Positions 1 to 64,000 of a stretch of 64,000 bases of DNA are shown piece by piece; within the stretch, counting starts at the first letter, position 1; every line of letters begins with the position of its first letter. The translations under genes and the position numbers were made by a program. Source of the stretch: Candidatus Gastranaerophilales bacterium (GTDB taxonomy: Bacteria; Cyanobacteriota; Vampirovibrionia; Gastranaerophilales; Gastranaerophilaceae); contig CALVEH010000001.1 in assembly GCA_944326545.1 (NCBI GenBank), positions 73,422-137,421 on the forward strand, in the 5' to 3' direction. The notes under the pieces were generated by a model. It was not told the DNA's origin, made no database searches, and was given only the letters and a program-made list of their open reading frames with translations.

Positions 1-125
1 AAGAATGTATAAAAAAAATGAGACTATTTTGTTCACAATATATCACCCTAGAGCAAGCATAACTAACAAACTAAAAATACAGGACTTACGCAAAATAAAA
101 ATGCAGTATCAACAGGAGCTAGCTA

Positions 126-404
126 ATGGGCATTTATAGTTGGCTGCTTTTGATAGTTTTCTTACTTTCATGGTTGAGCTATTACGTGATTTCAGAAAAT
201 GGATGGTTAGCATTACTTGTTGCACTGCTAATAGCTTTTGGTATGTGGGTGTACTTTATTCCCTTATGGATTGCAAGATTAAGAAAGCATCCCCACAGTA
301 CTGCCATTTTCTTTATTAACTTTTTATTAGGGTGGTCTATTTTATTTTGGTTTGTAGCACTTGTATGGTCATTTGTAAGCAGCGAAAGCAAAAATAAGGA
401 ATAG
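126..404 (+). CDS. Superinfection immunity family membrane protein
   Basis: This 92-residue protein is almost entirely membrane-embedded, with hydrophobic segments at about residues 5-20, 28-48 and 61-85. Between the second and third segments lies a basic turn, ARLRKHPHS (about 50-58), followed by an aliphatic/aromatic helix containing FLLGW. That arrangement is the hallmark of the superinfection immunity family (T4 Imm-like, PF14373), whose phage members block DNA injection by later phages. Many bacterial homologues have no tested role. An AGGAG ribosome site sits 7 bases before the ATG. The next gene begins 4 bases after the stop, so the two are probably co-transcribed. Family membership is recognised from the sequence pattern; function in this host is inference. 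Confidence 0.75.
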   Translation: MGIYSWLLLIVFLLSWLSYYVISENGWLALLVALLIAFGMWVYFIPLWIARLRKHPHSTAIFFINFLLGWSILFWFVALVWSFVSSESKNKE

Positions 405-408
405 GGTA

Positions 409-1254
409 ATGAGTAATATGAAAAAGATTTTTGTAGGAATTACGATTTTTCTAATTTCAGCGTTCTTATGCAGCACGGTCAGTTACTGCGTAATAGCCAA
501 ACAAACAGAGAAAAAATCAGAGAAGATAAACAACACACACCCAAAAATCATTCATACAAAATTTAACTACAACATATTGAATTCTGAAACAGCTCTTAAA
601 GACGCTGTTGTTATTGCTGAAGCTAATTTGCAAAATGAACAATTAATAAATGATGTTTATACAGATACTTCAGGTTCTTATGGTAAATACATTGTATGGG
701 GCGCAAACTATGATAAAAATTCATCAACATTTACCTTAAAAACCATAGAACTTATTGGAATTTATAACCCTGATGATATAAATTGTCTTAAACCGTTAGG
801 AGTTTACAAAATCCCATTGAAAACGTTTAACTATTATGGTGCAGGGGATAGCTTATATCAAAATCATTTTGATATTGCCTGCTTTGACAAGTATAAACAC
901 GCAAATGCTTTAAGTATAGAAAATGAAACAAGCCCTGAGGGAACACATTTATCTAAAAGTCTTGTTGGTAATACGTTAATTTATAAAGATGAAAAAGGTA
1001 ATGAAATAATAAAATTTGTTTTTGATGTAAAAAATCAAAAATTCTTTTACTCTGATGTAAATAATCCTCAGGATTACATAAACGTAGAAAAACTGCCAAA
1101 TAAAATGATTTATCGAGACAAGAACGGTGATACTATAGAGATCTACGAAGCAGAGGTTGTCGGGGACAGAGATGGCAATCCTGTTATAAGTAGAATTATT
1201 GTTTTTGATAAAGAAGGAAACACCCAAAAAATTGTGATTTTTGATAAAGCATAA
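409..1254 (+). CDS. Hypothetical secreted or membrane-anchored protein with D-x-x-G-N repeats
   Basis: I do not recognise this 281-residue protein. The N-terminus has a short basic stretch and a hydrophobic segment (about residues 6-28), fitting a signal anchor. The rest is polar. The C-terminal third carries repeated acidic turns followed by beta-like strands (YKDEKGNE, YRDKNGDT, DRDGNP, FDKEGN), suggesting a repeat beta-hairpin fold like that of YD/MORN-type or toxin-antidote repeats. A second in-frame ATG lies 9 bases downstream (418). It follows the immunity-type gene by 4 bases and ends just before a strong terminator, so the two form a short operon. Confidence 0.6.
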   Translation: MSNMKKIFVGITIFLISAFLCSTVSYCVIAKQTEKKSEKINNTHPKIIHTKFNYNILNSETALKDAVVIAEANLQNEQLINDVYTDTSGSYGKYIVWGANYDKNSSTFTLKTIELIGIYNPDDINCLKPLGVYKIPLKTFNYYGAGDSLYQNHFDIACFDKYKHANALSIENETSPEGTHLSKSLVGNTLIYKDEKGNEIIKFVFDVKNQKFFYSDVNNPQDYINVEKLPNKMIYRDKNGDTIEIYEAEVVGDRDGNPVISRIIVFDKEGNTQKIVIFDKA

Positions 1255-1266
1255 TCCAAAATGAAT

Positions 1267-1296
1267 AAAGAGGCTCAATTAACGAGCCTCTTTTTA
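1267..1296 (+). terminator. Rho-independent terminator
   Basis: A 10-bp perfect stem (AAAGAGGCTC at 1267-1276 pairing with 1284-1293) with a 7-base loop runs into a T tract. It closes the 126-1254 operon; the facing minus-strand gene ends just beyond it. Confidence 0.85.
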
Positions 1297-1303
1297 TAAA
1301 TAA

Positions 1304-1738
1304 CTAATCAATACCATCTACTTCTTCAAAAATATATTTGTCATCGATTTGCATATACCTGTATAAATAACCTCCATTTTGTGCATAAGCTAGTTGAAAT
1401 TCTTTGTCTTCATCTTCAATATTTTCAAAAAATTTAACAAGCATATTAACATCTTTCTTGCGAAGAGGAATCTTCTTCACTAGCTGCATATTTTTGTCAT
1501 ATTCAAAATATGGGATACTAGATATGTCCCTTACTTCTACTTTATTTATATCTGCTGTTTGAAGAAAATCACAGGTAGAATCAACATTGTATTTTTGATA
1601 AAGAGAATCAATTCTAGGGTCATTAGTCACAATTTTTTTACTAAGTTTATGCCCTATTGCCTTATTCAAAGCTACAAATCCCAATGTTCCATTTAGCATT
1701 TCTTTTGCTATAAGATATTCTTCTTTTGTTAAATACAT
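1304..1738 (-). CDS. Hypothetical protein
   Basis: This 144-residue soluble protein is not recognised. It is charged, with no signal peptide or membrane segment. The N-terminal half looks helical (MYLTKEEYLIAKEMLNG) and the C-terminus mixed (GGYLYRYMQIDDKY). Its ATG lies 19 bases after the stop of the WG-repeat gene on the same strand, so the two are probably translated from one message. Size and composition resemble small immunity or cargo proteins of accessory regions, but no domain supports that. Confidence 0.55.
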   Translation of the reverse strand: MYLTKEEYLIAKEMLNGTLGFVALNKAIGHKLSKKIVTNDPRIDSLYQKYNVDSTCDFLQTADINKVEVRDISSIPYFEYDKNMQLVKKIPLRKKDVNMLVKFFENIEDEDKEFQLAYAQNGGYLYRYMQIDDKYIFEEVDGID

Positions 1739-1757
1739 ACTACATAATCCTATTGCA

Positions 1758-2486
1758 CTATTTTATTTTTACTATTTTAAACAAACCCTTTATGTTGCTC
1801 TCAAGAAGAACTGAACCATTGCCAAGATTAAATATTTGAGAAAAAGGTAATACTGAATACAAAATCTGACCGTTTTGCTTGATTACATCAGTAGAATAAT
1901 TTTTATTAGCAACAATTGAAATTCCATCCTTAAAATCTTCACATTTATAGTATTTAAAAGGAAGTATTACATTATTGTTTTTATCTATAATTCCCCATAA
2001 TCCATCTTTTTTTACACAGGCAAAACCATTATGAAAAGAATTATATTGCTGGTACATAGGAGGGATAATCTCATTACCTTTATCATCAATAAAACCCCAT
2101 AGACCATTTTTTTTAACAGCAAAACAGCCATCTTCAATACCAAATTCAATATTTTCATAAACATTTAACAAAGTGTTATTTCCATTAGTTTCTACTTTTA
2201 CAATTTCTATTAAATATTTTTCTTCAATATCATTAGAAAAATGCTCCACAGCAAAAAGCCTTGTATTTTTTTTGTGTAACAAATCAACACTAAAAACAGT
2301 ATCACTTTTAAAATGAGCAACGATAATATTTTTCTCATTTACAAAAAATGTCTCATATTTTTGCTGTTCTCTAGCAACTGGTGTTTTACAAAAGCATTCT
2401 ATTTTGGCAAGCCGATTGTGTTCAGAAATTGGTGTAACAGACCTGACATTCTTAAACATCAATTTTTTAGATATTTTTTTATTCAT
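1758..2486 (-). CDS. WG-repeat protein
   Basis: This 242-residue protein contains two clear WG repeats in its second half: GLWGFIDDKGNEIIPP, then about 35 residues later GLWGIIDKNNNVILPFKY. WG repeats form beta-rich modules found in many bacterial proteins of largely unknown role. No signal peptide is visible. An upstream ATG at 2498 would add MEVH, but a GGAGG box (2492-2496) lies exactly 5 bases before the ATG at 2486, so I chose the latter. It heads a two-gene minus-strand unit with the unknown gene at 1304. Confidence 0.7.
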   Translation of the reverse strand: MNKKISKKLMFKNVRSVTPISEHNRLAKIECFCKTPVAREQQKYETFFVNEKNIIVAHFKSDTVFSVDLLHKKNTRLFAVEHFSNDIEEKYLIEIVKVETNGNNTLLNVYENIEFGIEDGCFAVKKNGLWGFIDDKGNEIIPPMYQQYNSFHNGFACVKKDGLWGIIDKNNNVILPFKYYKCEDFKDGISIVANKNYSTDVIKQNGQILYSVLPFSQIFNLGNGSVLLESNIKGLFKIVKIK

Positions 2487-2871
2487 ATGCACCTCCATAA
2501 ATTCATAATAAATCTTTTTTTCAACAGCACTGTTATTTACCTCAATTTACTTGGGGCATAAGAAATACAGAGTTATAGATACTCTTAATTCATTATTTTT
2601 AAAGGCATTTACGACATAAACAGCAAAAAAATTTATCAAATGCGTTATTATAGAAGGCATATACGGGATTTACGGCATATGCCATAGATTAAAAAATCAA
2701 AACTTATGTAAGACAAAAAATATACTTATACGTCCCCCAAAACTAGTAATATCAACAAATTTGTTTTACAGTCCCTAAAACAGTCCCTTTTTGGGCCCAA
2801 TGTGATATTTTTATTTAATTATAAAAGAATAAAAAAGCAATAAAAAAGAGCCTTTACGGCTCTTTTTTTAA
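2487..2871. other. Intergenic region with GGCAT-type repeats
   Basis: No convincing gene is visible in these 385 bases. There are repeated GGCAT(A/T)TACG-like half sites at 2604-2613 and 2656-2666, and a perfect palindrome GGCATATGCC at 2674-2683. They lie upstream of the WG-repeat gene and could be operators. A terminator at 2843-2870 and the tRNA-Gly follow. Confidence 0.4.
2843..2870. terminator. Terminator downstream of tRNA-Gly
   Basis: The stem AAAAAAGAGCC (2843-2853), loop TTTAC (2854-2858) and GGCTCTTTTTT (2859-2869) are nearly perfectly symmetrical with T tracts on both strands. On the minus strand it lies immediately downstream of the tRNA-Gly gene and would end that transcript. 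Confidence 0.75.
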
Positions 2872-2946
2872 TGGAGCGAGAGACGAGGCTCGAACTCGCG
2901 ACCCCTTCCTTGGCAAGGAAGTGTTCTACCACTGAACTACTCTCGC
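2872..2946 (-). tRNA. tRNA-Gly (anticodon GCC)
   Basis: The minus strand folds as a tRNA. The acceptor stem GCGAGAG pairs with CTCTCGC. The D arm contains AGTTCAGTGGTAGAAC. The anticodon stem-loop CTTCCTTGCCAAGGAAG has anticodon GCC. The T arm contains GTTCGAGCC. Discriminator U is followed by an encoded CCA (2872-2874). The gene sits immediately downstream of the CCA-transferase gene on the same strand, with its own apparent promoter (2961-2988). Confidence 0.97.
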
Positions 2947-2960
2947 ATTCGGTAATTATT

Positions 2961-2988
2961 ATTATACATGGCAAATTTTATTTTTCAA
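2961..2988 (-). promoter_or_regulatory. Promoter for tRNA-Gly
   Basis: On the minus strand TTGAAA (2983-2988) and TATAAT (2961-2966) are separated by 16 bases. The -10 box ends 14 bases before the mature tRNA 5' end, so a start about 7 bases upstream of the tRNA is expected. It abuts the stop codon of the CCA-transferase gene. Confidence 0.6.
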
Positions 2989-4200
2989 CTATTTTATTTT
3001 ACTTTTTACAAAATCTATCTCATCGCCTTTTTTAGCAATACTTCCAGCCAATTTTCTTTTTAACAATTCATCTAATATTTTACCAATTTGCTTGCCATCT
3101 GTTATACCTAACTCTTTTATTTCGTCTCCGTTAAGTTCAACTCTTATCAAAGATAACTTTTCAAGATAAATTAAAGCCTCTTTTCTTTTCGTCAAAAGGT
3201 AGTATACAAGCACGGATTCTACAGATTTTTTATCAAAAAATTTATATATATCATAATTAGAATTCATCATGCTCAAATGATTATTCATCAAATGTTCTAT
3301 ATCGGTAAAAACTTTCTTTTCAGCTCTAGTAAAGCAAAAATTTTCGATAATATTTTTGTTCTTTAAAACAGTGCCCAAATATACAAGCCAAACATGCTCG
3401 GGTTGATACTTATCCACGAGTGTCTTTATCTCAAGGCCTTTTATGTCTGGTCTTTCACCATAAATCAGTTTGTAATTTTCGTTAACCAAAAACATGTCAT
3501 ACACTTTTGCCATGTTCAAAGAAAACGACTGTTTCAACTCTGATTTAATACGAGTCCATGAAATATCATCATGCAACTGACAGCTAATATACTTTTCCTG
3601 CAAAGCTTTTGTATGCTCATCTCTATGGAAATTAAATCTTGCAGCAAATTTTAAACAACGCAAAATACGAGAAGGGTCTTCGTTAAAACTATTGTCATGC
3701 AAAACCCTGAGCTTTTTATTATTTAAATCATTTACGCCGCCGACATAATCTATAACATCGCCATAATTTTCTTTATTCAATGACATTGCAAGAGAATTAA
3801 TCGTAAAATCTCTTCTGTACACATCTTCTTCCAAAGAGCAGCCTATTTTTGCAACCACAGGTAAATGTCCTCTGCGTGGGTAAAACTCTTGTCTTGTTGA
3901 CGCAAAATCAATTTCCACATCGTGTTCAAACACAGCCTTTGCCGTTTTTAAATCATTTTGAACCTGTGAAATCTTGCAATATTTTTTTTCTGCCAATAGA
4001 TGACAAAATTTTACAGCATCTCCTTCTACAGAAACATCAATATCAAAAGATTTTCTTTTTAAAAGCAAATCTCTGACAATACCGCCAATTAAATATATTT
4101 TAAAGCCATTCTCATCCGCAGTTTGCGAACATACCTCAAGAACGTTTAATACATCTTTTGAAAGTTGTGAATTTAGTTGTTTTTTTATATTTAAAGACAT
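2989..4200 (-). CDS. cca: CCA tRNA nucleotidyltransferase / poly(A) polymerase family protein
   Basis: This 403-residue protein belongs to the class II nucleotidyltransferases that add or repair the 3' CCA of tRNAs, or polyadenylate RNA. The catalytic signature is clear: LIGGIVRDLLL (about 37-47) followed by the metal-binding pair FDID (52-55). RRDFTINSLA (129-138) and EDPSRILRCLKFAARF (about 174-189), which form the NTP-selecting neck, come next. The C-terminal half is helical. CCA-adding enzyme versus poly(A) polymerase cannot be decided from the sequence alone. The tRNA-Gly directly downstream already encodes CCA, so repair or service to CCA-less tRNAs is the likely job. The ATG lies 3 bases after the stop of the upstream coiled-coil gene. 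Confidence 0.93.
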   Translation of the reverse strand: MSLNIKKQLNSQLSKDVLNVLEVCSQTADENGFKIYLIGGIVRDLLLKRKSFDIDVSVEGDAVKFCHLLAEKKYCKISQVQNDLKTAKAVFEHDVEIDFASTRQEFYPRRGHLPVVAKIGCSLEEDVYRRDFTINSLAMSLNKENYGDVIDYVGGVNDLNNKKLRVLHDNSFNEDPSRILRCLKFAARFNFHRDEHTKALQEKYISCQLHDDISWTRIKSELKQSFSLNMAKVYDMFLVNENYKLIYGERPDIKGLEIKTLVDKYQPEHVWLVYLGTVLKNKNIIENFCFTRAEKKVFTDIEHLMNNHLSMMNSNYDIYKFFDKKSVESVLVYYLLTKRKEALIYLEKLSLIRVELNGDEIKELGITDGKQIGKILDELLKRKLAGSIAKKGDEIDFVKSKIK

Positions 4201-4203
4201 GTC

Positions 4204-4890
4204 TTAGCGGTTTTTTACATATATGTTACCGAACAATTTTACAAAAGAATTACGTTCTTTTTCAAGTTCTTTGATTCTTTTTACAAGAATTTTGTTATCA
4301 GCAACAAGCTCCTCAATTTTGCCGACAAGAATTTGATTATCTTTTTTAAATTCTCCAAGCTGTACGGCATCTTCTATAAAATCTGTTTTTTTGATGTAAT
4401 CTGCAACATCACAAGTAATTTTGCGAGCAATAGACTCAGCCAAAATAGCAAGAGTCTGGTTAGAAATATCAAGCGTCACGTTTTTCAGCTCGTTTTCAAC
4501 CTCTTTATTTACCTCGTTCAATATTGTTATAGGAAGTTCTTTAGGGTCTTTTAAATCTTCTTCGTGGTGTTCAACAACAACTTCTGCTTCATTAACAACA
4601 TCTTCTTGAGCAGGTTCTTCAACGTTTGGATTTTCTTCAGGAATTTCTACAGCCATATCAACAGGAGTAATATCATCTTTGTCCATAATATTAATCTCAC
4701 ATTTTGGCTGTTTTTGTTTTATGCCGTTACGAATTTTTTCAACGGCCATTTCGTCAAAAAATTCCACCCCGTTGGCATCTTCATAAATCGGTTCTATTTT
4801 CCAATTTTTTATGAAAGCTTCGAGAATGAAGTTATCTATGAATAAATCTTCACTGTTTAAAATTTCGATAATCTTTTCTTTGTTAAACAT
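4204..4890 (-). CDS. Hypothetical protein with MerR-like N-terminus and C-terminal coiled coil
   Basis: This 228-residue protein has no family I can name. The N-terminal 55 residues (helices then EPIYEDANGVEFFDEMAVEKI) echo the wing and third helix of a MerR-type DNA-binding domain. The middle is acidic and low-complexity. The C-terminus (about 170-222) is a heptad-rich coiled coil with repeated KDNQIL/ADNKIL/RIKELEKER units. This suggests a dimeric cytoplasmic or nucleoid-associated protein; that is inference. An ATG at 4920 is in frame, but GAGG (4895-4898) is spaced 5 bases from the ATG at 4890, so I chose 4890. It overlaps no neighbour and reads into cca with a 3-base gap. Confidence 0.6.
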   Translation of the reverse strand: MFNKEKIIEILNSEDLFIDNFILEAFIKNWKIEPIYEDANGVEFFDEMAVEKIRNGIKQKQPKCEINIMDKDDITPVDMAVEIPEENPNVEEPAQEDVVNEAEVVVEHHEEDLKDPKELPITILNEVNKEVENELKNVTLDISNQTLAILAESIARKITCDVADYIKKTDFIEDAVQLGEFKKDNQILVGKIEELVADNKILVKRIKELEKERNSFVKLFGNIYVKNR

Positions 4891-5043
4891 CAAGACCTCA
4901 ACAACTCGCGTGTAACTCAATGATAATATATTTTGAACAAAAAAGAAACAGATTGTAACAAATACGGAAACTTTTTTTTAATTGTATCGTCATAAAAAAT
5001 ACGAAGAGAGATTTATTAAAATTTTTTTTAAGAGGAATTGGGA

Positions 5044-6033
5044 ATGATTAATAATTTGGCGCATAATTTTGCAGTCGAAGAATTTGACGTGAACAATTTT
5101 GAAGATGAGGCACTCGGCAAAGAAAACTGCCAAAATTCAATCGACCTCTCTCAAGAGCAAGAACAGGAAACTGTTGAAACATTTAATACAATTGTTAAAA
5201 AGAACGACATTTTACAAAACTATCTTAAAGATATAGGACGTATAAAACTTTTAAAAAGCGAAGAAGAACGTGAGCTTGGCAAGCAAATCAAAGAAGGAAA
5301 AGCAAAAGAGGCTGAGCTTGCTAAGAAAAAGCTAATACAATCAAACTTAAGACTTGTTGTGAGCATTGCAAAAAAATATATAGGACAAGGTGTTCTGTTT
5401 ATGGATTTGGTGCAAGAGGGTTCACTCGGGCTAATAAAAGCGGCAGAAAAGTTTGACTATCAAAAAGGATTTAAATTCAGCACATATGCAACTTGGTGGA
5501 TAAAACAAGCAATTGTAAGAGCTATCTCAAACCACTCAAGAACAATCAGAATACCTGTCCACATGACAGACAAAATCCGCCTGTACAAAAAAGTGACGGC
5601 AGCACTGACAGCAAAACTCGGAAGAGAACCAAACAACGAAGAAATGAGCCAAAAGCTCGGCATATCAATAAAAAAAGTAGAGAATATTAAAAATGCAATT
5701 TTCAAAGATCCAGTCAGTCTTGATACTCCGATAGCAGAAGATTTGGTACTTGAAGATTACGTTGCAGATGACAGCTATCGTTCACCTGATGCAACTACAC
5801 AATCGATGTTTTTATACAAAGACATAATGACAACGCTTAATTTTTTGAGCCATAGAGAAAAAACAATACTGATAAATCGTTTCGGGCTTGACGGGCATAA
5901 CAAACAAACCCTTGAAGAAATCGGCAAAGAACTTGGTTTTTCAAAAGAACGCATAAGACAAATAGAAAATATTGCACTACAAAAACTAAAAACAAATAAC
6001 GAGATATCACATCTTAAAGAGTACTTAAACTAA
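5044..6033 (+). CDS. rpoD: RNA polymerase sigma-70 factor, RpoD/SigA type
   Basis: This 329-residue sigma factor has region 1.2 ([16 protein letters not shown], about 55-70). The core region 2 follows ([17 protein letters not shown], then [17 protein letters not shown] and [19 protein letters not shown], about 100-160). Region 3 and a complete region 4.2 helix-turn-helix near the C-terminus ([19 protein letters not shown]) come last. There is no long acidic region 1.1. The strong region 2.3/2.4 and conserved -10-recognition helix make it a group 1 or group 2 sigma; which one needs the genome. An ATG at 5044 with AGGA 7 bases upstream is preferred over the in-frame TTG at 5038. Confidence 0.92.
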
Positions 6034-6116
6034 AAATCAGAAACGTTGAGACAATAACAACTTTCAAAGAACGCAAATAATTTCTGTAAAAAGAAATTAC
6101 TGTCTTCTTTGGACAT
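6030..6116 (-). CDS. Candidate small protein, 28 residues
   Basis: Reading the minus strand, AAGGAG (6123-6128) is followed by a 6-base spacer and an ATG (6114-6116). This opens a 28-residue frame beginning [18 protein letters not shown] and rich in Phe, which could form one amphipathic helix. Its stop overlaps the sigma-factor stop on the other strand. The ribosome site is among the best in the window, which is the only reason to report it. No homology can be claimed. Confidence 0.3.
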
Positions 6117-6142
6117 CTTAAACTCCTTAGTGACGCTATTTC

Positions 6143-6175
6143 AGCAAAATCTGTAAAAAGATTTTGCTTTTTTTT
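6143..6175 (+). terminator. Rho-independent terminator of sigma-factor gene
   Basis: A perfect 10-bp stem AGCAAAATCT (6143-6152) / AGATTTTGCT (6159-6168) with a GTAAAA loop is followed by eight T residues. Confidence 0.85.
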
Positions 6176-6298
6176 GCATAATTGATTTTCTCACAACACG
6201 CCTAATAAGCGCAACACTGCCATTTATAGCTCAAAAGTATATAGAAAAAAGTACTAAAAATTTTTTGAAAAATTACCTGCGTAATCAAACTTAATATA

Positions 6299-6327
6299 TT
6301 GAAATAATCAAAATATAGATGTATAAT
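6299..6327 (+). promoter_or_regulatory. Sigma-70 type promoter for the 6373 gene
   Basis: TTGAAA (6299-6304) and TATAAT (6322-6327) are spaced by 17 bases, a near-consensus promoter. It leaves a leader of about 40 bases ending in the ribosome site AAAGGAGATTAAA before the ATG at 6373. Confidence 0.75.
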
Positions 6328-6372
6328 AATTGAGCTGAAGAAATTCTTACGGGAAAGAGAAAGGAGATTAAA

Positions 6373-6609
6373 ATGTGCGTCAGCTCTGTATCAAACGTTA
6401 TGTCTTGTCAACCTTTGAAAAGCTTTGGAAAATCAGAACAGCCGCAAAAAAATTCTCCAGCAAACCCGACTTTTGCATCTAACAATACAGTTTCTAAAGA
6501 AGAATACGATAAGATGTGTGCAAAATACGATTTGGCATGCCGAATCGCTTGCGCTCAAGCTGAACAATACAACCAACTTGCTGCTAAATACAAAGCTATT
6601 GCAAAGTAG
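6373..6609 (+). CDS. Small hypothetical protein with N-terminal Ser/Pro-Phe motif
   Basis: This 78-residue protein has a Ser/Asn/Pro-rich N-terminus (MCVSSVSNVMSCQPLKSFGK, then NPTFASNN). A helical C-terminus (EEYDKMCAKYDLACRIACAQ) is rich in Cys and Ala. It has no signal peptide. The SFGK and PTFAS elements resemble the PSFKG/PSFGN element in the proteins at 10338 and 11328 and SFGNN at 46443. Expression looks strong: a near-consensus promoter and AAAGGAG box, with its own transcript bounded by a terminator upstream. Function unknown. Confidence 0.65.
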   Translation: MCVSSVSNVMSCQPLKSFGKSEQPQKNSPANPTFASNNTVSKEEYDKMCAKYDLACRIACAQAEQYNQLAAKYKAIAK

Positions 6610-6616
6610 TTGTTTC

Positions 6617-6988
6617 TTAATTTAAGCTTACGTCTTTCAGATGTTCTATTTTAGGGTTTTGAACACCTAAAACAGATATTATATCTATGCGAAAATTTTT
6701 GTATTCTTCTTCCGTAATCTTTAAATAAGCCAATCCTGCTTTGTAAATGTGTTCGAGTTTTTTATAATCCACTGCTTCAAAAGGATGCCCGCAGTTTAGA
6801 GTTTTTCTTGTCTTTACCTCTACAAAAACGATTGTATCTTTATCTTTTGCAACTATATCTATCTCAGCAAGACGAGAATATCTAAAATTCCGCTCCAATA
6901 TTTTATATCCTTGCTTTTGTAAAAACTTAGTGGCTTCGTCTTCGCCGTATTGCCCTGTCTTTTTATTACTCCCAAAGATTTTAAACAT
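6617..6988 (-). CDS. YraN family (UPF0102) putative endonuclease
   Basis: This 123-residue protein matches the YraN/UPF0102 family, a fold related to archaeal Holliday-junction resolvases. The PD-(D/E)xK-like core is visible as GQYGEDEATKFLQKQGY, then LAEIDIVAKDKDTIVFVEVKTR, where the Asp and the E-V-K triad would bind metal. The length is typical for the family. Its ATG overlaps the end of the upstream WYL gene by 8 bases, so it is translated in that operon. YraN proteins are linked to DNA repair or uptake in some bacteria but lack a settled role. Confidence 0.88.
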   Translation of the reverse strand: MFKIFGSNKKTGQYGEDEATKFLQKQGYKILERNFRYSRLAEIDIVAKDKDTIVFVEVKTRKTLNCGHPFEAVDYKKLEHIYKAGLAYLKITEEEYKNFRIDIISVLGVQNPKIEHLKDVSLN

Positions 6989-7886
6989 AAATGCTCTCCA
7001 TCTCTTTTATAAGATTGAGCATTTTTTCTTTCATTTGTTTAGGATACAAAATTTCGCAACTGTCAAAATATCTTATTAATCTTTTTAGTATTAAATCTTT
7101 ATCCTCAAGGGTATTAGATATAACTTTGTAATCAACACCCATTTCCAAAACCGTTTCACCTTCTTTTAATTTGTAAGAAGAAGCCAAGCGTCCTTTTAAT
7201 TTAAAAGTTACAGCTCCTGAAAGATTTACGGTAGAAACTTGTGGCATCTGCTCGGATTTTAAAATGTTACACAACAAAAATTCTTTATACGAACATGTTC
7301 CGTAACAATAACCCAAAAGAACAGCATTGCCTTTTTTATATATTATTTTTAACGGAGCAACGTTATATTTTTCTGTTTTTCCTGTCAAATCATTTTTGTA
7401 CTGCAAATTCAGCTTATATTTTTCACGACAGTATTTTTCATAAAGTTCAACATTTTCATCCTTCTTTGTAATATTTATTGTGGAAGGATATGCCTTTATT
7501 TCCTTATTTTTTATGAGGTTGTACGTGTCATCAGAGAAACTTTTTTCTACAACCTGCAATGCTTCTTTAAGATTATCTTTAAACTGTAACGCATCGATAT
7601 TGTTTAAAGACTCATTCATAAACTTTATCACCGACAAATCAGAAGTTTCATAGTTTGTTGATTCCAAACTTCTTTGAATGTAATATTTGTCTTTTAATTT
7701 AACAATCGGCACATTCAACAGTTTTAGAGTATTTATATATTTATTAATAAGCTCTTTTCTATAACTGTTATCAGCAGTTTCTTCAACAATAGCAAGCATC
7801 TCGTCAACAGAAAGCGGACGTTTGACCAACTCTTTGACCAGTTCTATAAATCTGTATCCAGCATTGTTAATCTTATTATCCGACAT
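6981..7886 (-). CDS. WYL-domain-type transcriptional regulator (second of tandem pair)
   Basis: This protein of about 301 residues starts with a helix-turn-helix-like region (GYRFIELVKELVKRPLSVDEMLAI, about 10-33). After a helical linker it has a beta-rich segment (about 150-210: YKLNLQYKN..., PLKIIYKKGNAVLLGYC) that fits a WYL sensor domain. C-terminal WCX-like residues follow. An ATG at 7892 exists, but GGGA is spaced 7 bases from the ATG at 7886. The start overlaps the end of the upstream WYL gene. WYL proteins bind nucleic-acid ligands and often govern DNA-damage or defence genes. Paired genes like this recall PafB-PafC, but direct orthology is not claimed. Confidence 0.7.
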   Translation of the reverse strand: MSDNKINNAGYRFIELVKELVKRPLSVDEMLAIVEETADNSYRKELINKYINTLKLLNVPIVKLKDKYYIQRSLESTNYETSDLSVIKFMNESLNNIDALQFKDNLKEALQVVEKSFSDDTYNLIKNKEIKAYPSTINITKKDENVELYEKYCREKYKLNLQYKNDLTGKTEKYNVAPLKIIYKKGNAVLLGYCYGTCSYKEFLLCNILKSEQMPQVSTVNLSGAVTFKLKGRLASSYKLKEGETVLEMGVDYKVISNTLEDKDLILKRLIRYFDSCEILYPKQMKEKMLNLIKEMESIYV

Positions 7887-8844
7887 TTTCATATCCCGCT
7901 TTAATTGATTTTAAAATTTCCACAAATTCATTTTTAACACTGTCAGGCGTTAATATTTTACAATCTGCACCGAATGATAATATTCTTTGATAAAAGTTAA
8001 ATTTATTGTTAACCGTTGCCAAAATTTTAAGAGAATATTCTCCATCTGATAATGTTTCTTGTATTTGTTCATACTCATTGGCAATAAAAGTTTTTGCACT
8101 ATAACCTTTTAAAACATATTCAACATCAACTGATGTTTTTATAAAATCGTCATCTGAAGCTTTAGGAGCTTTGTACAAATCTGTATTAATTTCTTTAATT
8201 TTGTCTATTCTCAAATATCCAAAACTATCGTATTTTAAATTATGTCCCCAAACATATAACTTTTCATTTTCAAAGGTAATATACTCCGGTGAAAATTCAA
8301 GATTTTCCAGACCATGTTTAGGTGATTTGTAAACAAATACAGCTTTTCTTTTTGTTTTGATAAAAAGAAGCAAATTATTTATTATATCTAAACTTATTTC
8401 GTTAAAAGGATGCTTGGTGCATAAAATTTCTCGTGATTGTTCATCAGGAGCAAACTTTGATATCTTTAAATACAAGTTATTTAAATAAACCAAAAAACGC
8501 CAATCACCGTTTGAAACAACGCAATTTCTAAACGTTTGCAAAGCATCAATTTGTTCTTTTGACAGCAAAACATTAAACGGATGACTTTTCAACACGTATT
8601 TATTATTAGTTTTTTGTGTTGGTCTGCTTATAATACAGCCTGCTTTTCTCAACGTGTTGATTGTGTTTGTAATAGTATCTTTTGAAAGATCCTTTTTAAT
8701 TATAGGATCAGCTTCCAGAATCTCAACTAATTCGTCCCTTGATAAAGGTTTTTGAATTAATTGCATAATCAAGAACAAAGCTCTATAACCTGTTTTGGTT
8801 ATATTACTTTTGTCTGTATGATGTTCTGTTTGTAAGAAATTCAT
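7876..8844 (-). CDS. WYL-domain-type transcriptional regulator (first of tandem pair)
   Basis: The 322-residue protein has an N-terminal winged-helix region (TGYRALFLIMQLIQKPLSRD, about 18-37, then SKDTITNTINTLRKAGCII). A central WYL-like beta domain follows (RKAVFVYKSPKHGLENLEFS..., KLYVWGHNLKYDSFGYLRID, about 166-215), with a C-terminal extension. It shares this whole arrangement with the downstream gene, so the two are paralogues. No Shine-Dalgarno sequence is visible: the start codon is 2 bases from the end of a dispersed repeat (8847-8963), which therefore forms its 5' leader. Overlap with the next gene is about 11 bases. Confidence 0.75.
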   Translation of the reverse strand: MNFLQTEHHTDKSNITKTGYRALFLIMQLIQKPLSRDELVEILEADPIIKKDLSKDTITNTINTLRKAGCIISRPTQKTNNKYVLKSHPFNVLLSKEQIDALQTFRNCVVSNGDWRFLVYLNNLYLKISKFAPDEQSREILCTKHPFNEISLDIINNLLLFIKTKRKAVFVYKSPKHGLENLEFSPEYITFENEKLYVWGHNLKYDSFGYLRIDKIKEINTDLYKAPKASDDDFIKTSVDVEYVLKGYSAKTFIANEYEQIQETLSDGEYSLKILATVNNKFNFYQRILSFGADCKILTPDSVKNEFVEILKSIKAGYENVG

Positions 8845-8846
8845 TA

Positions 8847-8963
8847 TTCTAATCTAGTGTCGTCTTTTTCACTTCGAGCCTTCGAAGCTCAAAGACTCAC
8901 CTTTTCAATGTGTTGCTCAAAAAATTTGCTCACGTCCCTTGTCGCAAATTTTTCTCGAACACC
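8847..8963 (-). repeat. Dispersed intergenic repeat, copy A
   Basis: Read on the minus strand, the element begins GTTCGAGAAAAATT and ends GACACTAGATTAGAA two bases before a start codon. Its last 51 bases (8847-8897) match 60827-60877 at 50 of 51 positions in opposite genomic orientation. The first part also resembles the copy at 25227-25342. The end contains the near-palindrome GCTTCGAAGGCTCGAAG. It fills the gap between the activase-type gene and the WYL regulator. Confidence 0.8.
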
Positions 8964-8965
8964 AT

Positions 8966-10030
8966 CTATTGCTTAGAAACTTTAATGTTCTTAACTGATG
9001 TTTCCTTTACAGAATCATTGATGCTAATTTTATTAACAATACTCGCACGTTTTTTGCGGAAAAGCATGTCAGTAAAGGCTTCAATTCTTGTTATAAAACC
9101 TGCTTCACCTGTTTGTTCGTCAACAGAAAGATTCAAAACAGGCTTGTTAAACTTTCTTGCAGCTCTTGAAATTCTTTCAACCATAATAGAATCAGGTCCG
9201 CAACCAAACGCATTAATTGTAATAACACCGTCAATATTGTTGTCTTGTAAATAATGACCTGCTGCACCTGTCATCTCGTATTCATTAGCCCAATAAAGCT
9301 TAGAATCCATAGCGGAAATACCTTCTTTTAACTGTTCAAGAGAAAGTTGCTCTGCAGTGTATGATTTAACATCTAATTTTTCGAGCTTATCAAATATTTT
9401 CATTGATATACGGTCGTCAAACAAATTGTAATTGTGAGCAAGAACCGCAACACTTATAGGATAAGATTTTTGGTTATTAACAATCACAACCTGACCTTTT
9501 TTGGCATGGTTTAGTGCTTTTTCAAAAGGTATGCCTGAATTAAGCATGATTTTAAAGTTATTTAAAACTTTCCAGCCTTCTTTAGATGCTTCTTTAATTC
9601 TTTTTTCATCAGTAATACCAAACGGAGCAACCGCTTCTTTTAAGAAAGAATACAACCCTCTGTTTTTTTCTGACTTATCTAAAGTAGCATCAATAATAGT
9701 AAAATCTCTTTTAACAACATTCTTAATCAAATCGGGAAGTCCTCTGATTTTAGAACAGTTGTAAATTTTGTGATCTATAGATTGAATAGAAGGTACAAAA
9801 ATTTTATCAACGCCTTTGTCTAATAAATTTAAGATATGTCCGACATATACTTTTATCGGCAAGCAAGTTTCTGATACAACAAGAGCTGAACCATCAGACA
9901 TAGTTTGTTTTGTAGTCTTGTCTGATAAAACTACCTTGATACCGAGATTTTCAAAAAAACCGTACCAAAACGGAAAATAATTGTAATAAGACATAGCTCT
10001 CGGAATACCTATTTGCATTGTTTCGGACAT
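8966..10030 (-). CDS. Acyl-CoA dehydratase activase-related protein (DUF2229 / HgdB-like)
   Basis: This 354-residue protein belongs to the family of 2-hydroxyacyl-CoA dehydratase activase-associated proteins. It opens with QIGIPRAMSYYNYFPFWYGF and ETCLPIKVYVGHI, both family signatures. It also has an INAFGCGPDSIM motif near residue 270. Conserved cysteines (in ETCLP, IYNCSK and AFGCGP) could ligate a [4Fe-4S] cluster. The ASKHA ATPase half normally fused or adjacent is absent here, so the partner must lie elsewhere. The ATG at 10030 with AGAAGGAA upstream is preferred over the TTG at 10033. The physiological reaction is not known. Confidence 0.75.
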   Translation of the reverse strand: MSETMQIGIPRAMSYYNYFPFWYGFFENLGIKVVLSDKTTKQTMSDGSALVVSETCLPIKVYVGHILNLLDKGVDKIFVPSIQSIDHKIYNCSKIRGLPDLIKNVVKRDFTIIDATLDKSEKNRGLYSFLKEAVAPFGITDEKRIKEASKEGWKVLNNFKIMLNSGIPFEKALNHAKKGQVVIVNNQKSYPISVAVLAHNYNLFDDRISMKIFDKLEKLDVKSYTAEQLSLEQLKEGISAMDSKLYWANEYEMTGAAGHYLQDNNIDGVITINAFGCGPDSIMVERISRAARKFNKPVLNLSVDEQTGEAGFITRIEAFTDMLFRKKRASIVNKISINDSVKETSVKNIKVSKQ

Positions 10031-10337
10031 CAAAATTTCCTTCTAGACTTTTACTATATACAGACTTAATTATAAATCAAAAAAAATTTTTTAAACTATA
10101 GCTCACTGACTAAAAAAATTTGCAACTATTTTGTTAACGCCTCAAACACTACAGCGATAGTAGCATGAAACGTGTTCGGCACCTGCTACATTTTTAACAA
10201 TACTTAATAAAAGAAACAAAAATAAGTGTATAGGGTACACATATTTGTAAAATTATGTTAAAATAATCGATACAATTAGCAATTTATTAGTGTGTTTTGC
10301 ATTAAACATTCATGTGTGAAGACTTTGGTAGGGATAA
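10031..10337. other. Intergenic region with one strong hairpin
   Basis: No gene is visible. At 10160-10189, GTAGCA pairs with TGCTAC around an inner GTG/CAC stem, and a run of five T follows (10191-10195). This looks like a plus-strand terminator or small RNA end, but no plus-strand gene precedes it. The rest is AT-rich leader for the gene at 10338. Confidence 0.4.
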
Positions 10338-11327
10338 ATGAAGTTACAACCAATCAGTTATACAAAACAGCCACAAAACCTAAATACGGAGCATAATAAC
10401 AAAGGCAAAAGCCCATCCTTTAAAGGCGTTGGCGTAGGTTTGGCTACTTTCATCGAAAATAACGGATTCTTAGGTGAATTCTTAACCATCGATACAGTAG
10501 GTATGATGGCGCCAAGAACAGTTCAAGGTTATTTAAGAAACAGAGAAGATTTAGGCCACTTAAACTATAAAGCAGGTCGTGAAGAAGCAGTACGTGAGTT
10601 ATTATCAGGCCCTGCATTTTTCTACGTACCTTTGACTGTATTAACACTTGCAGGTTTGTTACGTGGTAAGGCTGCCAAAGTTCAAGCTAAAGTTCTTGAC
10701 GGTTTCAAACCAATTATGCAAAACACTGCTGTTGAACTTAAGAATGCAGCACAAACAAAAGCTAACTTTGTTAAAACAGTTGTTAGTGATGCGTTCAAAG
10801 GTTATACAAAAGAAACAGGCTTGATTGATGAAATCACCAACCTTATGAACCGCAACGTTACAGAAAAATTAAGCTTTACAGACAAGATTTCAAATATATT
10901 CAAAAGCAAAGCAAACAAGAAGGTTACTCCTTCTATGCTTAGAGCACAAGCTGACGAGCTTATGGTTAAATTAAACAAAGCTAACGGCAAATTCCTTGAT
11001 AATGCTTCTACAATAGAAGTTGGCGGTCAACAACATAACATCACTACATTCTTTAAAGATATGTCAAATTATCTTGACGACTTTACTCAAAAGGCTGCTA
11101 AAACAAGCGAATCAACAGAAAACTTTATTGACAAATTCCACAAGCAAGCTAAAAATTTACGTTACATAACAAATATCCTTGCAGTTGGTGCATTATCAGC
11201 TTTCTTGTGTATAATTCCAAAATTGTACCAAACAGGTGACAAATTCCCTGGTGTTGAAGGTTTGGAAAACAACGCAAATCCTCAACCAACAGGTACAGAA
11301 AACAAACAAGCAAAGGAGGCTGCATAA
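10338..11327 (+). CDS. Lineage-type membrane protein with N-terminal PSFKG motif
   Basis: I do not recognise a named family for this 329-residue protein. The first 30 residues are polar and Asn/Gln-rich, ending in SPSFKGVGVG. Hydrophobic segments follow at about 90-112 (SGPAFFYVPLTVLTLAGLL) and near 275-297 (ITNILAVGALSAFLCIIPKL). A long helical soluble portion lies between, and the tail is polar. It is directly abutted by a gene of similar plan (11328), with the TAA and ATG adjacent. A ribosome site GGTAGGGA precedes the ATG. The pair is probably an envelope-associated complex of this lineage; that is inference. Confidence 0.7.
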   Translation: MKLQPISYTKQPQNLNTEHNNKGKSPSFKGVGVGLATFIENNGFLGEFLTIDTVGMMAPRTVQGYLRNREDLGHLNYKAGREEAVRELLSGPAFFYVPLTVLTLAGLLRGKAAKVQAKVLDGFKPIMQNTAVELKNAAQTKANFVKTVVSDAFKGYTKETGLIDEITNLMNRNVTEKLSFTDKISNIFKSKANKKVTPSMLRAQADELMVKLNKANGKFLDNASTIEVGGQQHNITTFFKDMSNYLDDFTQKAAKTSESTENFIDKFHKQAKNLRYITNILAVGALSAFLCIIPKLYQTGDKFPGVEGLENNANPQPTGTENKQAKEAA

Positions 11328-12278
11328 ATGATTATTAACAGTTATTCAGCAGCAACTCCGCGTGCTAATTACACACAAAACAATACTAAAAACCAACCTT
11401 CATTCGGTAATAAAGGTGTTGCCAGAATGGCTTTTGAAAAACTGGGTGAAGCTTGTGATATTTCACCAAACGGTTCATTAACACGTTCAATGTTCTTTAT
11501 CGTTGCAACATTGTTTATGCTTGGCGGTAGATTCTTTGAATCACGAAGCAACGACGAAAAAAGAGAAGTTGTTACACGTGACGTTCCTGCTGTAGCTCTT
11601 TCTGTAGCAGGTGCACCGTTAATTAACAAAGCTGCAGCTTACGCAGTTACAAAACAATCTGGTGTACCGATTGTTACTCTTGGAGAAAAGAAAAACTTAT
11701 TGTCAGCAGAGTTTAGAGGTCAAAAAGATTTGGTTAACTGGTTCTCAGACCTTGCTAAAGCTGACGATGCGTTGGTTAACTTCTCAGAAACTATTAATAA
11801 ACACGGCGGAAATTTACAAAAAGTATTTAAAAAACTTGGTTTTACAGATTTGTTAAAAGCTGTTACCGAAAAAACAGACAACAAAGGTATTCTTGATGCA
11901 ATCAAGGAAGGTAAAGCTAACGGAACAGAAGCATTCAAAAACCTTGAAAAAGCATTAAAAGCTATCAAACCTGATAACAACTTGCTTTCTTTTGCGAAAA
12001 AAGCTCAAGCAGCAGTAAAACTCGGTGGTATTGGCTTTATGGCTGCAACATTAGGTTATTTCTTACCTCACTTGAACATCATTACAACTAAGAAAAAATA
12101 TCAGAAAAAACTTGATGAAGGAAAAATCACTCAAGAAACTTTTGATTTGAGAATGCAAAGAACATCTCCGGTATTTAGAGTTTCATCAGGTATATTGAGT
12201 TTCCACAGATCATCTGCTCAAAAAACTTTCAAAAATCTTTTGAGCATGATGGACACATCAAAAACAAATCAAGCTTAG
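11328..12278 (+). CDS. Lineage-type membrane protein with N-terminal PSFGN motif
   Basis: This 316-residue protein has the same plan as its upstream neighbour. An Asn/Thr-rich N-terminus ends in QPSFGNKGVARM. A hydrophobic segment follows (SMFFIVATLFMLGG, about 55-68), then REVVTRDVPAVALSVAGAPL, comparable to EEAVRELLSGPAFFYVPL next door. A helical soluble region and a second hydrophobic stretch come last (GGIGFMAATLGYFLP, about 235-250). Its start codon follows the neighbour's stop without a gap, and AAGGAGGCTGCATAA supplies the ribosome site. It overlaps the convergent gene at 12275 by 4 bases. Function unknown. Confidence 0.7.
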   Translation: MIINSYSAATPRANYTQNNTKNQPSFGNKGVARMAFEKLGEACDISPNGSLTRSMFFIVATLFMLGGRFFESRSNDEKREVVTRDVPAVALSVAGAPLINKAAAYAVTKQSGVPIVTLGEKKNLLSAEFRGQKDLVNWFSDLAKADDALVNFSETINKHGGNLQKVFKKLGFTDLLKAVTEKTDNKGILDAIKEGKANGTEAFKNLEKALKAIKPDNNLLSFAKKAQAAVKLGGIGFMAATLGYFLPHLNIITTKKKYQKKLDEGKITQETFDLRMQRTSPVFRVSSGILSFHRSSAQKTFKNLLSMMDTSKTNQA

Positions 12279-12520
12279 TTGAATCTCATTTGCTGGATTT
12301 CGATTTCATCGATGTCGCATAGTTCGTTTGCTATGTCGATAGCGGCTTTGTCGTCGATTATTTCTAACAGAATTAGACCTGTTGGTGAGCATTTGCCGTT
12401 TTTTTCTTCATGTAAGCCGAGTCTTGTTTTTATGAGACAGCCGTATTTTGTCAAAATTTCTTGAACAGAAATTGCATTTTCCAAACGGTTGTTAATTTTT
12501 ATGCCTATAATTGTTGTCAT
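12275..12520 (-). CDS. TM1266-like small regulator (ferredoxin-fold, ACT/NikR-C-like)
   Basis: This 81-residue protein resembles the TM1266 family (iron-only hydrogenase system putative regulator), which has a small beta-alpha-beta ferredoxin fold related to the NikR C-terminal domain. The matching pattern is GIKINNRLENAISVQEIL, then GCLIKTRLGL, CSPTGLILLEI and a C-terminal IDEIEIQQMRF strand. A GGAG-type ribosome site precedes the ATG. No hydrogenase genes are in the window, so its partner is unknown. It follows the hsp20 gene on the same strand but is separated from it by a terminator. Confidence 0.6.
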   Translation of the reverse strand: MTTIIGIKINNRLENAISVQEILTKYGCLIKTRLGLHEEKNGKCSPTGLILLEIIDDKAAIDIANELCDIDEIEIQQMRFN

Positions 12521-12534
12521 AACTTACTCCTTTT

Positions 12535-12572
12535 GATAAAAAACCCGCTTTTAATTAGGTATAAAGCGGGTT
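12535..12572 (-). terminator. Rho-independent terminator of hsp20 gene
   Basis: Read on the minus strand, AACCCGCTTT (12563-12572) pairs with AAAGCGGGTT (12542-12551) and is followed by a T run. It lies directly after the Hsp20 gene. Confidence 0.85.
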
Positions 12573-12587
12573 ATTAAATGAATCCTG

Positions 12588-13040
12588 TTATTTTACTTCT
12601 AATTTTTTAGTTTCTTCTTCTGGTGATTTTAATTTAGGAAGGTCAAGACGCAGGACACCATCATTCAGATGAGCTTCGGATTTAGAGACATCAATTTCGT
12701 GAGGAAAATACACAGTTCTTGAATAGTTACCGTAAGCAAATTCTGTTTTATGATATTTTTTATTTTTTTCTTCTTTTTCTTCTTGTTTTTTGGCAGAAAC
12801 AGTCATATAAGATTTGTTTAAATTAATATCAATATCTTCTTTTTTTATACCCGGAACTTCTACTTTAACAGCATATTCATCGTCGAATTCTTTTATATCT
12901 ATTGGGATTGTCAAACCGTTAGTTTCTTTTTCCAAAACATATTCAGGAAAAACAGAATCAAAACTTCTGCGTAAAATAGAATTAATTTCTTCATTCAACG
13001 TATTCATAAAAGTATCGGGTTTTCTGATTAAATATTTCAT
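12588..13040 (-). CDS. Hsp20 / alpha-crystallin small heat-shock protein
   Basis: This 150-residue protein is an ATP-independent holdase chaperone. Its alpha-crystallin domain spans about residues 45-140. Key parts are PIDIKEFDDEYAVKVEVPGI, the edge strand with YMTVSA, and the signature NYSRTVYFPHEIDVSKSEAH followed by GVLRLDLPK. A short N-terminal arm and a C-terminal tail (KKLEVK) are present; the classic I-x-I tail motif is not obvious. It has a strong AAGGAG ribosome site and its own terminator, so it is probably monocistronic. Confidence 0.93.
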   Translation of the reverse strand: MKYLIRKPDTFMNTLNEEINSILRRSFDSVFPEYVLEKETNGLTIPIDIKEFDDEYAVKVEVPGIKKEDIDINLNKSYMTVSAKKQEEKEEKNKKYHKTEFAYGNYSRTVYFPHEIDVSKSEAHLNDGVLRLDLPKLKSPEEETKKLEVK

Positions 13041-13091
13041 TTTTATCTCCTTAAAAAATCATTGGTGGGATTTTTATGAATACATTTTGAA

Positions 13092-13131
13092 CAAAAAAAA
13101 TGATACTTACATTGCCTGCAAGTATCATTTT
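13092..13131 (-). terminator. Rho-independent terminator of the 13158 gene
   Basis: On the minus strand a 12-bp stem (AAAATGATACTT at 13097-13108 pairing with 13120-13131) is followed by eight T residues. Confidence 0.85.
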
Positions 13132-13157
13132 GTAATTATAAAAATTAATAAAACAGA

Positions 13158-13469
13158 TTATTCTTCATCCTTATACATAGCATCGTATGAAGCTAATTGT
13201 TTCTTTTTAAGGTTGTGTACAACCGCATCAACCAAGAAATCATAAGATTTCATTTTAGTAATTTCCGGAGTGAACTCTCTAATCAAAGAAGCTCTAACAA
13301 TTTCTTCGAGCTTGTCGTTTGCTGTTTCTGTATCATTGTCAGAACAAATCATATCTATATATTTAGAATTGACTTTGTAGTCTTGCATTTGAGAAAACAT
13401 CAACCATTTAAGTCGTGGCTTAATTGATTTTAGTTGTTTCACAATTTTTAAGTTTTTCAAATTAAACAT
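13158..13469 (-). CDS. Hypothetical protein, 103 residues
   Basis: This basic, helical, soluble protein is not recognised. The N-terminus is Lys/Leu-rich (MFNLKNLKIVKQLKSIKPRL). An acidic centre (CSDNDTETANDKLEEIV) is followed by further helices and a DEE end. There is no signal peptide. It is a single-gene unit with a good terminator, which supports it being real. Confidence 0.55.
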   Translation of the reverse strand: MFNLKNLKIVKQLKSIKPRLKWLMFSQMQDYKVNSKYIDMICSDNDTETANDKLEEIVRASLIREFTPEITKMKSYDFLVDAVVHNLKKKQLASYDAMYKDEE

Positions 13470-13650
13470 ATCTAATTCCGCCTATTAATTAACCTTATAT
13501 GATAACTTCACACAGATATAAAGTTGTCTCAAAAATTAAATTTACTTATTTAGTACATGCCCTTAACAAATTGTTACCTTAAATAACATTATTAGTATTG
13601 TCGTTTTTTTTAGGCTTTTTGTCAATGTTTTGCCCCATTTTAAATTGTGA

Positions 13651-13675
13651 AAGCCGGCTTAAAATAAGCCGGCTT
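13651..13675 (-). terminator. Strong hairpin, possible terminator of the small gene
   Basis: Two copies of the self-complementary AAGCCGGCTT surround AAAAT, giving a 10-bp GC-rich stem in otherwise AT-rich DNA. On the minus strand it lies 37 bases beyond the stop at 13712. The T tract is poor, so it could be an RNA-stabilising structure instead. Confidence 0.5.
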
Positions 13676-13711
13676 GATTTAAAATCTATTCAATTGTTAT
13701 CAAAAGCTGGG

Positions 13712-13870
13712 TTATTCCCAACACAATTTATTTTTAAACTTTTTCTCCTTCTTTCTAACTTTAATACATTTTTTTTCATTGAACATAAGCTTGATGCCTT
13801 CTAATTCTTGTTGAAGTTCTTCTAAAGCCATGTCTGTGTCCATGTCCAAGTACATGTTCTTTGAAATCAC
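13712..13870 (-). CDS. Small hypothetical protein, 52 residues, GTG start
   Basis: On the minus strand a GGAGG box (13878-13882) lies exactly 7 bases before a GTG codon (13868-13870). The frame runs 52 codons: an acidic helix (MDTDMALEELQQELEGIKLM), then a very basic tail rich in Lys. A second start, ATG at 13855, is possible. The acidic-then-basic layout and the ideal ribosome site make it likely a real small protein of unknown role. Confidence 0.55.
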   Translation of the reverse strand: MISKNMYLDMDTDMALEELQQELEGIKLMFNEKKCIKVRKKEKKFKNKLCWE

Positions 13871-14039
13871 GAATACGCCTCCAATTATGTAATCCTACGA
13901 ACCGTAATTTTTCATCCCTCTGGTTCATATTTCCTATTACGGCAATTTTTTTCAAAACTTTAGAGAAATTATGTAAAGCTTTATAAAATTGTTTCTTTTC
14001 TTAACAAAACAAGATACAATGTGGTAGGAGGAGATTATA

Positions 14040-15155
14040 GTGGATAAACCTGAAGTAATTTTTGATATAAACGGATTTTTAAAAAAAGCTGTAGCTGAAA
14101 ACGTTTCAGACGTACATTTAAGGATAGATGAAGTACCTGTTGTAAGAAAAGACGGGAAGATTATAAAAACAAACTATCCTGTTATTAAGGAAAAAGATAT
14201 TTCTCATGTATTAAATATCGTATTGCCAAAATATTTGAGAACAAAAGTTCAATCAGCTTTTGACTTGGACTTTTCATACGAAATTAAAGGCGTTTCCAGA
14301 TTCAGAATCAACATGGCACGCCAAATGGGGAATACTTCTCTTGTATTCAGAATTATCCCTTATGAAATACCGACTTTCCAACAATTAAAATTACCGCCTT
14401 CTTTAAACATGTTTTCTAAATTTAATAGTGGAATTGTTCTTGTAACAGGTCCTACAGGTAGCGGTAAATCAACAACTATTGCTTCTTTGATTGATTTGAT
14501 AAACAAAAACGAAAGAAAACACATCATTACAATCGAAGACCCTATTGAGTTTATCTACTCAAATAAAAACTGTATTATTACTCAAAGACAGGTAGAAATT
14601 GACACATTGTCATTCCCGGATGGTGTAAAATATGCACTAAGACAAGACCCTGATGTAATTCTTATTGGTGAAATTAGAGACTTAGAAACACTTTCAAGTG
14701 CGATGAAAGCAGCAGAAACAGGCCACCTTGTTATTGCATCTTTGCACACAAACGATGCAATCCAAACAGTAAACAGAATTGTGGGTATGTTTGATCCTAA
14801 AGACAGAGAAGGAGTAAGAAAACAACTCGCAGAAACACTCAAGGCCTGTGTTGCTCAAAAACTTATACCTCTAAAAAGCGGTCACGGTCGTATACCTGCT
14901 TGCGAAATCATGGTTGTTACACCAACTATTAAAGACTTTATCATTAAAGACGAATTGGAACAAATATACGACCTTGTTAAAAAAGGTTCTTATAACGACA
15001 TGATTACGATGAACATGTCATTATTCCAATTAATAAAAGAAGATCTCATCTCTAAAGATGTAGCAATTGATGCAAGTGACAACAAAGTCGAAATCGAACA
15101 AATGTTGAGGGGAGCTTACCACGGAACTGTCGATAAATTTGATATTCAGTTCTAG
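14040..15155 (+). CDS. pilT: Type IV pilus retraction ATPase, PilT family (copy 1)
   Basis: This 371-residue secretion-type ATPase carries an N-terminal PAS-like domain (SDVHLRIDEVPVVRKDGKII). The core has Walker A GPTGSGKST (about 139-147), the Asp box TIEDPIEF, Walker B DVILIGEIRDLET and the His box GHLVIASLHTNDA. The conserved AIRNLIRE motif of classical PilT is not evident. The C-terminus has instead a PTIKDFIIKDELEQIYDLV segment in the matching place. PilT powers pilus retraction in twitching, adhesion and DNA uptake. The GTG start is supported by AGGAGGAG 6 bases upstream. It leads the plus-strand run into recO. A second PilT is encoded at 28339. Confidence 0.92.
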   Translation: MDKPEVIFDINGFLKKAVAENVSDVHLRIDEVPVVRKDGKIIKTNYPVIKEKDISHVLNIVLPKYLRTKVQSAFDLDFSYEIKGVSRFRINMARQMGNTSLVFRIIPYEIPTFQQLKLPPSLNMFSKFNSGIVLVTGPTGSGKSTTIASLIDLINKNERKHIITIEDPIEFIYSNKNCIITQRQVEIDTLSFPDGVKYALRQDPDVILIGEIRDLETLSSAMKAAETGHLVIASLHTNDAIQTVNRIVGMFDPKDREGVRKQLAETLKACVAQKLIPLKSGHGRIPACEIMVVTPTIKDFIIKDELEQIYDLVKKGSYNDMITMNMSLFQLIKEDLISKDVAIDASDNKVEIEQMLRGAYHGTVDKFDIQF

Positions 15156-15170
15156 GCGTTTTAGCATGCC

Positions 15171-15932
15171 ATGCAAAACTTTACTACTAATGCAATAAAT
15201 CTAAAATCTTATAACTTGTCGGAAACTGACAAGATTGTTGTCATGTATTCAAAAGAAAAAGGCATTATAAGAGGTGTTGCAAAAGGAGCTAAAAAAACCA
15301 CAAGCAAACTCGGCGGCAGAATGGATTTGTTAATTGCAAACAAACTTATGCTTCATAAAGGCAAAAACCTTGATACAATCTGTCAGGCAGTTGCAATAAA
15401 CACGTTCAAAAACACCCGCAATGATATGGATAAACTTTTTTATTCCATATACTGTTCCGAGGTTGTACATAGCTTTGGTATAGAAAATGACCCAAACAGC
15501 GAAGAAATTTATGAACTGTTTTATACAACATTGGACGCAATCTCAAAAGCCAAAGACAAAGTTGCGTTGTTGCTTGCTGTTTTAAAATTTCAATTAAAAA
15601 TAACACATATTGCCGGCTACTCTCTTGAGCTTGAAACCTGTGCCTGCTGCGGTGGAGCACTGGATAAAGAAGAAATATATTTTTCTCCAGAAAGCGGGGG
15701 AACGGTTTGTCTTGAATGTGCAAAACATTCAATAAAAAAGGTTAAGCTTCACTACAAGCTAAGAGACTTTTTAAACACTCTTTTGCAAATGGATTTTAAT
15801 GCAAAAACAAAATATGACGAACTGGCAACGGAAAAAATATGCAATTTTTGCGTTGAATTACTGAAAAAACACGTTGAACAGTTTGCCCCAAAAAAAATAA
15901 AATCATCACAAATGTTGGAAATAATAAAATAA
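15171..15932 (+). CDS. recO: DNA repair protein RecO
   Basis: This 253-residue protein has the RecO plan. An N-terminal OB fold (NAINLKSYNLSETDKIVVMY, then KGIIRGVAKGAKKTTSKLGG) is followed by a helical domain. A zinc-finger-like Cys set (CACCGG near residue 158, CLECAKHS near 183) comes next. RecO loads RecA with RecF and RecR during gap repair. It begins 15 bases after pilT, lacks an obvious ribosome site, and is 11 bases from deoC, so it is probably coupled within an operon. Confidence 0.9.
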   Translation: MQNFTTNAINLKSYNLSETDKIVVMYSKEKGIIRGVAKGAKKTTSKLGGRMDLLIANKLMLHKGKNLDTICQAVAINTFKNTRNDMDKLFYSIYCSEVVHSFGIENDPNSEEIYELFYTTLDAISKAKDKVALLLAVLKFQLKITHIAGYSLELETCACCGGALDKEEIYFSPESGGTVCLECAKHSIKKVKLHYKLRDFLNTLLQMDFNAKTKYDELATEKICNFCVELLKKHVEQFAPKKIKSSQMLEIIK

Positions 15933-15943
15933 GGAATTTTTAG

Positions 15944-16594
15944 ATGACAAATCTTTCACAATACATTGAACACACTCTTTTAAAACAAGATGCAACAAAA
16001 GAAGAACTAACAAAACTCTTGGACGAAGCTAAAAAATATAATTTTAAAGGTGTGTGTGTTAATCCGATAAATGTTGCAACAGCTAAAAAGTATCTGAACG
16101 ATACTGATGTAAAAATTGTGACAGTAGTCGGATTCCCTCTAGGTGCAAATGTTTCCGAGGTAAAAGCTTTTGAAACAGAAAGAGCTATAAAAGACGGTGC
16201 CGATGAAATTGATATGGTACTTAACGTTTCAAAGCTCAAAGACAAAGACTATGAGTTTGTTTTGGAAGACATTAAAGCAGTAAAAAAAGCTTGTGCAGAC
16301 AAACCTTTAAAAGTAATTTTAGAAACCGACTTGCTTGAAAAAGATGAGATAAAAAAAGCGTGCGAACTCTGCGTAGAAGCAAAAGCCGATTTTGTTAAAA
16401 CATCAACAGGTTTTGTTAAAAACGGAGAAGGAGCAAAAGCTGAAGATGTAAAACTTATGGCAGACATTGTAAAACCTCACGGGCTTGGTGTTAAAGCGTC
16501 TGCAGGAATAAGAGACAAAGCAAAAGCTCTGGCTATGATAGAAGCAGGAGCAGACAGATTGGGTACAAGTTCGGGTGTTGCAATAGTTTCGTAG
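15944..16594 (+). CDS. deoC: Deoxyribose-phosphate aldolase
   Basis: This 216-residue TIM-barrel enzyme cleaves 2-deoxyribose 5-phosphate to glyceraldehyde 3-phosphate and acetaldehyde in deoxynucleoside salvage. Family motifs are IEHTLLKQDAT near the start, VVGFPLGA (about 66-73), GADEIDMVLN, and the Schiff-base lysine Lys152 in FVKTSTGF. The phosphate-binding GVKASAGIR and GADRLGTSSG close it. A ribosome site AAGGAA precedes the ATG. The length is typical. Confidence 0.96.
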   Translation: MTNLSQYIEHTLLKQDATKEELTKLLDEAKKYNFKGVCVNPINVATAKKYLNDTDVKIVTVVGFPLGANVSEVKAFETERAIKDGADEIDMVLNVSKLKDKDYEFVLEDIKAVKKACADKPLKVILETDLLEKDEIKKACELCVEAKADFVKTSTGFVKNGEGAKAEDVKLMADIVKPHGLGVKASAGIRDKAKALAMIEAGADRLGTSSGVAIVS

Positions 16595-16634
16595 TTTAAA
16601 AAAGTGATTTTAGCGTAAAATACACCCAAACAAA

Positions 16635-16663
16635 TTGTATTTGACATGCTTTTTTAGTAAAAT
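16635..16663 (+). promoter_or_regulatory. Possible promoter for murF
   Basis: TTGTAT (16635-16640) and TAAAAT (16658-16663) are spaced by 17 bases. A TTGACA at 16641 overlaps but has no properly spaced partner. This could let the cell-wall genes be transcribed separately from deoC. Confidence 0.4.
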
Positions 16664-16708
16664 TTTTTTGGAAACAGGATGTTTCTAATGTGTGGCAAGG
16701 TATAGTTT

Positions 16709-18034
16709 ATGAAGTTTACATATGAAGAATTAGTGAAAGTAACGGAAGCTAAAGTGCTGCAATGTTCTAACACAAGCGGTTCTTTGTCGATTTCTACAGA
16801 TTCTAGAAATATTAATGACACAAATGTCTATATTCCTTTAAAAGGTGAAAAATTTGACGGACATAACTTTATCCAAGATGCAGTAGATAAAGGTGTTAGA
16901 GGATATTTTACAAGTGACAAAACCAAAATTTTCCCTGCCGCAAAATTTATCTTGTATGTCGAAAACACGCTTGAAGCATACCTAAAACTTGCATTGTATT
17001 ACAAAGAAAAAGTTAACCCTGTAACAATAGCAATAACAGGCAGTTCAGGCAAAACGACAACAAAAGAAATGATGGCCTCTGTTGCACAAGAAGCCTATAA
17101 GACTCATAAATCACCTTTAAACCACAATAACGAAATCGGCTTGTGCCAAACATTGCTTTCTATGCCAAAAGACACAGAAGTCTTGATTGTTGAAATGGGT
17201 ATGCGAGGACTTGGCGAAATTGAACTTTTGTCAAAATATTCAAGACCAGACATAGCTATCATTGCAAACACAGGTACAGCGCACATTGGCAGATTGGGTT
17301 CTGAAGAAAATATTGCAAAAGCAAAATGCGAAATTTCAAAATACTTGCACAAAGAAGGAACACTCTTTGCTCACGATACGGAACTTATAAGAAAAACTAA
17401 CAACTTTGAAGGCGAAACCGTTTACGTAGGGCTAAATTCACCTGAACTTAAAGATATAGAACTAAATCAAAGCTCAAGCAAATTTACTTACAAAAACTAT
17501 ACCTACGAGCTTAATATAGAAGGTCGCCACAACATACAAAACGCTCTTTTTGTAATAAATGCAGCGCTTAAACTCGGAATAAGTGAGCAAAAAATTGCTC
17601 AAGGTCTAAAAAAATACAAACCTATAGAAAAAAGATGGGAAATCACAGAAACTCAAGGCTTAAAAATAATCAATGACAGCTACAACTCAAACCCCGAGTC
17701 TTTAAAAGCTGCGATTTCTACATTCCTTTCCACACAAAATCCGCCAAGATTGCTTGTTTTAGGGGACATGGGAGAACTTGGCAAAGACGAAAAAGAATAC
17801 CACAAACAAATAGGTGAATTTTTAAACGGGTATGAAAACGTAACGCTAGTTACTGTCGGTGATTTGGCAAAACACATAGCAGAAAACACTAAACACCAAT
17901 CAGTAAGTTTTGCAGATAACAAAGATGTTGCAAATTACATATTAAACAATGTAGAAAAAGGCACAACAATACTGTTCAAAGCGTCACGTTCAATGAAGTT
18001 TGAAGAAATAATCAAGGAGTTAAATCAACAATGA
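16709..18034 (+). CDS. murF: UDP-N-acetylmuramoyl-tripeptide--D-alanyl-D-alanine ligase
   Basis: MurF adds D-Ala-D-Ala to the UDP-MurNAc tripeptide, the last cytoplasmic step before the lipid stage. The 441-residue protein shows the N-terminal substrate domain (STDSRNI near 30; VYIPLKGEKFDGHNFI). The P-loop is GSSGKTTT (111-118). The central domain includes PLNHNNEIGLCQTLL, VEMGMRG and IIANTGTAHIG. The C-terminal domain has INDSYNSNPES and LGDMGELG. It overlaps mraY by 4 bases, so translation is coupled. Confidence 0.96.
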   Translation: MKFTYEELVKVTEAKVLQCSNTSGSLSISTDSRNINDTNVYIPLKGEKFDGHNFIQDAVDKGVRGYFTSDKTKIFPAAKFILYVENTLEAYLKLALYYKEKVNPVTIAITGSSGKTTTKEMMASVAQEAYKTHKSPLNHNNEIGLCQTLLSMPKDTEVLIVEMGMRGLGEIELLSKYSRPDIAIIANTGTAHIGRLGSEENIAKAKCEISKYLHKEGTLFAHDTELIRKTNNFEGETVYVGLNSPELKDIELNQSSSKFTYKNYTYELNIEGRHNIQNALFVINAALKLGISEQKIAQGLKKYKPIEKRWEITETQGLKIINDSYNSNPESLKAAISTFLSTQNPPRLLVLGDMGELGKDEKEYHKQIGEFLNGYENVTLVTVGDLAKHIAENTKHQSVSFADNKDVANYILNNVEKGTTILFKASRSMKFEEIIKELNQQ

Positions 18035-18996
18035 TATTAGCAATAGTTGCGGCATTGATAGCATTTGTACTGTCATTGCTATTGGGAGTTCCTTATATAG
18101 ACTTTTTAAAGAAAAAAATGCTGGGTCAATATATAAGAGAAGAAGCACCTGAATCTCATGCACAAAAAGGCGGAACACCAACAACAGGCGGTGTATTTCT
18201 TGTTACAGCAGCAATCATTGCTTCCGTTGTGTCATTGTTTATGGCTGAAAAAACTTCAACAGGCGCATTTTTGCTTTTAATTACATTTATATTTTATATG
18301 TTCGCAGGTTTTCAAGACGATTCGCAAAAATTTGCGCACCACGAAAACAAAGGTCTTAGCGCAAGAGGCAAACTAATCTTGCAAGTTGCAATAGCTTGTT
18401 TGCCTGTTATGTTTGTTACAATAAGCGGAAGAACATTCCTAACTTTTGGCGAATACACATTCAACCTCGGTTATTTTTACCCTGCCTTTGGTATTTTCCT
18501 TATCACAGGGGTATCAAATGCAGTTAACTTAACAGACGGGTTAGACGGTCTTGCTGCATCAAATATGATTGTATCAACAGTTGCGCTAGGTTTAATAAAC
18601 CTTATTATGGGTAACGTAGATATAGCAATAATATGTGCTTCTGTAGCCGGTGCTTGTTTAGGATTTTTATATTTCAACAGACACCCTGCAAAAGTTTTTA
18701 TGGGCGATACAGGCTCTTTGGCATTAGGCGGTGTTTTAGGCACTATTGCGGTTATGGGCAAATTTGAATTGTGGCTCATACCTATCGGGATAATATTTTT
18801 GCTTGAAACTTTATCAGTAATGTTGCAAGTTACAAGCTACAAACTTACAGGCAAAAGAATTTTCAAAATGAGTCCTATACATCACCATTTTGAATTGTGC
18901 GGCTGGAAAGAAGTCACAATCGTTAAAGTATTTACACTTGTGAACTTCATATTCTGTACAGGTGCGGTTCTTCTGTTCTGGTACTTAAACAGATAG
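18031..18996 (+). CDS. mraY: Phospho-N-acetylmuramoyl-pentapeptide transferase
   Basis: MraY transfers phospho-MurNAc-pentapeptide from UDP to undecaprenyl phosphate, making lipid I. The 321-residue protein is polytopic with about ten membrane helices. Signatures include GGTPTTGG (about 49-56), GFQDDSQKF with the Asp pair near 92, NLTDGLDGLA (near 165) and FMGDTGSLALGG (near 227). The HHHFE motif is at PIHHHFELCGW. It overlaps murF by 4 bases and precedes murD by 5. Confidence 0.96.
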   Translation: MILAIVAALIAFVLSLLLGVPYIDFLKKKMLGQYIREEAPESHAQKGGTPTTGGVFLVTAAIIASVVSLFMAEKTSTGAFLLLITFIFYMFAGFQDDSQKFAHHENKGLSARGKLILQVAIACLPVMFVTISGRTFLTFGEYTFNLGYFYPAFGIFLITGVSNAVNLTDGLDGLAASNMIVSTVALGLINLIMGNVDIAIICASVAGACLGFLYFNRHPAKVFMGDTGSLALGGVLGTIAVMGKFELWLIPIGIIFLLETLSVMLQVTSYKLTGKRIFKMSPIHHHFELCGWKEVTIVKVFTLVNFIFCTGAVLLFWYLNR

Positions 18997-19001
18997 GATA
19001 A

Positions 19002-20360
19002 ATGATGAAAAGAAAATGGTTTGATAAAAAAGTTTTAATATTAGGTTTGTCAAAAAGCGGTATTGCAGCTGCAAAATACCTTAACTCAAAAGGTGCAGAT
19101 TGTTTTATTACAGAAAAAAAATCGCTCGCACCTAAGGATGAACAAACAGTCAAAGAGCTTAATGAACTCGGAATAAAAACAGAGTTTGAAAACCACTCCG
19201 AAGAATTTATGAGTGATGTTTATATTGCAGTAACAAGCCCTGGAATTCCTCCAAAATCAGAGCTTATGCAAAAGTTAAAAGAAAAAAATATACAAGTCAT
19301 AAGCGAAATTGAACTTGCATATTTAGAAACTCAAGTACCGTTTATTGCAATCACCGGTACAAACGGCAAAACAACAACAACAGAACTTACAAACTTTATA
19401 ATCAATAAAGAATACAAAGCAGAAAAATGCGGGAACATCGGTATTCCGCCTTGCTCTTTGCTGGATTCAAAAACAGACTATTTTGTTTGCGAAGTAAGCT
19501 CATTCCAACTAAACTACAGCCCGAGCTTCCGCCCTCAAATTGCTGTTTGGATGAACTTTACCCCTGACCATATCGACTGGCATGGCGGACTTGATGGCTA
19601 TTTTGAAGCCAAAGCATCTTTGTTTGCGGCAAACAAAATGCCAGGGTTTGCAATCTTTAACGCAGAAGATGAAAAATTATTGGAATTCGGTCAAAATTAC
19701 AGCGGAGAAAAATTCTTTTTTGGCAAAGAGTTTGAACAAAATTGCTCATACATTAAAGACAACGCAATTTTTTATAAAAGACAAAAAGGCTCTGAAGAAA
19801 AAATTATTGACTTAAAAGATATTCCTCTTGTCGGAAACCACAACTATCAAAACGTTATGGCTTCTTTGATAAGTGCCAAACTTGTCGGTATCGATACAGA
19901 AAAAATAAGAGAAGCAATAAAAGAATTTAAAGCACCTGAACACAGATGTGAGTTTGTTGCAAATATTCAAGGAAAAGATGTCTACAACGACTCTAAAGCA
20001 ACAAACCCTGAAGCTGCAATATTTGCGCTAAAATCTTTTGAAGGCAAAAGCGTAACTCTTATTGCCGGTGGAACAGACAAAAATACAGACTTAACAGAAT
20101 TTTGTGAAACTGTTAAAAAATACGTAAATCACGTTGTTTTGCTAGGTCTTGCAAAAGACAGATTTGAAGCAGAATTACGCAAAAACGGATATGAAAACAT
20201 CATCATGATTGACGGAAGTTTTCAAGACGGAGTTGACAAAGCTTTTGAACTTCCTGACGAAGTAGTATTGTTATCTCCTGCTTGTTCAAGTTATGATATG
20301 TTCTCAGGATATGAGGAACGCGGAAGGGTGTTCAAAGAGTATGCCTTATCGAAACAATAG
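19002..20360 (+). CDS. murD: UDP-N-acetylmuramoylalanine--D-glutamate ligase
   Basis: MurD adds D-glutamate to UDP-MurNAc-L-Ala in the cytoplasm. The 452-residue protein has the Rossmann-like N-terminus (VLILGLSKSGIAAA, 11-24). SPGIPPKS follows, then the P-loop GTNGKTTT (119-126), NFTPDHIDWHGG and the C-terminal NDSKATNPEA and AGGTDKN motifs. Length and motif order are standard. murE and murC are not next to it, so the mur pathway is split across the genome. Confidence 0.96.
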   Translation: MMKRKWFDKKVLILGLSKSGIAAAKYLNSKGADCFITEKKSLAPKDEQTVKELNELGIKTEFENHSEEFMSDVYIAVTSPGIPPKSELMQKLKEKNIQVISEIELAYLETQVPFIAITGTNGKTTTTELTNFIINKEYKAEKCGNIGIPPCSLLDSKTDYFVCEVSSFQLNYSPSFRPQIAVWMNFTPDHIDWHGGLDGYFEAKASLFAANKMPGFAIFNAEDEKLLEFGQNYSGEKFFFGKEFEQNCSYIKDNAIFYKRQKGSEEKIIDLKDIPLVGNHNYQNVMASLISAKLVGIDTEKIREAIKEFKAPEHRCEFVANIQGKDVYNDSKATNPEAAIFALKSFEGKSVTLIAGGTDKNTDLTEFCETVKKYVNHVVLLGLAKDRFEAELRKNGYENIIMIDGSFQDGVDKAFELPDEVVLLSPACSSYDMFSGYEERGRVFKEYALSKQ

Positions 20361-21561
20361 ACCACAAAGAAATAACAGAAATAATTATAATAACTATGAC
20401 AATCAGTCACTCCCGCCGGCAAATGATATAGTTTTATCACCGCCTGATACAACACTGATGGTAGTTGTTGCATTTCTTGTTGTAATAGGTTTGATGGCAA
20501 CGTTTTCTGCTGGTGCGCCAAAAGCTATGGATTTGGGACAAAACCCGGCATCTTTTGCACTAAAACAGTTTGCATATTTGGTTGTTGGCTTTTTTGGGCT
20601 TAAATATTTTATGCAACTTGATTATAAAAAATTGAAAGATTGGGCAGTACCGTTTGCTTGGTTTGTTATCATAATGCTTGCACTTGTTGATTTTACGCCA
20701 TTGGGGGTTATTGTTAACGGTGCAAAACGTTGGATAATGCTTGGACCTATACAATTTCAGCCATCCGAAATGACAAAACTTGCAGTTATATTGCTTTTAG
20801 GCAGTGCCTTTAATCGTGACAGCAATTTGTTTGATTCTGTTAAATGGGCAAGGTATTTTGTTCCTATTTTGATAATGGTATTTCTTGTACTAAAACAGCC
20901 TAACCTTTCGATGGTAGTTTTACTGTTTTTAACAACCTGCGTAATGTATTTTAGTGTTGCAGGCTCTATAAAATATATGGTAGGAGCAGGCTTAGCAGTT
21001 ATTGCATCTGTTGGGGCAACATTTATGATGTTTGGTCATAAACTGTTGCACGGGTACCAAATGCAACGTATTCAAATTTGGTTAAACCCTAATTCTGACC
21101 CATACGGTGCAGGGTACAACATTATACAATCATTACTGGCATTTGCTGCAGGCGGTTTTTGGGGAGTAGGATACGGAAATTCAAAACAAAAACTCGCTTG
21201 GCTTCCTGAAGGACACACTGACTTTATCTTTGCTGTTATAGCAGAAGAACTCGGATTTTTAGGATGTTTTCTTATAATCGGTTTGTTCTGGACATTTATA
21301 CATAGAGGCATAATCATTGCATCACGTGCAAATGATATGTACGGAAAGCTTTTAGCAGTTGGTATTACTTTATCAATAGGCTTGCAGGCATTTATTAACA
21401 TGAGCGTATCAAGCTCACTAATCCCTGCAACAGGTGTACCGCTTCCGTTTATCAGCTACGGCGGAACATCATTGGTTGTGTCTTTATGCATGGTAGGTAT
21501 ATTATTAAACATTTCAAAAAAGAGAATAAAAAGGATAAAAAACTATGAGCGAAACTATTGA
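20341..21561 (+). CDS. ftsW: FtsW/RodA/SpoVE-family glycosyltransferase, probably FtsW
   Basis: FtsW polymerises lipid II glycan strands at the division septum with a partner PBP. The 406-residue protein has a polar Asn-rich N-terminus of about 35 residues and then about ten membrane helices. SEDS signatures are GAKRWI, FQPSEMTKLA, HTDFIFAVIAEELGF and a C-terminal PLPFISYGGTS. An in-frame ATG at 20293 would overlap murD by 68 bases. I chose the ATG at 20341, with a 20-base overlap. Placement between murD and murG argues for FtsW rather than RodA. Confidence 0.92.
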   Translation: MPYRNNRPQRNNRNNYNNYDNQSLPPANDIVLSPPDTTLMVVVAFLVVIGLMATFSAGAPKAMDLGQNPASFALKQFAYLVVGFFGLKYFMQLDYKKLKDWAVPFAWFVIIMLALVDFTPLGVIVNGAKRWIMLGPIQFQPSEMTKLAVILLLGSAFNRDSNLFDSVKWARYFVPILIMVFLVLKQPNLSMVVLLFLTTCVMYFSVAGSIKYMVGAGLAVIASVGATFMMFGHKLLHGYQMQRIQIWLNPNSDPYGAGYNIIQSLLAFAAGGFWGVGYGNSKQKLAWLPEGHTDFIFAVIAEELGFLGCFLIIGLFWTFIHRGIIIASRANDMYGKLLAVGITLSIGLQAFINMSVSSSLIPATGVPLPFISYGGTSLVVSLCMVGILLNISKKRIKRIKNYERNY

Positions 21562-22681
21562 TAACAAGAAAAAAGTTTACTTTGTAACAGGCGGCGGCAC
21601 AGGCGGACACATTTACCCTGCTGTAGCTGTTGGCAACGCTTTGCAAAAAGAATCTGATACAGAAAAAGTATTCTATGTAGGCAACCCTGACAACCTTGAA
21701 AAGAAAATTGCAGACGAAAAAGTTTTTGACTTTCTCCCTGTAAGCATAACAGGTATGCCAAGAACAATGAGTTTTGATTTTGTAAAATGGGCAGTTAAAC
21801 TTGCTTTATCAACTGCAAAATCTGTTTATTATATTTTTAAATACAAACCATCATTGATTTTTGGGACTGGCGGATACGTTAGCGCACCTATGCTTTTTGC
21901 AGGTATTTTAACAAGAACTCCTGTTGTTATACACGAGTGTGACGCAATCCCCGGTAAAGTAACAAAATTAATCGCACCATACGCAAGCTCTGTATCTGTA
22001 GCTTTTGAAAGTGCAAAAGAAAACATCAAATCTGATAAAATCCACTACAACGGAAACCCTGTGAGAGAAGAATTTTCTACAGTTGACAGATTCAAAGCGA
22101 GACAAAAATGGAACCTCAAAGACAAATTAACAATCATGGTTATGGGAGGTTCTCAAGGTGCTAAAAAAATTAATACAGTTCTTATTAACAGCATCAAAAA
22201 CTTGTTCAAAAAATATGATATACAAATCATTCACCAAACAGGCTTAAAAAATTATGATGAAACAGTTAAAGAACTCAAGAAAATTTATCCTGAATACACA
22301 GAAAACTCTCAATATGTAATCAGACCTTATTTCAAAAAAATGTATTTACCGATGATAGCATCAGATATCGCAGTATCAAGAGCAGGTTCTTTAAGCATTT
22401 CAGAAATCTGCGTATCTGGCTTGGCTTCAATATTGATTCCATACCCTTATGCAGCAGCAGACCACCAAAGAAAAAATGCCAGAGAAATGGAAGAGCTCGG
22501 TGCTTCTTTATACCTTGACGATTCTGAATGCACAGTTGAATCATTTACAGAAAAATTGGAAGAACTAATCAACAACACTCAAAAAATGATAGAACTCCAA
22601 AACAACGCTAAAGCACTTGTTAAAACAAATGCAACAAAAAACATCATAGAGCAGATAAAAGCAGTTTTAGCAAACGCATAG
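21545..22681 (+). CDS. murG: UDP-N-acetylglucosamine--MurNAc-(pentapeptide) pyrophosphoryl-undecaprenol transferase
   Basis: MurG makes lipid II at the inner membrane face. The 378-residue GT-B enzyme has the glycine-rich FVTGGGTGGHIYPAVAVGNA near the N-terminus and FGTGGYVSAP. HECDAIPGKV replaces the usual HEQNxxPG, with Cys-Asp at the Gln-Asn positions. MVMGGSQGAKKIN and the UDP-GlcNAc motif SRAGSLSISE follow, then IPYPYAAADHQRKNA. It overlaps ftsW by 17 bases. Confidence 0.95.
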   Translation: MSETIDNKKKVYFVTGGGTGGHIYPAVAVGNALQKESDTEKVFYVGNPDNLEKKIADEKVFDFLPVSITGMPRTMSFDFVKWAVKLALSTAKSVYYIFKYKPSLIFGTGGYVSAPMLFAGILTRTPVVIHECDAIPGKVTKLIAPYASSVSVAFESAKENIKSDKIHYNGNPVREEFSTVDRFKARQKWNLKDKLTIMVMGGSQGAKKINTVLINSIKNLFKKYDIQIIHQTGLKNYDETVKELKKIYPEYTENSQYVIRPYFKKMYLPMIASDIAVSRAGSLSISEICVSGLASILIPYPYAAADHQRKNAREMEELGASLYLDDSECTVESFTEKLEELINNTQKMIELQNNAKALVKTNATKNIIEQIKAVLANA

Positions 22682-22702
22682 AACCGTCAAATTGCCCAAA
22701 AT

Positions 22703-22731
22703 TTGCCAGCAGAGCATTTTAACGCTATAAT
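22703..22731 (+). promoter_or_regulatory. Promoter for the FtsB/DivIC-like gene
   Basis: TTGCCA (22703-22708) and TATAAT (22726-22731) are spaced by exactly 17 bases. A start at about 22738 would lie after the first in-frame ATG (22735), so that codon cannot be the true start if this promoter is used. Confidence 0.65.
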
Positions 22732-22761
22732 GTTATGACAAAGAGCAATATGGGGTTAGAT

Positions 22762-23163
22762 ATGAACAAACCTGATTTAATAGAAAAAACTCAGGCAAAA
22801 AATAATAAAAGAAAAAACAAAATCCGTTTTTATTATTCTTTCCTGACCATAGTTCTTTTAATTTGCCTTGTACAAATAGGTTTTAGTGCATTTAACAACA
22901 TCACTAAAAGCATAAGCTACCACGGCAAAATCAAAAAAATGAAAGCTCTAAACCAACAAGCTTACGCTGAAAACCAAAGGCTTAAAGAAGAACTTGAAGA
23001 TTTCAGCTCAATGAAAAGTCTTGAAGCAATCGCAAGAAACAACCTAAAAATGGCAGGCGAGGACGAGGTACTTGTTATAATAAACAAACCGCAAGAGCCG
23101 GCTCCTACTGAAAATCAAAAAAAGAAAAATATCTTGAAAAAAAATAAAACTCAAAAACAATAA
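22762..23163 (+). CDS. FtsB/DivIC-type septum formation initiator protein
   Basis: This protein of about 133 residues has a basic N-terminus, one membrane helix (FYYSFLTIVLLICLVQIGFSAF) and a periplasmic coiled coil (NQQAYAENQRLKEELEDF). The characteristic tail SLEAIARNNLKMAGEDEVLVI follows; that is the FtsB/DivIC pattern, which with FtsL and FtsQ recruits the septal synthase. In-frame ATGs at 22735 and 22750 also exist. GGGG spaced 6 bases before 22762 and the promoter at 22703-22731 favour 22762 or 22750. The gene closes the cell-wall run and is followed by a terminator. Confidence 0.82.
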   Translation: MNKPDLIEKTQAKNNKRKNKIRFYYSFLTIVLLICLVQIGFSAFNNITKSISYHGKIKKMKALNQQAYAENQRLKEELEDFSSMKSLEAIARNNLKMAGEDEVLVIINKPQEPAPTENQKKKNILKKNKTQKQ

Positions 23164-23165
23164 CT

Positions 23166-23201
23166 AAAAAAGCTTCTTTGAGAAATCAAAGAAGCTTTTT
23201 T
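23166..23201 (+). terminator. Terminator closing the cell-wall gene run
   Basis: An 11-bp perfect stem AGCTTCTTTGA (23171-23181) / TCAAAGAAGCT (23186-23196) is followed by a T run. Confidence 0.88.
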
Positions 23202-23268
23202 GTACTAACGTTCCGAATGTAATAAAAACCTCACATTGTCTGAGTAGAATAATTGGGGAAAGAAAAGC

Positions 23269-23424
23269 CTATTTTATAGCCACAAGTCTTGATGATACAC
23301 CCATATCAGAATTAATCATCTTTGCACTGGCTATAGCCATAGAGCGTCTTTTTTTTGCACCTCTTAGCAAAAATGCAACTCCGTCACTTATATTACTTGT
23401 TGGTTTTGATAATTTCTTTAACAT
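23269..23424 (-). CDS. Candidate small basic protein, 51 residues
   Basis: The frame from the ATG at 23424 encodes MLKKLSKPTSNISDGVAF followed by a basic stretch (LLRGAKKRRSMAIASAKM) and GVSSRLVAIK. AAGGGA lies 6 bases upstream. It sits alone between two plus-strand units. The composition is protein-like and not a shadow of another gene. An earlier start at 23454 is in frame but lacks a ribosome site. Function unknown. Confidence 0.45.
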   Translation of the reverse strand: MLKKLSKPTSNISDGVAFLLRGAKKRRSMAIASAKMINSDMGVSSRLVAIK

Positions 23425-23562
23425 TAAATATCCCTTTAATCCGACTGCTTTCAATCACATTATTGTTATCGGGTTATTTTAATTTTTCTTTAGTATTTTA
23501 AATCGAGTTGTTACATAAGTTTACAAAACTATTTCAATTAAAATAACAAATTAGCTTCATAA

Positions 23563-23592
23563 TTGTACTTAATCACCGAAAAATGGTATAAA
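23563..23592 (+). promoter_or_regulatory. Possible promoter for the stator-like pair
   Basis: TTGTAC (23563-23568) and TATAAA (23587-23592) are spaced by 18 bases, upstream of a good ribosome site (AAGGAAGTATA) at the gene starting 23624. Confidence 0.45.
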
Positions 23593-23623
23593 TATTATAA
23601 AGAAGGAATAATAAGGAAGTATA

Positions 23624-24520
23624 ATGTTTGATTTTTCAGTATTTTTAAACCCGGTTATATTGGCAATTATTGTTTGTTTTATCGGTGTTGTTGCGTATTT
23701 TGTTTCTAAAGTTCAGTACATCAACATGTCATTGATAGGTTTGACTAATATATTGAAAAGCTTTAGAAAGGGTAATATCGTTTACAGATTCAAAGAGCTT
23801 GATGACATGTTTTTAAAAAGCCCTTTTATCTCAAACTATTGGGTAGAATTTAAAAACACGCTCGTTTTTAACGAAGGAATTTCCCTAAAAGGTGCTGCAC
23901 CTGAAAATTCTTCAATCCAGTGTACAATGGATTCTTCATACTTTTTTAACGAAGAAACTCTTATCAACAGCAAACTTAACTACAAATTTATATCAGCTGT
24001 GCCAACAATTTTAACAGGTCTTGGCCCATTGTTCACATTTATGCACATTGCAATAGCATTTTCTAAAGTTAACTTTGCAACCCAAGAAGCAACAATAGCA
24101 TCTGTATCATCACTGCTCGCGTCAATGAAAGTTGCGGCAATGATTTCTGTTGTTGCAGTTGGTACATCAATTTTATTTATGGTTATTGAAAGAATTTTGT
24201 ACAAAAATATGTGCAAAACTCCATTAAGCGCTTTCCAATTAGAAATGAACAAGTTGTTTGACAATATAACATCTGAAAAATTCCTTGTAGAACTTTTAAG
24301 AGAATCAAAATTGCAAAACAGCGTACTCAACCAAACCTTTACAACTATGCCAATGCAGATGAAAGCCGCATTTGACAAAAGTTTTAAAGAGACACTTGTT
24401 CCATACTTGGATAATCTTATATTTTCTGTTAACAAACTTCAAGACAACATAAAAAAGAATAATTCAGGAGCCAAAAACATCTTAGATAATATTTTTGGCA
24501 CAAACAATGATGATGAGTAG
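23624..24520 (+). CDS. MotA/TolQ/ExbB-family proton channel protein, ZorA-like
   Basis: This 298-residue protein has one N-terminal membrane helix (about 10-28) and a cytoplasmic stretch with ELDDMFLKSPFISNYW. Two further helices follow: about 121-150, AVPTILTGLGPLFTFMHIAI; and about 165-188, KVAAMISVVAVGTSILFMVI. That three-helix topology with a GLG-containing second helix is the ExbB/TolQ/ZorA plan, unlike four-helix MotA. The cytoplasmic tail (about 190-298) is helical but far shorter than the long tail of anti-phage ZorA. It reads straight into an OmpA/MotB-type partner, so together they form a proton-driven channel unit. No flagellar, TolA/TonB or ZorC/ZorD genes are nearby. Confidence 0.72.
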   Translation: MFDFSVFLNPVILAIIVCFIGVVAYFVSKVQYINMSLIGLTNILKSFRKGNIVYRFKELDDMFLKSPFISNYWVEFKNTLVFNEGISLKGAAPENSSIQCTMDSSYFFNEETLINSKLNYKFISAVPTILTGLGPLFTFMHIAIAFSKVNFATQEATIASVSSLLASMKVAAMISVVAVGTSILFMVIERILYKNMCKTPLSAFQLEMNKLFDNITSEKFLVELLRESKLQNSVLNQTFTTMPMQMKAAFDKSFKETLVPYLDNLIFSVNKLQDNIKKNNSGAKNILDNIFGTNNDDE

Positions 24521-24528
24521 TAAATATA

Positions 24529-25218
24529 ATGAAATATATTAAGTATAAAACAGATATACAAAGTGGTGGAGACGAAAACGTTTTTTGGGTTACAATGAGT
24601 GACCTTTTATTGGGCCTTGTTGTTGTGTTTCTTGTACTTTTTGTATTTGCGATAACTGGTTATACTCAAGCAAAAGTTTCTGAACAAGAAAAAAGATACA
24701 AAGTAACAGAAAAAATAGCAGAAGAACTCAAAAAGAACAACATAAATGTTGATGCCGACAAATTCTCAGGCAGAATAAAAATTTCTGACTTGGAACTTTT
24801 TGAACTAAACAGTTGGGAACTTTCACCAAAAGGCAGAGAGTACATGGCAAAATTTGTGCCCGTGTATATTAACGCAGTTATGAAAGATCCAAAAGTAAGA
24901 AAAAATATTACACAAATAATCATAGAAGGTCATACAGACTCTCAAACTTTTGCAGGTGCAAAATCAGAAGAAGAAAAATATTACAAAAACATGGAACTCA
25001 GCTTAAAACGTGCAAACAGCGTTGCAAAATACATAATATTTGCTGACTTTGACGGCAAAAAAGATTACCAAGAAGATTTATTTAAAATAATTTCTGTTGA
25101 AGGTAAAGGCCCGTCAAACCCTGTAATTGTTAACGGCAAAGAAGATTATTCACAAAGCAGACGTGTTGAATTGCAGGTTATGTTCAAAGAAAACTTTATG
25201 CTGCAAGACAAAGATTAG
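24529..25218 (+). CDS. OmpA/MotB-family protein, ZorB-like partner
   Basis: This 229-residue protein has a single N-terminal membrane helix whose entry, VTMSDLLLGLVVVFL (about 21-35), carries Asp25. That is the expected proton-carrying aspartate of MotB/ZorB/ExbD-type subunits. A short linker leads to a C-terminal OmpA-like peptidoglycan-binding domain with IIIEGHTDS (about 126-134), LSLKRANSVAKYI and QSRRVELQV. It starts 8 bases after the channel gene, and both are probably co-transcribed. The protein anchors the complex to the wall. What it drives is unknown: flagellar and Tol-Pal genes are absent here. Confidence 0.78.
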   Translation: MKYIKYKTDIQSGGDENVFWVTMSDLLLGLVVVFLVLFVFAITGYTQAKVSEQEKRYKVTEKIAEELKKNNINVDADKFSGRIKISDLELFELNSWELSPKGREYMAKFVPVYINAVMKDPKVRKNITQIIIEGHTDSQTFAGAKSEEEKYYKNMELSLKRANSVAKYIIFADFDGKKDYQEDLFKIISVEGKGPSNPVIVNGKEDYSQSRRVELQVMFKENFMLQDKD

Positions 25219-25226
25219 AACTCAAA

Positions 25227-25342
25227 TTCTAATCCAGTGCTGTCTTTTCGAAGAGATGCTCAATAGCATCGCCACAGCCCTGCTGTTCACTTTGTCAAAA
25301 AAATTACTCACATTCCTTAGCGCCAATTTTTCTAGAACATTC
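25227..25342 (-). repeat. Dispersed intergenic repeat, copy B (diverged)
   Basis: On the minus strand this stretch reads GAATGTTCTAGAAAAATTGG at its start, then GTAATTTTTTTGACAAAGTG, and ends AGCACTGGATTAGAA. Start and end match copies A (8847) and C (60657); the middle differs. It fills the space between the OmpA-type gene and the facing comF gene, and its first bases overlap the comF stop codon. Confidence 0.65.
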
Positions 25343-26003
25343 TTAAGTTATAATCACTGCAACTTGTTGTAAATGCCGATATATTCTCTGCACCCTGACC
25401 GTGTAATATCTTTGTTATCTCTGAAATTGTACTGCCTGTTGTTAAAATGTCATCAAAAACAAGCAGATTTTTACCTTTAACTTCGGCAAAATTTTCTTTA
25501 TTGGCTTCAAATGCACCTTTCAGGTTCTTTGCTCTTTGAGCTTTATTTAGCTTATACTGAGGTGCTGTATCTTTAACTCTTACGATTAAATTTTCATTTA
25601 CAGCATAACCAGTTAATGTTGCAAACTCTTTTGCCACAAGAGACATATGGTTATAATGTCTTTCTTTAAGCCTTTTATTACTTATCGGAACGGGAACAAT
25701 TACAAATTCATTTTTTGAAATTTCAAGATTTTTCCAATAATCGTACATTATTTTTGCCTGATAAAAAGCCAAATCTCGTTGTTTGTGATACTTAATGCCT
25801 CTTATCATTTTTAAAATTACACCTGTGTAAGCAGTAGCAGAAAAAACTTCAACATTATTGATGAACTCAATTCGTCTAAATGGTAAAAATTTTACTTTTG
25901 CATAACATTTAGAACAAAATTTTGTATTCTCTTTTGTACTTCTGCAAAAATAACAATTTTTTTTATATATCAGGTCGAGTAATTGAGATAAAATTCCAAA
26001 CAT
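25332..26003 (-). CDS. comF: ComF family phosphoribosyltransferase-like protein
   Basis: ComF proteins are needed for DNA uptake in competent bacteria and resemble type I phosphoribosyltransferases. The 223-residue protein has an N-terminal zinc-ribbon Cys set (CYFCRS near 17, CSKC near 31). A KYHKQRDLA helix, VPVPISNKRLKERHYN (the ComF signature) and the PRPP-binding loop LLVFDDILTTGST near residue 185-197 follow. Length is typical. With ComEC at 43312 it supports a natural-transformation route. Its last codons overlap the dispersed repeat. Confidence 0.92.
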   Translation of the reverse strand: MFGILSQLLDLIYKKNCYFCRSTKENTKFCSKCYAKVKFLPFRRIEFINNVEVFSATAYTGVILKMIRGIKYHKQRDLAFYQAKIMYDYWKNLEISKNEFVIVPVPISNKRLKERHYNHMSLVAKEFATLTGYAVNENLIVRVKDTAPQYKLNKAQRAKNLKGAFEANKENFAEVKGKNLLVFDDILTTGSTISEITKILHGQGAENISAFTTSCSDYNLRMF

Positions 26004-26092
26004 ATATAATTATAATAACGGTTTTACCTAAAATTGTATATGATAGAATAGAATGTGTAATTACATACAAATTTACAGAGGATAGATACTTT

Positions 26093-27463
26093 ATGAACAT
26101 TATTATAATGATTTTGCTTATAAGCTTTTTGATACTTGTGCATGAGTTAGGACACTTGCTTACAGCAAAAATGCTCGGTTTCAAAGTTACAAGATTCGGC
26201 TTTGGTTTGCCTGTTGGCCCAACCCTTTTTAAAGGCAAAATCGGTGATATAGAAATTCTTGTTCACGCACTTTTATTAGGCGGTTATGTATCTTTTCCGG
26301 ATGACGAAGAAAATTCAGATATCCCCAAAGATTCACCTGAGCTTTTTCAAAACCAACCTGCTTGGAAAAGAGCCATCGTACTTGTTGCAGGTGTAGCTGC
26401 AAACATGCTGTGCGCAGTAGCTTTGATTATGGTAACAGCGGCTATTACTCACAAATTACCGTCTGACAAAGCTATAGTTTACGTCAAAAGCGTAACAGAA
26501 GCCAAAGGCGCATCAGTCAAAGCTTCAGGACTAAAAAAAGGCGATATCATTCTTCGTATCAACAATTCAAATATTATTCAACCGTTCCAAACTAATATTT
26601 ATGCAAAAGCCAGCAGAAAGTTCGACGGTTATATCTCAAGCAAAGCTTATGCAAATACTTTAAAAGAATTGCAAGCTAAAAACCCACAAATCAAAAACAC
26701 AATGGAACCTCTTGAGCAAGGTACGGTTGTAAAACTCATTACTCCTGCAGATGAAGAAGCTATGCGCCTTTCTGCAGCAGCGCTAATGGGTATAGAAAAA
26801 ATTAAAAACGATTCTATAAAACTTAATAAAGATCAAGTTAAATTAAGAGATGATTTAGAAAACAAAAAAGAATATAAAGCAGACGGAAAAACAACTCTAA
26901 GTGACATCGCAACAGCAATTTCCGATACAAGAAAACCAATGTTCTTTACCGTAAAAAGAGGCGATAAAGTTCTCAACCTGCCTGCTATCTACTCAAACGA
27001 AGAAGGTTTAATCGGTATTGAAAGAGACGGTGACAGAATATTTATCGAAACAAATTCTCCTGTAAAAATAGTTACAGGCTCACTTCAATACACTTGGATA
27101 AATACAAAATACACACTCCTCGGGTTAGAAAAACTTATCACAGGCCAAATCCCTGTTAAAGAACTCAGAGGTATCGTTGCCGCAACAAAAATGGGCGGTG
27201 ATATGATAGAACAAACAGGTATATTAAACGGTATTTTGTTAACAGCAATCATAAGTATCAACCTGGCTGTAATGAACCTGCTACCTATACCGGCATTAGA
27301 CGGCGGTCATTTGATGTTCTTGATTATAGAAAAATTCAAAGGCAAACCGCTTGACGAAAAAGTTACAGCAAAAATCAGCAATTTCTTCTTCTTACTTTTG
27401 ATAATACTTATGATGGTGTTAATATTTAACGACATCTTTGCAATTATTACAAAGCAAATATGA
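26093..27463 (+). CDS. rseP: RseP-type site-2 metalloprotease (M50B)
   Basis: This 456-residue intramembrane zinc protease cleaves membrane-anchored regulators. HELGH (17-21) lies in the first membrane helix. A long periplasmic region with two PDZ-like parts follows (KASGLKKGDIILRINNSN near 142-159, and FTVKRGDKVLNLP near 286). A C-terminal pair of helices carries NLLPIPALDGGHL, the second zinc motif. The frame extends upstream to 25922 without a good start. The ATG at 26093 follows a GAGGA box and puts the protease motif at the usual position. It diverges from comF and is followed 12 bases later by a metalloprotease gene. Confidence 0.9.
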   Translation: MNIIIMILLISFLILVHELGHLLTAKMLGFKVTRFGFGLPVGPTLFKGKIGDIEILVHALLLGGYVSFPDDEENSDIPKDSPELFQNQPAWKRAIVLVAGVAANMLCAVALIMVTAAITHKLPSDKAIVYVKSVTEAKGASVKASGLKKGDIILRINNSNIIQPFQTNIYAKASRKFDGYISSKAYANTLKELQAKNPQIKNTMEPLEQGTVVKLITPADEEAMRLSAAALMGIEKIKNDSIKLNKDQVKLRDDLENKKEYKADGKTTLSDIATAISDTRKPMFFTVKRGDKVLNLPAIYSNEEGLIGIERDGDRIFIETNSPVKIVTGSLQYTWINTKYTLLGLEKLITGQIPVKELRGIVAATKMGGDMIEQTGILNGILLTAIISINLAVMNLLPIPALDGGHLMFLIIEKFKGKPLDEKVTAKISNFFFLLLIILMMVLIFNDIFAIITKQI

Positions 27464-27475
27464 TAAAATCAAAGT

Positions 27476-28285
27476 ATGAAAGAAAAGCTTACATACCTTC
27501 AAGACAATTTAAAAGATAATAAGCTGATAAGATGGCCCGACAGCTGTTTCCCGCTGAAGTTCTACATCGCGCCATTTAGATGGTATGCACGCTCACAAAA
27601 TGATAGCTATAAATATCAAGCACTTGTAAAAAGAGCCTTGGAAACTTGGGAACAGGTAAGCGGCGGCAAAGTCAGATTTAAAATTGTCCAAACCCTGAAT
27701 GAATCTCAAGTAAACTTGGATTGGAAAAGAATAGACAGAAAATCACTTGGACATTGCTATTTCCACTTTGACAACCAAAGCAGACTCTACTCAGCAGAAG
27801 TTCAAATAGGTCTTTCTGACGGTATAATCCACAAACAATACCAAGATGAAAACGAAGTCTACCACACAATTTTGCACGAAATAGGACACTCTCTCGGATT
27901 AGGTCACAGCCCTTATGATACAGATATTATGTACACTCCGCACAAATATGGAGTAGTAAACCTATCCCCACGAGATGCATACTCGCTTCAATGGTTATAC
28001 AAACTCCCTTATGGCATTAGCGTTAAGGAACTCGCCTCAAAATACGGTGTACAATCCGATGATATTGATTATATAATCACAAAAATTGCAACAGCCGGTA
28101 AATCTACAGAGTTTGAAGATGTAAAAAACTCAATAAGAATCCCCAAAAAAGATTTGATGTCAGAACAAGACAAACTTGCTGAAATAAAAAAATATAATCT
28201 TGGGCTGCAAAATATACAAATTTCTTCCAACGTACAAGAATATATTAAAAAAAACATAATTATGCCAAACGACAAAGACAAATAA
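27476..28285 (+). CDS. Matrixin-type zinc metalloprotease (M10A-like)
   Basis: This 269-residue protein carries the complete metzincin zinc site HEIGHSLGLGH (His134, His138, His144) and a Met-turn DIMYTP (about 150-155). The preceding fold has WPDSCFPLKFYIAP and a TWEQVSGGKVRFK helix, as in matrixins. No signal peptide is visible, so it is either cytoplasmic or exported by another path. A C-terminal extension (residues about 180-269) is helical and unassigned. Just upstream, TGATAAAAT ends 6 bases before the ATG and there is no ribosome site, suggesting a leaderless transcript. Possible substrates are not indicated by the neighbours. Confidence 0.8.
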   Translation: MKEKLTYLQDNLKDNKLIRWPDSCFPLKFYIAPFRWYARSQNDSYKYQALVKRALETWEQVSGGKVRFKIVQTLNESQVNLDWKRIDRKSLGHCYFHFDNQSRLYSAEVQIGLSDGIIHKQYQDENEVYHTILHEIGHSLGLGHSPYDTDIMYTPHKYGVVNLSPRDAYSLQWLYKLPYGISVKELASKYGVQSDDIDYIITKIATAGKSTEFEDVKNSIRIPKKDLMSEQDKLAEIKKYNLGLQNIQISSNVQEYIKKNIIMPNDKDK

Positions 28286-28319
28286 AAATCCGTACAAACT
28301 AATTTGTACGGATTTTTTA
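28285..28319. terminator. Bidirectional terminator between matrixin gene and pilT
   Basis: An 11-bp stem ATCCGTACAAA (28288-28298) / TTTGTACGGAT (28303-28313) has T-rich flanks on both strands, serving the convergent genes. Confidence 0.88.
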
Positions 28320-28338
28320 TTATTTCTCGTTATATAAA

Positions 28339-29406
28339 TTACATACCGATTAATCTTCTCAATTCATCAGGACGGCTTGTTTTAGACAATGCATCCTCAG
28401 CAGAGATAAGATTTTTCTTATAAAGGTTAGCAAGTGCAGTTTCCAAAGTCTGCATACCATGTTGCGCACCTGTTTGAATAGCTGAATACATTTGAGAAGT
28501 TTTACCTTCACGGATAAGGTTGGCAATCGCACCGTTAACGATCATGATTTCTTGTGCCATTACACGACCTTTCTTTTCACCTGTTTCTGTCAAACGAGGC
28601 AAAAGTGTTTGTGAAAATACCGCACAAAGTGAGTTAGACAACATGATACGGATCTGTTGTTGTTGACCTTGTGGGAATACGTCGATAATACGGTCGATAG
28701 TTTGGCTTGCAGATGAGGTGTGAAGTGTACCCATTACCAAGTGGCCTGTTTCCGCCGCTGTAATAGCAAGAGAAATAGTCTCAAGGTCACGCAACTCACC
28801 TACCAGAATGATATCAGGGTCTTCACGAAGTGCTGATTTAAGAGCGTTAGCAAAAGAACGTGTATCTTGTCCCAACTCTCTTTGGTGAACAACACTTTGT
28901 TTTGACTTGTGCACAAATTCGACAGGGTCTTCGATTGTCAAAATGTGTTCGTTTCTGTTTTCGTTGATATAGTCAATCATCGTTGCAAGAGTAGTAGATT
29001 TACCTGAACCTGTAGGACCGGTTACAAGAATCAATCCTCTTGGCTTTTCTGTAATTTTTCTTACGATTGGAGGAAGACCAAGTTGATCAAATGAAGGGCA
29101 GCTTGTGTTGATGGTTCTGAATGCAGCTGCATAAGTGTTGTTGTTTTTATACACGTTAACACGGAATCTGCCTAAACCATGGATACCATAAGAAAGGTCA
29201 AGCTCCCAATCTTGTTCTAATTTTCTTCTTTGTTCGTTATTCAAAATTGGAAATATGAGTGTTTCAACATTTTCTGCTGTCAACAATTCATGATTAGTTC
29301 TAATTAACTTACCGTCTATACGGAATACGGGGGGAAGATTGGCTGAAATGTGAATATCGCTGGCACCTTGGCCGACAGCGTCTTCCAATAATTCTTCAAT
29401 TAACAT
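28339..29406 (-). CDS. pilT: Type IV pilus retraction ATPase, PilT/PilU family (copy 2)
   Basis: The 355-residue protein has the standard order. SDIHISANLPPVFRIDGKLI is at the N-terminus, with Walker A GPTGSGKSTT near 129-138. TIEDPVEFVH, Walker B DIILVGELRDLET and His box GHLVMGTLHTSSA follow. AIANLIREGKTSQMYS is the AIRNLIRE-type motif diagnostic of PilT retraction motors. It is closer to textbook PilT than the copy at 14040. Upstream AGGAG is 10 bases before the ATG. It is a single-gene unit facing the matrixin gene. Confidence 0.94.
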   Translation of the reverse strand: MLIEELLEDAVGQGASDIHISANLPPVFRIDGKLIRTNHELLTAENVETLIFPILNNEQRRKLEQDWELDLSYGIHGLGRFRVNVYKNNNTYAAAFRTINTSCPSFDQLGLPPIVRKITEKPRGLILVTGPTGSGKSTTLATMIDYINENRNEHILTIEDPVEFVHKSKQSVVHQRELGQDTRSFANALKSALREDPDIILVGELRDLETISLAITAAETGHLVMGTLHTSSASQTIDRIIDVFPQGQQQQIRIMLSNSLCAVFSQTLLPRLTETGEKKGRVMAQEIMIVNGAIANLIREGKTSQMYSAIQTGAQHGMQTLETALANLYKKNLISAEDALSKTSRPDELRRLIGM

Positions 29407-29448
29407 ATTTGTAATGCTCCTACTATTTATTCCTATAAAATTATTTAA

Positions 29449-29457
29449 TGATATAAT
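29449..29457 (+). promoter_or_regulatory. Extended -10 promoter for kdsA
   Basis: TGATATAAT fits the TGn-TATAAT extended -10 form. It lies 66 bases before the chosen kdsA ATG, with no clear -35 box. Confidence 0.5.
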
Positions 29458-29523
29458 TAAATATGCTTAACTAAATTTTACAATCATTAACAATTATTGT
29501 CAAAGATAATTATGGAGAAGAAA

Positions 29524-30345
29524 ATGACACAAATTAAACCTATAAAACTAAGAGATTTTGAAATAGGCGCAGATAAATTGACTATCCTTGCGGGGCCTTG
29601 TGCAATAGAAAACAGAGATGTATTGATGACTGTTGCCGAAGCTTTGAAAAAACTAACTCAAGAACTTGATATCAACTACGTTTTTAAGTCATCTTTTGAC
29701 AAAGCTAACCGCAGTTCAATAAAATCTTTCAGAGGTCCGGGGCTTGAAAAAGGTTTAGAATTGTTGTCAGAAGTAAAAAAAGAATTCGATTTACCAATAG
29801 TTACTGATATACACACTCCTGATCAAGCAGCACCTGTTGCAGAAGTTGCAGATATACTCCAAATCCCTGCATTCTTGTGCAGACAAACAGATTTGCTAGT
29901 TGCTGCAGCAAAAACAGGCAAAATCGTTAATATTAAAAAAGGCCAGTTTCTTGCACCTGCGCAAATGAAACCGCTGGCACAAAAAGTTGTTGACTCAGGT
30001 AACGAAAAAGTATTATTTACAGACAGAGGAACAAGCTTTGGATACAACAACCTTGTTGTTGATATGAGAGGGATTCCAATAATGCAAGAAATGGGCTTCC
30101 CTGTAGTATTTGATGCAACTCACAGTGTACAACTTCCAGGCGGTGCAGGTGAATGTTCTTCAGGCGAAAGAAAATACGTTGCAACATTGGCTAAAGCAGC
30201 AATGGCAGCAGGCGCAAAAGCTTTATTCTTTGAAGTACACCCTGATCCTGATAAAGCACTTTGCGACGGCCCTAATATGCTTTCTATCGACATGGCTAAA
30301 GATGTATTTAAAATCTGTAATGACATATTTAAACTAATTAACTAA
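29524..30345 (+). CDS. kdsA: 3-deoxy-8-phosphooctulonate synthase (KDO 8-P synthase)
   Basis: KdsA condenses PEP with arabinose 5-phosphate to KDO 8-phosphate, committing to LPS inner core. The 273-residue barrel has [10 protein letters not shown] near the start. The Cys there marks the metal-dependent class, versus Asn in E. coli Kds[43 protein letters not shown] and [11 protein letters not shown] follow. An in-frame TTG at 29497 exists, but GGAG spaced 6 bases before the ATG at 29524 decides the start. With KdsB at 37833 it implies an LPS-type outer membrane. Confidence 0.95.
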
Positions 30346-30405
30346 ACATTTGATTTTATATTATTCAATTAGTTTTAGAGTTTTTGCGTTCAAAAACAAC
30401 TTTTA

Positions 30406-32142
30406 CTACACAAATAAATCAGTTATTTCAAATTTATTCACATCGATAAGTCCTTTGTCCGTAATTTTTAGTTCAGGAATTACGGACAAGGATAAAAATG
30501 CCATACTCATAAACGGATCATCTATTTTGCAGCCTATTTTTTTAGCTGCAGATTCCAGTTTTGCAATATCTTGTTGAACCTCATCAGCAGGTTTATCAGA
30601 CATAAGCCCAGCTATAGGCAGTTTTAAATGCGCAAGTGTTTTACCATTTTCGACAATTATCTTACCACCTTGAGATTTAACAAGCTCAACTGCTGCATAA
30701 TAAATATCATCATCATTTGTACCAATAACAATCATATTATGTGAATCATGAGCAACTGTTGATGCTATAGCTCCTGATTTTAAGCCAAAGCCCTTTACAA
30801 ACCCCAACCCGATATTACCTGTAGCTTTGTGGCGTTCTATTACCGCTATTTTTAAAATATCATTTTCTACATTTGGCAGGGCAAAGCCGTCTTTTACTAT
30901 AATTTTTTCATCAGTGCGTTTTGTAATTAAGGTTTTCGGTGTAACGTTAATTGTTTTTACGGTATCTGTCTTTGCCTTGATTTTTAAATCTTCATGGTAT
31001 AGATATTTAATATTCACAGATCCTCTTAATGCAGGTACTGAAGCATTATCTGTATCAACAAGCATTTTTCCGTCTTGAGCAGTTAATTTGCCGTTTTTAA
31101 ACACCATTTTAGGTTCAAAAGTTTCTAAATCATTAAACACTAACAAATCAGCTTTGTACCCCGGAGCAATAGCCCCTAAATCTTTTATTCCAAAATATTC
31201 AGCCGTATTAAGACTTGCCATTTGTATAGCTTTAATTGGTTCTAATCCCAATTTCACTGCCTTTTTAACCATCCTTGAAATATGTTTTGCTAAATGTTTA
31301 GGATGTCTGTCATCTGTTACAAACATACATTTTCTTGTATTATGTGTTTTTAAAACAGGAACTAAAGCCTCCAAATCTCTGGCTCCGGTGGCTTCTCTAA
31401 CCATTAAATACATTCCAAGTCTCAGCTTTTCAATGGCTTCATCACTTGTTGTACATTCGTGATCAGAGCAAACACCTGCTGCAACATAAGCGCACAAATC
31501 TTTGCCACTCAAATGTGGGGCGTGACCATCTACGCATTTGTTGCGTTCTTTCCCCAACTGAATTTTGCTTAGAACTCCGGCATCACAGTTAACAACACCG
31601 GGAAAGTTCATCATTTCAGCTATCCCCAAAACCCAAGGTGCGTCTATCACCAAAGCCAAATCATAACTGTTTAAATCAACGCCTGAAGTTTCTAAATCTG
31701 TTGCAGGAACACAAGACGGCAGAGTCATATATACATCAAGAGGAAGGTTTTTAGTTGCTTCTCTCATATAACTAATACCTTGCAATCCCATTACGTTGGA
31801 GATTTCATGAGGGTCTGCAACTACAGTTGTTGTACCTGAAGGAACAACAAGCTTTGCAAATTCTGATGGCATAAGCATAGCACTTTCTAAATGCACATGC
31901 CCGTCAATAAAAGAAGGCGAAACATAAGCACCCATAACATCAATTTCTTGGTTACCAACATAATTTTTGCCAACACCTGCAATAATTCCATCTGTAATTG
32001 CAATATCAGCCGTATAAATTTCTTCTGATAAAACATTAATAACTTTAGCATTTTTGATTACCAAATCCGCAGGGATTTCTCCCTTTGCAGCTTTAATTAT
32101 TTTTTCAGTTCTTGTATTTGTTTTATCGTCAAATATATTCAA
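30406..32142 (-). CDS. ade: Adenine deaminase
   Basis: Adenine deaminase converts adenine to hypoxanthine in purine salvage. The 578-residue amidohydrolase shows VSPSFIDGHVHLESAML (about 73-89) and TTTVVADPHEISNVMG with the metal-binding HxH and His/Glu set. VDGHAPHLSGKDL, SDHECTTSDEA and FVTDDRHPKHL follow. The C-terminal part has FALPNVENDILKIAVIERH and VAHDSHNMIVIGTND, typical of the Ade family. It faces kdsA, leaving only 60 bases between them. Confidence 0.95.
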   Translation of the reverse strand: MNIFDDKTNTRTEKIIKAAKGEIPADLVIKNAKVINVLSEEIYTADIAITDGIIAGVGKNYVGNQEIDVMGAYVSPSFIDGHVHLESAMLMPSEFAKLVVPSGTTTVVADPHEISNVMGLQGISYMREATKNLPLDVYMTLPSCVPATDLETSGVDLNSYDLALVIDAPWVLGIAEMMNFPGVVNCDAGVLSKIQLGKERNKCVDGHAPHLSGKDLCAYVAAGVCSDHECTTSDEAIEKLRLGMYLMVREATGARDLEALVPVLKTHNTRKCMFVTDDRHPKHLAKHISRMVKKAVKLGLEPIKAIQMASLNTAEYFGIKDLGAIAPGYKADLLVFNDLETFEPKMVFKNGKLTAQDGKMLVDTDNASVPALRGSVNIKYLYHEDLKIKAKTDTVKTINVTPKTLITKRTDEKIIVKDGFALPNVENDILKIAVIERHKATGNIGLGFVKGFGLKSGAIASTVAHDSHNMIVIGTNDDDIYYAAVELVKSQGGKIIVENGKTLAHLKLPIAGLMSDKPADEVQQDIAKLESAAKKIGCKIDDPFMSMAFLSLSVIPELKITDKGLIDVNKFEITDLFV

Positions 32143-32272
32143 TTTTTACTCCTGTCATCTTTTTAATCTATACTACTTGAATTTGACAATACCTACAAGT
32201 CTTTGATTTTTGTTAAGAAAAAGCAGAAATTTGATGTTTTTTTATAAAAAAATAGTGCATTTTAAAAATATA

Positions 32273-32281
32273 TGCTATAAT
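32273..32281 (+). promoter_or_regulatory. Extended -10 promoter for the lipoprotein gene
   Basis: TGCTATAAT (TGn-TATAAT) lies 60 bases before the ATG at 32341; no consensus -35 is present at 17 bases upstream. Confidence 0.5.
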
Positions 32282-32340
32282 AGTAGTAGTAAGTATGGTC
32301 AAGATCTCTTATTTGTGTTTATCGAAAGCAAGGTGCAAAA

Positions 32341-32577
32341 ATGAAACTGGCATATTGCAGTTTAGTTTGTATAATTTGTGCTCTTTTGGTCATATCGACA
32401 GGATGCAGTTCGATACCCAATAAAGTCGTGAACACAAGCAGCGGATTGATTTTCCATAGTTCAGAAATTCTCGGTGAACAACAAGGTTCAGTCAGACAAG
32501 ATTCATCCGGAATAATCCGTATGGGTGAGGGATATGAAAAGATTGAATTAAAGTCCGATATAGATAAATTCAATTAA
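32341..32577 (+). CDS. Small putative lipoprotein
   Basis: This 78-residue protein starts with a short hydrophobic signal (MKLAYCSLVCIICALLVIST) followed by GC at residues 21-22, a lipobox of form S-T-G-C. Processing would leave Cys22 lipidated and a polar mature peptide of about 57 residues with no known domain. AAGG lies 7 bases upstream of the ATG. It is followed by about 100 bases and the BlaI-type gene; whether the two are linked is not clear. Confidence 0.7.
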   Translation: MKLAYCSLVCIICALLVISTGCSSIPNKVVNTSSGLIFHSSEILGEQQGSVRQDSSGIIRMGEGYEKIELKSDIDKFN

Positions 32578-32683
32578 AATATTTATAAAAAATACTGAGA
32601 AAATACTATTTTTTCTGTTTAAATTTATTTACTTTTATATTACGATAGGAGTAGTCGCTATTATTATGAAAAAAGGAATAACA

Positions 32684-33052
32684 ATGAATTATACACACGG
32701 AAGCCTCGAAAATGAAATTTTGAAAACTATTTGGATGCTTGAAGAAATTGAGAGTTCTAATGTTTCTGTAACAGAGGTGCAGGAGATAATCAACAGAAAT
32801 TCTTCTGTCTCCCGTGCATATACTACTGTAAAAACAGTTATGGATAGATTAGTAGAAAAAAATATGCTTGTAAGATACAAACAAGGCAAAAAATTCTTCT
32901 ACCAAACAGTTTCATCAAGAGATGAAATGGCTCAAGAAGCTATTAAAAAACTTGCAAGCCAATATTTTAACAATGATATGGAATCTCTTGCAAGAACAAT
33001 TAACGATATGAATTCGCTTCAAAAAGAATGCAAAACAGCAGTATTGATATAA
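32684..33052 (+). CDS. BlaI/MecI/CopY-family transcriptional repressor
   Basis: This protein of about 122 residues has the BlaI winged helix: LENEILKTIWMLEE, then VTEVQEIINRNSSVSRAYTTVKTVMDRLVEKNMLVRYKQGKKFFYQ with its recognition helix and wing. A helical dimerisation tail (DEMAQEAIKKLASQYF) follows. In beta-lactam systems such repressors are inactivated by a BlaR1 sensor, but none is here. An ATG at 32666 is in frame; AAAGGA spaced 6 bases before 32684 is preferred. It overlaps the next gene by 25 bases. Confidence 0.85.
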   Translation: MNYTHGSLENEILKTIWMLEEIESSNVSVTEVQEIINRNSSVSRAYTTVKTVMDRLVEKNMLVRYKQGKKFFYQTVSSRDEMAQEAIKKLASQYFNNDMESLARTINDMNSLQKECKTAVLI

Positions 33053-33405
33053 CAAAACAAAGACAATTGGTCGGCAATATAGTGATTGCCGTTTTAACAG
33101 AAAGAATCAGTGTAAAAAAGGGTCTTTTACTTTTTCCAAAAGGTGTTGAAGACCCTTCTATACATGCAGCTTGGCACGCATTATGTCATTACGAAGCTGA
33201 CGAAGACATAAAAGCAAAAGATATCGAATATAACAACCAACAGGTAGAGCTTTTAGAAATGATAGCCTTCACTTTTAAAGACGGCAGCCCCTTACCTCAA
33301 AACATAATAGACGCATATAAGCCTTATTATAAAGAAGATCCGATTTCTTATACAGATGGTTTTAAAGGTATAATTAAAAAGCTACTGAGATTTGTGAACT
33401 TTTAG
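33028..33405 (+). CDS. Hypothetical protein coupled to the BlaI-type gene
   Basis: This 125-residue soluble protein is not recognised. The N-terminal half contains a helical stretch (RQLVGNIVIAVLTERISVKKG) and LFPKGVEDPSIHAAWHALCH, and the C-terminus is basic. Its start lies inside the BlaI-type gene, so translation is probably coupled and the two act together. It ends 4 bases into the convergent cyclase gene. No membrane segment is present. Confidence 0.6.
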   Translation: MQNSSIDITKQRQLVGNIVIAVLTERISVKKGLLLFPKGVEDPSIHAAWHALCHYEADEDIKAKDIEYNNQQVELLEMIAFTFKDGSPLPQNIIDAYKPYYKEDPISYTDGFKGIIKKLLRFVNF

Positions 33406-35243
33406 CTTTTTTTACCTACTTGGTTTCTTCCGTTTTCTTTGGCTATATACAAACAATCATCTGCGTATTTAATCATATCTTGAGGAGTTTCACCATTTTG
33501 AGGATAAGTAGAAACACCCAAACTGATTGTTACTTGAACATCGTTGCCGTTAACTAACTTCAAAGGATGTTCGCTTACTGCTTTACAAATTTTTTCTGCT
33601 GTAACAATGGCACTTTCGTTGTCTGTATTTGTTAAAATAATAGCCATTTCTTCGCCACCATATCTGCAAACAATATCAGAACTGCGAACATTTCTTTTGA
33701 GGATTTGTGCAACTTGTCTTAATACAGCATCACCTGATTGGTGACCGTATGTATCGTTGAACTTTTTGAAGAAATCAATATCAATCATTATTAATGAAAA
33801 ATGCTTTTCGTATCTTTTGCCTGTTTCTATATTTTGAAGCATTTGTTCTTGGAAATATCTGTGGTTATAAAGTTCTGTCAAACCGTCTGTAGTTGCAAGA
33901 GCGTAAGTATACTCAAGATCTCGTGATTTGAGAATATACTTTGCAAGATAACAAGCTATAAATACAAGCAATATTGCTGTCAGTTGAAGAACTATGCCTG
34001 ACCACAAATTGAAATAGTGCATAAGTGCAGTTGAAAAAATGATATAAATAATTGCTGTTAAAACCGCAACTAGTGAAGATATAACTGTTGACTCGCTTCT
34101 TATAACAATAAGACCTACAAACAATGTTAATAAAAGACTAATTATAATATCATATATTGGATGAACTCTTTTTATAAAATTGTTATCAAGTATATTGTTT
34201 ACAAATGTTGTATGTATTTCTACTCCTGGGAAAATTCTATCTGTAGGAACGCTCTTTAAATCAAAGAGGGAAGTAGCACTTGTACCTATATAAACAATTT
34301 TGTTCTTAAAATAATTCTCAGGAATAAGTTTTGCGTTCTCATAGATACTTTTTTCAACTTTCCACATAGGTATGTATTCAAAAGTATTTTGTGAATTTAT
34401 TCCGCTTGGACCATACCAGTTCAAAACAGTCATTCCGTTATATGTTAAAGGTATAACTCTTTTACCTAGTTCTAACTCACCATTTTTGTTTATTTTAAAT
34501 TCATCAATTTTTAAACCTTCAGTTTTTTCAAGATATTTTAATGCTGTTTTTAGCGCAAGGTGAGGATAATAATCATTTTTATAAATTACAAAAGGCGGAA
34601 GATTTCTTGCAATACCGTCCTCGTCTCTTAAAAAGTTAATATGTCCGATATTAGGAGTAGTGTATAATATCTGGTCAATTATTGCTCTGCAATTTTTAAA
34701 AGTAAAATAAGGATTTTTTAAATTTATATTTGATTCATTTTTTATGTCAGCTTTTAAAACGTTTGGCAAATTAACAGGCTTACGAAGAGCATAAGACTGA
34801 TTGTCAAAATTAATAGAAGTCAGAACATTATCGTATTTTGCAATATTCTTTGCCAATTTATTATCTGCATCATTGCTGCTTTTTAGAGATTTTACGAACA
34901 TAAGGTCAAAAGCAACAGCTGCCGGATGTTGTGTTTCAAGATAAGTAATAATGTCGGCATAAATATTTCTTGATATAGGCCATTCGCCATATTTACCCAA
35001 CAAATATTCATAACTTTCTTCGTCAACAGAAAGAATCACAATATTCTTGTTCACTTTTTTATAAGGAGCAAGAATGTTTTGACGAATATCAAAAGTTTTG
35101 TTCTCTATTATCCCAAAGAAGTTTCTTATAGACGGATGACTTAAAAGAGTAAATAAAAGCCCCGTTGTAATAATTATATAGATGCTGTATAAAAGATATT
35201 TTAAAAAAGTTTTGTCTTTAAGATATTCTTTAATTTTGTTCAT
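33402..35243 (-). CDS. CHASE2-sensor diguanylate cyclase
   Basis: The 613-residue protein has an N-terminal membrane helix (YLLYSIYIIITTGLLFTLL) and an extracytoplasmic CHASE2 domain (about 48-360; FDIRQNILAPYKKVNKNIVI, then VAFDLMFVKS). Three membrane helices follow (about 365-440) with a cytoplasmic GGDEF domain. The active loop is RYGGEEMAIIL, a GGEEM variant. An RSSD inhibitory site lies 5 residues before it, so c-di-GMP feedback is expected. FFKKFNDTYGHQSGD is the metal/GTP part. The ATG overlaps the upstream small gene by 14 bases with TAAGG just before it. Confidence 0.9.
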   Translation of the reverse strand: MNKIKEYLKDKTFLKYLLYSIYIIITTGLLFTLLSHPSIRNFFGIIENKTFDIRQNILAPYKKVNKNIVILSVDEESYEYLLGKYGEWPISRNIYADIITYLETQHPAAVAFDLMFVKSLKSSNDADNKLAKNIAKYDNVLTSINFDNQSYALRKPVNLPNVLKADIKNESNINLKNPYFTFKNCRAIIDQILYTTPNIGHINFLRDEDGIARNLPPFVIYKNDYYPHLALKTALKYLEKTEGLKIDEFKINKNGELELGKRVIPLTYNGMTVLNWYGPSGINSQNTFEYIPMWKVEKSIYENAKLIPENYFKNKIVYIGTSATSLFDLKSVPTDRIFPGVEIHTTFVNNILDNNFIKRVHPIYDIIISLLLTLFVGLIVIRSESTVISSLVAVLTAIIYIIFSTALMHYFNLWSGIVLQLTAILLVFIACYLAKYILKSRDLEYTYALATTDGLTELYNHRYFQEQMLQNIETGKRYEKHFSLIMIDIDFFKKFNDTYGHQSGDAVLRQVAQILKRNVRSSDIVCRYGGEEMAIILTNTDNESAIVTAEKICKAVSEHPLKLVNGNDVQVTISLGVSTYPQNGETPQDMIKYADDCLYIAKENGRNQVGKKS

Positions 35244-35397
35244 AAACCTTATTAAACTCCAGTAAAAATGCAGTTAAATCAATTAATTCTTCAGGATTTT
35301 GCAAGTACTTTAAAAGGCATTCTTCATTAAGATTCATAATTCTTAAACTCTCTCTATCTATAGTCGGGTATTTTCGTTTTATTGGGGTTATTCTCAT
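35230..35397 (-). CDS. Small hypothetical protein coupled to the cyclase
   Basis: From the ATG at 35397 this frame gives 55 residues: basic start (MRITPIKRKYPTIDRESLR), then an acidic helix (NEECLLKYLQNPEELIDL) and a short tail. A GTG start at 35427 would add ten mostly hydrophobic residues. Its stop overlaps the cyclase start by 14 bases, arguing for a real, coupled leader gene. There is no recognisable domain. Confidence 0.5.
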   Translation of the reverse strand: MRITPIKRKYPTIDRESLRIMNLNEECLLKYLQNPEELIDLTAFLLEFNKVYEQN

Positions 35398-35471
35398 TTT
35401 GACAAAATATAGAAACGAATAAATCACCCTGTTAATTGAATTTTTGACATGATTAAGAAAACCTTAAATTT

Positions 35472-35500
35472 TTACAATACAACCAGCAAATTGTTATAAT
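35472..35500 (+). promoter_or_regulatory. Promoter placing the transcript start at the kinase ATG
   Basis: TTACAA (35472-35477) and TATAAT (35495-35500) are 17 bases apart, with TG in extended position (TGTTATAAT). Seven bases past the -10 box is position 35507, the A of the ATG. No ribosome site precedes the ATG. Confidence 0.6.
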
Positions 35501-35506
35501 AAAGTT

Positions 35507-36514
35507 ATGGATAAAATTGATGTAAACTTTGAAAAAATTGTAGAAAACCTTGATTCTGTTGTACTTGCGGTTGATTATGACAACAAAATAGTATATGCAA
35601 ACAAATATTTCTGCGCTTTATTTAATGCAAATTGCGAATTAATTAAGGGCAAAAACCTTTATGACTTTTTGCCAGAAAACGCAGATACAGTTGCAATTAA
35701 GGATTATACATACAAGATAACAAAATTTGATGATGAGTTTTACTCATATTATTACCTTACAGTGATTGATAATCAGCTTGAGAAAGTTTATTCTGACTTT
35801 ATTTCAACAGTAAGTCATGAACTTAGAACACCACTCACAAGTATAAGAGGTTTTGCTGACACAATGCTTATGTCTTATGACAAATTGGACAAAGCTCAAA
35901 TCCAAAAGTTTTTAACAATCATAAAAGAACAATCAAACAGACTTATAAAACTTGTCGAAAACTTGCTTTCTATTTCAAAAATACAAGTTCAACACAGCAA
36001 TCTGGTATTTAAATCCGTTAATGCAAAATCGCAAATTGAGCAGGTTGCAGATATATTAAAGAACCAATATCCTACACATCCGTTTGAAATCAAATGCGAA
36101 CAGAATGTCCCGAATATTTTGGCAGATGAAAACAAATTCCAACAAATAATGATAAACTTAATGGACAATGCCGCAAAATACTCATACGAAAAAGGCTCAA
36201 TAACAGTCTCCATTAGTAATGCGATAAAAGAAAATTTTGTAAGCATAAAGGTAGAAGACCACGGAGTCGGCATAGAACCGCAAAATCTATCAAAAATATT
36301 TGAAAAATTTACAAGAATAGAAAACCACCTTACAAGAAAAACACAAGGCAGCGGTTTAGGCCTATACATAGTTAAGAACCTCATTGAAAAAATGGGCGGA
36401 CAAATTTGCGTAAAAAGTTCTACAGAACTACCCAACAGCGGCTCTGTTTTTGAAATACTTATGCCTGTTGCTTCTTATACAAGCCAAAGCAAAAAGAAAT
36501 TGGAGGACAAATAA
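35507..36514 (+). CDS. Cytoplasmic PAS-sensor histidine kinase
   Basis: This 335-residue protein has no membrane segment. Residues about 8-88 form a PAS-like sensor (IVENLDSVVLAVDYDNKIVY). The HisKA domain carries STVSHELRTPLTSI with phospho-acceptor His104. The ATPase domain follows with N box NLMDNAAKYS (about 214), VEDHGVGIEP and GSGLGLYIVKNL. It autophosphorylates in response to a cytoplasmic cue and passes the phosphate to the regulator encoded next (1-base overlap at 36514). The transcript appears leaderless (promoter at 35472-35500). Confidence 0.93.
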   Translation: MDKIDVNFEKIVENLDSVVLAVDYDNKIVYANKYFCALFNANCELIKGKNLYDFLPENADTVAIKDYTYKITKFDDEFYSYYYLTVIDNQLEKVYSDFISTVSHELRTPLTSIRGFADTMLMSYDKLDKAQIQKFLTIIKEQSNRLIKLVENLLSISKIQVQHSNLVFKSVNAKSQIEQVADILKNQYPTHPFEIKCEQNVPNILADENKFQQIMINLMDNAAKYSYEKGSITVSISNAIKENFVSIKVEDHGVGIEPQNLSKIFEKFTRIENHLTRKTQGSGLGLYIVKNLIEKMGGQICVKSSTELPNSGSVFEILMPVASYTSQSKKKLEDK

Positions 36515-37836
36515 TGTTATCCAAACTTGTTGTAATTATAGATAAAAGAAAAGAATTACCTGCAAAGTATAAAAAACTTGTTGAAAATAACGGCGTAAGC
36601 GTAATTCTCACCCCAAATTTTGAAGAAGGTATGGAGCTTTTAACAAGCTATGAGCCTGACTTGATATTGATATCAGACAGTATGGATACTCCGCTTGCTA
36701 ATAATATTAAAAAGTTAAGAATGTTGAGTTATCCTTCTCGTCCTTGTATCATAGCAGTGTCAAAATCCGACGACTTAAAAGACAAACTTGATGTTCTTGA
36801 TGCAGGAGCTGACGATTTCTTAAGTGAGCCTATAGAATCCGAAGAATTTAAAGCAAGAATAAATGCTCACCTTCGTCGCCATTTTGAAAGTATGGTGGAT
36901 GAAATAACAAGATTGCCTGATACAAAATCAACACTAAAAACACTAAAGCGAACCATTATAGAGAACAAAAAATGGGCGGCAATGCTTGTTAGAATAAATG
37001 AATTTGAAGCTTACAAAGAAATCTACGGAGAATTAGCTTCTGATAAGATGCTTCAAACCTACACAGCAATAATCAATTCTGCACTTGATGAAAATGATTT
37101 TTTAGGAGAGCTTTCTCAAGGCGAATTTTTGATACTAACAAATCCTTTAAAAGCAGAACACGTAGCATCTTTTCTTGTTTATGCATTTGAAGCTATTGTT
37201 GAAAAATTTTATAGCGAAGAAGACGCAAAATGCGGATATATAACACTATATGGAGATGACAACGCGGGCAAAAGAGTCAACCTTGTTTCTTCAAGCATAG
37301 GAGTAATTTCAAGCGAATATCAACCTTACATCAGTGTTAATGCAGCATTAACCGCTTTGTTTGCTACTTGCAAACTTGCTCAATATTCAACATCGAATAC
37401 ATCTTCATCATATCTTGTAGAAAGAACAAAGCTTAGTGCAGACGATGCAATCTTAAATAAGGAATTTAACAACAAAATTCTGATAATAGAACCTGATGAA
37501 GCATTGAACTACCTTTTAAAAACAACGGGCGAAATGCAAGGTTATGAAGTAGCAGCTGTTCAAGATTATGACACTGCAATGAACCTTGTAAAAACCTTTG
37601 ATCCTGCATTAATAGTTCTTGATGCAGGTGATGCTGATACGATGAAAGGCCTTGAACTTTGTAAAAAGTTGAAAAAAGACAACCATTTTAAAGACAAAAA
37701 AATTATCTTATCAACAATTATTCACGACAAAAGAATGGTTCTAAACACAGGCGCAGACCTGTACTTACCAAAACCATACGAGCTTTTGGGTATATTCAAC
37801 TGGATTGAACAAATGGTAAAGGAATTCAACTACTAA
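36514..37836 (+). CDS. Response regulator: REC - degenerate GGDEF-like - REC
   Basis: This 440-residue protein begins with a receiver domain (Asp55 in LILISDSMD, about 1-125). A middle section (about 127-310) has GGDEF-domain spacing but SQGEF (201-205) where GGDEF should be, so it is probably catalytically dead. A second receiver-like domain at the C-terminus (about 320-440) has ILIIEPDEA and Asp370 in LIVLDAGD, and ends KPYELLGIFNWI. PleD is REC-REC-GGDEF; this order is unusual. It overlaps the kinase gene by 1 base and is its probable partner. It ends 4 bases inside convergent kdsB. Confidence 0.8.
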   Translation: MLSKLVVIIDKRKELPAKYKKLVENNGVSVILTPNFEEGMELLTSYEPDLILISDSMDTPLANNIKKLRMLSYPSRPCIIAVSKSDDLKDKLDVLDAGADDFLSEPIESEEFKARINAHLRRHFESMVDEITRLPDTKSTLKTLKRTIIENKKWAAMLVRINEFEAYKEIYGELASDKMLQTYTAIINSALDENDFLGELSQGEFLILTNPLKAEHVASFLVYAFEAIVEKFYSEEDAKCGYITLYGDDNAGKRVNLVSSSIGVISSEYQPYISVNAALTALFATCKLAQYSTSNTSSSYLVERTKLSADDAILNKEFNNKILIIEPDEALNYLLKTTGEMQGYEVAAVQDYDTAMNLVKTFDPALIVLDAGDADTMKGLELCKKLKKDNHFKDKKIILSTIIHDKRMVLNTGADLYLPKPYELLGIFNWIEQMVKEFNY

Positions 37837-38564
37837 TTAGCGGCAACCGCTTTTTTAAATTCCTCAACATCTTCTTTTGTATCGATACCGATAGGCTTTA
37901 TGTTTACAATTGAGGTAATTATTCTCATACCTGATTGCAAAGCTCTCAATTGTTCTAAACTTTCAGCCTTTTCAAGCATTGTTTGATTAAGTTTTGTCAT
38001 CTTAAACAAAGCATCTCTCTTATATCCGTACAAACCAATATGACCGTAGAAAGTAGCTTCATTCAAGTTTCTTTCGTAAGGAATTTTAGAACGTGAGAAA
38101 TAAAGAGCAAAATTATTGTTATCGATTACACATTTAACAAGGTTTGGATTTTCAACCTCATCTTTATCTGTTATAACTCTTAAAAGAGTAGCAATATCAG
38201 CATTCTCGCCTGTCTTTAAAGCAGTAATTACACCGTCAATTGCCTCAGGTGTAATCATCGGTTCATCACCTTGTAAATTTATAATATACTCAAAATCTTC
38301 GTGTCTTGATGCAACTTCTGCAATTCTGTCTGAACCGCACTTGTGGTCTTCTCTTGTCATTTCTACATTACCGCCAAAAGATTTTACACAATTAAAAATT
38401 TCTTCGTGATCAGTAGCAACAATAACAGTATCAGCTTGTTTTACGGCAGCAGCTTTTTCATAAACCCATTGTATAATCGGTTTTCCATTGACTTCTATAA
38501 GCGGTTTTGCATGAAGTCTTGAAGATGCATATCTTGAAGGTATTATGATTGCTGTTTTTGCCAT
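37833..38564 (-). CDS. kdsB: 3-deoxy-manno-octulosonate cytidylyltransferase
   Basis: KdsB activates KDO as CMP-KDO for transfer to lipid A. The 243-residue protein has IIPSRYASSRLHAKPL (about 7-22), the CTP-binding signature. VIVATDHEEIF, REDHKCGSDRIAEV, NLQGDEPMI and a LYFSRSKIPYER segment follow. Length is typical. It is convergent with the response regulator (4-base overlap) and divergent from ruvB. It works with KdsA at 29524. Confidence 0.95.
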   Translation of the reverse strand: MAKTAIIIPSRYASSRLHAKPLIEVNGKPIIQWVYEKAAAVKQADTVIVATDHEEIFNCVKSFGGNVEMTREDHKCGSDRIAEVASRHEDFEYIINLQGDEPMITPEAIDGVITALKTGENADIATLLRVITDKDEVENPNLVKCVIDNNNFALYFSRSKIPYERNLNEATFYGHIGLYGYKRDALFKMTKLNQTMLEKAESLEQLRALQSGMRIITSIVNIKPIGIDTKEDVEEFKKAVAAN

Positions 38565-38596
38565 AATTTCACTCTTTCGTTTTTTCTGCTTAATTC

Positions 38597-38605
38597 TGAT
38601 ATAAT
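38597..38605 (+). promoter_or_regulatory. Extended -10 promoter for ruvB
   Basis: TGATATAAT (TGn-TATAAT) ends 39 bases before the ruvB GTG and has no good -35 box. It is the same form as the kdsA promoter. Confidence 0.5.
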
Positions 38606-38644
38606 TATATTACAAAACCGCAAGAGAGGCTAAAGGATTAACAA

Positions 38645-39724
38645 GTGGCAATTTTTTCGGACAACGATAATATTCAAAAATCTTTTAAAATAGACAAAGA
38701 AAAAAAGAGCGAAAATCTTGACTCTAAAGAAATTGTCTATGACAAATCTTTTGAAAATAATATACGTCCGCAAAAACTTGATGAATATATTGGCCAAACA
38801 GCATTAAAAAGTACTTTAAAAATTTCTATCGAAGCTGCTCAAAAAAGAAATAAACAAATTGATCACATGTTGTTTTACGGTCCGCCGGGGTTAGGAAAAA
38901 CAACTTTGGCTTCGGTTATTGCAAATGAGCTTGAAACTAAAATAAAGATAACTTCAGCTCCTGCGCTTGAACGTCCGAGAGACATAATCGGCATATTGAT
39001 GTCACTAAAAAACGGAGAAATTCTTTTTATAGATGAAATTCACCGTCTGAACAAAGTTACGGAAGAAATCTTGTACCCTGCAATGGAGGATTTTTTTCTG
39101 GATATGACAACAGGCAAAGCTCAAACAGTTAAAACCTTGCGTGTTCCATTGCCAAAATTTACATTAATAGGTGCAACTACAAAAGCAGGTGCGCTTTCAG
39201 GGCCTTTGCGTGACAGGTTTGGAATTATACATAGATTGCAATTCTATACGGTAGAAGAACTTTCTCAAGTGGTTTCTCGTACTGCAAAGATTCTTGAAAT
39301 AGATATAAACCAAGAAGGCGCAGAAATAATAGCAAGCCGTTCAAGGGGTACACCGAGAATAGCAAACCGTCTTGTTAAAAGAGTTGCTGATTACGCCGTA
39401 GTAAAAGGTGACGGAAAAATAACAAAAGACATAGCAATTGATGCATTAAATACTTTGCATATCGATGAAAGCGGGCTGGATGCCACCGACAGAGAAATGA
39501 TGAAACTCATCATAGAAAAATACGACGGTGGCCCTGTAGGGCTGGAAACAATTGCTGCAGCATTGGGAGAAGACGCAAGAACAATAGAAGATGTTTATGA
39601 GCCGTATTTGCTGCAAGAAGGTTTTATACAAAGAACACCACGCGGAAGAAAAATATCTCCTGAAGGATACAGACTTTTAGGATATAAACTCCCGACAAAT
39701 TCGGGACAACAAAGTTTGTTTTAA
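38645..39724 (+). CDS. ruvB: Holliday junction branch migration helicase RuvB
   Basis: RuvB is the hexameric ATPase that drives branch migration with RuvA. The 359-residue protein has an N-terminal extension of about 35 residues, then [11 protein letters not shown]. Walker A is GPPGLGKTT (79-87) and Walker [12 protein letters not shown] (about 126-136). [16 protein letters not shown] and the arginine-finger region follow, with a C-terminal winged helix ([15 protein letters not shown]). The GTG start follows AAAGGA spaced 7 bases. ruvA and ruvC are not adjacent. Confidence 0.96.
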
Positions 39725-39725
39725 C

Positions 39726-40295
39726 TTATTGCAGCTGTATAGATGTTTCTTTTCCGTTGACTCTATCCCAGCGGAAATAACTGTAATAGATTCTTACGTT
39801 TCTAATTATCGGCAGCCAGTTATCTTTTTGGTATTGCATAAAAGCCTGCGGATTTTTGTTGATATAGTGTATAGAAACAAGCCCCTCATAAGAGGAAGTT
39901 ACTCTTAAAATCTCGCATTGGGCTTCCATATTTTTGTTTTTATCAACACACCAAACAGCAACAGAATCCTCTGCTCTGTCTTTTATAATTTGTCTTCGCA
40001 TAGAAGGATTTCTATTTGCAACATTAGTCAAAAGATTAGACATAAATCTGTAGCTTGAGTTCCCTTTTGCCCATTTATATGAGTGAAAGACTACCGATTC
40101 TGTCCATTTTTTGCTGTCTTCGTAAGAAGGTATCCATTGAGAGAGAACTTCATCATACTGTTTTGCATGATAAACTTGCTTCCAATTTTTATTGTAATCA
40201 GGGTAGGTAATTAACGCCGTTTCATAAGCATTTGCGCTAGATGCAAAAACGCTGATAAACAGAATTAAAAATACAAAAATTTTTAGCTTAGACAT
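39726..40295 (-). CDS. Hypothetical exported protein
   Basis: From the ATG at 40295 this 189-residue protein starts with a signal peptide (MSKLKIFVFLILFISVFASS, then ANA with cleavage before YE). The mature part is rich in Trp, Tyr and Lys and has no domain I recognise. The frame extends upstream to 40358, but the ATG at 40295 puts the signal sequence at the N-terminus. It overlaps the NIF3 gene end by 8 bases. Export to periplasm is inferred. Confidence 0.7.
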   Translation of the reverse strand: MSKLKIFVFLILFISVFASSANAYETALITYPDYNKNWKQVYHAKQYDEVLSQWIPSYEDSKKWTESVVFHSYKWAKGNSSYRFMSNLLTNVANRNPSMRRQIIKDRAEDSVAVWCVDKNKNMEAQCEILRVTSSYEGLVSIHYINKNPQAFMQYQKDNWLPIIRNVRIYYSYFRWDRVNGKETSIQLQ

Positions 40296-41034
40296 ATTCC
40301 CAAGCTTGTTTTTCTTTTGCAAATACGACATCAATGCCACCGTGTTTATGATTTTCAAGCAAGTTCTTTATTTCTTCCACAAAAGGTTTTTCAGAATCAA
40401 AATGACCAACATCTAAAATTGCACTGCGTCTTGAATCAACAGCATCGTGGTATTTTATATCTGCAGTAACATAAGCATCAAGATTATACTTATCAACATC
40501 TTCAATAAAATCAGCACCTGCACCTGCGCAAACAGCCACTGTTCTGACTCTTGATTTATTTCCGTTATTAACAAATTTTATGCGAGAAACATTGCAAGCC
40601 AATTTTACGTAAGATATAAATTCTTCCATTGACATTTCATAAGGAGTAAAACCAGCTCGGACAAAATCATTCATAATAGCAACTTTTTTTAAATTGAGTT
40701 TTTTAGCGAGAATATCACTTGTGCCATTGTTTGTTTTGTCACAGTTTGTGTGCAAAGAGTATATTTGAATACCTCTTTGTACAGCTTTTATTAATTTAAC
40801 GTCCTTTAAAACTTTTATCGGCTTAAAAATAACAGGATGGTGAGAAACAATCAAATTGCAACCCAACTCAACAGCTTGATTAATTACGTCATCTGTTACA
40901 GTGAGACAAACAAGTACTTTAGATGTATTATCATTACCTAAAAAAACTTGCCAACCTGAATTATCCCAACCTTCTGCCAATTCGGGAGGTGCAAATTCTT
41001 CTAAAATTTTGATTATCTCACTGGTTTTAGCCAT
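40288..41034 (-). CDS. NIF3-like dinuclear metal protein (YbgI/YqfO family)
   Basis: The 248-residue protein matches the NIF3 family of hexameric dinuclear-metal proteins, sometimes annotated as GTP cyclohydrolase I type 2. It shows PPELAEGWDNSGWQVF (about 16-31), VCLTVTDDVINQAV, LIVSHHPVIFKPI with metal histidines, and LHTNCDKTNNGTSD. A C-terminal GHFDSEKPFVEEI holds the last metal ligands. The metal-site set looks complete. Its physiological substrate is not settled. The start overlaps coaBC by 22 bases. Confidence 0.93.
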   Translation of the reverse strand: MAKTSEIIKILEEFAPPELAEGWDNSGWQVFLGNDNTSKVLVCLTVTDDVINQAVELGCNLIVSHHPVIFKPIKVLKDVKLIKAVQRGIQIYSLHTNCDKTNNGTSDILAKKLNLKKVAIMNDFVRAGFTPYEMSMEEFISYVKLACNVSRIKFVNNGNKSRVRTVAVCAGAGADFIEDVDKYNLDAYVTADIKYHDAVDSRRSAILDVGHFDSEKPFVEEIKNLLENHKHGGIDVVFAKEKQAWEYV

Positions 41035-42206
41035 ATACTCTCCAATATTCTTTTTGCTATATTATCTTTTGTGTCTTTTTCTATCTTTTGAACACTCAGA
41101 TTTCTATCCAATATAAAAACTTCGTTATAATCACTCGAAAAACCTGTGTCTTTGCGAGAAATATCATTAGCTACAAGAAAATCACAATTTTTCTTTTTTA
41201 TTTTTTCTTTTGCATATTCAATCAAATTGTCACTTTCTGCACAAAAACCAATCACAACTTGATTATCTTTCTTTATTTTACACATTTCTTGCAAAATATC
41301 AGGATTTTTTACAAGTTTTAATATCAGTTCATCAGTCGAGTCTTTTTTTATTTTAGAAAAAACTTCTTCCTGCGGTCTGTAATCAGCAACCGCTGCTGTC
41401 ATAATCAAAACATCAGCAGTTTCAAACTCTTTTTTTACGGCATCCATCATTTGTGATGCACTTTTTACATCAACTGTTTTATAACTGCGATTTAAAGGGA
41501 AAGTCTTTATAAGACAAACCTCAGCGCCTGCTTCAAAAGCTCTGTCAGCCAAGGCAGTTCCCATTTTACCTGAGCTGTAATTGCCGATATATCTGACAGG
41601 GTCAAAGTTTTCTTTTGTTCCGCCTGCGGTTATAACAATTTTTTTGCCTTCTAAAAACTTATTTTGTGTCAAACAGTCAACAGCTTTTGCATATATTTTA
41701 TTTACATCAGCAAGTCTGCCTTTGCCGTCAGTGCCGCAAGCCAAAAAGCCTTCTTCAGGTTCAACAAACAACGCACCAAAAGATTTTAAAACCTCAATAT
41801 TTTTTTGAACAGCTTTGTTGTTCCACATGCCTGTATTCATCGCAGGAGCATAAATCATCTGTTTTTGAAATGCACAAGCCAAAGAGGTCAAAAGATTGTC
41901 ACAGATTCCGTTAGCTATTTTACCTATTGTATTAGCACTTGCTGGGGCAATGATAAAAACATCTGCCCAATCACAAAGAGCGATGTGCTCTGGTTTACGT
42001 TCTTCTGTCATAAACTGTTCAACATAAACAGGTTCTTGCGACAGAGTCTGCAATGTAATAGGCGTTACAAATTCCAGCGCACTTTTAGTGACAACAGTTT
42101 TAACATTCGCCTCGTTTTTTTTAAACAAACGGATAAGCTCACATACTTTGTATGCTGCAATACCGCCTGTTATACCGATTAGAATGTTTTTATTTTCTAC
42201 TGTCAC
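41013..42206 (-). CDS. coaBC: Bifunctional phosphopantothenoylcysteine synthetase/decarboxylase
   Basis: CoaBC joins cysteine to 4'-phosphopantothenate and decarboxylates the product in CoA synthesis. The 397-residue protein has the flavin decarboxylase half first (LIGITGGIAAYKVCELIR, DVFIIAPASANTIGKIANGI, APAMNTGMW). The CoaB ligase half follows from about 190 (VITAGGTKENFDPVRYIGNYSSGKMG, FETADVLIMTAAVADYRP, DFLVANDIS). The active-site Cys is in FLACGTDGKGRL. It overlaps NIF3 by 22 bases and is separated from trpS by 15. Confidence 0.95.
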   Translation of the reverse strand: MTVENKNILIGITGGIAAYKVCELIRLFKKNEANVKTVVTKSALEFVTPITLQTLSQEPVYVEQFMTEERKPEHIALCDWADVFIIAPASANTIGKIANGICDNLLTSLACAFQKQMIYAPAMNTGMWNNKAVQKNIEVLKSFGALFVEPEEGFLACGTDGKGRLADVNKIYAKAVDCLTQNKFLEGKKIVITAGGTKENFDPVRYIGNYSSGKMGTALADRAFEAGAEVCLIKTFPLNRSYKTVDVKSASQMMDAVKKEFETADVLIMTAAVADYRPQEEVFSKIKKDSTDELILKLVKNPDILQEMCKIKKDNQVVIGFCAESDNLIEYAKEKIKKKNCDFLVANDISRKDTGFSSDYNEVFILDRNLSVQKIEKDTKDNIAKRILESIWLKPVR

Positions 42207-42221
42207 TTTTTGCTCCGATTA

Positions 42222-43250
42222 CTAGAACATACCGACTGTTTTTCTTACTTTAGAAAGAACTTCTTCTGCAGCTTTTCTAGCGTTTTCATCACCTTTTCTA
42301 ATGATTTCATCAACAATCTCAGGGTGTTCTTCGTAATATTTTCTTTTTTCTCTTATAGGTTTTAGTTGTTCATTTATTATTGCGGCAAGCTCACGTTTGC
42401 AATCTGCACAACCGCGTTTGCCTGCAATACATTCTTCTTGAACTTGTTTAACTTTTTCTTCAGAAGCAAATGCTTTCCAATATTCAAAAGCAACTTCGCA
42501 CTTGTCTGGGTGACCAGGGTCATCTTTTCTTGCACGGCTTCTGTCTGTTATTGCTTTCATTATTTTCTTTGTTGTTGTTTCTTCATCATCAGAAATTTTT
42601 ATATCGTTATGGAAAGATTTACCCATTTTTTGACCGTCAACACCTTTTAGCATAGGGATATTAGTCAACATCGGTTTTGCTTCTTTAAAGAGTTCTGTTT
42701 TATAAATATTATTGAATCTTCTTGCTATATCTCTTGTAATTTCGATGTGTGCAACCTGATCTATACCAACAGGTACATAGTCTACATTAAATGTAAGAAT
42801 ATCTGCAGACATCAAAACAGGATAGCCTAAAAATCCGTATGAAATATTAGGTTTAGCATCGTCTTCACCATTTCTGAGCATTTTGGCCAAATCTTTAAGG
42901 GTCGGGTCACGTTCTACCCAGTTTTGAGGCGTAATCATACTCAAATAGATATGGAGTTCTGAAGTTTGCGGCAAATGAGATTGAATATAGATATCTGCTT
43001 TTTCAGGATCAATACCTGCAGCTAACCAGTCTAAGACAACATTTCTTGTGTCATCAACAAGATTTTCAGTGCAATCAAACTTTGTTGTAAGAGCGTGCCA
43101 ATCAGCTACAAAAAAGAAACATTCATATTCTTCTTGAAGTTTTACCATGTTTTTTAACACACCAAGATAATGACCTAGGTGCAGTCTTCCTGTTGGTCTC
43201 ATACCTGTAACGATACGACCCTTCTTTTTTGCAATATTGTTTGCGCTCAT
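42222..43250 (-). CDS. trpS: Tryptophan--tRNA ligase
   Basis: This 342-residue class I synthetase charges tRNA-Trp. The HIGH-type motif is TGRLHLGHYLG (HLGH at 24-27) and the KMSKS-type motif is KMGKSFHND near residue 208. YGFLGYPVLMSADILTFN, VPVGIDQVAHIE and GKRGCADCKRELAA also fit TrpRS. Length and order are standard. It sits between coaBC and comEC on the same strand. Confidence 0.96.
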   Translation of the reverse strand: MSANNIAKKKGRIVTGMRPTGRLHLGHYLGVLKNMVKLQEEYECFFFVADWHALTTKFDCTENLVDDTRNVVLDWLAAGIDPEKADIYIQSHLPQTSELHIYLSMITPQNWVERDPTLKDLAKMLRNGEDDAKPNISYGFLGYPVLMSADILTFNVDYVPVGIDQVAHIEITRDIARRFNNIYKTELFKEAKPMLTNIPMLKGVDGQKMGKSFHNDIKISDDEETTTKKIMKAITDRSRARKDDPGHPDKCEVAFEYWKAFASEEKVKQVQEECIAGKRGCADCKRELAAIINEQLKPIREKRKYYEEHPEIVDEIIRKGDENARKAAEEVLSKVRKTVGMF

Positions 43251-43311
43251 TTTTATTCCTTTTCTTGAATCTGTTCAAATCTGACCAGTAAGATTATATA
43301 ACAGACCAATC

Positions 43312-45768
43312 TTAATTACCAGCAGGCTTAATCGCAGTAATACAAGGTTTTTCCGAGTCTAAAACAAATTTTCTTTTCACTGTATCATACTTGTATATTT
43401 TATAATTTATGCCGTCACTTGTGATTTTTATCGCATTATCAATATCTGTTCTATATATTTTGACATTGCTTTTTGAAAGAGTCTTTAAAGTTTGTATGGT
43501 CGGATGTCCGTAAGAATTGTAACCTGTAGAAATTATCACGTTATCTGCATTTATCTCTTTTAACATTTCTTTTGACACGGTATTGTTCGCACCGTGATGA
43601 CCTGATTTTAAAATTTCTATATCATTTTTTCTTAAATCTTTTTTGATTTTATTAAAACTTTTAACCCCGGCGTCAGCCATAAACAACATATCAAAATCTT
43701 TGTACGATAAAAGAGAGACTGTAGAATTATCGTTATCGTTTTTGTTATTTTTAAAATTCGGGTTGTAGGTTATTAAGTTTAGATTTTCTTCGTTATATAA
43801 AACTTTGTTATTTTCTGCATAAACAGTATTAATTTTATTTTTACTTAAATAGTCATAAATCTTTTTAGTTGTTTTAGAATTATCCTTATTTTTATTTAAA
43901 ACAACCTTTTTTGAGTTTGTTGATTTCATAATATCAACCGCACCGCCTGAGTGGTCAGAATCAAAATGAGTCAACAACAAAAGCTCAAGATTTTTTATTC
44001 CCCTGTCTTTCATATATTTATTCATTATGGCATCTGCCTGAGAAAAAGAAGACAAAGAACCTTCCAAAACTCCATGAGCTGTGTCTATCATAATGTATTT
44101 GTTATTTGGTGTTTTTATCAAAAAGCTGTCAGCATTACCAACATCAAAAACAATTATCTCAAGTTCTTTTTTATCGACTTTAGCAAAAGACACAACAAAA
44201 AGCATAAATAATATCAGTACAGTGCCAAGAAGTTTTTTATTAGCAAATTTTTCTTTTATCAAAAATCCGACAATTAACAATATCGAATAGTACAAAATAA
44301 TTTGAAATATATCGGGATGTACAGTAGTTAACAACGAATTCGGTAAAGCAGCAAAATAATCAGAAACTTTTACAACCACAGTTACAACGGGATTTAGTAC
44401 CCACGAAAATATCATACAAACTTTATCAGCAAAAATTTCTATCGGTATCATTGCAAGAATTGAACTTAAAAATCCAAGAAAACTTATCACACCGATAAAA
44501 GGAGATATTACAAGATTTGCTAACACTGAATAAGTTGCAAAAGTATTAAAATAAAACATCTGTATAGGTGCTGCCCACAACTGAGCGACAAAAGGAATCA
44601 AAATTGCACCACATATTACTTCAACAATTTTGTTTTTTATTTCACTCAACACAGGCGGACAATAAAATATAAGAGCGAAAGTTACTACAAAAGATAACTG
44701 AAACCCAACATCATTTATCATCCGAGGGTCGTACAACAACATCAAAAAAGCAACTAAAAAAATTAAAGATATGCTATTTGCACTTCGGTCAATTAATTTA
44801 CCCAAGATTATAAACTCAATCATAATTGCAGCTCTCAAAACAGAAGGCCCCATACCAGTCATCAAAGTATAAAAAGCTACAAGTAATGCCCCTGTCAAAA
44901 CCACCAAACGATAGTTCAACCTCAAGCGACGACCGATAAAATACCACAACCCAAAAATGATTGAAACATTCATACCTGATGCAGCTAATATATGCAACAA
45001 ACCTGAGTTGATAAACGAATCTTTAATATAATCAGGAGGATTAATTGCATCATCACCAAAAACAATCCCACCAAGAACCTCAATATTAGGAGTTTTTACA
45101 TACTTCTTTTGGTGATTCAATATGTTTGTTCTTGTATCATTAAGTTTTTGAAGAAACTTACCGCAAAAGCTAGTTGGTGCCTGCAATATTTTCCAACCGC
45201 TATTTTTCACATAAAAGGTAGAAAAAACCCCGTGATTTTTCAAATAGTTTGAATAATCAAATTGAGAAGGATTTTTTGCCTTCATCGGATTTCTTAATTT
45301 TCCTCTCAATTCAATCTTGTCGGCAATTTTAATCTTAGAAATATTTTCTTGTGTATCCACAAGAGTAACAATAGTTTTTGCATTAAGATTATTTACCTTA
45401 ATTCCATCAAAGATACCTGACTCCGCTTTTAGATAGAATTTTGTTTTTTCCGCATTATTAGTTGTCGGAATACTTAGCACAGTACCAGTAATAACAGCTT
45501 TTGACGGAATAAATTTTGATAAATCATCATGATTTTTAATTTGATAATGACAATTAATAAGCGCAACGACAAATATCAAATAAAAAATAATTGCAGATTT
45601 GTTTGAAATCAAATTTTTGATTAATCCAAACAATGTCAAAACTAAAAGGAATAATGCAACAAAAATCTCTGTATGAGTAAAAAAGCTTATTACTCCTGCA
45701 ATATAAAAAGATGCAAAAATTACAACTTTATTCAGGCTCTCATTTTTCAAATTTTCATCTTTTCCCAT
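43312..45768 (-). CDS. comEC: ComEC/Rec2-family DNA uptake channel protein
   Basis: ComEC forms the inner-membrane channel for single-stranded DNA during transformation. The 818-residue protein has N-terminal membrane helices and an extracytoplasmic OB-like domain (about 60-190). The competence domain with many helices follows (HILAASGMNVSIIFGLWYFI, GMGPSVLRAAIMI, AQLWAAPIQMFYF). A C-terminal metallo-beta-lactamase-like nuclease domain has THFDSDHSGGAV (about 600-612) and KSGHHGANN. The whole domain set is present. It begins downstream of a terminator serving the gene at 45862. Confidence 0.95.
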   Translation of the reverse strand: MGKDENLKNESLNKVVIFASFYIAGVISFFTHTEIFVALFLLVLTLFGLIKNLISNKSAIIFYLIFVVALINCHYQIKNHDDLSKFIPSKAVITGTVLSIPTTNNAEKTKFYLKAESGIFDGIKVNNLNAKTIVTLVDTQENISKIKIADKIELRGKLRNPMKAKNPSQFDYSNYLKNHGVFSTFYVKNSGWKILQAPTSFCGKFLQKLNDTRTNILNHQKKYVKTPNIEVLGGIVFGDDAINPPDYIKDSFINSGLLHILAASGMNVSIIFGLWYFIGRRLRLNYRLVVLTGALLVAFYTLMTGMGPSVLRAAIMIEFIILGKLIDRSANSISLIFLVAFLMLLYDPRMINDVGFQLSFVVTFALIFYCPPVLSEIKNKIVEVICGAILIPFVAQLWAAPIQMFYFNTFATYSVLANLVISPFIGVISFLGFLSSILAMIPIEIFADKVCMIFSWVLNPVVTVVVKVSDYFAALPNSLLTTVHPDIFQIILYYSILLIVGFLIKEKFANKKLLGTVLILFMLFVVSFAKVDKKELEIIVFDVGNADSFLIKTPNNKYIMIDTAHGVLEGSLSSFSQADAIMNKYMKDRGIKNLELLLLTHFDSDHSGGAVDIMKSTNSKKVVLNKNKDNSKTTKKIYDYLSKNKINTVYAENNKVLYNEENLNLITYNPNFKNNKNDNDNSTVSLLSYKDFDMLFMADAGVKSFNKIKKDLRKNDIEILKSGHHGANNTVSKEMLKEINADNVIISTGYNSYGHPTIQTLKTLSKSNVKIYRTDIDNAIKITSDGINYKIYKYDTVKRKFVLDSEKPCITAIKPAGN

Positions 45769-45780
45769 TGTTTAATCATA

Positions 45781-45830
45781 TAAAAAAAGCCTTCTAAATA
45801 AAATATGTTAACTTTATCTTAGAAGGCTTT
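45781..45830 (-). terminator. Terminator of the 45862 gene
   Basis: AAAGCCTTCTAA (45786-45797) pairs with TTAGAAGGCTTT (45819-45830), a 12-bp perfect stem. On the minus strand a run of seven T follows. Confidence 0.85.
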
Positions 45831-45861
45831 TTATTAATTTATAATAGGTTTCGGCTAAAAT

Positions 45862-46242
45862 TTATTTTTTGAGGTCTTCAATAATTTTTTGCTGAGCATC
45901 GATTGTATCATCTTTGCCTGCAATAATTTCTTTTTGAACACCGATATAATCTTTTAATTCATCATTAGACTTTTTCTGCATAACCACAAAATTAGCAAGA
46001 ATTTTATTTTGTGCTTTTACATTCAAATAATCCTTGATTGTCTTTACAAGAGCTGTACCTGCAGAAGCAATCATCAAACCGACTGCAGCATATTTACCAA
46101 TCTTTTTAGGGTTGTTTTTAACAAACTCAAAAGTGTCTTTTGACAAAGTTTTTGCATTCTTTATCTGTTCTTTAAAAAATGGTTTAACCGTTTTTGTATA
46201 AGTGTTTGAGTTAATTGCTTTGCCAATATCTGATAATTTCAT
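45862..46242 (-). CDS. Hypothetical membrane-anchored coiled-coil protein
   Basis: This 126-residue protein has a polar start (MKLSDIGKAINSNTYTKTVK), one hydrophobic segment (KYAAVGLMIASAGTALVKTI, about 49-68) and a C-terminal helix rich in Lys and Asp (DDTIDAQQKIIEDLKK). GAGG is spaced 6 bases before the ATG at 46242, so I preferred it over an in-frame ATG at 46284. It diverges from the Ala-rich coiled-coil gene at 46443. No family is recognised. Confidence 0.65.
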   Translation of the reverse strand: MKLSDIGKAINSNTYTKTVKPFFKEQIKNAKTLSKDTFEFVKNNPKKIGKYAAVGLMIASAGTALVKTIKDYLNVKAQNKILANFVVMQKKSNDELKDYIGVQKEIIAGKDDTIDAQQKIIEDLKK

Positions 46243-46330
46243 ACGACACCTCACTAAGTTACATCTTTTTAAAGTCAAAAACACAAAAATTTTTGCTAAA
46301 AAAGTGCATCATATTTACAAAAAGACACAA

Positions 46331-46358
46331 TTGTAAACTTATGTAAATAATATATAAA
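46331..46358 (+). promoter_or_regulatory. Possible promoter for the 46443 coiled-coil gene
   Basis: TTGTAA (46331-46336) and TATAAA (46353-46358) are spaced by 16 bases, about 85 bases before the ATG. Confidence 0.45.
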
Positions 46359-46442
46359 AAGTATATACTTTAGTGTCAATTACTTGCTACAAAAGGTTTT
46401 TATTTATATAGAGAGTAAAAAAGTAAGAAAGAGAGCATATAA

Positions 46443-47828
46443 ATGGGCGACGGTGTAAGCTTTGGTAATAATCAAGACAAATTAAAAATAGATTTTAAAA
46501 AACTTTTGAATTTTAATACATCTTATGCTGTTGAAGTACCAAAAGTTGATGTCGGATTAAACGGCAATGGCAACTGGGGTGTAGGAGATGATGTTTCTTT
46601 TTCATCTCATAACCCAAACTATGTAACCCCTGATGTTGCTTACGGTTCAGGAACACCTGCACCAACATCTTCAACAGGTTCAGGCACTGACGCAGAAATT
46701 GAAGAAGGCAACGCTGCAGTTAACAGCAACGATCGTGGTGTTGTTCAAGCAGCAAAAAGCGGTGTTGATAATTTAGTATCATCACCTGATGCCGCAAACA
46801 GTGTTTCAACAGCAAACCAAGCTGTTAACGGTGCAGAAGGCGTTGTTGGCACTAAAGAACAAGGCGTTGTAACAGCAACAGAAGGCCAAACTGAAGCACA
46901 AGACGTAAAAGACGGTGCAGAAGTAGCAAAAGATGAAAAATCAGCTAAAGTAGATACTCAAAAAGCTACTTTAGAAGCAAAAGAAACATCTTTAAAACAA
47001 GCAGAAACAGCTGAAACTCAAGCTAAAGCTAATGTATCATCAGCAGAAGCTACTTTATCAAGTGCAAAAGCATCAGTAGCACAAGCAAAATCAGCACTTT
47101 CTGCAGCACAAAGTGCATTACCATACTCTGCAGCAGCAGTAGCAGCAGCTCAAACAGCACTTGCGACAGCAGAAGCAGCAGAAAAAGCAGCAGAAGCCAA
47201 ACTTCAAGTAGCAAAAGCAGAATTAGAAAAAGCAACTGCAGAAAAAGAACTCGCTACAGCTGAAAGAGATAAAGCAAAAGCTCAATTAGAAAATGACGAA
47301 AAAGCTCTTCAAAAAGCTGAACAAGATCTCACTCAAGCTCAACAAAAATTAGACACAGCTAATCAAAACTTGAGCAAAGCAAAAGAAGAATTACAAACAG
47401 CACAAACAGAATTGCAAACTAAAAAGACTGAATATGAAGCTGTTAAAGCTGATGTACAAAAACAATCTTCAGAATTAAGCAAACAATTAGATGACACATT
47501 AAAAAGACTTGATGAAGGCGAAGAAGGCAACGCTGCAGGCGTAGCTACAAATGCAAAATCATCTAATGGTAACAAATTGCAATCAGCAATGAACCTTTTT
47601 AATCAAGGTATGGGCGGAATGCAATCAATAGGCAACGCTTTCAAAAATAGTGCAGCAGCTGCAACTGAAGAAACATCAAGCAAACGTAAAATGACAGCAC
47701 AAGAAAGCGCAGCATTAAACCAAACACTTGCATCTACTGCTAACTTTATTCAAAACTATCAAAATGGCGGTTTAAACCTTTTTGATTCAAATCCTTTCTT
47801 AAAGAAAAACAAAGAACAAACTGTATAA
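46443..47828 (+). CDS. Ala-rich coiled-coil protein with N-terminal SFGNN motif
   Basis: This 461-residue protein has no named family that I recognise. It starts MGDGVSFGNNQD, a Ser-Phe-Gly-Asn motif like those at 6373 and 11328. About 160 low-complexity residues rich in Gly, Ser, Val and Asn follow. A long Ala/Lys/Glu coiled coil (about 165-345, repeated AAEKAAEAKLQ and KAELEKATAEKE patterns) comes next, then a polar tail ending LKKNKEQTV. There is no signal peptide and no membrane helix. The coil suggests a filament, scaffold or spacer protein. It is convergent with another long coiled-coil gene (47909). Confidence 0.72.
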   Translation: MGDGVSFGNNQDKLKIDFKKLLNFNTSYAVEVPKVDVGLNGNGNWGVGDDVSFSSHNPNYVTPDVAYGSGTPAPTSSTGSGTDAEIEEGNAAVNSNDRGVVQAAKSGVDNLVSSPDAANSVSTANQAVNGAEGVVGTKEQGVVTATEGQTEAQDVKDGAEVAKDEKSAKVDTQKATLEAKETSLKQAETAETQAKANVSSAEATLSSAKASVAQAKSALSAAQSALPYSAAAVAAAQTALATAEAAEKAAEAKLQVAKAELEKATAEKELATAERDKAKAQLENDEKALQKAEQDLTQAQQKLDTANQNLSKAKEELQTAQTELQTKKTEYEAVKADVQKQSSELSKQLDDTLKRLDEGEEGNAAGVATNAKSSNGNKLQSAMNLFNQGMGGMQSIGNAFKNSAAAATEETSSKRKMTAQESAALNQTLASTANFIQNYQNGGLNLFDSNPFLKKNKEQTV

Positions 47829-47854
47829 ACTATTTATAAATTAACAACAAAATA

Positions 47855-47891
47855 AAAAGCCCCGTTAAAAAACAACGGAGCTTTTTTTATA
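47855..47891. terminator. Bidirectional terminator between two coiled-coil genes
   Basis: AAAAAGCCCCGTT (from 47855) and AACGGAGCTTTTTTT form a stem with one mismatch, with T runs on both strands. Confidence 0.8.
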
Positions 47892-47908
47892 TACTGTCTG
47901 CTTGATTA

Positions 47909-49234
47909 TTAACCGCGAACACCTTCAAAGATATTTTTCTTCTTGTCTTCTTCATTGTTGTTTTCATCATCTGTATCTTTTTCTCTGTTTTGAGATGCTT
48001 GTGCCCAGATTTCTTCAAACATATTTCTGATATTTTCTTTGTTTTCAGTAATTGTGCTTTGAGCATTTCTGAAAGATTGTTCGTTGTTTGATACTGCTGC
48101 ACCTAATGCATCTAACATACTTGAATAGCTGTTTTTGTTGAATGAAATAGCAACAAATGGGTTTTTAGTAGTAGCTTGAACAGTTTCAATTTCATCTTCT
48201 GCAGAATAATCATTGTCTTGATTTTCATTGTTATCAACTACAGGAGCTTCAGGTTCATAATCATTGTCGCTGCCTTGAGAAGAACCCATACCGTCTAATG
48301 CATTGATTTGATTTTCAACAGATTGTATTGCTGCTTCTTTATTTGAAATTTGTTGGTTGATTTTAGCAATTTCTTTATCTACTGAAGATTTTTCATCGCC
48401 AACTACTGCGATTTGGCTATTAAGATTGCTGATTTGTTTTTTCAAATTTTCGTTGCTTTTTACTAATACTTTATTTTCTGCAACAGCTTTGCTGATATTT
48501 GCTTGATACAAATTAATATTTTCATATCTTTGTGCCATTTGAGAAGTATAGCCGTTTGCTTCATTCATCAATGATTTAACTTGTGACATCATAGAGCTGA
48601 TTGCACTAAAGCTTGCTGTGTTAGTGGAGATTGAAGGCATTCCAACTTTATCTGCTACATATTGAGCAACTTCATCTTGTGTTAATTCGCCTGATTGAAC
48701 TTTTTGGTTAGCTTCTGCAGTTGCTTCTTCAATTTTCTTTTGAGCGTTTTCTACTTCTTCTTCAGAATCTTTTATAATTTCAGCAATCATTTCGCTGATT
48801 TGTTTGTTTAAAGCATCAGCTTCTTTTGTTTTTTTGTCATATTGTTCTTTTAATTTTTCAATTTCTGCTTCTTCAATTTCAATTTTAGCTTGGTTTTCTT
48901 TAATTTCTTTTTCATTTTCCATGATAGCTTCATTGTTTGCTTCAATTTGAGCTATAAGGCTAGCTTTTTGAGCTTGTAAAGCTTTAATTTGAGCTTCTAA
49001 TTCTTTATTGTAAGACAATTTTTCTGCTTTTTCTTGAATAAGTTTTTCAAGTTCAGCTTGCAATTGAGACAATTGAGCTTCTAACAATGCTCTTTGTTCA
49101 TCTCTTTCAGCTTTTTCAGCTTCTGTTAATTCTTCTGTTTCAAATAAGTTATTTTCTTCTTCAGGAGCAGATGTTGATCTTGTTGGAGCTGTTCCTTGAG
49201 TATTACTTACGCCATTGATACCAGATACTGTCAT
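47909..49234 (-). CDS. Glu/Lys-rich long coiled-coil protein
   Basis: This 441-residue protein has a Ser/Thr/Asn-rich N-terminus (MTVSGINGVSNTQGTAPTRS) and then a continuous coiled coil from about 38 to 190. A central helical break (PSISTNTASFSAISSMMSQV) leads to a second coil region (about 225-320). A very acidic tail with NNENQDND and TDDENNNEEDKKK closes it. No signal peptide or membrane helix is visible. It faces the coiled-coil gene at 46443, sharing a terminator with it. The two look like a functional pair, but nothing proves it. Confidence 0.72.
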   Translation of the reverse strand: MTVSGINGVSNTQGTAPTRSTSAPEEENNLFETEELTEAEKAERDEQRALLEAQLSQLQAELEKLIQEKAEKLSYNKELEAQIKALQAQKASLIAQIEANNEAIMENEKEIKENQAKIEIEEAEIEKLKEQYDKKTKEADALNKQISEMIAEIIKDSEEEVENAQKKIEEATAEANQKVQSGELTQDEVAQYVADKVGMPSISTNTASFSAISSMMSQVKSLMNEANGYTSQMAQRYENINLYQANISKAVAENKVLVKSNENLKKQISNLNSQIAVVGDEKSSVDKEIAKINQQISNKEAAIQSVENQINALDGMGSSQGSDNDYEPEAPVVDNNENQDNDYSAEDEIETVQATTKNPFVAISFNKNSYSSMLDALGAAVSNNEQSFRNAQSTITENKENIRNMFEEIWAQASQNREKDTDDENNNEEDKKKNIFEGVRG

Positions 49235-49343
49235 TGCTTACACCTATTTTAAATACACACATATATATAAAAACAAATTTTTATATACGATTTCAATATT
49301 TGTTATATCTGTTACAATTGTTTACAATTCTTTTAAAAAGCAA

Positions 49344-49367
49344 TAAAAAGAGGGCTTTCGCCCTCTT
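49344..49367 (-). terminator. Terminator of gatB
   Basis: An 8-bp perfect stem AAGAGGGC (49348-49355) / GCCCTCTT (49360-49367) with a TTTC loop runs into a T tract on the minus strand. Confidence 0.85.
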
Positions 49368-49398
49368 ATAAAATTTGTTTATAGTAATTTATCTATAA

Positions 49399-50850
49399 TT
49401 ACTTATTTAAAGCTTCATTTAAAAGCTTGTTAATAATCTGAGGATTAGCTCTGCCTTTAGTTTCTTTCATAATTTGGCCAACAAAGAATCCCATCAAATT
49501 AGTTTTACCGTTTTTATAAGCTTCTACCTGTGAAGGATTTGCTGAAACAACCTTTTCAACAAGTTCTTTGATAGCTCCTTCATCAGATATAACGCTCAAG
49601 CCTTGTTTTTCAACAATTTCTTGAGGTTTAGCACCATTTTCAAGCATTTGTGGCAAAATCTTTTTAGCAATGTTGTTTGAGATAGTTCCTTTTGTAATAA
49701 GATTTACCAACTCAGCAAGATGCTCAGGAGTCAATTTTGTTTGGTTGATATTTATATTATTTTCTTTTAAATAAGCTGTAATATCACCAACAAGCAAGTT
49801 ATTTGCTGTTCTGTAATCAGCACCCAATTCAAGTACTTTATCGTAGAACAATGCTGTTTCCATTTGTTCTACCATAACATTTGCATCATAAGCACTCAAT
49901 CCGAGGCTTTCATATCTTTTGCGTTTAGCTTCAGGAAGCTCAGGCATTGTTTTTCTAACCTGTTCAACCCATTCTCTTGAAATTTCGACAGGCATTAAGT
50001 CAGGTTCAGGGAAGTAACGATAATCGTTAGCATCTTCTTTGCTTCTCATTGTTTTTGTAACTTTTTGGTTATCGTCCCAAAGTCTTGTTTCCTGATCTAC
50101 TTCGCCGCCGTCTTCAACAATTTCGATTTGTCTGTCGATTTCATATTCAATAGCTCTTTGCAATGCAGAGAAGCTGTTAATATTTTTTATCTCAGCACGA
50201 GTACCGAATTTATCAGAACCCTTTGGCATAACAGAAACGTTGGCGTCACATCTCATTGAACCTTCTTCAAGGTTACCGTCACAAACACCAATGTAACGTA
50301 CAATGTTTCTTAATTCTTCCATATATGCTCTTGCTTCTTCAGAAGAACGCATATCAGGTTCAGAAACGATTTCTAAAAGTGGAGTACCGGCTCTGTTCAA
50401 ATCAACAAGAGAATATAAAGAACCTGCCAAACCATCAGCACCTGCGTGTACAAGTTTACCGGCATCTTCTTCAAGGTGAGCACGAGTAATTCCGATTCTT
50501 TTACCTTTAATATCTATGTAGCCGTTGACACAAATAGGTTGGTCATATTGAGATATTTGATATCCTTTCGGCAAATCAGGATAAAAGTATTGTTTTCTGT
50601 CAAATTTACATCTTTCTGGGATTTCACAATTCAAAGCCAAGCCCAAAAGTATGCCCATATTAACACATTCTTTATTTAAAACAGGCAATACACCAGGCAT
50701 ACCTAATGTGATTGTACTTGTATGACTGTTTGGTTCTGCACCGAATTCTGTAGAGTCAGGTGCAAATATTTTTGATTTTGTTTTCAACTGAGCATGAACT
50801 TCAAGCCCGATTACAACTTCATATTTGTCTCTAATTGCTTGTGAAACCAT
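49399..50850 (-). CDS. gatB: Asp-tRNA(Asn)/Glu-tRNA(Gln) amidotransferase subunit B
   Basis: GatB activates Glu-tRNA(Gln) (or Asp-tRNA(Asn)) for amidation by GatA in the GatCAB complex. The 483-residue protein has EVVIGLEVHAQLKTKSKIFA near the start and TITLGMPGVLPVLNKE. FDRKQYFYPDLPKGYQISQ, the SLVDLNRAGTPLLEIVSEPD segment and the C-terminal YqeY-like helical tail (MGFFVGQIMKETKGRANP) follow. Length is typical. gatA and gatC are not next to it. Confidence 0.96.
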   Translation of the reverse strand: MVSQAIRDKYEVVIGLEVHAQLKTKSKIFAPDSTEFGAEPNSHTSTITLGMPGVLPVLNKECVNMGILLGLALNCEIPERCKFDRKQYFYPDLPKGYQISQYDQPICVNGYIDIKGKRIGITRAHLEEDAGKLVHAGADGLAGSLYSLVDLNRAGTPLLEIVSEPDMRSSEEARAYMEELRNIVRYIGVCDGNLEEGSMRCDANVSVMPKGSDKFGTRAEIKNINSFSALQRAIEYEIDRQIEIVEDGGEVDQETRLWDDNQKVTKTMRSKEDANDYRYFPEPDLMPVEISREWVEQVRKTMPELPEAKRKRYESLGLSAYDANVMVEQMETALFYDKVLELGADYRTANNLLVGDITAYLKENNININQTKLTPEHLAELVNLITKGTISNNIAKKILPQMLENGAKPQEIVEKQGLSVISDEGAIKELVEKVVSANPSQVEAYKNGKTNLMGFFVGQIMKETKGRANPQIINKLLNEALNK

Positions 50851-50964
50851 ATTTTCAATTTCCTTAATATATTACTAATCAATAAACTAATTTTAGCACA
50901 AATTATAAATTGGTAAAAAATATTCTAAACATAGTGTTATGGCATATTAGCAAACTCAAAAATA

Positions 50965-50973
50965 TGTTATAAT
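50965..50973 (+). promoter_or_regulatory. Extended -10 promoter for dapF
   Basis: TGTTATAAT (TGn-TATAAT) ends 29 bases before the dapF ATG. The ribosome site AGGATAAGATTT lies between them. Confidence 0.5.
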
Positions 50974-51002
50974 TTGTTCGTACACAAAACAGGATAAGAT
51001 TT

Positions 51003-51857
51003 ATGACACAAGTAAAATTCACAAAAATGCAAGGTGCAGGCAACGATTTCATTTTAATGGAATACAACGAATATAAAAAAATTGATGACAAATTTCCCCA
51101 AATAGCTGTTAAACTTTGTGACAGACATTTTGGGATAGGCGCCGACGGTATTTTTGTACCTGTTGAAAATCCAAAAACTTATTCTGATTTAGAATGGCTT
51201 TTCTACCAAGCAGACGGTTCTACTGCACAAATGTGCGGAAACGGTATGAGATGTTTTGCAAGATTCTGCTTCGACAAAAAAATAGTAAACAAAAGAAAGT
51301 TCACTGTTCACACCGGTGCAGGCAAAATTGTTCCTGAAGTGCTTGAAGATTTAAGAGTAAAAGTTAATATGGGTAATCCAATATTGGAACCTGAAAAAAT
51401 ACCGTTTAAAGGTACAAAAAATTTGAATTATCCTTTGTGGGACGGCATTAAAAAGTTTGTTGTTAATGCAATAAGCATGGGCAACCCTCACTGTGTAATT
51501 TTTGTAAAAGATGATGAAGATATCCACGAGCTCGCAAAAAAATATGGCGATGCTATTGAACACGACAACCTATTCCCCGAAAAAACAAATGTTGAATTTG
51601 TTAAAGTAAAAAGCAGAAGTGAAATAGACGTAGCTGTCTGGGAAAGAGGCTGCGGAATAACTCTAGCCTGTGGTACCGGGGCTTGCGCAAGCGTAGTTGC
51701 TGCAATATTAAATGATTTGTGTGATAAAAAGGTTAACGTAAATCTACCAGGTGGAGTCTTAACTATTGAATGGGCAGGCAATTCTAAAAATACAGATTTT
51801 GATGTATTTATGACAGGAGAAGCCCAATACGTTTATACAGGTGTTATTGATATTTAA
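51003..51857 (+). CDS. dapF: Diaminopimelate epimerase
   Basis: DapF interconverts LL- and meso-diaminopimelate for peptidoglycan and lysine. The 284-residue protein has TKMQGAGNDFILMEYNE and the first catalytic cysteine in QMCGNGMRCF. MGNPHCVIFV is the substrate-binding motif. The second catalytic cysteine is in RGCGITLACGTGACASV. Length is standard. Its TAATGA stop overlaps the start of the ABC ATPase gene by a base, so they are co-translated. Confidence 0.95.
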   Translation: MTQVKFTKMQGAGNDFILMEYNEYKKIDDKFPQIAVKLCDRHFGIGADGIFVPVENPKTYSDLEWLFYQADGSTAQMCGNGMRCFARFCFDKKIVNKRKFTVHTGAGKIVPEVLEDLRVKVNMGNPILEPEKIPFKGTKNLNYPLWDGIKKFVVNAISMGNPHCVIFVKDDEDIHELAKKYGDAIEHDNLFPEKTNVEFVKVKSRSEIDVAVWERGCGITLACGTGACASVVAAILNDLCDKKVNVNLPGGVLTIEWAGNSKNTDFDVFMTGEAQYVYTGVIDI

Positions 51858-52810
51858 TGACCAATATACTAGAAGTTAAAAATTTAAACATCGGATTTGA
51901 CCTATCTGACGGATTCAGACAGGCTATTTATGATGTCAGTTTTGATCTTCAAAAAGGAGAAACACTGGCTATTGTTGGAGAATCCGGATGCGGAAAGACA
52001 ATTTCAACAATGTCAATTTTGCAACTTTTGCCTGAGACCGCCAAGATAAAAAGCGGAGAAATCTTGTATAACGGGCAAAACCTCTTAAGTTTCAATCAGA
52101 AACAAATGCAGAAAATCAGAGGCAAAAAGATTGCTCTAATTCCACAAGACCCGATGACATCTTTGAATCCGCTATATACTATCGGGAATCAACTGCTTGA
52201 AATTATAGAACTGCATCAAGGGGTAAAAGGTAAAGAGGCTTTTGATATTGCGGTAAAAGCACTTGAAAGAGTAAAAATTCCTGATGCAACAGAAAAAATG
52301 AAAGCATACCCTCACGAATTTTCCGGAGGAATGAAACAACGTGTCATCATCGCTATGGCACTGGCTTGTAATGCAGAAATAATAATAGCAGATGAGCCTA
52401 CAACAGCACTTGATGTTACTGTCCAAGCCCAAATTATGGACATATTAAAAGAAATAAAAGAAAAATATAATATATCATTAATTCTTATTACCCATGATTT
52501 GGGTATAGTTGCCCAAAATGCCGACAAAATAGCAGTCATGTACGCAGGCAGAATTGTCGAATACGCTTCAAATAAAGAGCTTTTTAAAAACCCAAAACAC
52601 CCGTATACAAAAGCTTTATTGAACGTAATTCTGGACATAAACACAGAAACAGTTCAAACAATTGAAGGCCATCCGCCATCTATTACAGACGATATATCAG
52701 GCTGTCCTTTTCACCCAAGATGCAAAGACTGTATGGATATTTGTTTGAACAATATCCCTAAATCAAGATGCACAGACAATTCTCAGGTTGCTTGTCACTT
52801 ATACGACTGA
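51857..52810 (+). CDS. Oligopeptide/dipeptide ABC transporter ATP-binding protein (OppD/DppD type)
   Basis: The 317-residue ATPase has Walker A GESGCGKT (41-48), the Q loop in IPQDPMTSLNP, signature FSGGMKQR and Walker B EIIIADEPTTALD. The C-terminal HPYTKALL and a CPFHPRC cysteine stretch are typical of the Opp/Dpp subgroup. No permease, binding protein or second ATPase follows, so it is an orphan here. It is coupled to dapF by a 1-base overlap, which might link it to peptide or wall-fragment import, but that is inference. Confidence 0.88.
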   Translation: MTNILEVKNLNIGFDLSDGFRQAIYDVSFDLQKGETLAIVGESGCGKTISTMSILQLLPETAKIKSGEILYNGQNLLSFNQKQMQKIRGKKIALIPQDPMTSLNPLYTIGNQLLEIIELHQGVKGKEAFDIAVKALERVKIPDATEKMKAYPHEFSGGMKQRVIIAMALACNAEIIIADEPTTALDVTVQAQIMDILKEIKEKYNISLILITHDLGIVAQNADKIAVMYAGRIVEYASNKELFKNPKHPYTKALLNVILDINTETVQTIEGHPPSITDDISGCPFHPRCKDCMDICLNNIPKSRCTDNSQVACHLYD

Positions 52811-52944
52811 TTCCTCTTTTAGAAGCATTATTAGCGCAAAAATCGATTGTGTATTTTAAAAAAATATGCTAGTCTAGAACTGTGCAAAATTAATGGTTTC
52901 AATAAAAAACACGATATACTCAGTTTATTAAAAGGAGACAAACT

Positions 52945-55623
52945 ATGACACAAAAACGAGTATGGTTATTTGAAGAAGGTAATGCAGAGATGCGTAATCT
53001 TCTGGGTGGTAAAGGTGCAAACCTTGCTGAGATGACTAATTTAGGGCTTCCTGTTCCTCCCGGTTTAACAATCACAACAGAAACTTGTATGGATTATATC
53101 AACCACGGTAACAGAATGCCTGTAGGCGTAATGGATGAAGTAAAAGAAGCTTTGAAAAAAGTTGAAGAAAAAGCAGGCAAAAAATTCGGTGATCCCGAAA
53201 ATCCGCTTCTCGTTTCTGTTCGTTCAGGTGCAAGATTATCCATGCCCGGTATGATGGAAACCATCTTGAACCTTGGTATGAACGATCAAACCGTAGAAGG
53301 TATGATAAAACTTACAAACAACCCTCGTTTTTGTTATGACTCTTACCGTCGTTTCTTAACAATGTTCGGCTCTGTTGCTTGGGACATTGAAAGAATGAAG
53401 TTTGAAGAATATATCGATAAAATTAAAGAAGAAAAAGGTTATAAACAAGACGTTGACCTTACTGCAGAAGATTGGAAATCTTTAATCGAACCTTATAAAG
53501 CTTTAATTAAAGCAGAAACAGGCAAAGAATTCCCTCAAGATCCTTATGTTCAATTAGAAGAAGCAATCGAAGCTGTATTCCGTTCTTGGAATATTCCTCG
53601 TGCGGTTGCTTACAGAAACCACTACAAAATTGACCATAACTACGGAACAGCAGTAAACGTTCAAACAATGGTATTTGGTAACATGGGTGATGACTGTGCA
53701 ACTGGCGTATCCTTCACAAGAAACCCATCTACAGGTGAAAACAAATTCTACGGCGAATATTTAACAAACGCTCAAGGCGAGGACGTTGTTGCAGGTATCA
53801 GAACACCTCATCCTATCGCTGATTTAGAAAAAGAAATGCCTGAACAGTACAAACAATATGTTGATATTGCTAAAAAGCTTGAAGAAGGCTATAGAGACGT
53901 TCAAGATATGGAATTTACAATTGAAAGAGGAAAACTCTATATCTTGCAAACAAGAAACGGTAAAAGAACAGCCAAAGCTTCTGTAAGAATTGCTGTTGAA
54001 ATGGCTGAAGAAGGTATTATTACAAAAGAAAGAGCTATCGAACTTGTTGACCCTAACCAATTGTACCAAGTTCTTTTGCCTGACTTTGACCCTGCAGCTA
54101 AAAAAGAAGCTCACAAAATTGCTCAAGGTCTTGCGGCTTCACCTGGTGCAGCTGTTGGTAAAATCGTATTTGATACTGAAGAAGCTGCTGAAAGAGGCAA
54201 AAACGGCGAAAAAGTTATCCTCGTTCGTTTAGAAACTTGCCCTGATGATATCCACGGTATGATTGCTTCTCAAGGTGTATTAACACTCAGAGGCGGTATG
54301 ACTTCTCACGCAGCCGTAGTTGCTAAAGGTATGGGTAAACCTTGCGTTGCAGGTTGTGAAGACCTAAAAATCGATCTCAAAAACGGTACTTTAACTGACG
54401 GAAGCGGAAAAGTTTACCACGAAAACGATGTAATCTCACTTGACGGTGGTACAGGTGAAGTATTTGAAGGTTCAGTACATTTAGTTCCTCCAACATTGGA
54501 CGACAACTTCAAAAAACTCTTTGAATGGGTAAACGACGTTAAATTGTTAAGCGTTCGTGCTAACGCAGATACACCTGCTGACGTTGCTAAAGCGTTAGAA
54601 ATGGGTGCAGAGGGCGTTGGTCTTTGCAGAACAGAACACATGTTTATGGATCCTGAAAGATTACCTTGGGTTCAAAAAATGATTATCGCTGAAACTACAG
54701 AACAAAGAAAAGAAGCTCTTGAACACTTGCTACCAATGCAATACAAAGACTTCTACGAAATGTTCAAAGCATTAGGCGACAAACCAATGACAATCCGTCT
54801 TTTAGACCCACCTCTTCACGAATTCTTACCTTCTAAAGAAGAGTTAATTGCAACAGTTGCAACTAAAAAGGCGTTGAATCAAGACTATGCAAAAGATGAA
54901 GAAATGCTTCACCTTGTAGAAAAAATGTCAGAATCTAACCCTATGATGGGTCTTAGAGGCTGCCGTCTTGGTCTTACATTCCCTGAAATCAACGAAATGC
55001 AAGTAAAAGCTATCTTCTATGCTGCTTGCGATTTGAAAAAAGAAGGCTTGAATGTAAAACCTGAAGTTATGATTCCTCTTGTAGGCCACGTAAACGAGCT
55101 TAAAGAAGCAAAAGCCGTAGCTGAACGTGTAGCTCAAGAAGTTATGGCAGAAAAAGGCGTTGGCGTTGACTATATGATTGGTACAATGATTGAAATTCCA
55201 CGTGCTGCATTAACAGCTGATCAAATTGCAGAATATGCAGAGTTCTTCTCATTCGGTACTAACGACCTTACTCAAATGACATTCGGTTACTCAAGAGACG
55301 ACGCAGAAGGTAAATTCTTACAAAAATACGTAGATAACAAAATCTTACCTTCTAACCCATTCCAAACTTTAGACCAAGAAGGTGTAGGACAATTAATGAA
55401 GATTGCTTTAGACAAAGCATTATCAGTAAAACCACACCTCAAACGCGGTATCTGCGGCGAACACGGCGGCGACCCTGCTTCTGTTAAGTTCTGCCACAGA
55501 ATAGGTTTGAACTACGTATCTTGCTCACCGTTTAGAGTTCCGCAAGCAAGACTTGCTGCTGCTCAAGCTGTAATCGAATTCAAACACAGCAAAGAAGAAG
55601 AAGGTACACTCGGTTGTAAATAG
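52945..55623 (+). CDS. ppdK: Pyruvate, phosphate dikinase
   Basis: PPDK interconverts pyruvate plus ATP plus Pi with PEP plus AMP plus PPi and can run in either direction. The 892-residue protein has the ATP-grasp domain (NLLGGKGANLAEMTNLGLPV, SVRSGARLSMPGMMETILNL). The phosphohistidine His455 lies in GGMTSHAAVVAKGMGKPCV. The PEP-binding barrel has GVGLCRTEHMF and FSFGTNDLTQMTFGYSRDDA, and near the C-terminus GICGEHGGDPASV. An AAAAGGAG ribosome site precedes the ATG. It is monocistronic, with a terminator at 55664. Confidence 0.97.
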   Translation: MTQKRVWLFEEGNAEMRNLLGGKGANLAEMTNLGLPVPPGLTITTETCMDYINHGNRMPVGVMDEVKEALKKVEEKAGKKFGDPENPLLVSVRSGARLSMPGMMETILNLGMNDQTVEGMIKLTNNPRFCYDSYRRFLTMFGSVAWDIERMKFEEYIDKIKEEKGYKQDVDLTAEDWKSLIEPYKALIKAETGKEFPQDPYVQLEEAIEAVFRSWNIPRAVAYRNHYKIDHNYGTAVNVQTMVFGNMGDDCATGVSFTRNPSTGENKFYGEYLTNAQGEDVVAGIRTPHPIADLEKEMPEQYKQYVDIAKKLEEGYRDVQDMEFTIERGKLYILQTRNGKRTAKASVRIAVEMAEEGIITKERAIELVDPNQLYQVLLPDFDPAAKKEAHKIAQGLAASPGAAVGKIVFDTEEAAERGKNGEKVILVRLETCPDDIHGMIASQGVLTLRGGMTSHAAVVAKGMGKPCVAGCEDLKIDLKNGTLTDGSGKVYHENDVISLDGGTGEVFEGSVHLVPPTLDDNFKKLFEWVNDVKLLSVRANADTPADVAKALEMGAEGVGLCRTEHMFMDPERLPWVQKMIIAETTEQRKEALEHLLPMQYKDFYEMFKALGDKPMTIRLLDPPLHEFLPSKEELIATVATKKALNQDYAKDEEMLHLVEKMSESNPMMGLRGCRLGLTFPEINEMQVKAIFYAACDLKKEGLNVKPEVMIPLVGHVNELKEAKAVAERVAQEVMAEKGVGVDYMIGTMIEIPRAALTADQIAEYAEFFSFGTNDLTQMTFGYSRDDAEGKFLQKYVDNKILPSNPFQTLDQEGVGQLMKIALDKALSVKPHLKRGICGEHGGDPASVKFCHRIGLNYVSCSPFRVPQARLAAAQAVIEFKHSKEEEGTLGCK

Positions 55624-55663
55624 TAAGCCTAAATATAAACTAAAGGCGATACGACCTAAAAAA

Positions 55664-55697
55664 GAAGACCTGAGATTAAAGTCTCAGGTCTTTTTTA
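55664..55697. terminator. Terminator between ppdK and glutaredoxin gene
   Basis: A 10-bp perfect stem AGACCTGAGA (55666-55675) / TCTCAGGTCT (55682-55691) with T runs on both sides serves convergent genes. Confidence 0.88.
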
Positions 55698-55702
55698 TTA
55701 GC

Positions 55703-55966
55703 TTATTTTAAAAACTCATCCAATTTTTTAGTCTTGTACAAATGTTCTAAATCGTCATATCCGCCAATGTAGTGGTCATTTATTATAATTTGAGGAACCG
55801 TAGAAATCCCTGGACGATTAAATTTTTGGCTTAAGCTTTCACACATTTCATCAAAATTGCCATCGCTGTTAATTTCTTCAAAATCCAGATTCAACATTTT
55901 TAAAAGCTTTTTTGCCTTAATGCAATACGGACACATTTCTGATGTATATATTGTTATTTTATTCAT
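55703..55966 (-). CDS. grxC: Glutaredoxin (dithiol, CPYC)
   Basis: This 87-residue thiol oxidoreductase has the active-site motif EMCPYCIKAKKLL (CPYC at about 12-15), the cis-proline STVPQIIIND and the GGYDDLEHL glutathione-binding turn. It uses glutathione or a similar thiol to reduce disulfides in the cytoplasm. It is a single-gene unit convergent with ppdK. The exact GrxC/GrxA subgroup is not certain. Confidence 0.92.
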   Translation of the reverse strand: MNKITIYTSEMCPYCIKAKKLLKMLNLDFEEINSDGNFDEMCESLSQKFNRPGISTVPQIIINDHYIGGYDDLEHLYKTKKLDEFLK

Positions 55967-56050
55967 ATAAAACTCCTTTTTCTTTGAAAACTCATTCTAA
56001 TATTTTTTAGAAAAAATTTCAACGGTAACGAGTTTACGACAAAAGGTTTA

Positions 56051-56080
56051 TTGCGGGAAACCACAGTTTAATAGTATAAT
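56051..56080 (+). promoter_or_regulatory. Promoter for the fixC-fixX genes
   Basis: TTGCGG (56051-56056) and TATAAT (56075-56080) are spaced by 18 bases. GGGGAG lies 11 bases before the ATG at 56111. Confidence 0.5.
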
Positions 56081-56110
56081 TGAGTAGCATACTGGGGAGT
56101 TTTGTAAAAT

Positions 56111-57415
56111 ATGTTGCAAGAAAATCAACAAAATAAAACAGACGTTATAGTTGTCGGAGCAGGACCGGCAGGAGTTTCTGCAGCGGTGACGGTAGCACGC
56201 GGAGGCAAAAATGTTGTGCTTGTTGAGCGTGGAAATTTTGCAGGAGCAAAAAATATGTACGGCGGTGTAATCTACTCTCACGCAGCACAAGAAATATTTC
56301 CAAACTATAAAGAATCCCCTATCGAAAGATTCGTATCAACCCACAGTTATGTAATTATGTCAGAAAATGACTCAACAACTGTTTCTTATAAAAATCCAGC
56401 ACATAACGAAAATGCTTTTATAATAACAAGGGCAAACTGGGATAAATGGTGTGTAGAACAAGCTATTAAAGAAGGTGTTTATTACGCACCTAACACGCTT
56501 GTAAAAGAACTTATCGTAAAAGAAGGCAAAGTCATCGGAATAAGAACAGATGTTGAAGAATACTATGCAGACGTTATTATTATTGCCGACGGTGTCAACT
56601 CTTTATTAGCAAAACAAATAGGTTTGAGAAAAGATATTAAGCCCAAAAACGTATTTATGGGAGTAAAAGAAGTCATAAAATTACCATCAGAAGTTATTGA
56701 CCAGCGTTTTGGGCTAATAAATCAAACAGGTTGTGCAATGGAGCTCGTTGGAGGCCCGTTAAAAGACCTGTTTGCAATGGGCATTATCTATACAAACAAA
56801 GATTCTGTTGCAGTAGGGCTTGGCGTAGCTTTAGAAGATTTAAAAAATAATAAAACAAAGCCGTACGAACTCCTTGAAAAAATGAAAAAACATCCTTTTG
56901 TAGCAGACCTCATACAAGATGGAGAACTTCTTGAATATTCCGCACATTTGATTCCTGAAGGCGGATACAACTGCTTGCCGAAGCTATATACAGACGGAGC
57001 AATGGTTACAGGTGACGCAGCAATGCTCGTTAATAACGTTCATTTTGAAGGGACAAACTTTGCTATGATAAGCGGCAAGTATGCAGGAGAAACCGCCCTT
57101 GAAGCATTGGCTAAAAATGATTTTTCTCAAAACATATTATGCTTATACAAGAAGAAACTTGATAACAGCTTTATTCTAAAAGATTTAAGAACATACAAAA
57201 ACGTTGTTAAAACTTTAACAGAAAGAACAAACTCTATAGGGTACTACTCTAACAAGCTTAACGAGTTTTTGGAAATATTTACAACCGCAGACGGGGTAGA
57301 AAAGAAAGGCAAATTCCAAAAGTTTGCAAAACACTTTTTTACAAAACGCAGCCTTGCAGAACTTTTTAAAGATGGTTTTGCAGCCGTAAAGGTTATGTTT
57401 GACATATTAAAGTAG
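56111..57415 (+). CDS. fixC: FixC-like flavoprotein, ETF-quinone oxidoreductase family
   Basis: This 434-residue flavoprotein belongs to the FixC/ETF-QO family, which takes electrons from electron-transfer flavoproteins. It has the Rossmann FAD motif VIVVGAGPAGVSAAVTVA (about 12-29) and YGGVIYSHA. A second FAD motif VIIIADGVNSLLAKQ and VTGDAAMLVNNVHFEGTNFA near the C-terminus follow. The next gene is a FixX-type ferredoxin. FixA/FixB (ETF alpha and beta) are absent from the window, so the electron donor is unknown. Confidence 0.88.
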   Translation: MLQENQQNKTDVIVVGAGPAGVSAAVTVARGGKNVVLVERGNFAGAKNMYGGVIYSHAAQEIFPNYKESPIERFVSTHSYVIMSENDSTTVSYKNPAHNENAFIITRANWDKWCVEQAIKEGVYYAPNTLVKELIVKEGKVIGIRTDVEEYYADVIIIADGVNSLLAKQIGLRKDIKPKNVFMGVKEVIKLPSEVIDQRFGLINQTGCAMELVGGPLKDLFAMGIIYTNKDSVAVGLGVALEDLKNNKTKPYELLEKMKKHPFVADLIQDGELLEYSAHLIPEGGYNCLPKLYTDGAMVTGDAAMLVNNVHFEGTNFAMISGKYAGETALEALAKNDFSQNILCLYKKKLDNSFILKDLRTYKNVVKTLTERTNSIGYYSNKLNEFLEIFTTADGVEKKGKFQKFAKHFFTKRSLAELFKDGFAAVKVMFDILK

Positions 57416-57433
57416 ATTGATTGGGCAATAATT

Positions 57434-57721
57434 ATGAATGAAAAATTACCTGAAAAAATAGAAGACAAATTATTCAAGCTTAAATACAAAACAGATTCAC
57501 AATGCCATTTGAATCCTGATCAATCAAAATGCTTGCAATGTCTTGAAAAAACCTGTACAATTATATGTCCGGCAAACGTTTACTGCTATAACGAGACAGA
57601 AAAAAAACTTACCGTAAGCTACGAAAAATGCCTCGAATGCGGAGCGTGCAGAATAGCTTGTAAACATATTAATTGGGAATACCCCAAAAGCGGAAAAGGC
57701 GTTCAATTTAAAAAATCATAA
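57434..57721 (+). CDS. fixX: FixX-like ferredoxin
   Basis: This 95-residue Fe-S protein has a first Cys set C-L-Q-C-LEKT-C-TII-CP (about 34-47) and a second CLECGACRIAC (about 66-76), which is a complete CxxCxxCxxxC pattern. WEYPKSGKGVQF at the C-terminus is typical of FixX. FixX receives electrons with FixC. The ATG lies 18 bases after fixC ends. Confidence 0.88.
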   Translation: MNEKLPEKIEDKLFKLKYKTDSQCHLNPDQSKCLQCLEKTCTIICPANVYCYNETEKKLTVSYEKCLECGACRIACKHINWEYPKSGKGVQFKKS

Positions 57722-57740
57722 TTATAAAAAGGAGAGAAGT

Positions 57741-58133
57741 ATGAAAGAAGAGTACAGCCACAACTATCGCAGATGGTACGACAAAGACCCTATTTTGTCT
57801 AAATCAATGAGAACTTTAGAAAAATCAGATGATGAAACACAAATCAAAGTTGCACTAAACCTCATCAAAATTATCATCGAACACAATATTGCAGAACATA
57901 CCTTCACTGGTGTAGAAGATATGATGACAGCTGTTGAAGACGGCCTTGTGGAAAAAGGCAAAAGCAGATGGTATGATCTTGATACAACAGTAAGAACAGC
58001 CATCAACATGCTTGAAAACAGCCCATTACCGGTGCAAAAAGCAGTAGCTAAAGAAATGGCAAAAATGGTTGTTGATAAAATCAAAGAAGATAAAGACGAA
58101 CAAGACGACGAAGAAACAGAAGATAACGAATAA
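57741..58133 (+). CDS. Hypothetical protein between fixX and recJ
   Basis: This 130-residue soluble protein is not recognised. It starts with aromatic and basic residues (HNYRRWYDKDPILSKSM). Two helical stretches follow (VALNLIKIIIEHNIAEHTF and TAINMLENSPLPVQKAVAKE), then a strongly acidic tail (DKDEQDDEETEDNE). AAGGAGAGAAGT precedes the ATG, and the recJ start lies 15 bases downstream, suggesting an operon. Confidence 0.6.
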   Translation: MKEEYSHNYRRWYDKDPILSKSMRTLEKSDDETQIKVALNLIKIIIEHNIAEHTFTGVEDMMTAVEDGLVEKGKSRWYDLDTTVRTAINMLENSPLPVQKAVAKEMAKMVVDKIKEDKDEQDDEETEDNE

Positions 58134-58148
58134 TATCTGACAATCAAT

Positions 58149-60518
58149 ATGGATAAAATCTGGAAGACAAAGGAACTTATTGAGCCATCACAAGAATTAA
58201 TCGATGCGGCAGGGAACAAACTTCTTGCCCGATTGCTTGTGCAAAGAGGAATAAACAACGTTAAAAAGATAAAAGAATTTTTAACACCCTCCTCTATGAA
58301 AATAACCTCTCCTTTTGTTTTTACAGATATGGAAAAAGCTGCAGAACGTATATTTTCTGCTATAGAAACTCAAGAAAAAATAATTATCTATGGCGATTTT
58401 GATGCTGACGGAGTAACATCAACTTCTCTTCTATACAAAACGCTCAGCCACCTAAACGCCAACGTTGAGTTTTATATTCCTAACCGTGAGAACGAAAACC
58501 ACGGGCTAAATTCAAAAGCTCTTGTAAAACTGATTGCAAAGCATAAAGCAAAACTTATCATCACTGTTGACTGTGGAATAAGCGATGTAGAACAAGTTAA
58601 CTTTGCAAACGGTTTTAAGGTGGATGTAATAATAACAGACCACCACGAAGCCCCCGAAGTATTACCCGAAGCTTTTGCAATAATCAATCCTAAAGCCTTT
58701 AACTCGTTAAAAAAAGACCTTAGCGTAGATGAAATAGAATCACTAAACCAGCTTGCCGGTGTTGGTGTCGCATTCAAACTTGCTTGCGCATTGCTTGAGA
58801 AAAAACAAGACTATGACTTTGCAAATGAACTGTTGCCGCTTGTTGCAGTAGGTACAGTTGCTGATGTTGTTCCAATACTTTATGAAAACAGATGTTTTGT
58901 AGAAGCAGGTATAAAACTGATTGAACAAGACACTCATTACGGATTATCAAAGCTCTTGAGTGTTGGCGGATACGATATAAAAAACGGAATAACATCTGAA
59001 AATATAGCATTTGGTGTAGCGCCAAGAATCAACGCTGCAGGCCGTCTTGATACGGTAGATAACGCAATTAAACTTTTGATTTCAGATAATAAAGCGGAAA
59101 TCGACCTTTGCGCCCAAGAGCTTGATAACCTTAACAGAATCCGTCAAGATTTGTGTGACAATATGTACAACGAAGCTATTGAAATGCTTCAAAACGAGCC
59201 ACCTTCAGACAGTATAATCTTATATAAAGAAGGCTGGCACATAGGTATCATCGGTATTGTTGCGTCAAAGCTTGTAGAAAAATTTTATAAACCTGTATTT
59301 TTGATGACAAAAGATGAAAACACAGGATTTATAAGATGTTCTTCAAGAAGCATCCCTGAAATTCACTTAAGAGATGCGATAGCAGAAAACGAAAACTTGT
59401 TAGAATACTTTGGTGGTCACTCACAAGCAGCGGGATTGGTTTTTGACCCTAAAAAATCTTCTTTTGAAACAGTAAAACAAGCTCTAAACGAAACTATCAA
59501 AATTCAATTGGACGGACGCAAGCTTGTTCCTTGCATAGAAGCTGATTTAGAAATTGATTCTTCTTTTATATCAGCCGATTTGATTGATACAATCTCCCGA
59601 TTGGAACCGTTTGGAGAAGGCAATAAAAATTCGTTATTCATTACCAAAAATCTTATTTTAAATAATGTCCGCACAATGGGACAAAAAAACAACCATCTCA
59701 AAATCTTCTGTGAAAACGAACAAAACAAACCTTTTGAATGTGTTTTTTGGAACCACAGTGAACTCAATATACCGCAAGGCAAAACTTTTGATGTTGTTTT
59801 TTATCCCAAACTTAATGTGTTTAACGGAATAACAACTATTCAGCTTGATGTGCAAGACATCAAATCAGAGTTTGAAATAAAAGAAACAAATTCAGATTTC
59901 AAATTTTATGACCACAGAAAAAAGACAAATATCTTTCAGCAAATTTGCGACTATCTGACAACGACAAAAGTTTCAACAGAGATATTTAGCCAGAATAAAA
60001 CTATCTCAGATAATTTAAAGCATTATAACAAAATAGCAGAAATTATCAGAGGACGAAAAACTCTATCGCAATGTTCTCAGGTTATGTTTTTTGATTACCC
60101 TGCAAGCGAAGCTATTATGCAAGAAGTAATTAAAAAAACGGGTGCAAAAGTTCTGCATTTTATGAACTACAACAACAAAAACATTGACCCACAAGAACTT
60201 ATAAAAAACATTTCAGGAATGCTTAAATATGTTTCAAACGCCAAAGACGGTGAAGTTGTCTTGTCAGACATATCCGACTTTTTAGGAATATCTGACGAAG
60301 TAACGGAACTCTGCTTTGATATGCTCGAGTCTTTAGGAATGTTTGAAATTCTAGGCAAAAATGTTAATACGTATAAGATTACTTTTCTGCACCCCGTTGA
60401 ATTTTCAAAAGTAAAAGAAAGCGAAATGTTTGAAGAACTTCAAAACGAGCTTCAAAAAATTTACGACTACCGCCAAAAGCTTTTAACAAGCCCTCTTGAA
60501 GAACTGGTTTTGAAATAA
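58149..60518 (+). CDS. recJ: Single-stranded-DNA exonuclease RecJ
   Basis: RecJ degrades 5' ends of single-stranded DNA in recombination and mismatch repair. The 789-residue protein has IIIYGDFDADGVTSTSLLY, LIITVDCGISD and ITDHHEAPEVLPEA for the DHH phosphoesterase metal site, then GVAPRINAAGRLD. The DHHA1 part has FGGHSQAAGLVF, and an OB domain follows. A long C-terminal extension (about 590-789) contains a winged-helix-like end (DISDFLGISDEVTELCFDML). Such extensions occur in cyanobacterial and Gram-positive RecJ. It follows the unknown gene by 15 bases. Confidence 0.94.
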   Translation: MDKIWKTKELIEPSQELIDAAGNKLLARLLVQRGINNVKKIKEFLTPSSMKITSPFVFTDMEKAAERIFSAIETQEKIIIYGDFDADGVTSTSLLYKTLSHLNANVEFYIPNRENENHGLNSKALVKLIAKHKAKLIITVDCGISDVEQVNFANGFKVDVIITDHHEAPEVLPEAFAIINPKAFNSLKKDLSVDEIESLNQLAGVGVAFKLACALLEKKQDYDFANELLPLVAVGTVADVVPILYENRCFVEAGIKLIEQDTHYGLSKLLSVGGYDIKNGITSENIAFGVAPRINAAGRLDTVDNAIKLLISDNKAEIDLCAQELDNLNRIRQDLCDNMYNEAIEMLQNEPPSDSIILYKEGWHIGIIGIVASKLVEKFYKPVFLMTKDENTGFIRCSSRSIPEIHLRDAIAENENLLEYFGGHSQAAGLVFDPKKSSFETVKQALNETIKIQLDGRKLVPCIEADLEIDSSFISADLIDTISRLEPFGEGNKNSLFITKNLILNNVRTMGQKNNHLKIFCENEQNKPFECVFWNHSELNIPQGKTFDVVFYPKLNVFNGITTIQLDVQDIKSEFEIKETNSDFKFYDHRKKTNIFQQICDYLTTTKVSTEIFSQNKTISDNLKHYNKIAEIIRGRKTLSQCSQVMFFDYPASEAIMQEVIKKTGAKVLHFMNYNNKNIDPQELIKNISGMLKYVSNAKDGEVVLSDISDFLGISDEVTELCFDMLESLGMFEILGKNVNTYKITFLHPVEFSKVKESEMFEELQNELQKIYDYRQKLLTSPLEELVLK

Positions 60519-60893
60519 TTTAAAATATTTTAACTGTAAAGAAACTTTTTTTATCGACCTAATGTCTAATATATTAGACTATCGGGTATTATTTTGTAAT
60601 TGGGCTGAGTATCCGATACCACAAAAGCCAAGCTTTATGATATTATAATGTTTAAAAGAATGTTCCAGAAAAATTCGTGGTAAGACTTTACAGGACAAAA
60701 TGTTGCAATAACACATTTCATAAGCGAATTTTTTGACAAAGTGAACCGCTGAACAAAGTGAAGCGTGTGAGCCTGTCACCGAAGCTTAACGAAGTTAAGC
60801 GCAGGCAGTGACACCTTGAAAAAGTAAGTCTTTGAGCTTCGAAGGCTCGAAGCGAAAAAGACGACACTAGATTAGAAAAACGAGGTATATGTC
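60519..60893 (+). other. Intergenic region with palindrome and repeat copy C
   Basis: No gene is seen. There is a perfect 16-base palindrome GTCTAATATATTAGAC (60564-60579). The related TATCGG/CCGATA pair and a TATAAT at 60644-60649 without a good -35 follow. From 60657 a structured repeat extends to just before ctpA. Confidence 0.45.
60657..60877 (+). repeat. Dispersed intergenic repeat, copy C (longest)
   Basis: The element starts AAGAATGTTCCAGAAAAATT and ends GACACTAGATTAGAA 16 bases before the ctpA start. Its last 51 bases match copy A (8847-8897) at 50 of 51 positions. The middle holds GAATTTTTTGACAAAGTGAA, shared with copy B. It also holds an extra structured stretch: GCTTAAC/GTTAAGC stem at 60784-60800 within an outer TGTCAC/GTGACA pair. 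Confidence 0.8.
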
Positions 60894-62123
60894 TTGAAAA
60901 CTATATTAAAAAAACACTGGTTAACAGCATTAACACTTATTATGGTTATAGTTGCAGGTGCAATCACAAACTCTGCAGGAGTTTTTGCATCATCACCTCA
61001 ACAACTTTATGACCAAGTTTGGAAGCTTGTAAACTCAAAATATGTTGATCACACAAACAACCAACAAGACTGGAAACGTTGGAAATGCAAATACGATAAA
61101 GTAATAAAAACTGATGAAGACGCTTACGTAGCTATTCAAACAATGCTCGCAAGTTTAAACGATCCATATACAAAATTTTTAGACCCAAAAGAGTTTGAAG
61201 ATGAAACAAGCTCAATCAAAGGGTCATTAAAAGGGATTGGGGTTCAAATAGGTTTGAGAGAAGGCAAGCTTCTCATCATTGCACCTATAGAAGATACCCC
61301 CGGAGAAAAAGCAGGTTTGTTAGCAGAAGACGAAATTCTTGAAATTGACGGCAAATCTACAAAAGGTATCACTATAGACAAGGCTGCAGACAGCATAAGA
61401 GGTGAAGAAGGTACATATGTAACTCTATTGATTAAACGTAAAAACCAACCTAATAAAGAATATAAAATCAAACGTGCTGAAATTGAAATAAAATCAGTTT
61501 CAACAAAAATTCCTGAAAAAGCAAAGCTGGACAACAACGTAGGTTATATAAGACTCAGTTCTTTTATCAGCAAAAACGCAACAGGAGAATTTGAGGCTGC
61601 TTTAAACCAATACAAAGATAAAAAAGGTTATATCATTGACCTTCGTTCTAACCCGGGCGGACTTTTAAGCAATGCTATTTTGATTTCAGATATGTTCTTA
61701 GACGGTGGAATCATCGTAAGCACAGTTGATAGAGACGGTTATAAAGAAACCACTCGTGCTACAAGAAAATATGTAACAGACAAACCAATCGTAATTCTTA
61801 TCAACAAAGGCAGTGCTTCTGCCAGTGAAATTTTCTCAGGCGCAATGAAAGACAACAAACGTGCTTTACTCGTTGGAGAAAACACTTTTGGTAAAGGTTT
61901 GGTTCAAGAAGTTAATAAACTTATGGGCGGATCAGGCGCAAACATCACAATCCAAAAATATTTGACACCTAACGGAACAGATATAAACAAAAAAGGCATT
62001 GCACCTGATGTAACAGTTGAATTGACAGAAGATGACATAAAAAATAAAAATGATGTACAACTTCAAAAAGCAAATGAACTGTTAGTTCAAATGATTAAAA
62101 ATCAAAGTGTTTGCGTAAAATAA
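60894..62123 (+). CDS. ctpA: C-terminal processing protease (S41)
   Basis: This 409-residue protease trims or degrades periplasmic proteins from the C-terminus. A signal peptide (WLTALTLIMVIVAGAITNSA, before GVFA) leads to a PDZ domain (SIKGSLKGIGVQIGLREGKL, AGLLAEDEILEIDGKSTKGI). The tail-specific protease core has VGYIRLSSF, YIIDLRSNPGGLLSNA and INKGSASASEIFSGAM with the catalytic serine. TFGKGLVQ holds the catalytic lysine. The TTG start follows GAGG spaced 8 bases; the nearby ATG at 60888 hits a stop at once. Repeat copy C lies in its 5' region. Confidence 0.92.
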   Translation: MKTILKKHWLTALTLIMVIVAGAITNSAGVFASSPQQLYDQVWKLVNSKYVDHTNNQQDWKRWKCKYDKVIKTDEDAYVAIQTMLASLNDPYTKFLDPKEFEDETSSIKGSLKGIGVQIGLREGKLLIIAPIEDTPGEKAGLLAEDEILEIDGKSTKGITIDKAADSIRGEEGTYVTLLIKRKNQPNKEYKIKRAEIEIKSVSTKIPEKAKLDNNVGYIRLSSFISKNATGEFEAALNQYKDKKGYIIDLRSNPGGLLSNAILISDMFLDGGIIVSTVDRDGYKETTRATRKYVTDKPIVILINKGSASASEIFSGAMKDNKRALLVGENTFGKGLVQEVNKLMGGSGANITIQKYLTPNGTDINKKGIAPDVTVELTEDDIKNKNDVQLQKANELLVQMIKNQSVCVK

Positions 62124-62134
62124 TTACAAATCAT

Positions 62135-62175
62135 AAAAAACAGCCTCTTTAACAAAATAAAGAGGTTGTTTTTTA
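62135..62175. terminator. Terminator between ctpA and small HTH gene
   Basis: AACAGCCTCTTT (62139-62150) pairs with AAAGAGGTTGTT (62159-62170) with one G-T pair, and T runs follow on both strands. Confidence 0.82.
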
Positions 62176-62379
62176 TTTCTTTTCAAACTTGATAGAATAC
62201 CCTAATTTATCAAGAATCATTTCCAACTCATTAAAATTAGCAGTACCTTTTTTTAATTTTGTTGAAAGATTTTGCACAGAGTACGGTTTTTGTTTTTTCT
62301 CACCGATGTATTCAGCTAACTGTGTTAATGTCACAGCATTGTCTATCGCAAGTTTTTTTATTTCATTTCCTAAGCTCAT
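62173..62379 (-). CDS. Small XRE/Cro-like helix-turn-helix protein
   Basis: This 68-residue protein is mostly an HTH: NEIKKLAIDNAVTLTQLAEY, then KKQKPYSVQNLSTKLKKGTA as second and recognition helix, and ELEMILDKLGYSIKFEKK at the end. That size and order fit small Cro/XRE-like DNA-binding proteins, including antitoxins. It faces a small acidic gene (62506) with a perfect 15-bp inverted repeat between them (62437-62480), a possible binding site. Confidence 0.7.
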   Translation of the reverse strand: MSLGNEIKKLAIDNAVTLTQLAEYIGEKKQKPYSVQNLSTKLKKGTANFNELEMILDKLGYSIKFEKK

Positions 62380-62436
62380 AATTAAAAATTATACTAATAT
62401 TTGAATTTTAAAATAATATTTTATACCTTTGTTGAT

Positions 62437-62480
62437 GTTTTTAAATTATTGTTTTAAAATTAAAGCAATAATTTAAAAAC
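62437..62480. promoter_or_regulatory. Perfect 15-bp inverted repeat, possible operator
   Basis: GTTTTTAAATTATTG (62437-62451) and CAATAATTTAAAAAC (62466-62480) are exact complements separated by 14 bases. The site lies between the HTH gene (start 62379) and the divergent small gene at 62506. It could bind the HTH dimer or form an RNA hairpin. Confidence 0.5.
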
Positions 62481-62505
62481 GTAAAGCTTTAAAAAATAAG
62501 ACCGT

Positions 62506-62703
62506 ATGAATAAACAAAAAATTACAGATACAATATTTAATTTTGAAACCTATTTAACAGAAGTTGACGAATTTTTGGAAATAATTACAGACGTATGTGA
62601 AAATGCAAGTATTTCTGATAAAACGGCAGCAAAGATATTATTTATTACAGATTTGTTTAAAGATAAAAATAATAAAGCTTGGGATTTTATACATTACGAC
62701 TGA
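62506..62703 (+). CDS. Small acidic hypothetical protein
   Basis: This 65-residue protein is acidic and helical (FETYLTEVDEFLEIITDVCE, then ISDKTAAKILFITDLFKDKN) with a WDFIHYD end. No family is recognised. No clear ribosome site is seen. Its placement opposite a small HTH gene, with a palindrome between them, hints at a two-gene module such as toxin-antitoxin, but the sequence shows no toxin motif. Confidence 0.5.
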   Translation: MNKQKITDTIFNFETYLTEVDEFLEIITDVCENASISDKTAAKILFITDLFKDKNNKAWDFIHYD

Positions 62704-62760
62704 AAAAGTTATTATCATTTAAAATATTGTCAGATAGCCCTTGGTTAACAAGTTTTTATT

Positions 62761-62788
62761 TTGTTATAAATTATTTTTTAACTATAAT
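62761..62788 (+). promoter_or_regulatory. Promoter for leuS
   Basis: TTGTTA (62761-62766) and TATAAT (62783-62788) are spaced by 16 bases. A GGTGG box at 62811-62815 lies 7 bases before the GTG start at 62823. Confidence 0.6.
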
Positions 62789-62822
62789 TAAACAGTAGGT
62801 TAATTATATAGGTGGATAAACA

Positions 62823-64000
62823 GTGATAAAAGAACAATATTTTCCTCAAGAAATTGAAAAAAACTGGCAAAAAGTTTGGGAAGATAACAATTTTGGAAAA
62901 ACTTACGATGATTCTGACAAACCAAAATACTATGCGTTATCAATGTTCCCATACCCGTCAGGCAAATTACACATGGGACACGTTAGAAACTACACAATTA
63001 CCGACGTAATTGCTCGTTTCAAAAAAATGCACGGTTTTAACGTGCTTCACCCGATAGGATGGGACAGCTTCGGATTGCCTGCAGAAAACGCAGCTATTCA
63101 ACACGGAGAAAGCCCTGAAAAATGGACTGATGAAAATATTTCTTATATGAAAATGCAACTGAAAAAACTCGGTCTTATGTATGACTGGGACAGAGAAGTT
63201 GCAACTTGCAAACCTGACTACTACAAATGGACTCAATGGCTGTTTTTGCAACTATACAAAAAAGGTCTTGCATATAAAAAAGAAGCAGCTGTTAACTGGT
63301 GCGATCAGTGTGCAACAGTACTTGCAAATGAACAAGTAATCGACGGCAAATGTTGGAGATGCGACAGCGTTGTTGAGAAAAAATATTTGTCACAATGGTT
63401 CTTAAAAATCACCGATTATGCAGAACAACTTTTGCAAGATATTGATAAGCTAGAAGGCTGGCCTGACAGCGTAAAAATAATGCAAAAAAACTGGATTGGT
63501 AAATCAGAAGGTGCTATTTTCAGATTCAAAGTTAAAGAAATCGAAGGACTCGAAGTTCCTGTATACACAACAAGACCTGACACAGTTCACGGTATTACCT
63601 ACCTTGTTGTAGCACCTGAATACAAAGATATTGAAAAATTAACAACTCCAGAAAATAAAGAAGCTGTTGAAGCATACAGAGCTAACGCTCGAAAAATGAC
63701 AGAAATCGAAAGACTTTCTACAGAACGTGTAAAAACTGGTGTTCCTCTTGGTACACACTGTATCAATCCGTTCACAGGAGAAGAGTTCCCATTATGGACG
63801 GCAGATTATGCTCTTGTAGAATACGGAACAGGTGCTGTTATGGCTGTACCTACACACGATGAAAGAGATTTTGATTTTGCTAAAAAATACAATCTGCCAA
63901 TGAAGGTTGTTATCCAAAACCCTGAAAATCCTTCAGATTGCAAAGATGCAGCTTATACAGAACCTGGTGTTCTTATAAATTCTAACGAATTTAACGGAAT
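62823..64000 (+). CDS. leuS: Leucine--tRNA ligase, 5' part (runs off the window)
   Basis: The open frame from the GTG at 62823 to the window end covers about 392 residues of a class I synthetase that charges tRNA-Leu. It has [16 protein letters not shown] with the HIGH-type motif (HMGH 50-53), [20 protein letters not shown] and a zinc-type stretch WCDQC...[23 protein letters not shown] opens the CP1 editing domain. The bacterial LeuRS usually has about 850 residues, so more than half lies beyond position 64000. There is no frameshift in the visible part. Confidence 0.94.

What the first reader, a model, noticed from the sequence alone, without database searches (positions are those of the whole stretch)
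23624..25218. Isolated proton-channel/OmpA pair resembling ZorAB, without Zorya partners or flagella
The first gene has three membrane helices with a GLG-containing second helix; the second has an N-terminal helix with Asp25 and an OmpA domain. This is the energy-transducing unit of Zorya, Tol, Ton and flagellar motors. No tolA, tonB, zorC, zorD or flagellar gene is next to it. The cytoplasmic tail of the channel protein is much shorter than in ZorA. It could power gliding, envelope constriction or an undescribed defence or transport system.
Basis: partly seen in the sequence, partly recalled or inferred. Interest (0 to 1): 0.6.

Follow-up and report, generated by a model that had tools for sequence, protein, structure and literature searches.

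The report
Zorya-like motor lacking its defence partners
A whole family of gut bacteria (Gastranaerophilaceae, non-photosynthetic relatives of cyanobacteria) carries, as a normal inherited gene pair, a cut-down version of the ion-driven motor of the Zorya anti-phage system, without the tail or effector proteins that Zorya needs; this suggests that such motors also do a non-defence job that nobody has described.

Summary
The pair is real. ORF1 (23624-24520, 298 aa) and ORF2 (24529-25218, 229 aa) form a two-gene operon in a Candidatus Gastranaerophilales genome. Sequence profiles, predicted folds and trees place them with ZorA/ZorB, not with MotAB, ExbBD or TolQR. The ion-path residues (ORF1 T138, S175; ORF2 D25) and the peptidoglycan-binding motifs are kept. 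ORF1 lacks almost the whole ZorA rod: its tail is 57-70 aa in 40 homologues, against 304-445 aa in canonical relatives. ZorC was not found, ZorD is represented only by generic SNF2 helicases, and no effector is linked. The short pair occurs in 141 of 142 sampled genomes of 25 genera and in none of 50 genomes of eight other genera. A marker tree needs only four changes to explain this, so it is an old, mainly vertically inherited core gene. It is independent of flagella, which this genome has, with two separate MotAB pairs. Best reading: a Zorya-type 5:2 motor used for a constitutive envelope-linked function, signalling through a short conserved tail. The function is inferred, not shown. A defence role with unlinked partners is not excluded. 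Phyla other than Cyanobacteriota were searched only for close relatives.

The parts
23624..24520 (+). ORF1, short ZorA-like pentamer (channel) subunit, 298 aa
   Evidence: ZorA1 profiles E 7e-26 and 8e-24; PDB ZorA 2e-16; Foldseek ZorA 1e-6; VIA Z 15
23651..23758 (+). ORF1 helix 10-45 containing TM1
   Evidence: predicted model, mean pLDDT 65
23846..23848 (+). ORF1 E75, equals E. coli ZorA E86 (calcium-site residue named in a PDB title); the partner E89 is N78 here
   Evidence: E75 invariant
23981..24064 (+). ORF1 TM2 (120-147) with GLG at 24017-24025 and T138 at 24035-24037 (E. coli ZorA T147)
   Evidence: T138 invariant in short and long forms
24083..24268 (+). ORF1 TM3 and its cytoplasmic extension (154-215), S175 at 24146-24148 (E. 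coli ZorA S184)
   Evidence: S175 invariant
24311..24517 (+). short cytoplasmic tail of ORF1 (residues 230-298), in place of the 300-450 residue ZorA rod
   Evidence: tail 57-70 aa in 40 short homologues, 304-445 in six long ones
24383..24448 (+). conserved tail segment (residues 254-275, includes LVPYLDNLIFSVNKL), possible partner-binding or bundling site
   Evidence: mean identity 0.66 against 0.47 and 0.38 in the flanking tail segments
24529..25218 (+). ORF2, ZorB-like peptidoglycan-binding axle subunit, 229 aa
   Evidence: PADLOC ZorB1 E 1e-53, 180 bits; PDB ZorB
24601..24603 (+). ORF2 Asp25, the presumed ion-carrying residue (ZorB D24/D21 in PMC11890865)
   Evidence: GAC codon; invariant
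24796..25146 (+). OmpA / peptidoglycan-binding domain of ORF2 (residues 90-206)
   Evidence: Pfam OmpA 4e-11; H135, T136, D137, R161, R211, R212 invariant

Best explanation
ORF1 and ORF2 are the two subunits of a ZorAB-type ion-driven motor (probably five ORF1 around two ORF2) that has been a vertically inherited core component of most Gastranaerophilaceae since early in the family. Likely working: ORF2 dimers grip peptidoglycan through the OmpA domain; ions pass between ORF2 Asp25 and the ORF1 ring residues T138 and S175 and turn or tension the ORF1 pentamer; a short conserved tail, not the long Zorya rod, passes that motion or state to an unlinked partner. The likely role is a constitutive, cell-wall-coupled one (sensing or applying force at the inner membrane and wall), not effector-based phage defence. 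Shown here by computation: kinship to ZorAB, residue conservation, short tail, missing partners, core vertical inheritance, independence from flagella. Inferred: 5:2 assembly, ion flow, rotation, the tail partner and the biological role.
For: ZorA/ZorB profile matches and PDB matches. Short ORF1 from 24 genera is one clade (100/100), grouped with long ZorA1-like proteins (86/87), with own MotA x2 and ExbB outside; short ORF2 is one clade (97/97). ORF2 homologue in 141 of 142 genomes of 25 genera, 0 of 50 in eight genera (counted); ORF1 in 17 of 18 good genomes of the genus. Four state changes on an ExbB/ExbD marker tree against 11.1 when shuffled; distances of ORF1 and ORF2 follow that marker (Mantel r 0.60 and 0.56) and each other (r 0.87). 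Purifying selection. Ion-path and wall-binding residues kept. Tail 57-70 aa with a conserved segment. No ZorC hit, only generic SNF2 proteins in place of ZorD. Canonical ZorABCD seen in one family genome, which lacks the short pair. No match in phage records or in a close-relative scan of viral contigs. In published work, deleting ZorA 237-696 or mutating ZorB D24 abolishes Zorya I defence (PMC11890865).
Against: No experiment and no identified tail partner. Eight genera do without the pair, so it is not essential in the family. The ORF1 model is of moderate quality (pLDDT 65) and no complex could be modelled. Unlinked effectors were not excluded; the empty ZorC search had no positive control genome in that run. 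A core gene can still serve defence. Whether the short tail is a loss or the older state is unresolved.
Confidence: 0.5

Rival explanations
1. A minimal Zorya-like anti-phage system: the motor senses wall damage and recruits an effector encoded elsewhere through the short tail.
For: Closest relatives are ZorA and ZorB; residues needed for Zorya sensing (Asp, wall-binding motifs) are invariant; the tail has a conserved segment.
Against: Core and near-universal in 25 genera with a vertical pattern, unlike the sporadic canonical Zorya of the same family. ZorAB alone and ZorA lacking 237-696 give no defence in E. coli (PMC11890865); ZorAB described as not sufficient (PMC8565338). Neighbours in the sampled loci are changing housekeeping genes.
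Confidence: 0.25
2. A substitute for Tol-Pal that helps outer-membrane constriction or envelope integrity at division.
For: All three OmpA-domain proteins of this genome are motor B subunits, so no Pal was found; several related genera have no OmpA-domain match at all. In the window and its nearest relatives the pair lies beside a cell-wall/division cluster.
Against: That neighbourhood is not kept in other genera. ORF2 is an inner-membrane anchored wall binder and no TolA-like spanning protein is linked. A TonB-ExbB-ExbD-ExbD operon is present here and MotA_ExbB proteins are found in 107 of 108 family genomes. Eight genera lack the pair.
Confidence: 0.12
3. A power unit for the second, non-flagellar FliF/FliH/FlhA/FliI export apparatus that the family carries.
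For: Such an operon exists in this genome and a second FlhA-like gene is found through the family, including genera without flagellar FlhA.
Against: It is also present in genera without the pair. The gene after FliF has no recognisable FliG match. The tree shows kinship to ZorA, not to a stator.
Confidence: 0.05
4. An auxiliary flagellar stator (third MotAB).
For: This genome has flagellar genes and ORF2 is MotB-like in overall design.
Against: Two true MotAB pairs already exist. The pair is conserved in genera without flagellar FlhA and missing in some with it. ORF1 is outside MotA in the tree and does not reach Pfam MotA_ExbB.
Confidence: 0.03

Closest known systems
Zorya type I ZorAB (PDB 8QYD, 8VVN)
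   Same: ZorA-type N-terminal region and three membrane helices; GLG and Thr/Ser ring; ZorB Asp; OmpA wall-binding domain; adjacent A-B gene order
   Different: tail 57-70 aa in place of 300-450 aa; no ZorC or ZorD; core and vertically inherited, not sporadic; scores below all NCBIfam ZorA/ZorB cut-offs
Zorya type II ZorAB (PDB 8VVI)
   Same: ZorB fold is the top structural match of ORF2 (VIA Z 17)
   Different: type II ZorA lacks the long N-terminal region and pairs with ZorE; the order-level relative G281 (L135) has such an arrangement, with a 400 aa ZorA and a 275 aa gene downstream read here as ZorE-like
MotAB flagellar stator
   Same: 5:2 motor logic; B subunit with TM helix, Asp and OmpA domain
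   Different: ORF1 is not in the MotA clade and has three rather than four predicted TM helices; occurs without flagellar genes; own MotAB pairs are separate
ExbBD-TonB / TolQR-A
   Same: three-helix A subunit; structural match at lower level (VIA Z about 10 against 15 for ZorA)
   Different: B subunit carries an OmpA domain, not an ExbD/TolR domain; no TonB/TolA linked; the genome has its own TonB-ExbBDD operon

Membership tests
Zorya type I | ZorA and ZorB homology | tested here: met
   PADLOC ZorA1 7e-26, ZorB1 1e-53; trees. Scores are below the curated NCBIfam cut-offs
Zorya type I | long cytoplasmic ZorA tail, required for defence (PMC11890865) | tested here: not met
   tail 57-70 aa in 40 homologues against 304-445 aa in six canonical relatives
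Zorya type I | ZorC | tested here: not met
   none adjacent; no hit in own genome with Klebsiella ZorC (no positive control in that run)
Zorya type I | ZorD | tested here: not met
   only two unlinked generic SNF2 proteins, with SWIM or DUF3670 domains
Zorya type I | ion-carrying Asp and Ser/Thr ring | tested here: met
   D25 invariant; T138 and S175 invariant
Zorya type I | sporadic, mobile, defence-island distribution | tested here: not met
   core gene in 25 genera, four changes on the marker tree
Zorya type I | anti-phage activity | not testable with these tools
   needs a plaque assay
MotAB stator | A subunit inside the MotA clade | tested here: not met
   own MotA x2 and ExbB split off at 100/98; no Pfam MotA_ExbB hit
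MotAB stator | co-occurrence with flagella | tested here: not met
   all four combinations of pair and flagellar FlhA occur
ExbBD / TolQR | ExbD/TolR-type B subunit | tested here: not met
   ORF2 has an OmpA domain; its fold matches ZorB and MotB-type domains
ExbBD / TolQR | linked TonB or TolA | tested here: not met
   none recognised next to the pair in the window and sampled loci; the TonB-type gene is with the separate ExbBDD operon
5:2 ion-driven motor (fold class) | 5:2 stoichiometry and ion conduction | not testable with these tools
   only single-chain models were possible

The most novel reading that the evidence does not exclude
A separate class of ion-driven motor: a Zorya-type motor with a non-defence, housekeeping function in a whole bacterial family, either domesticated from Zorya by loss of tail and effectors or descended from the ancestor from which Zorya was recruited.
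Probability: 0.5. Interest if true: 0.75.

Novelty: new variant of a known kind. Interest (0 to 1): 0.55.

Why it matters
ZorAB motors are described only as parts of phage defence in the papers consulted. A tail-less, effector-less ZorAB kept as a core gene across a bacterial family would show that the motor has, or had, another job, and would help to explain how defence systems and housekeeping machines exchange parts. It also offers a natural minimal motor for testing what the ZorA tail does, and warns that PADLOC-type ZorA/ZorB hits in Gastranaerophilales are not by themselves evidence of Zorya defence.

Tried and rejected
MotAB/ExbBD/TolQR membership: rejected by tree, profile and fold. 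Flagellar role: rejected by distribution. DUF711 (UPF0210) as third component: it follows ORF2 with a gap of -26 to +3 bp in 14 of the loci sampled outside the genus, but is found in 180 of 192 family genomes including most without the pair and lies elsewhere in this genome, so it is probably an operon neighbour. A small unknown protein (about 110 aa) downstream in those genera has tandem copies and was not tested further. Second OmpA-domain proteins in genera without flagellar FlhA look like a secreted relict near a peptidase-like gene and are unlinked. Searches of phages, viral contigs (close relatives only) and plasmids (only canonical ZorA1) gave no short form. Structure: only single chains could be predicted; the ORF1 model is mediocre. 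MotB placement in the ORF2 tree is unstable because of long branches. The genome-contig scan finds close relatives only, so short pairs in other phyla are not excluded.

Full report
Observation. ORF1 has three long membrane helices with GLG in the second; ORF2 has Asp25 in its N-terminal helix and an OmpA domain. Relatives named in public records identify the organism as Candidatus Gastranaerophilales.

Identity. ORF1 has no significant Pfam match, not even MotA_ExbB, but matches the N-terminal part of ZorA1 in NCBIfam (8e-24) and PADLOC (7e-26). ORF2 matches full-length ZorB1 (1e-53, 180 bits). All NCBIfam scores lie below the curated cut-offs. By sequence the solved structures that match ORF1 are ZorA entries (best 2e-16) and the best matches of ORF2 are ZorB entries. 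By fold, ORF1 is closest to ZorA (Foldseek 1e-6; Z 15 against about 10 for TolQ and ExbB) and ORF2 to ZorB (Z 17). The ORF1 model is moderate (pLDDT 65), so sequence and tree carry more weight.

Residues. Aligned with E. coli ZorA, ORF1 keeps T147 (T138), S184 (S175) and E86 (E75); E89 is N78. E86/E89 are named as the calcium site in a PDB title; the ion-path role of T147/S184 is from memory, while PMC11890865 describes a Ser/Thr ring around the ZorB Asp. In ORF2, D25, H135, T136, D137, R161, R211 and R212 are invariant in 17 sequences.

Tail. Beyond the region shared with E. coli ZorA (ORF1 residue 229), 40 short homologues have 57-70 residues; six long homologues from the same class have 304-445. 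The segment 254-275 is better conserved than its flanks, so the short tail looks functional and not like a broken remnant. Deleting residues 237-696 of ZorA removes Zorya I defence (PMC11890865).

Partners. ZorC gave no hit in this genome (without a positive control in that run). ZorD hit only two housekeeping-type SNF2 proteins. Neighbours in other genera change and include SecA-, UvrC- and DUF711-like genes (by reading; DUF711 also). DUF711 follows ORF2 closely in many genera but is present almost everywhere in the family.

Distribution. In the genus, 17 of 18 good genomes have ORF1, each once. In 192 family genomes I count a strong ORF2 homologue in 141 of 142 genomes of 25 genera and in none of 50 genomes of eight genera. 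Outside the family, the phylum search listed only longer ZorA proteins, about 400-750 aa; several loci inspected have canonical or Zorya-like gene order. One family genome, G288, carries a canonical ZorABCD-like operon and lacks the short pair: it is a control for what defence Zorya looks like in this family.

Trees. Thirty short ORF1 proteins form one clade (100/100) grouped with class-level ZorA1 and Klebsiella ZorA (86/87); the genome's MotA and ExbB proteins split off at 100/98. Short ORF2 proteins form one clade (97/97), though MotB is unstable in that tree. A marker tree of ExbB and two ExbD proteins needs four changes of the ZorAB state (shuffled mean 11.1): one at the split of g17, g18, g22, g24 and g27 from the rest, and three further ones at g16, g20 and g25. 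Distances of ORF1 and ORF2 follow the marker (Mantel r 0.60 and 0.56) and each other (r 0.87). This is the pattern of mainly vertical inheritance with losses. The independent-pairs test had too few pairs to give a significant result either way.

Flagella and envelope. Flagellar FlhA and the ZorAB pair occur in all four combinations, so it is not a flagellar stator. This genome has two MotAB pairs and a TonB-ExbBDD operon besides and no Pal was found: its only OmpA-domain proteins are the three motor B subunits.

Conclusion. I judge this a ZorAB-type motor serving a constitutive, wall-coupled role, at 0.5. Defence with unlinked partners stays at 0.25. Direction of change (loss of the tail, or an ancestral short form) is open. 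The mBio survey of stators left ZorAB out of its phylogeny as a remote homologue (PMC12505986), and searches of the held open-access library turned up no report of a stand-alone short ZorAB.

Noticed in passing
window 23272-23424, minus strand: A 51-codon ORF (MLKKLSKPTSNISDGVAFLLRGAKKRRSMAIASAKMINSDMGVSSRLVAIK), 92-100% identical in near relatives; it stays with the DivIC/FtsB-type gene, not with the motor pair. Probably a real small protein.
   Followed up: partly
L095 1811-8777 (own genome G000:C4 about 147810-154776): A second, non-flagellar FliF / unknown / FliH / FlhA / FliI operon, below the FlhA and SctV cut-offs; a second FlhA-like gene occurs in family genomes with and without flagellar FlhA.
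   Followed up: partly
L079 1395-8640 (G288): A canonical ZorA-ZorB-ZorC-ZorD-like operon in a Gastranaerophilaceae genome that lacks the short pair.
   Followed up: yes
L057-L062, L065-L068, L071, L072, L075, L077: A DUF711 gene directly after the ORF2 homologue, mostly overlapping it; in several genera small, partly tandem unknown proteins of about 110 aa follow.
   Followed up: partly
L148-L155: Genera without flagellar FlhA carry a secreted-looking OmpA-domain protein of 163-185 aa beside a peptidase-like and a sigma-factor-like gene; possibly a MotB relict.
   Followed up: partly
window 14040-15155 and 28339-29406: Two PilT-like ATPase genes lie on either side of the pair (read from the sequence only).
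   Followed up: no
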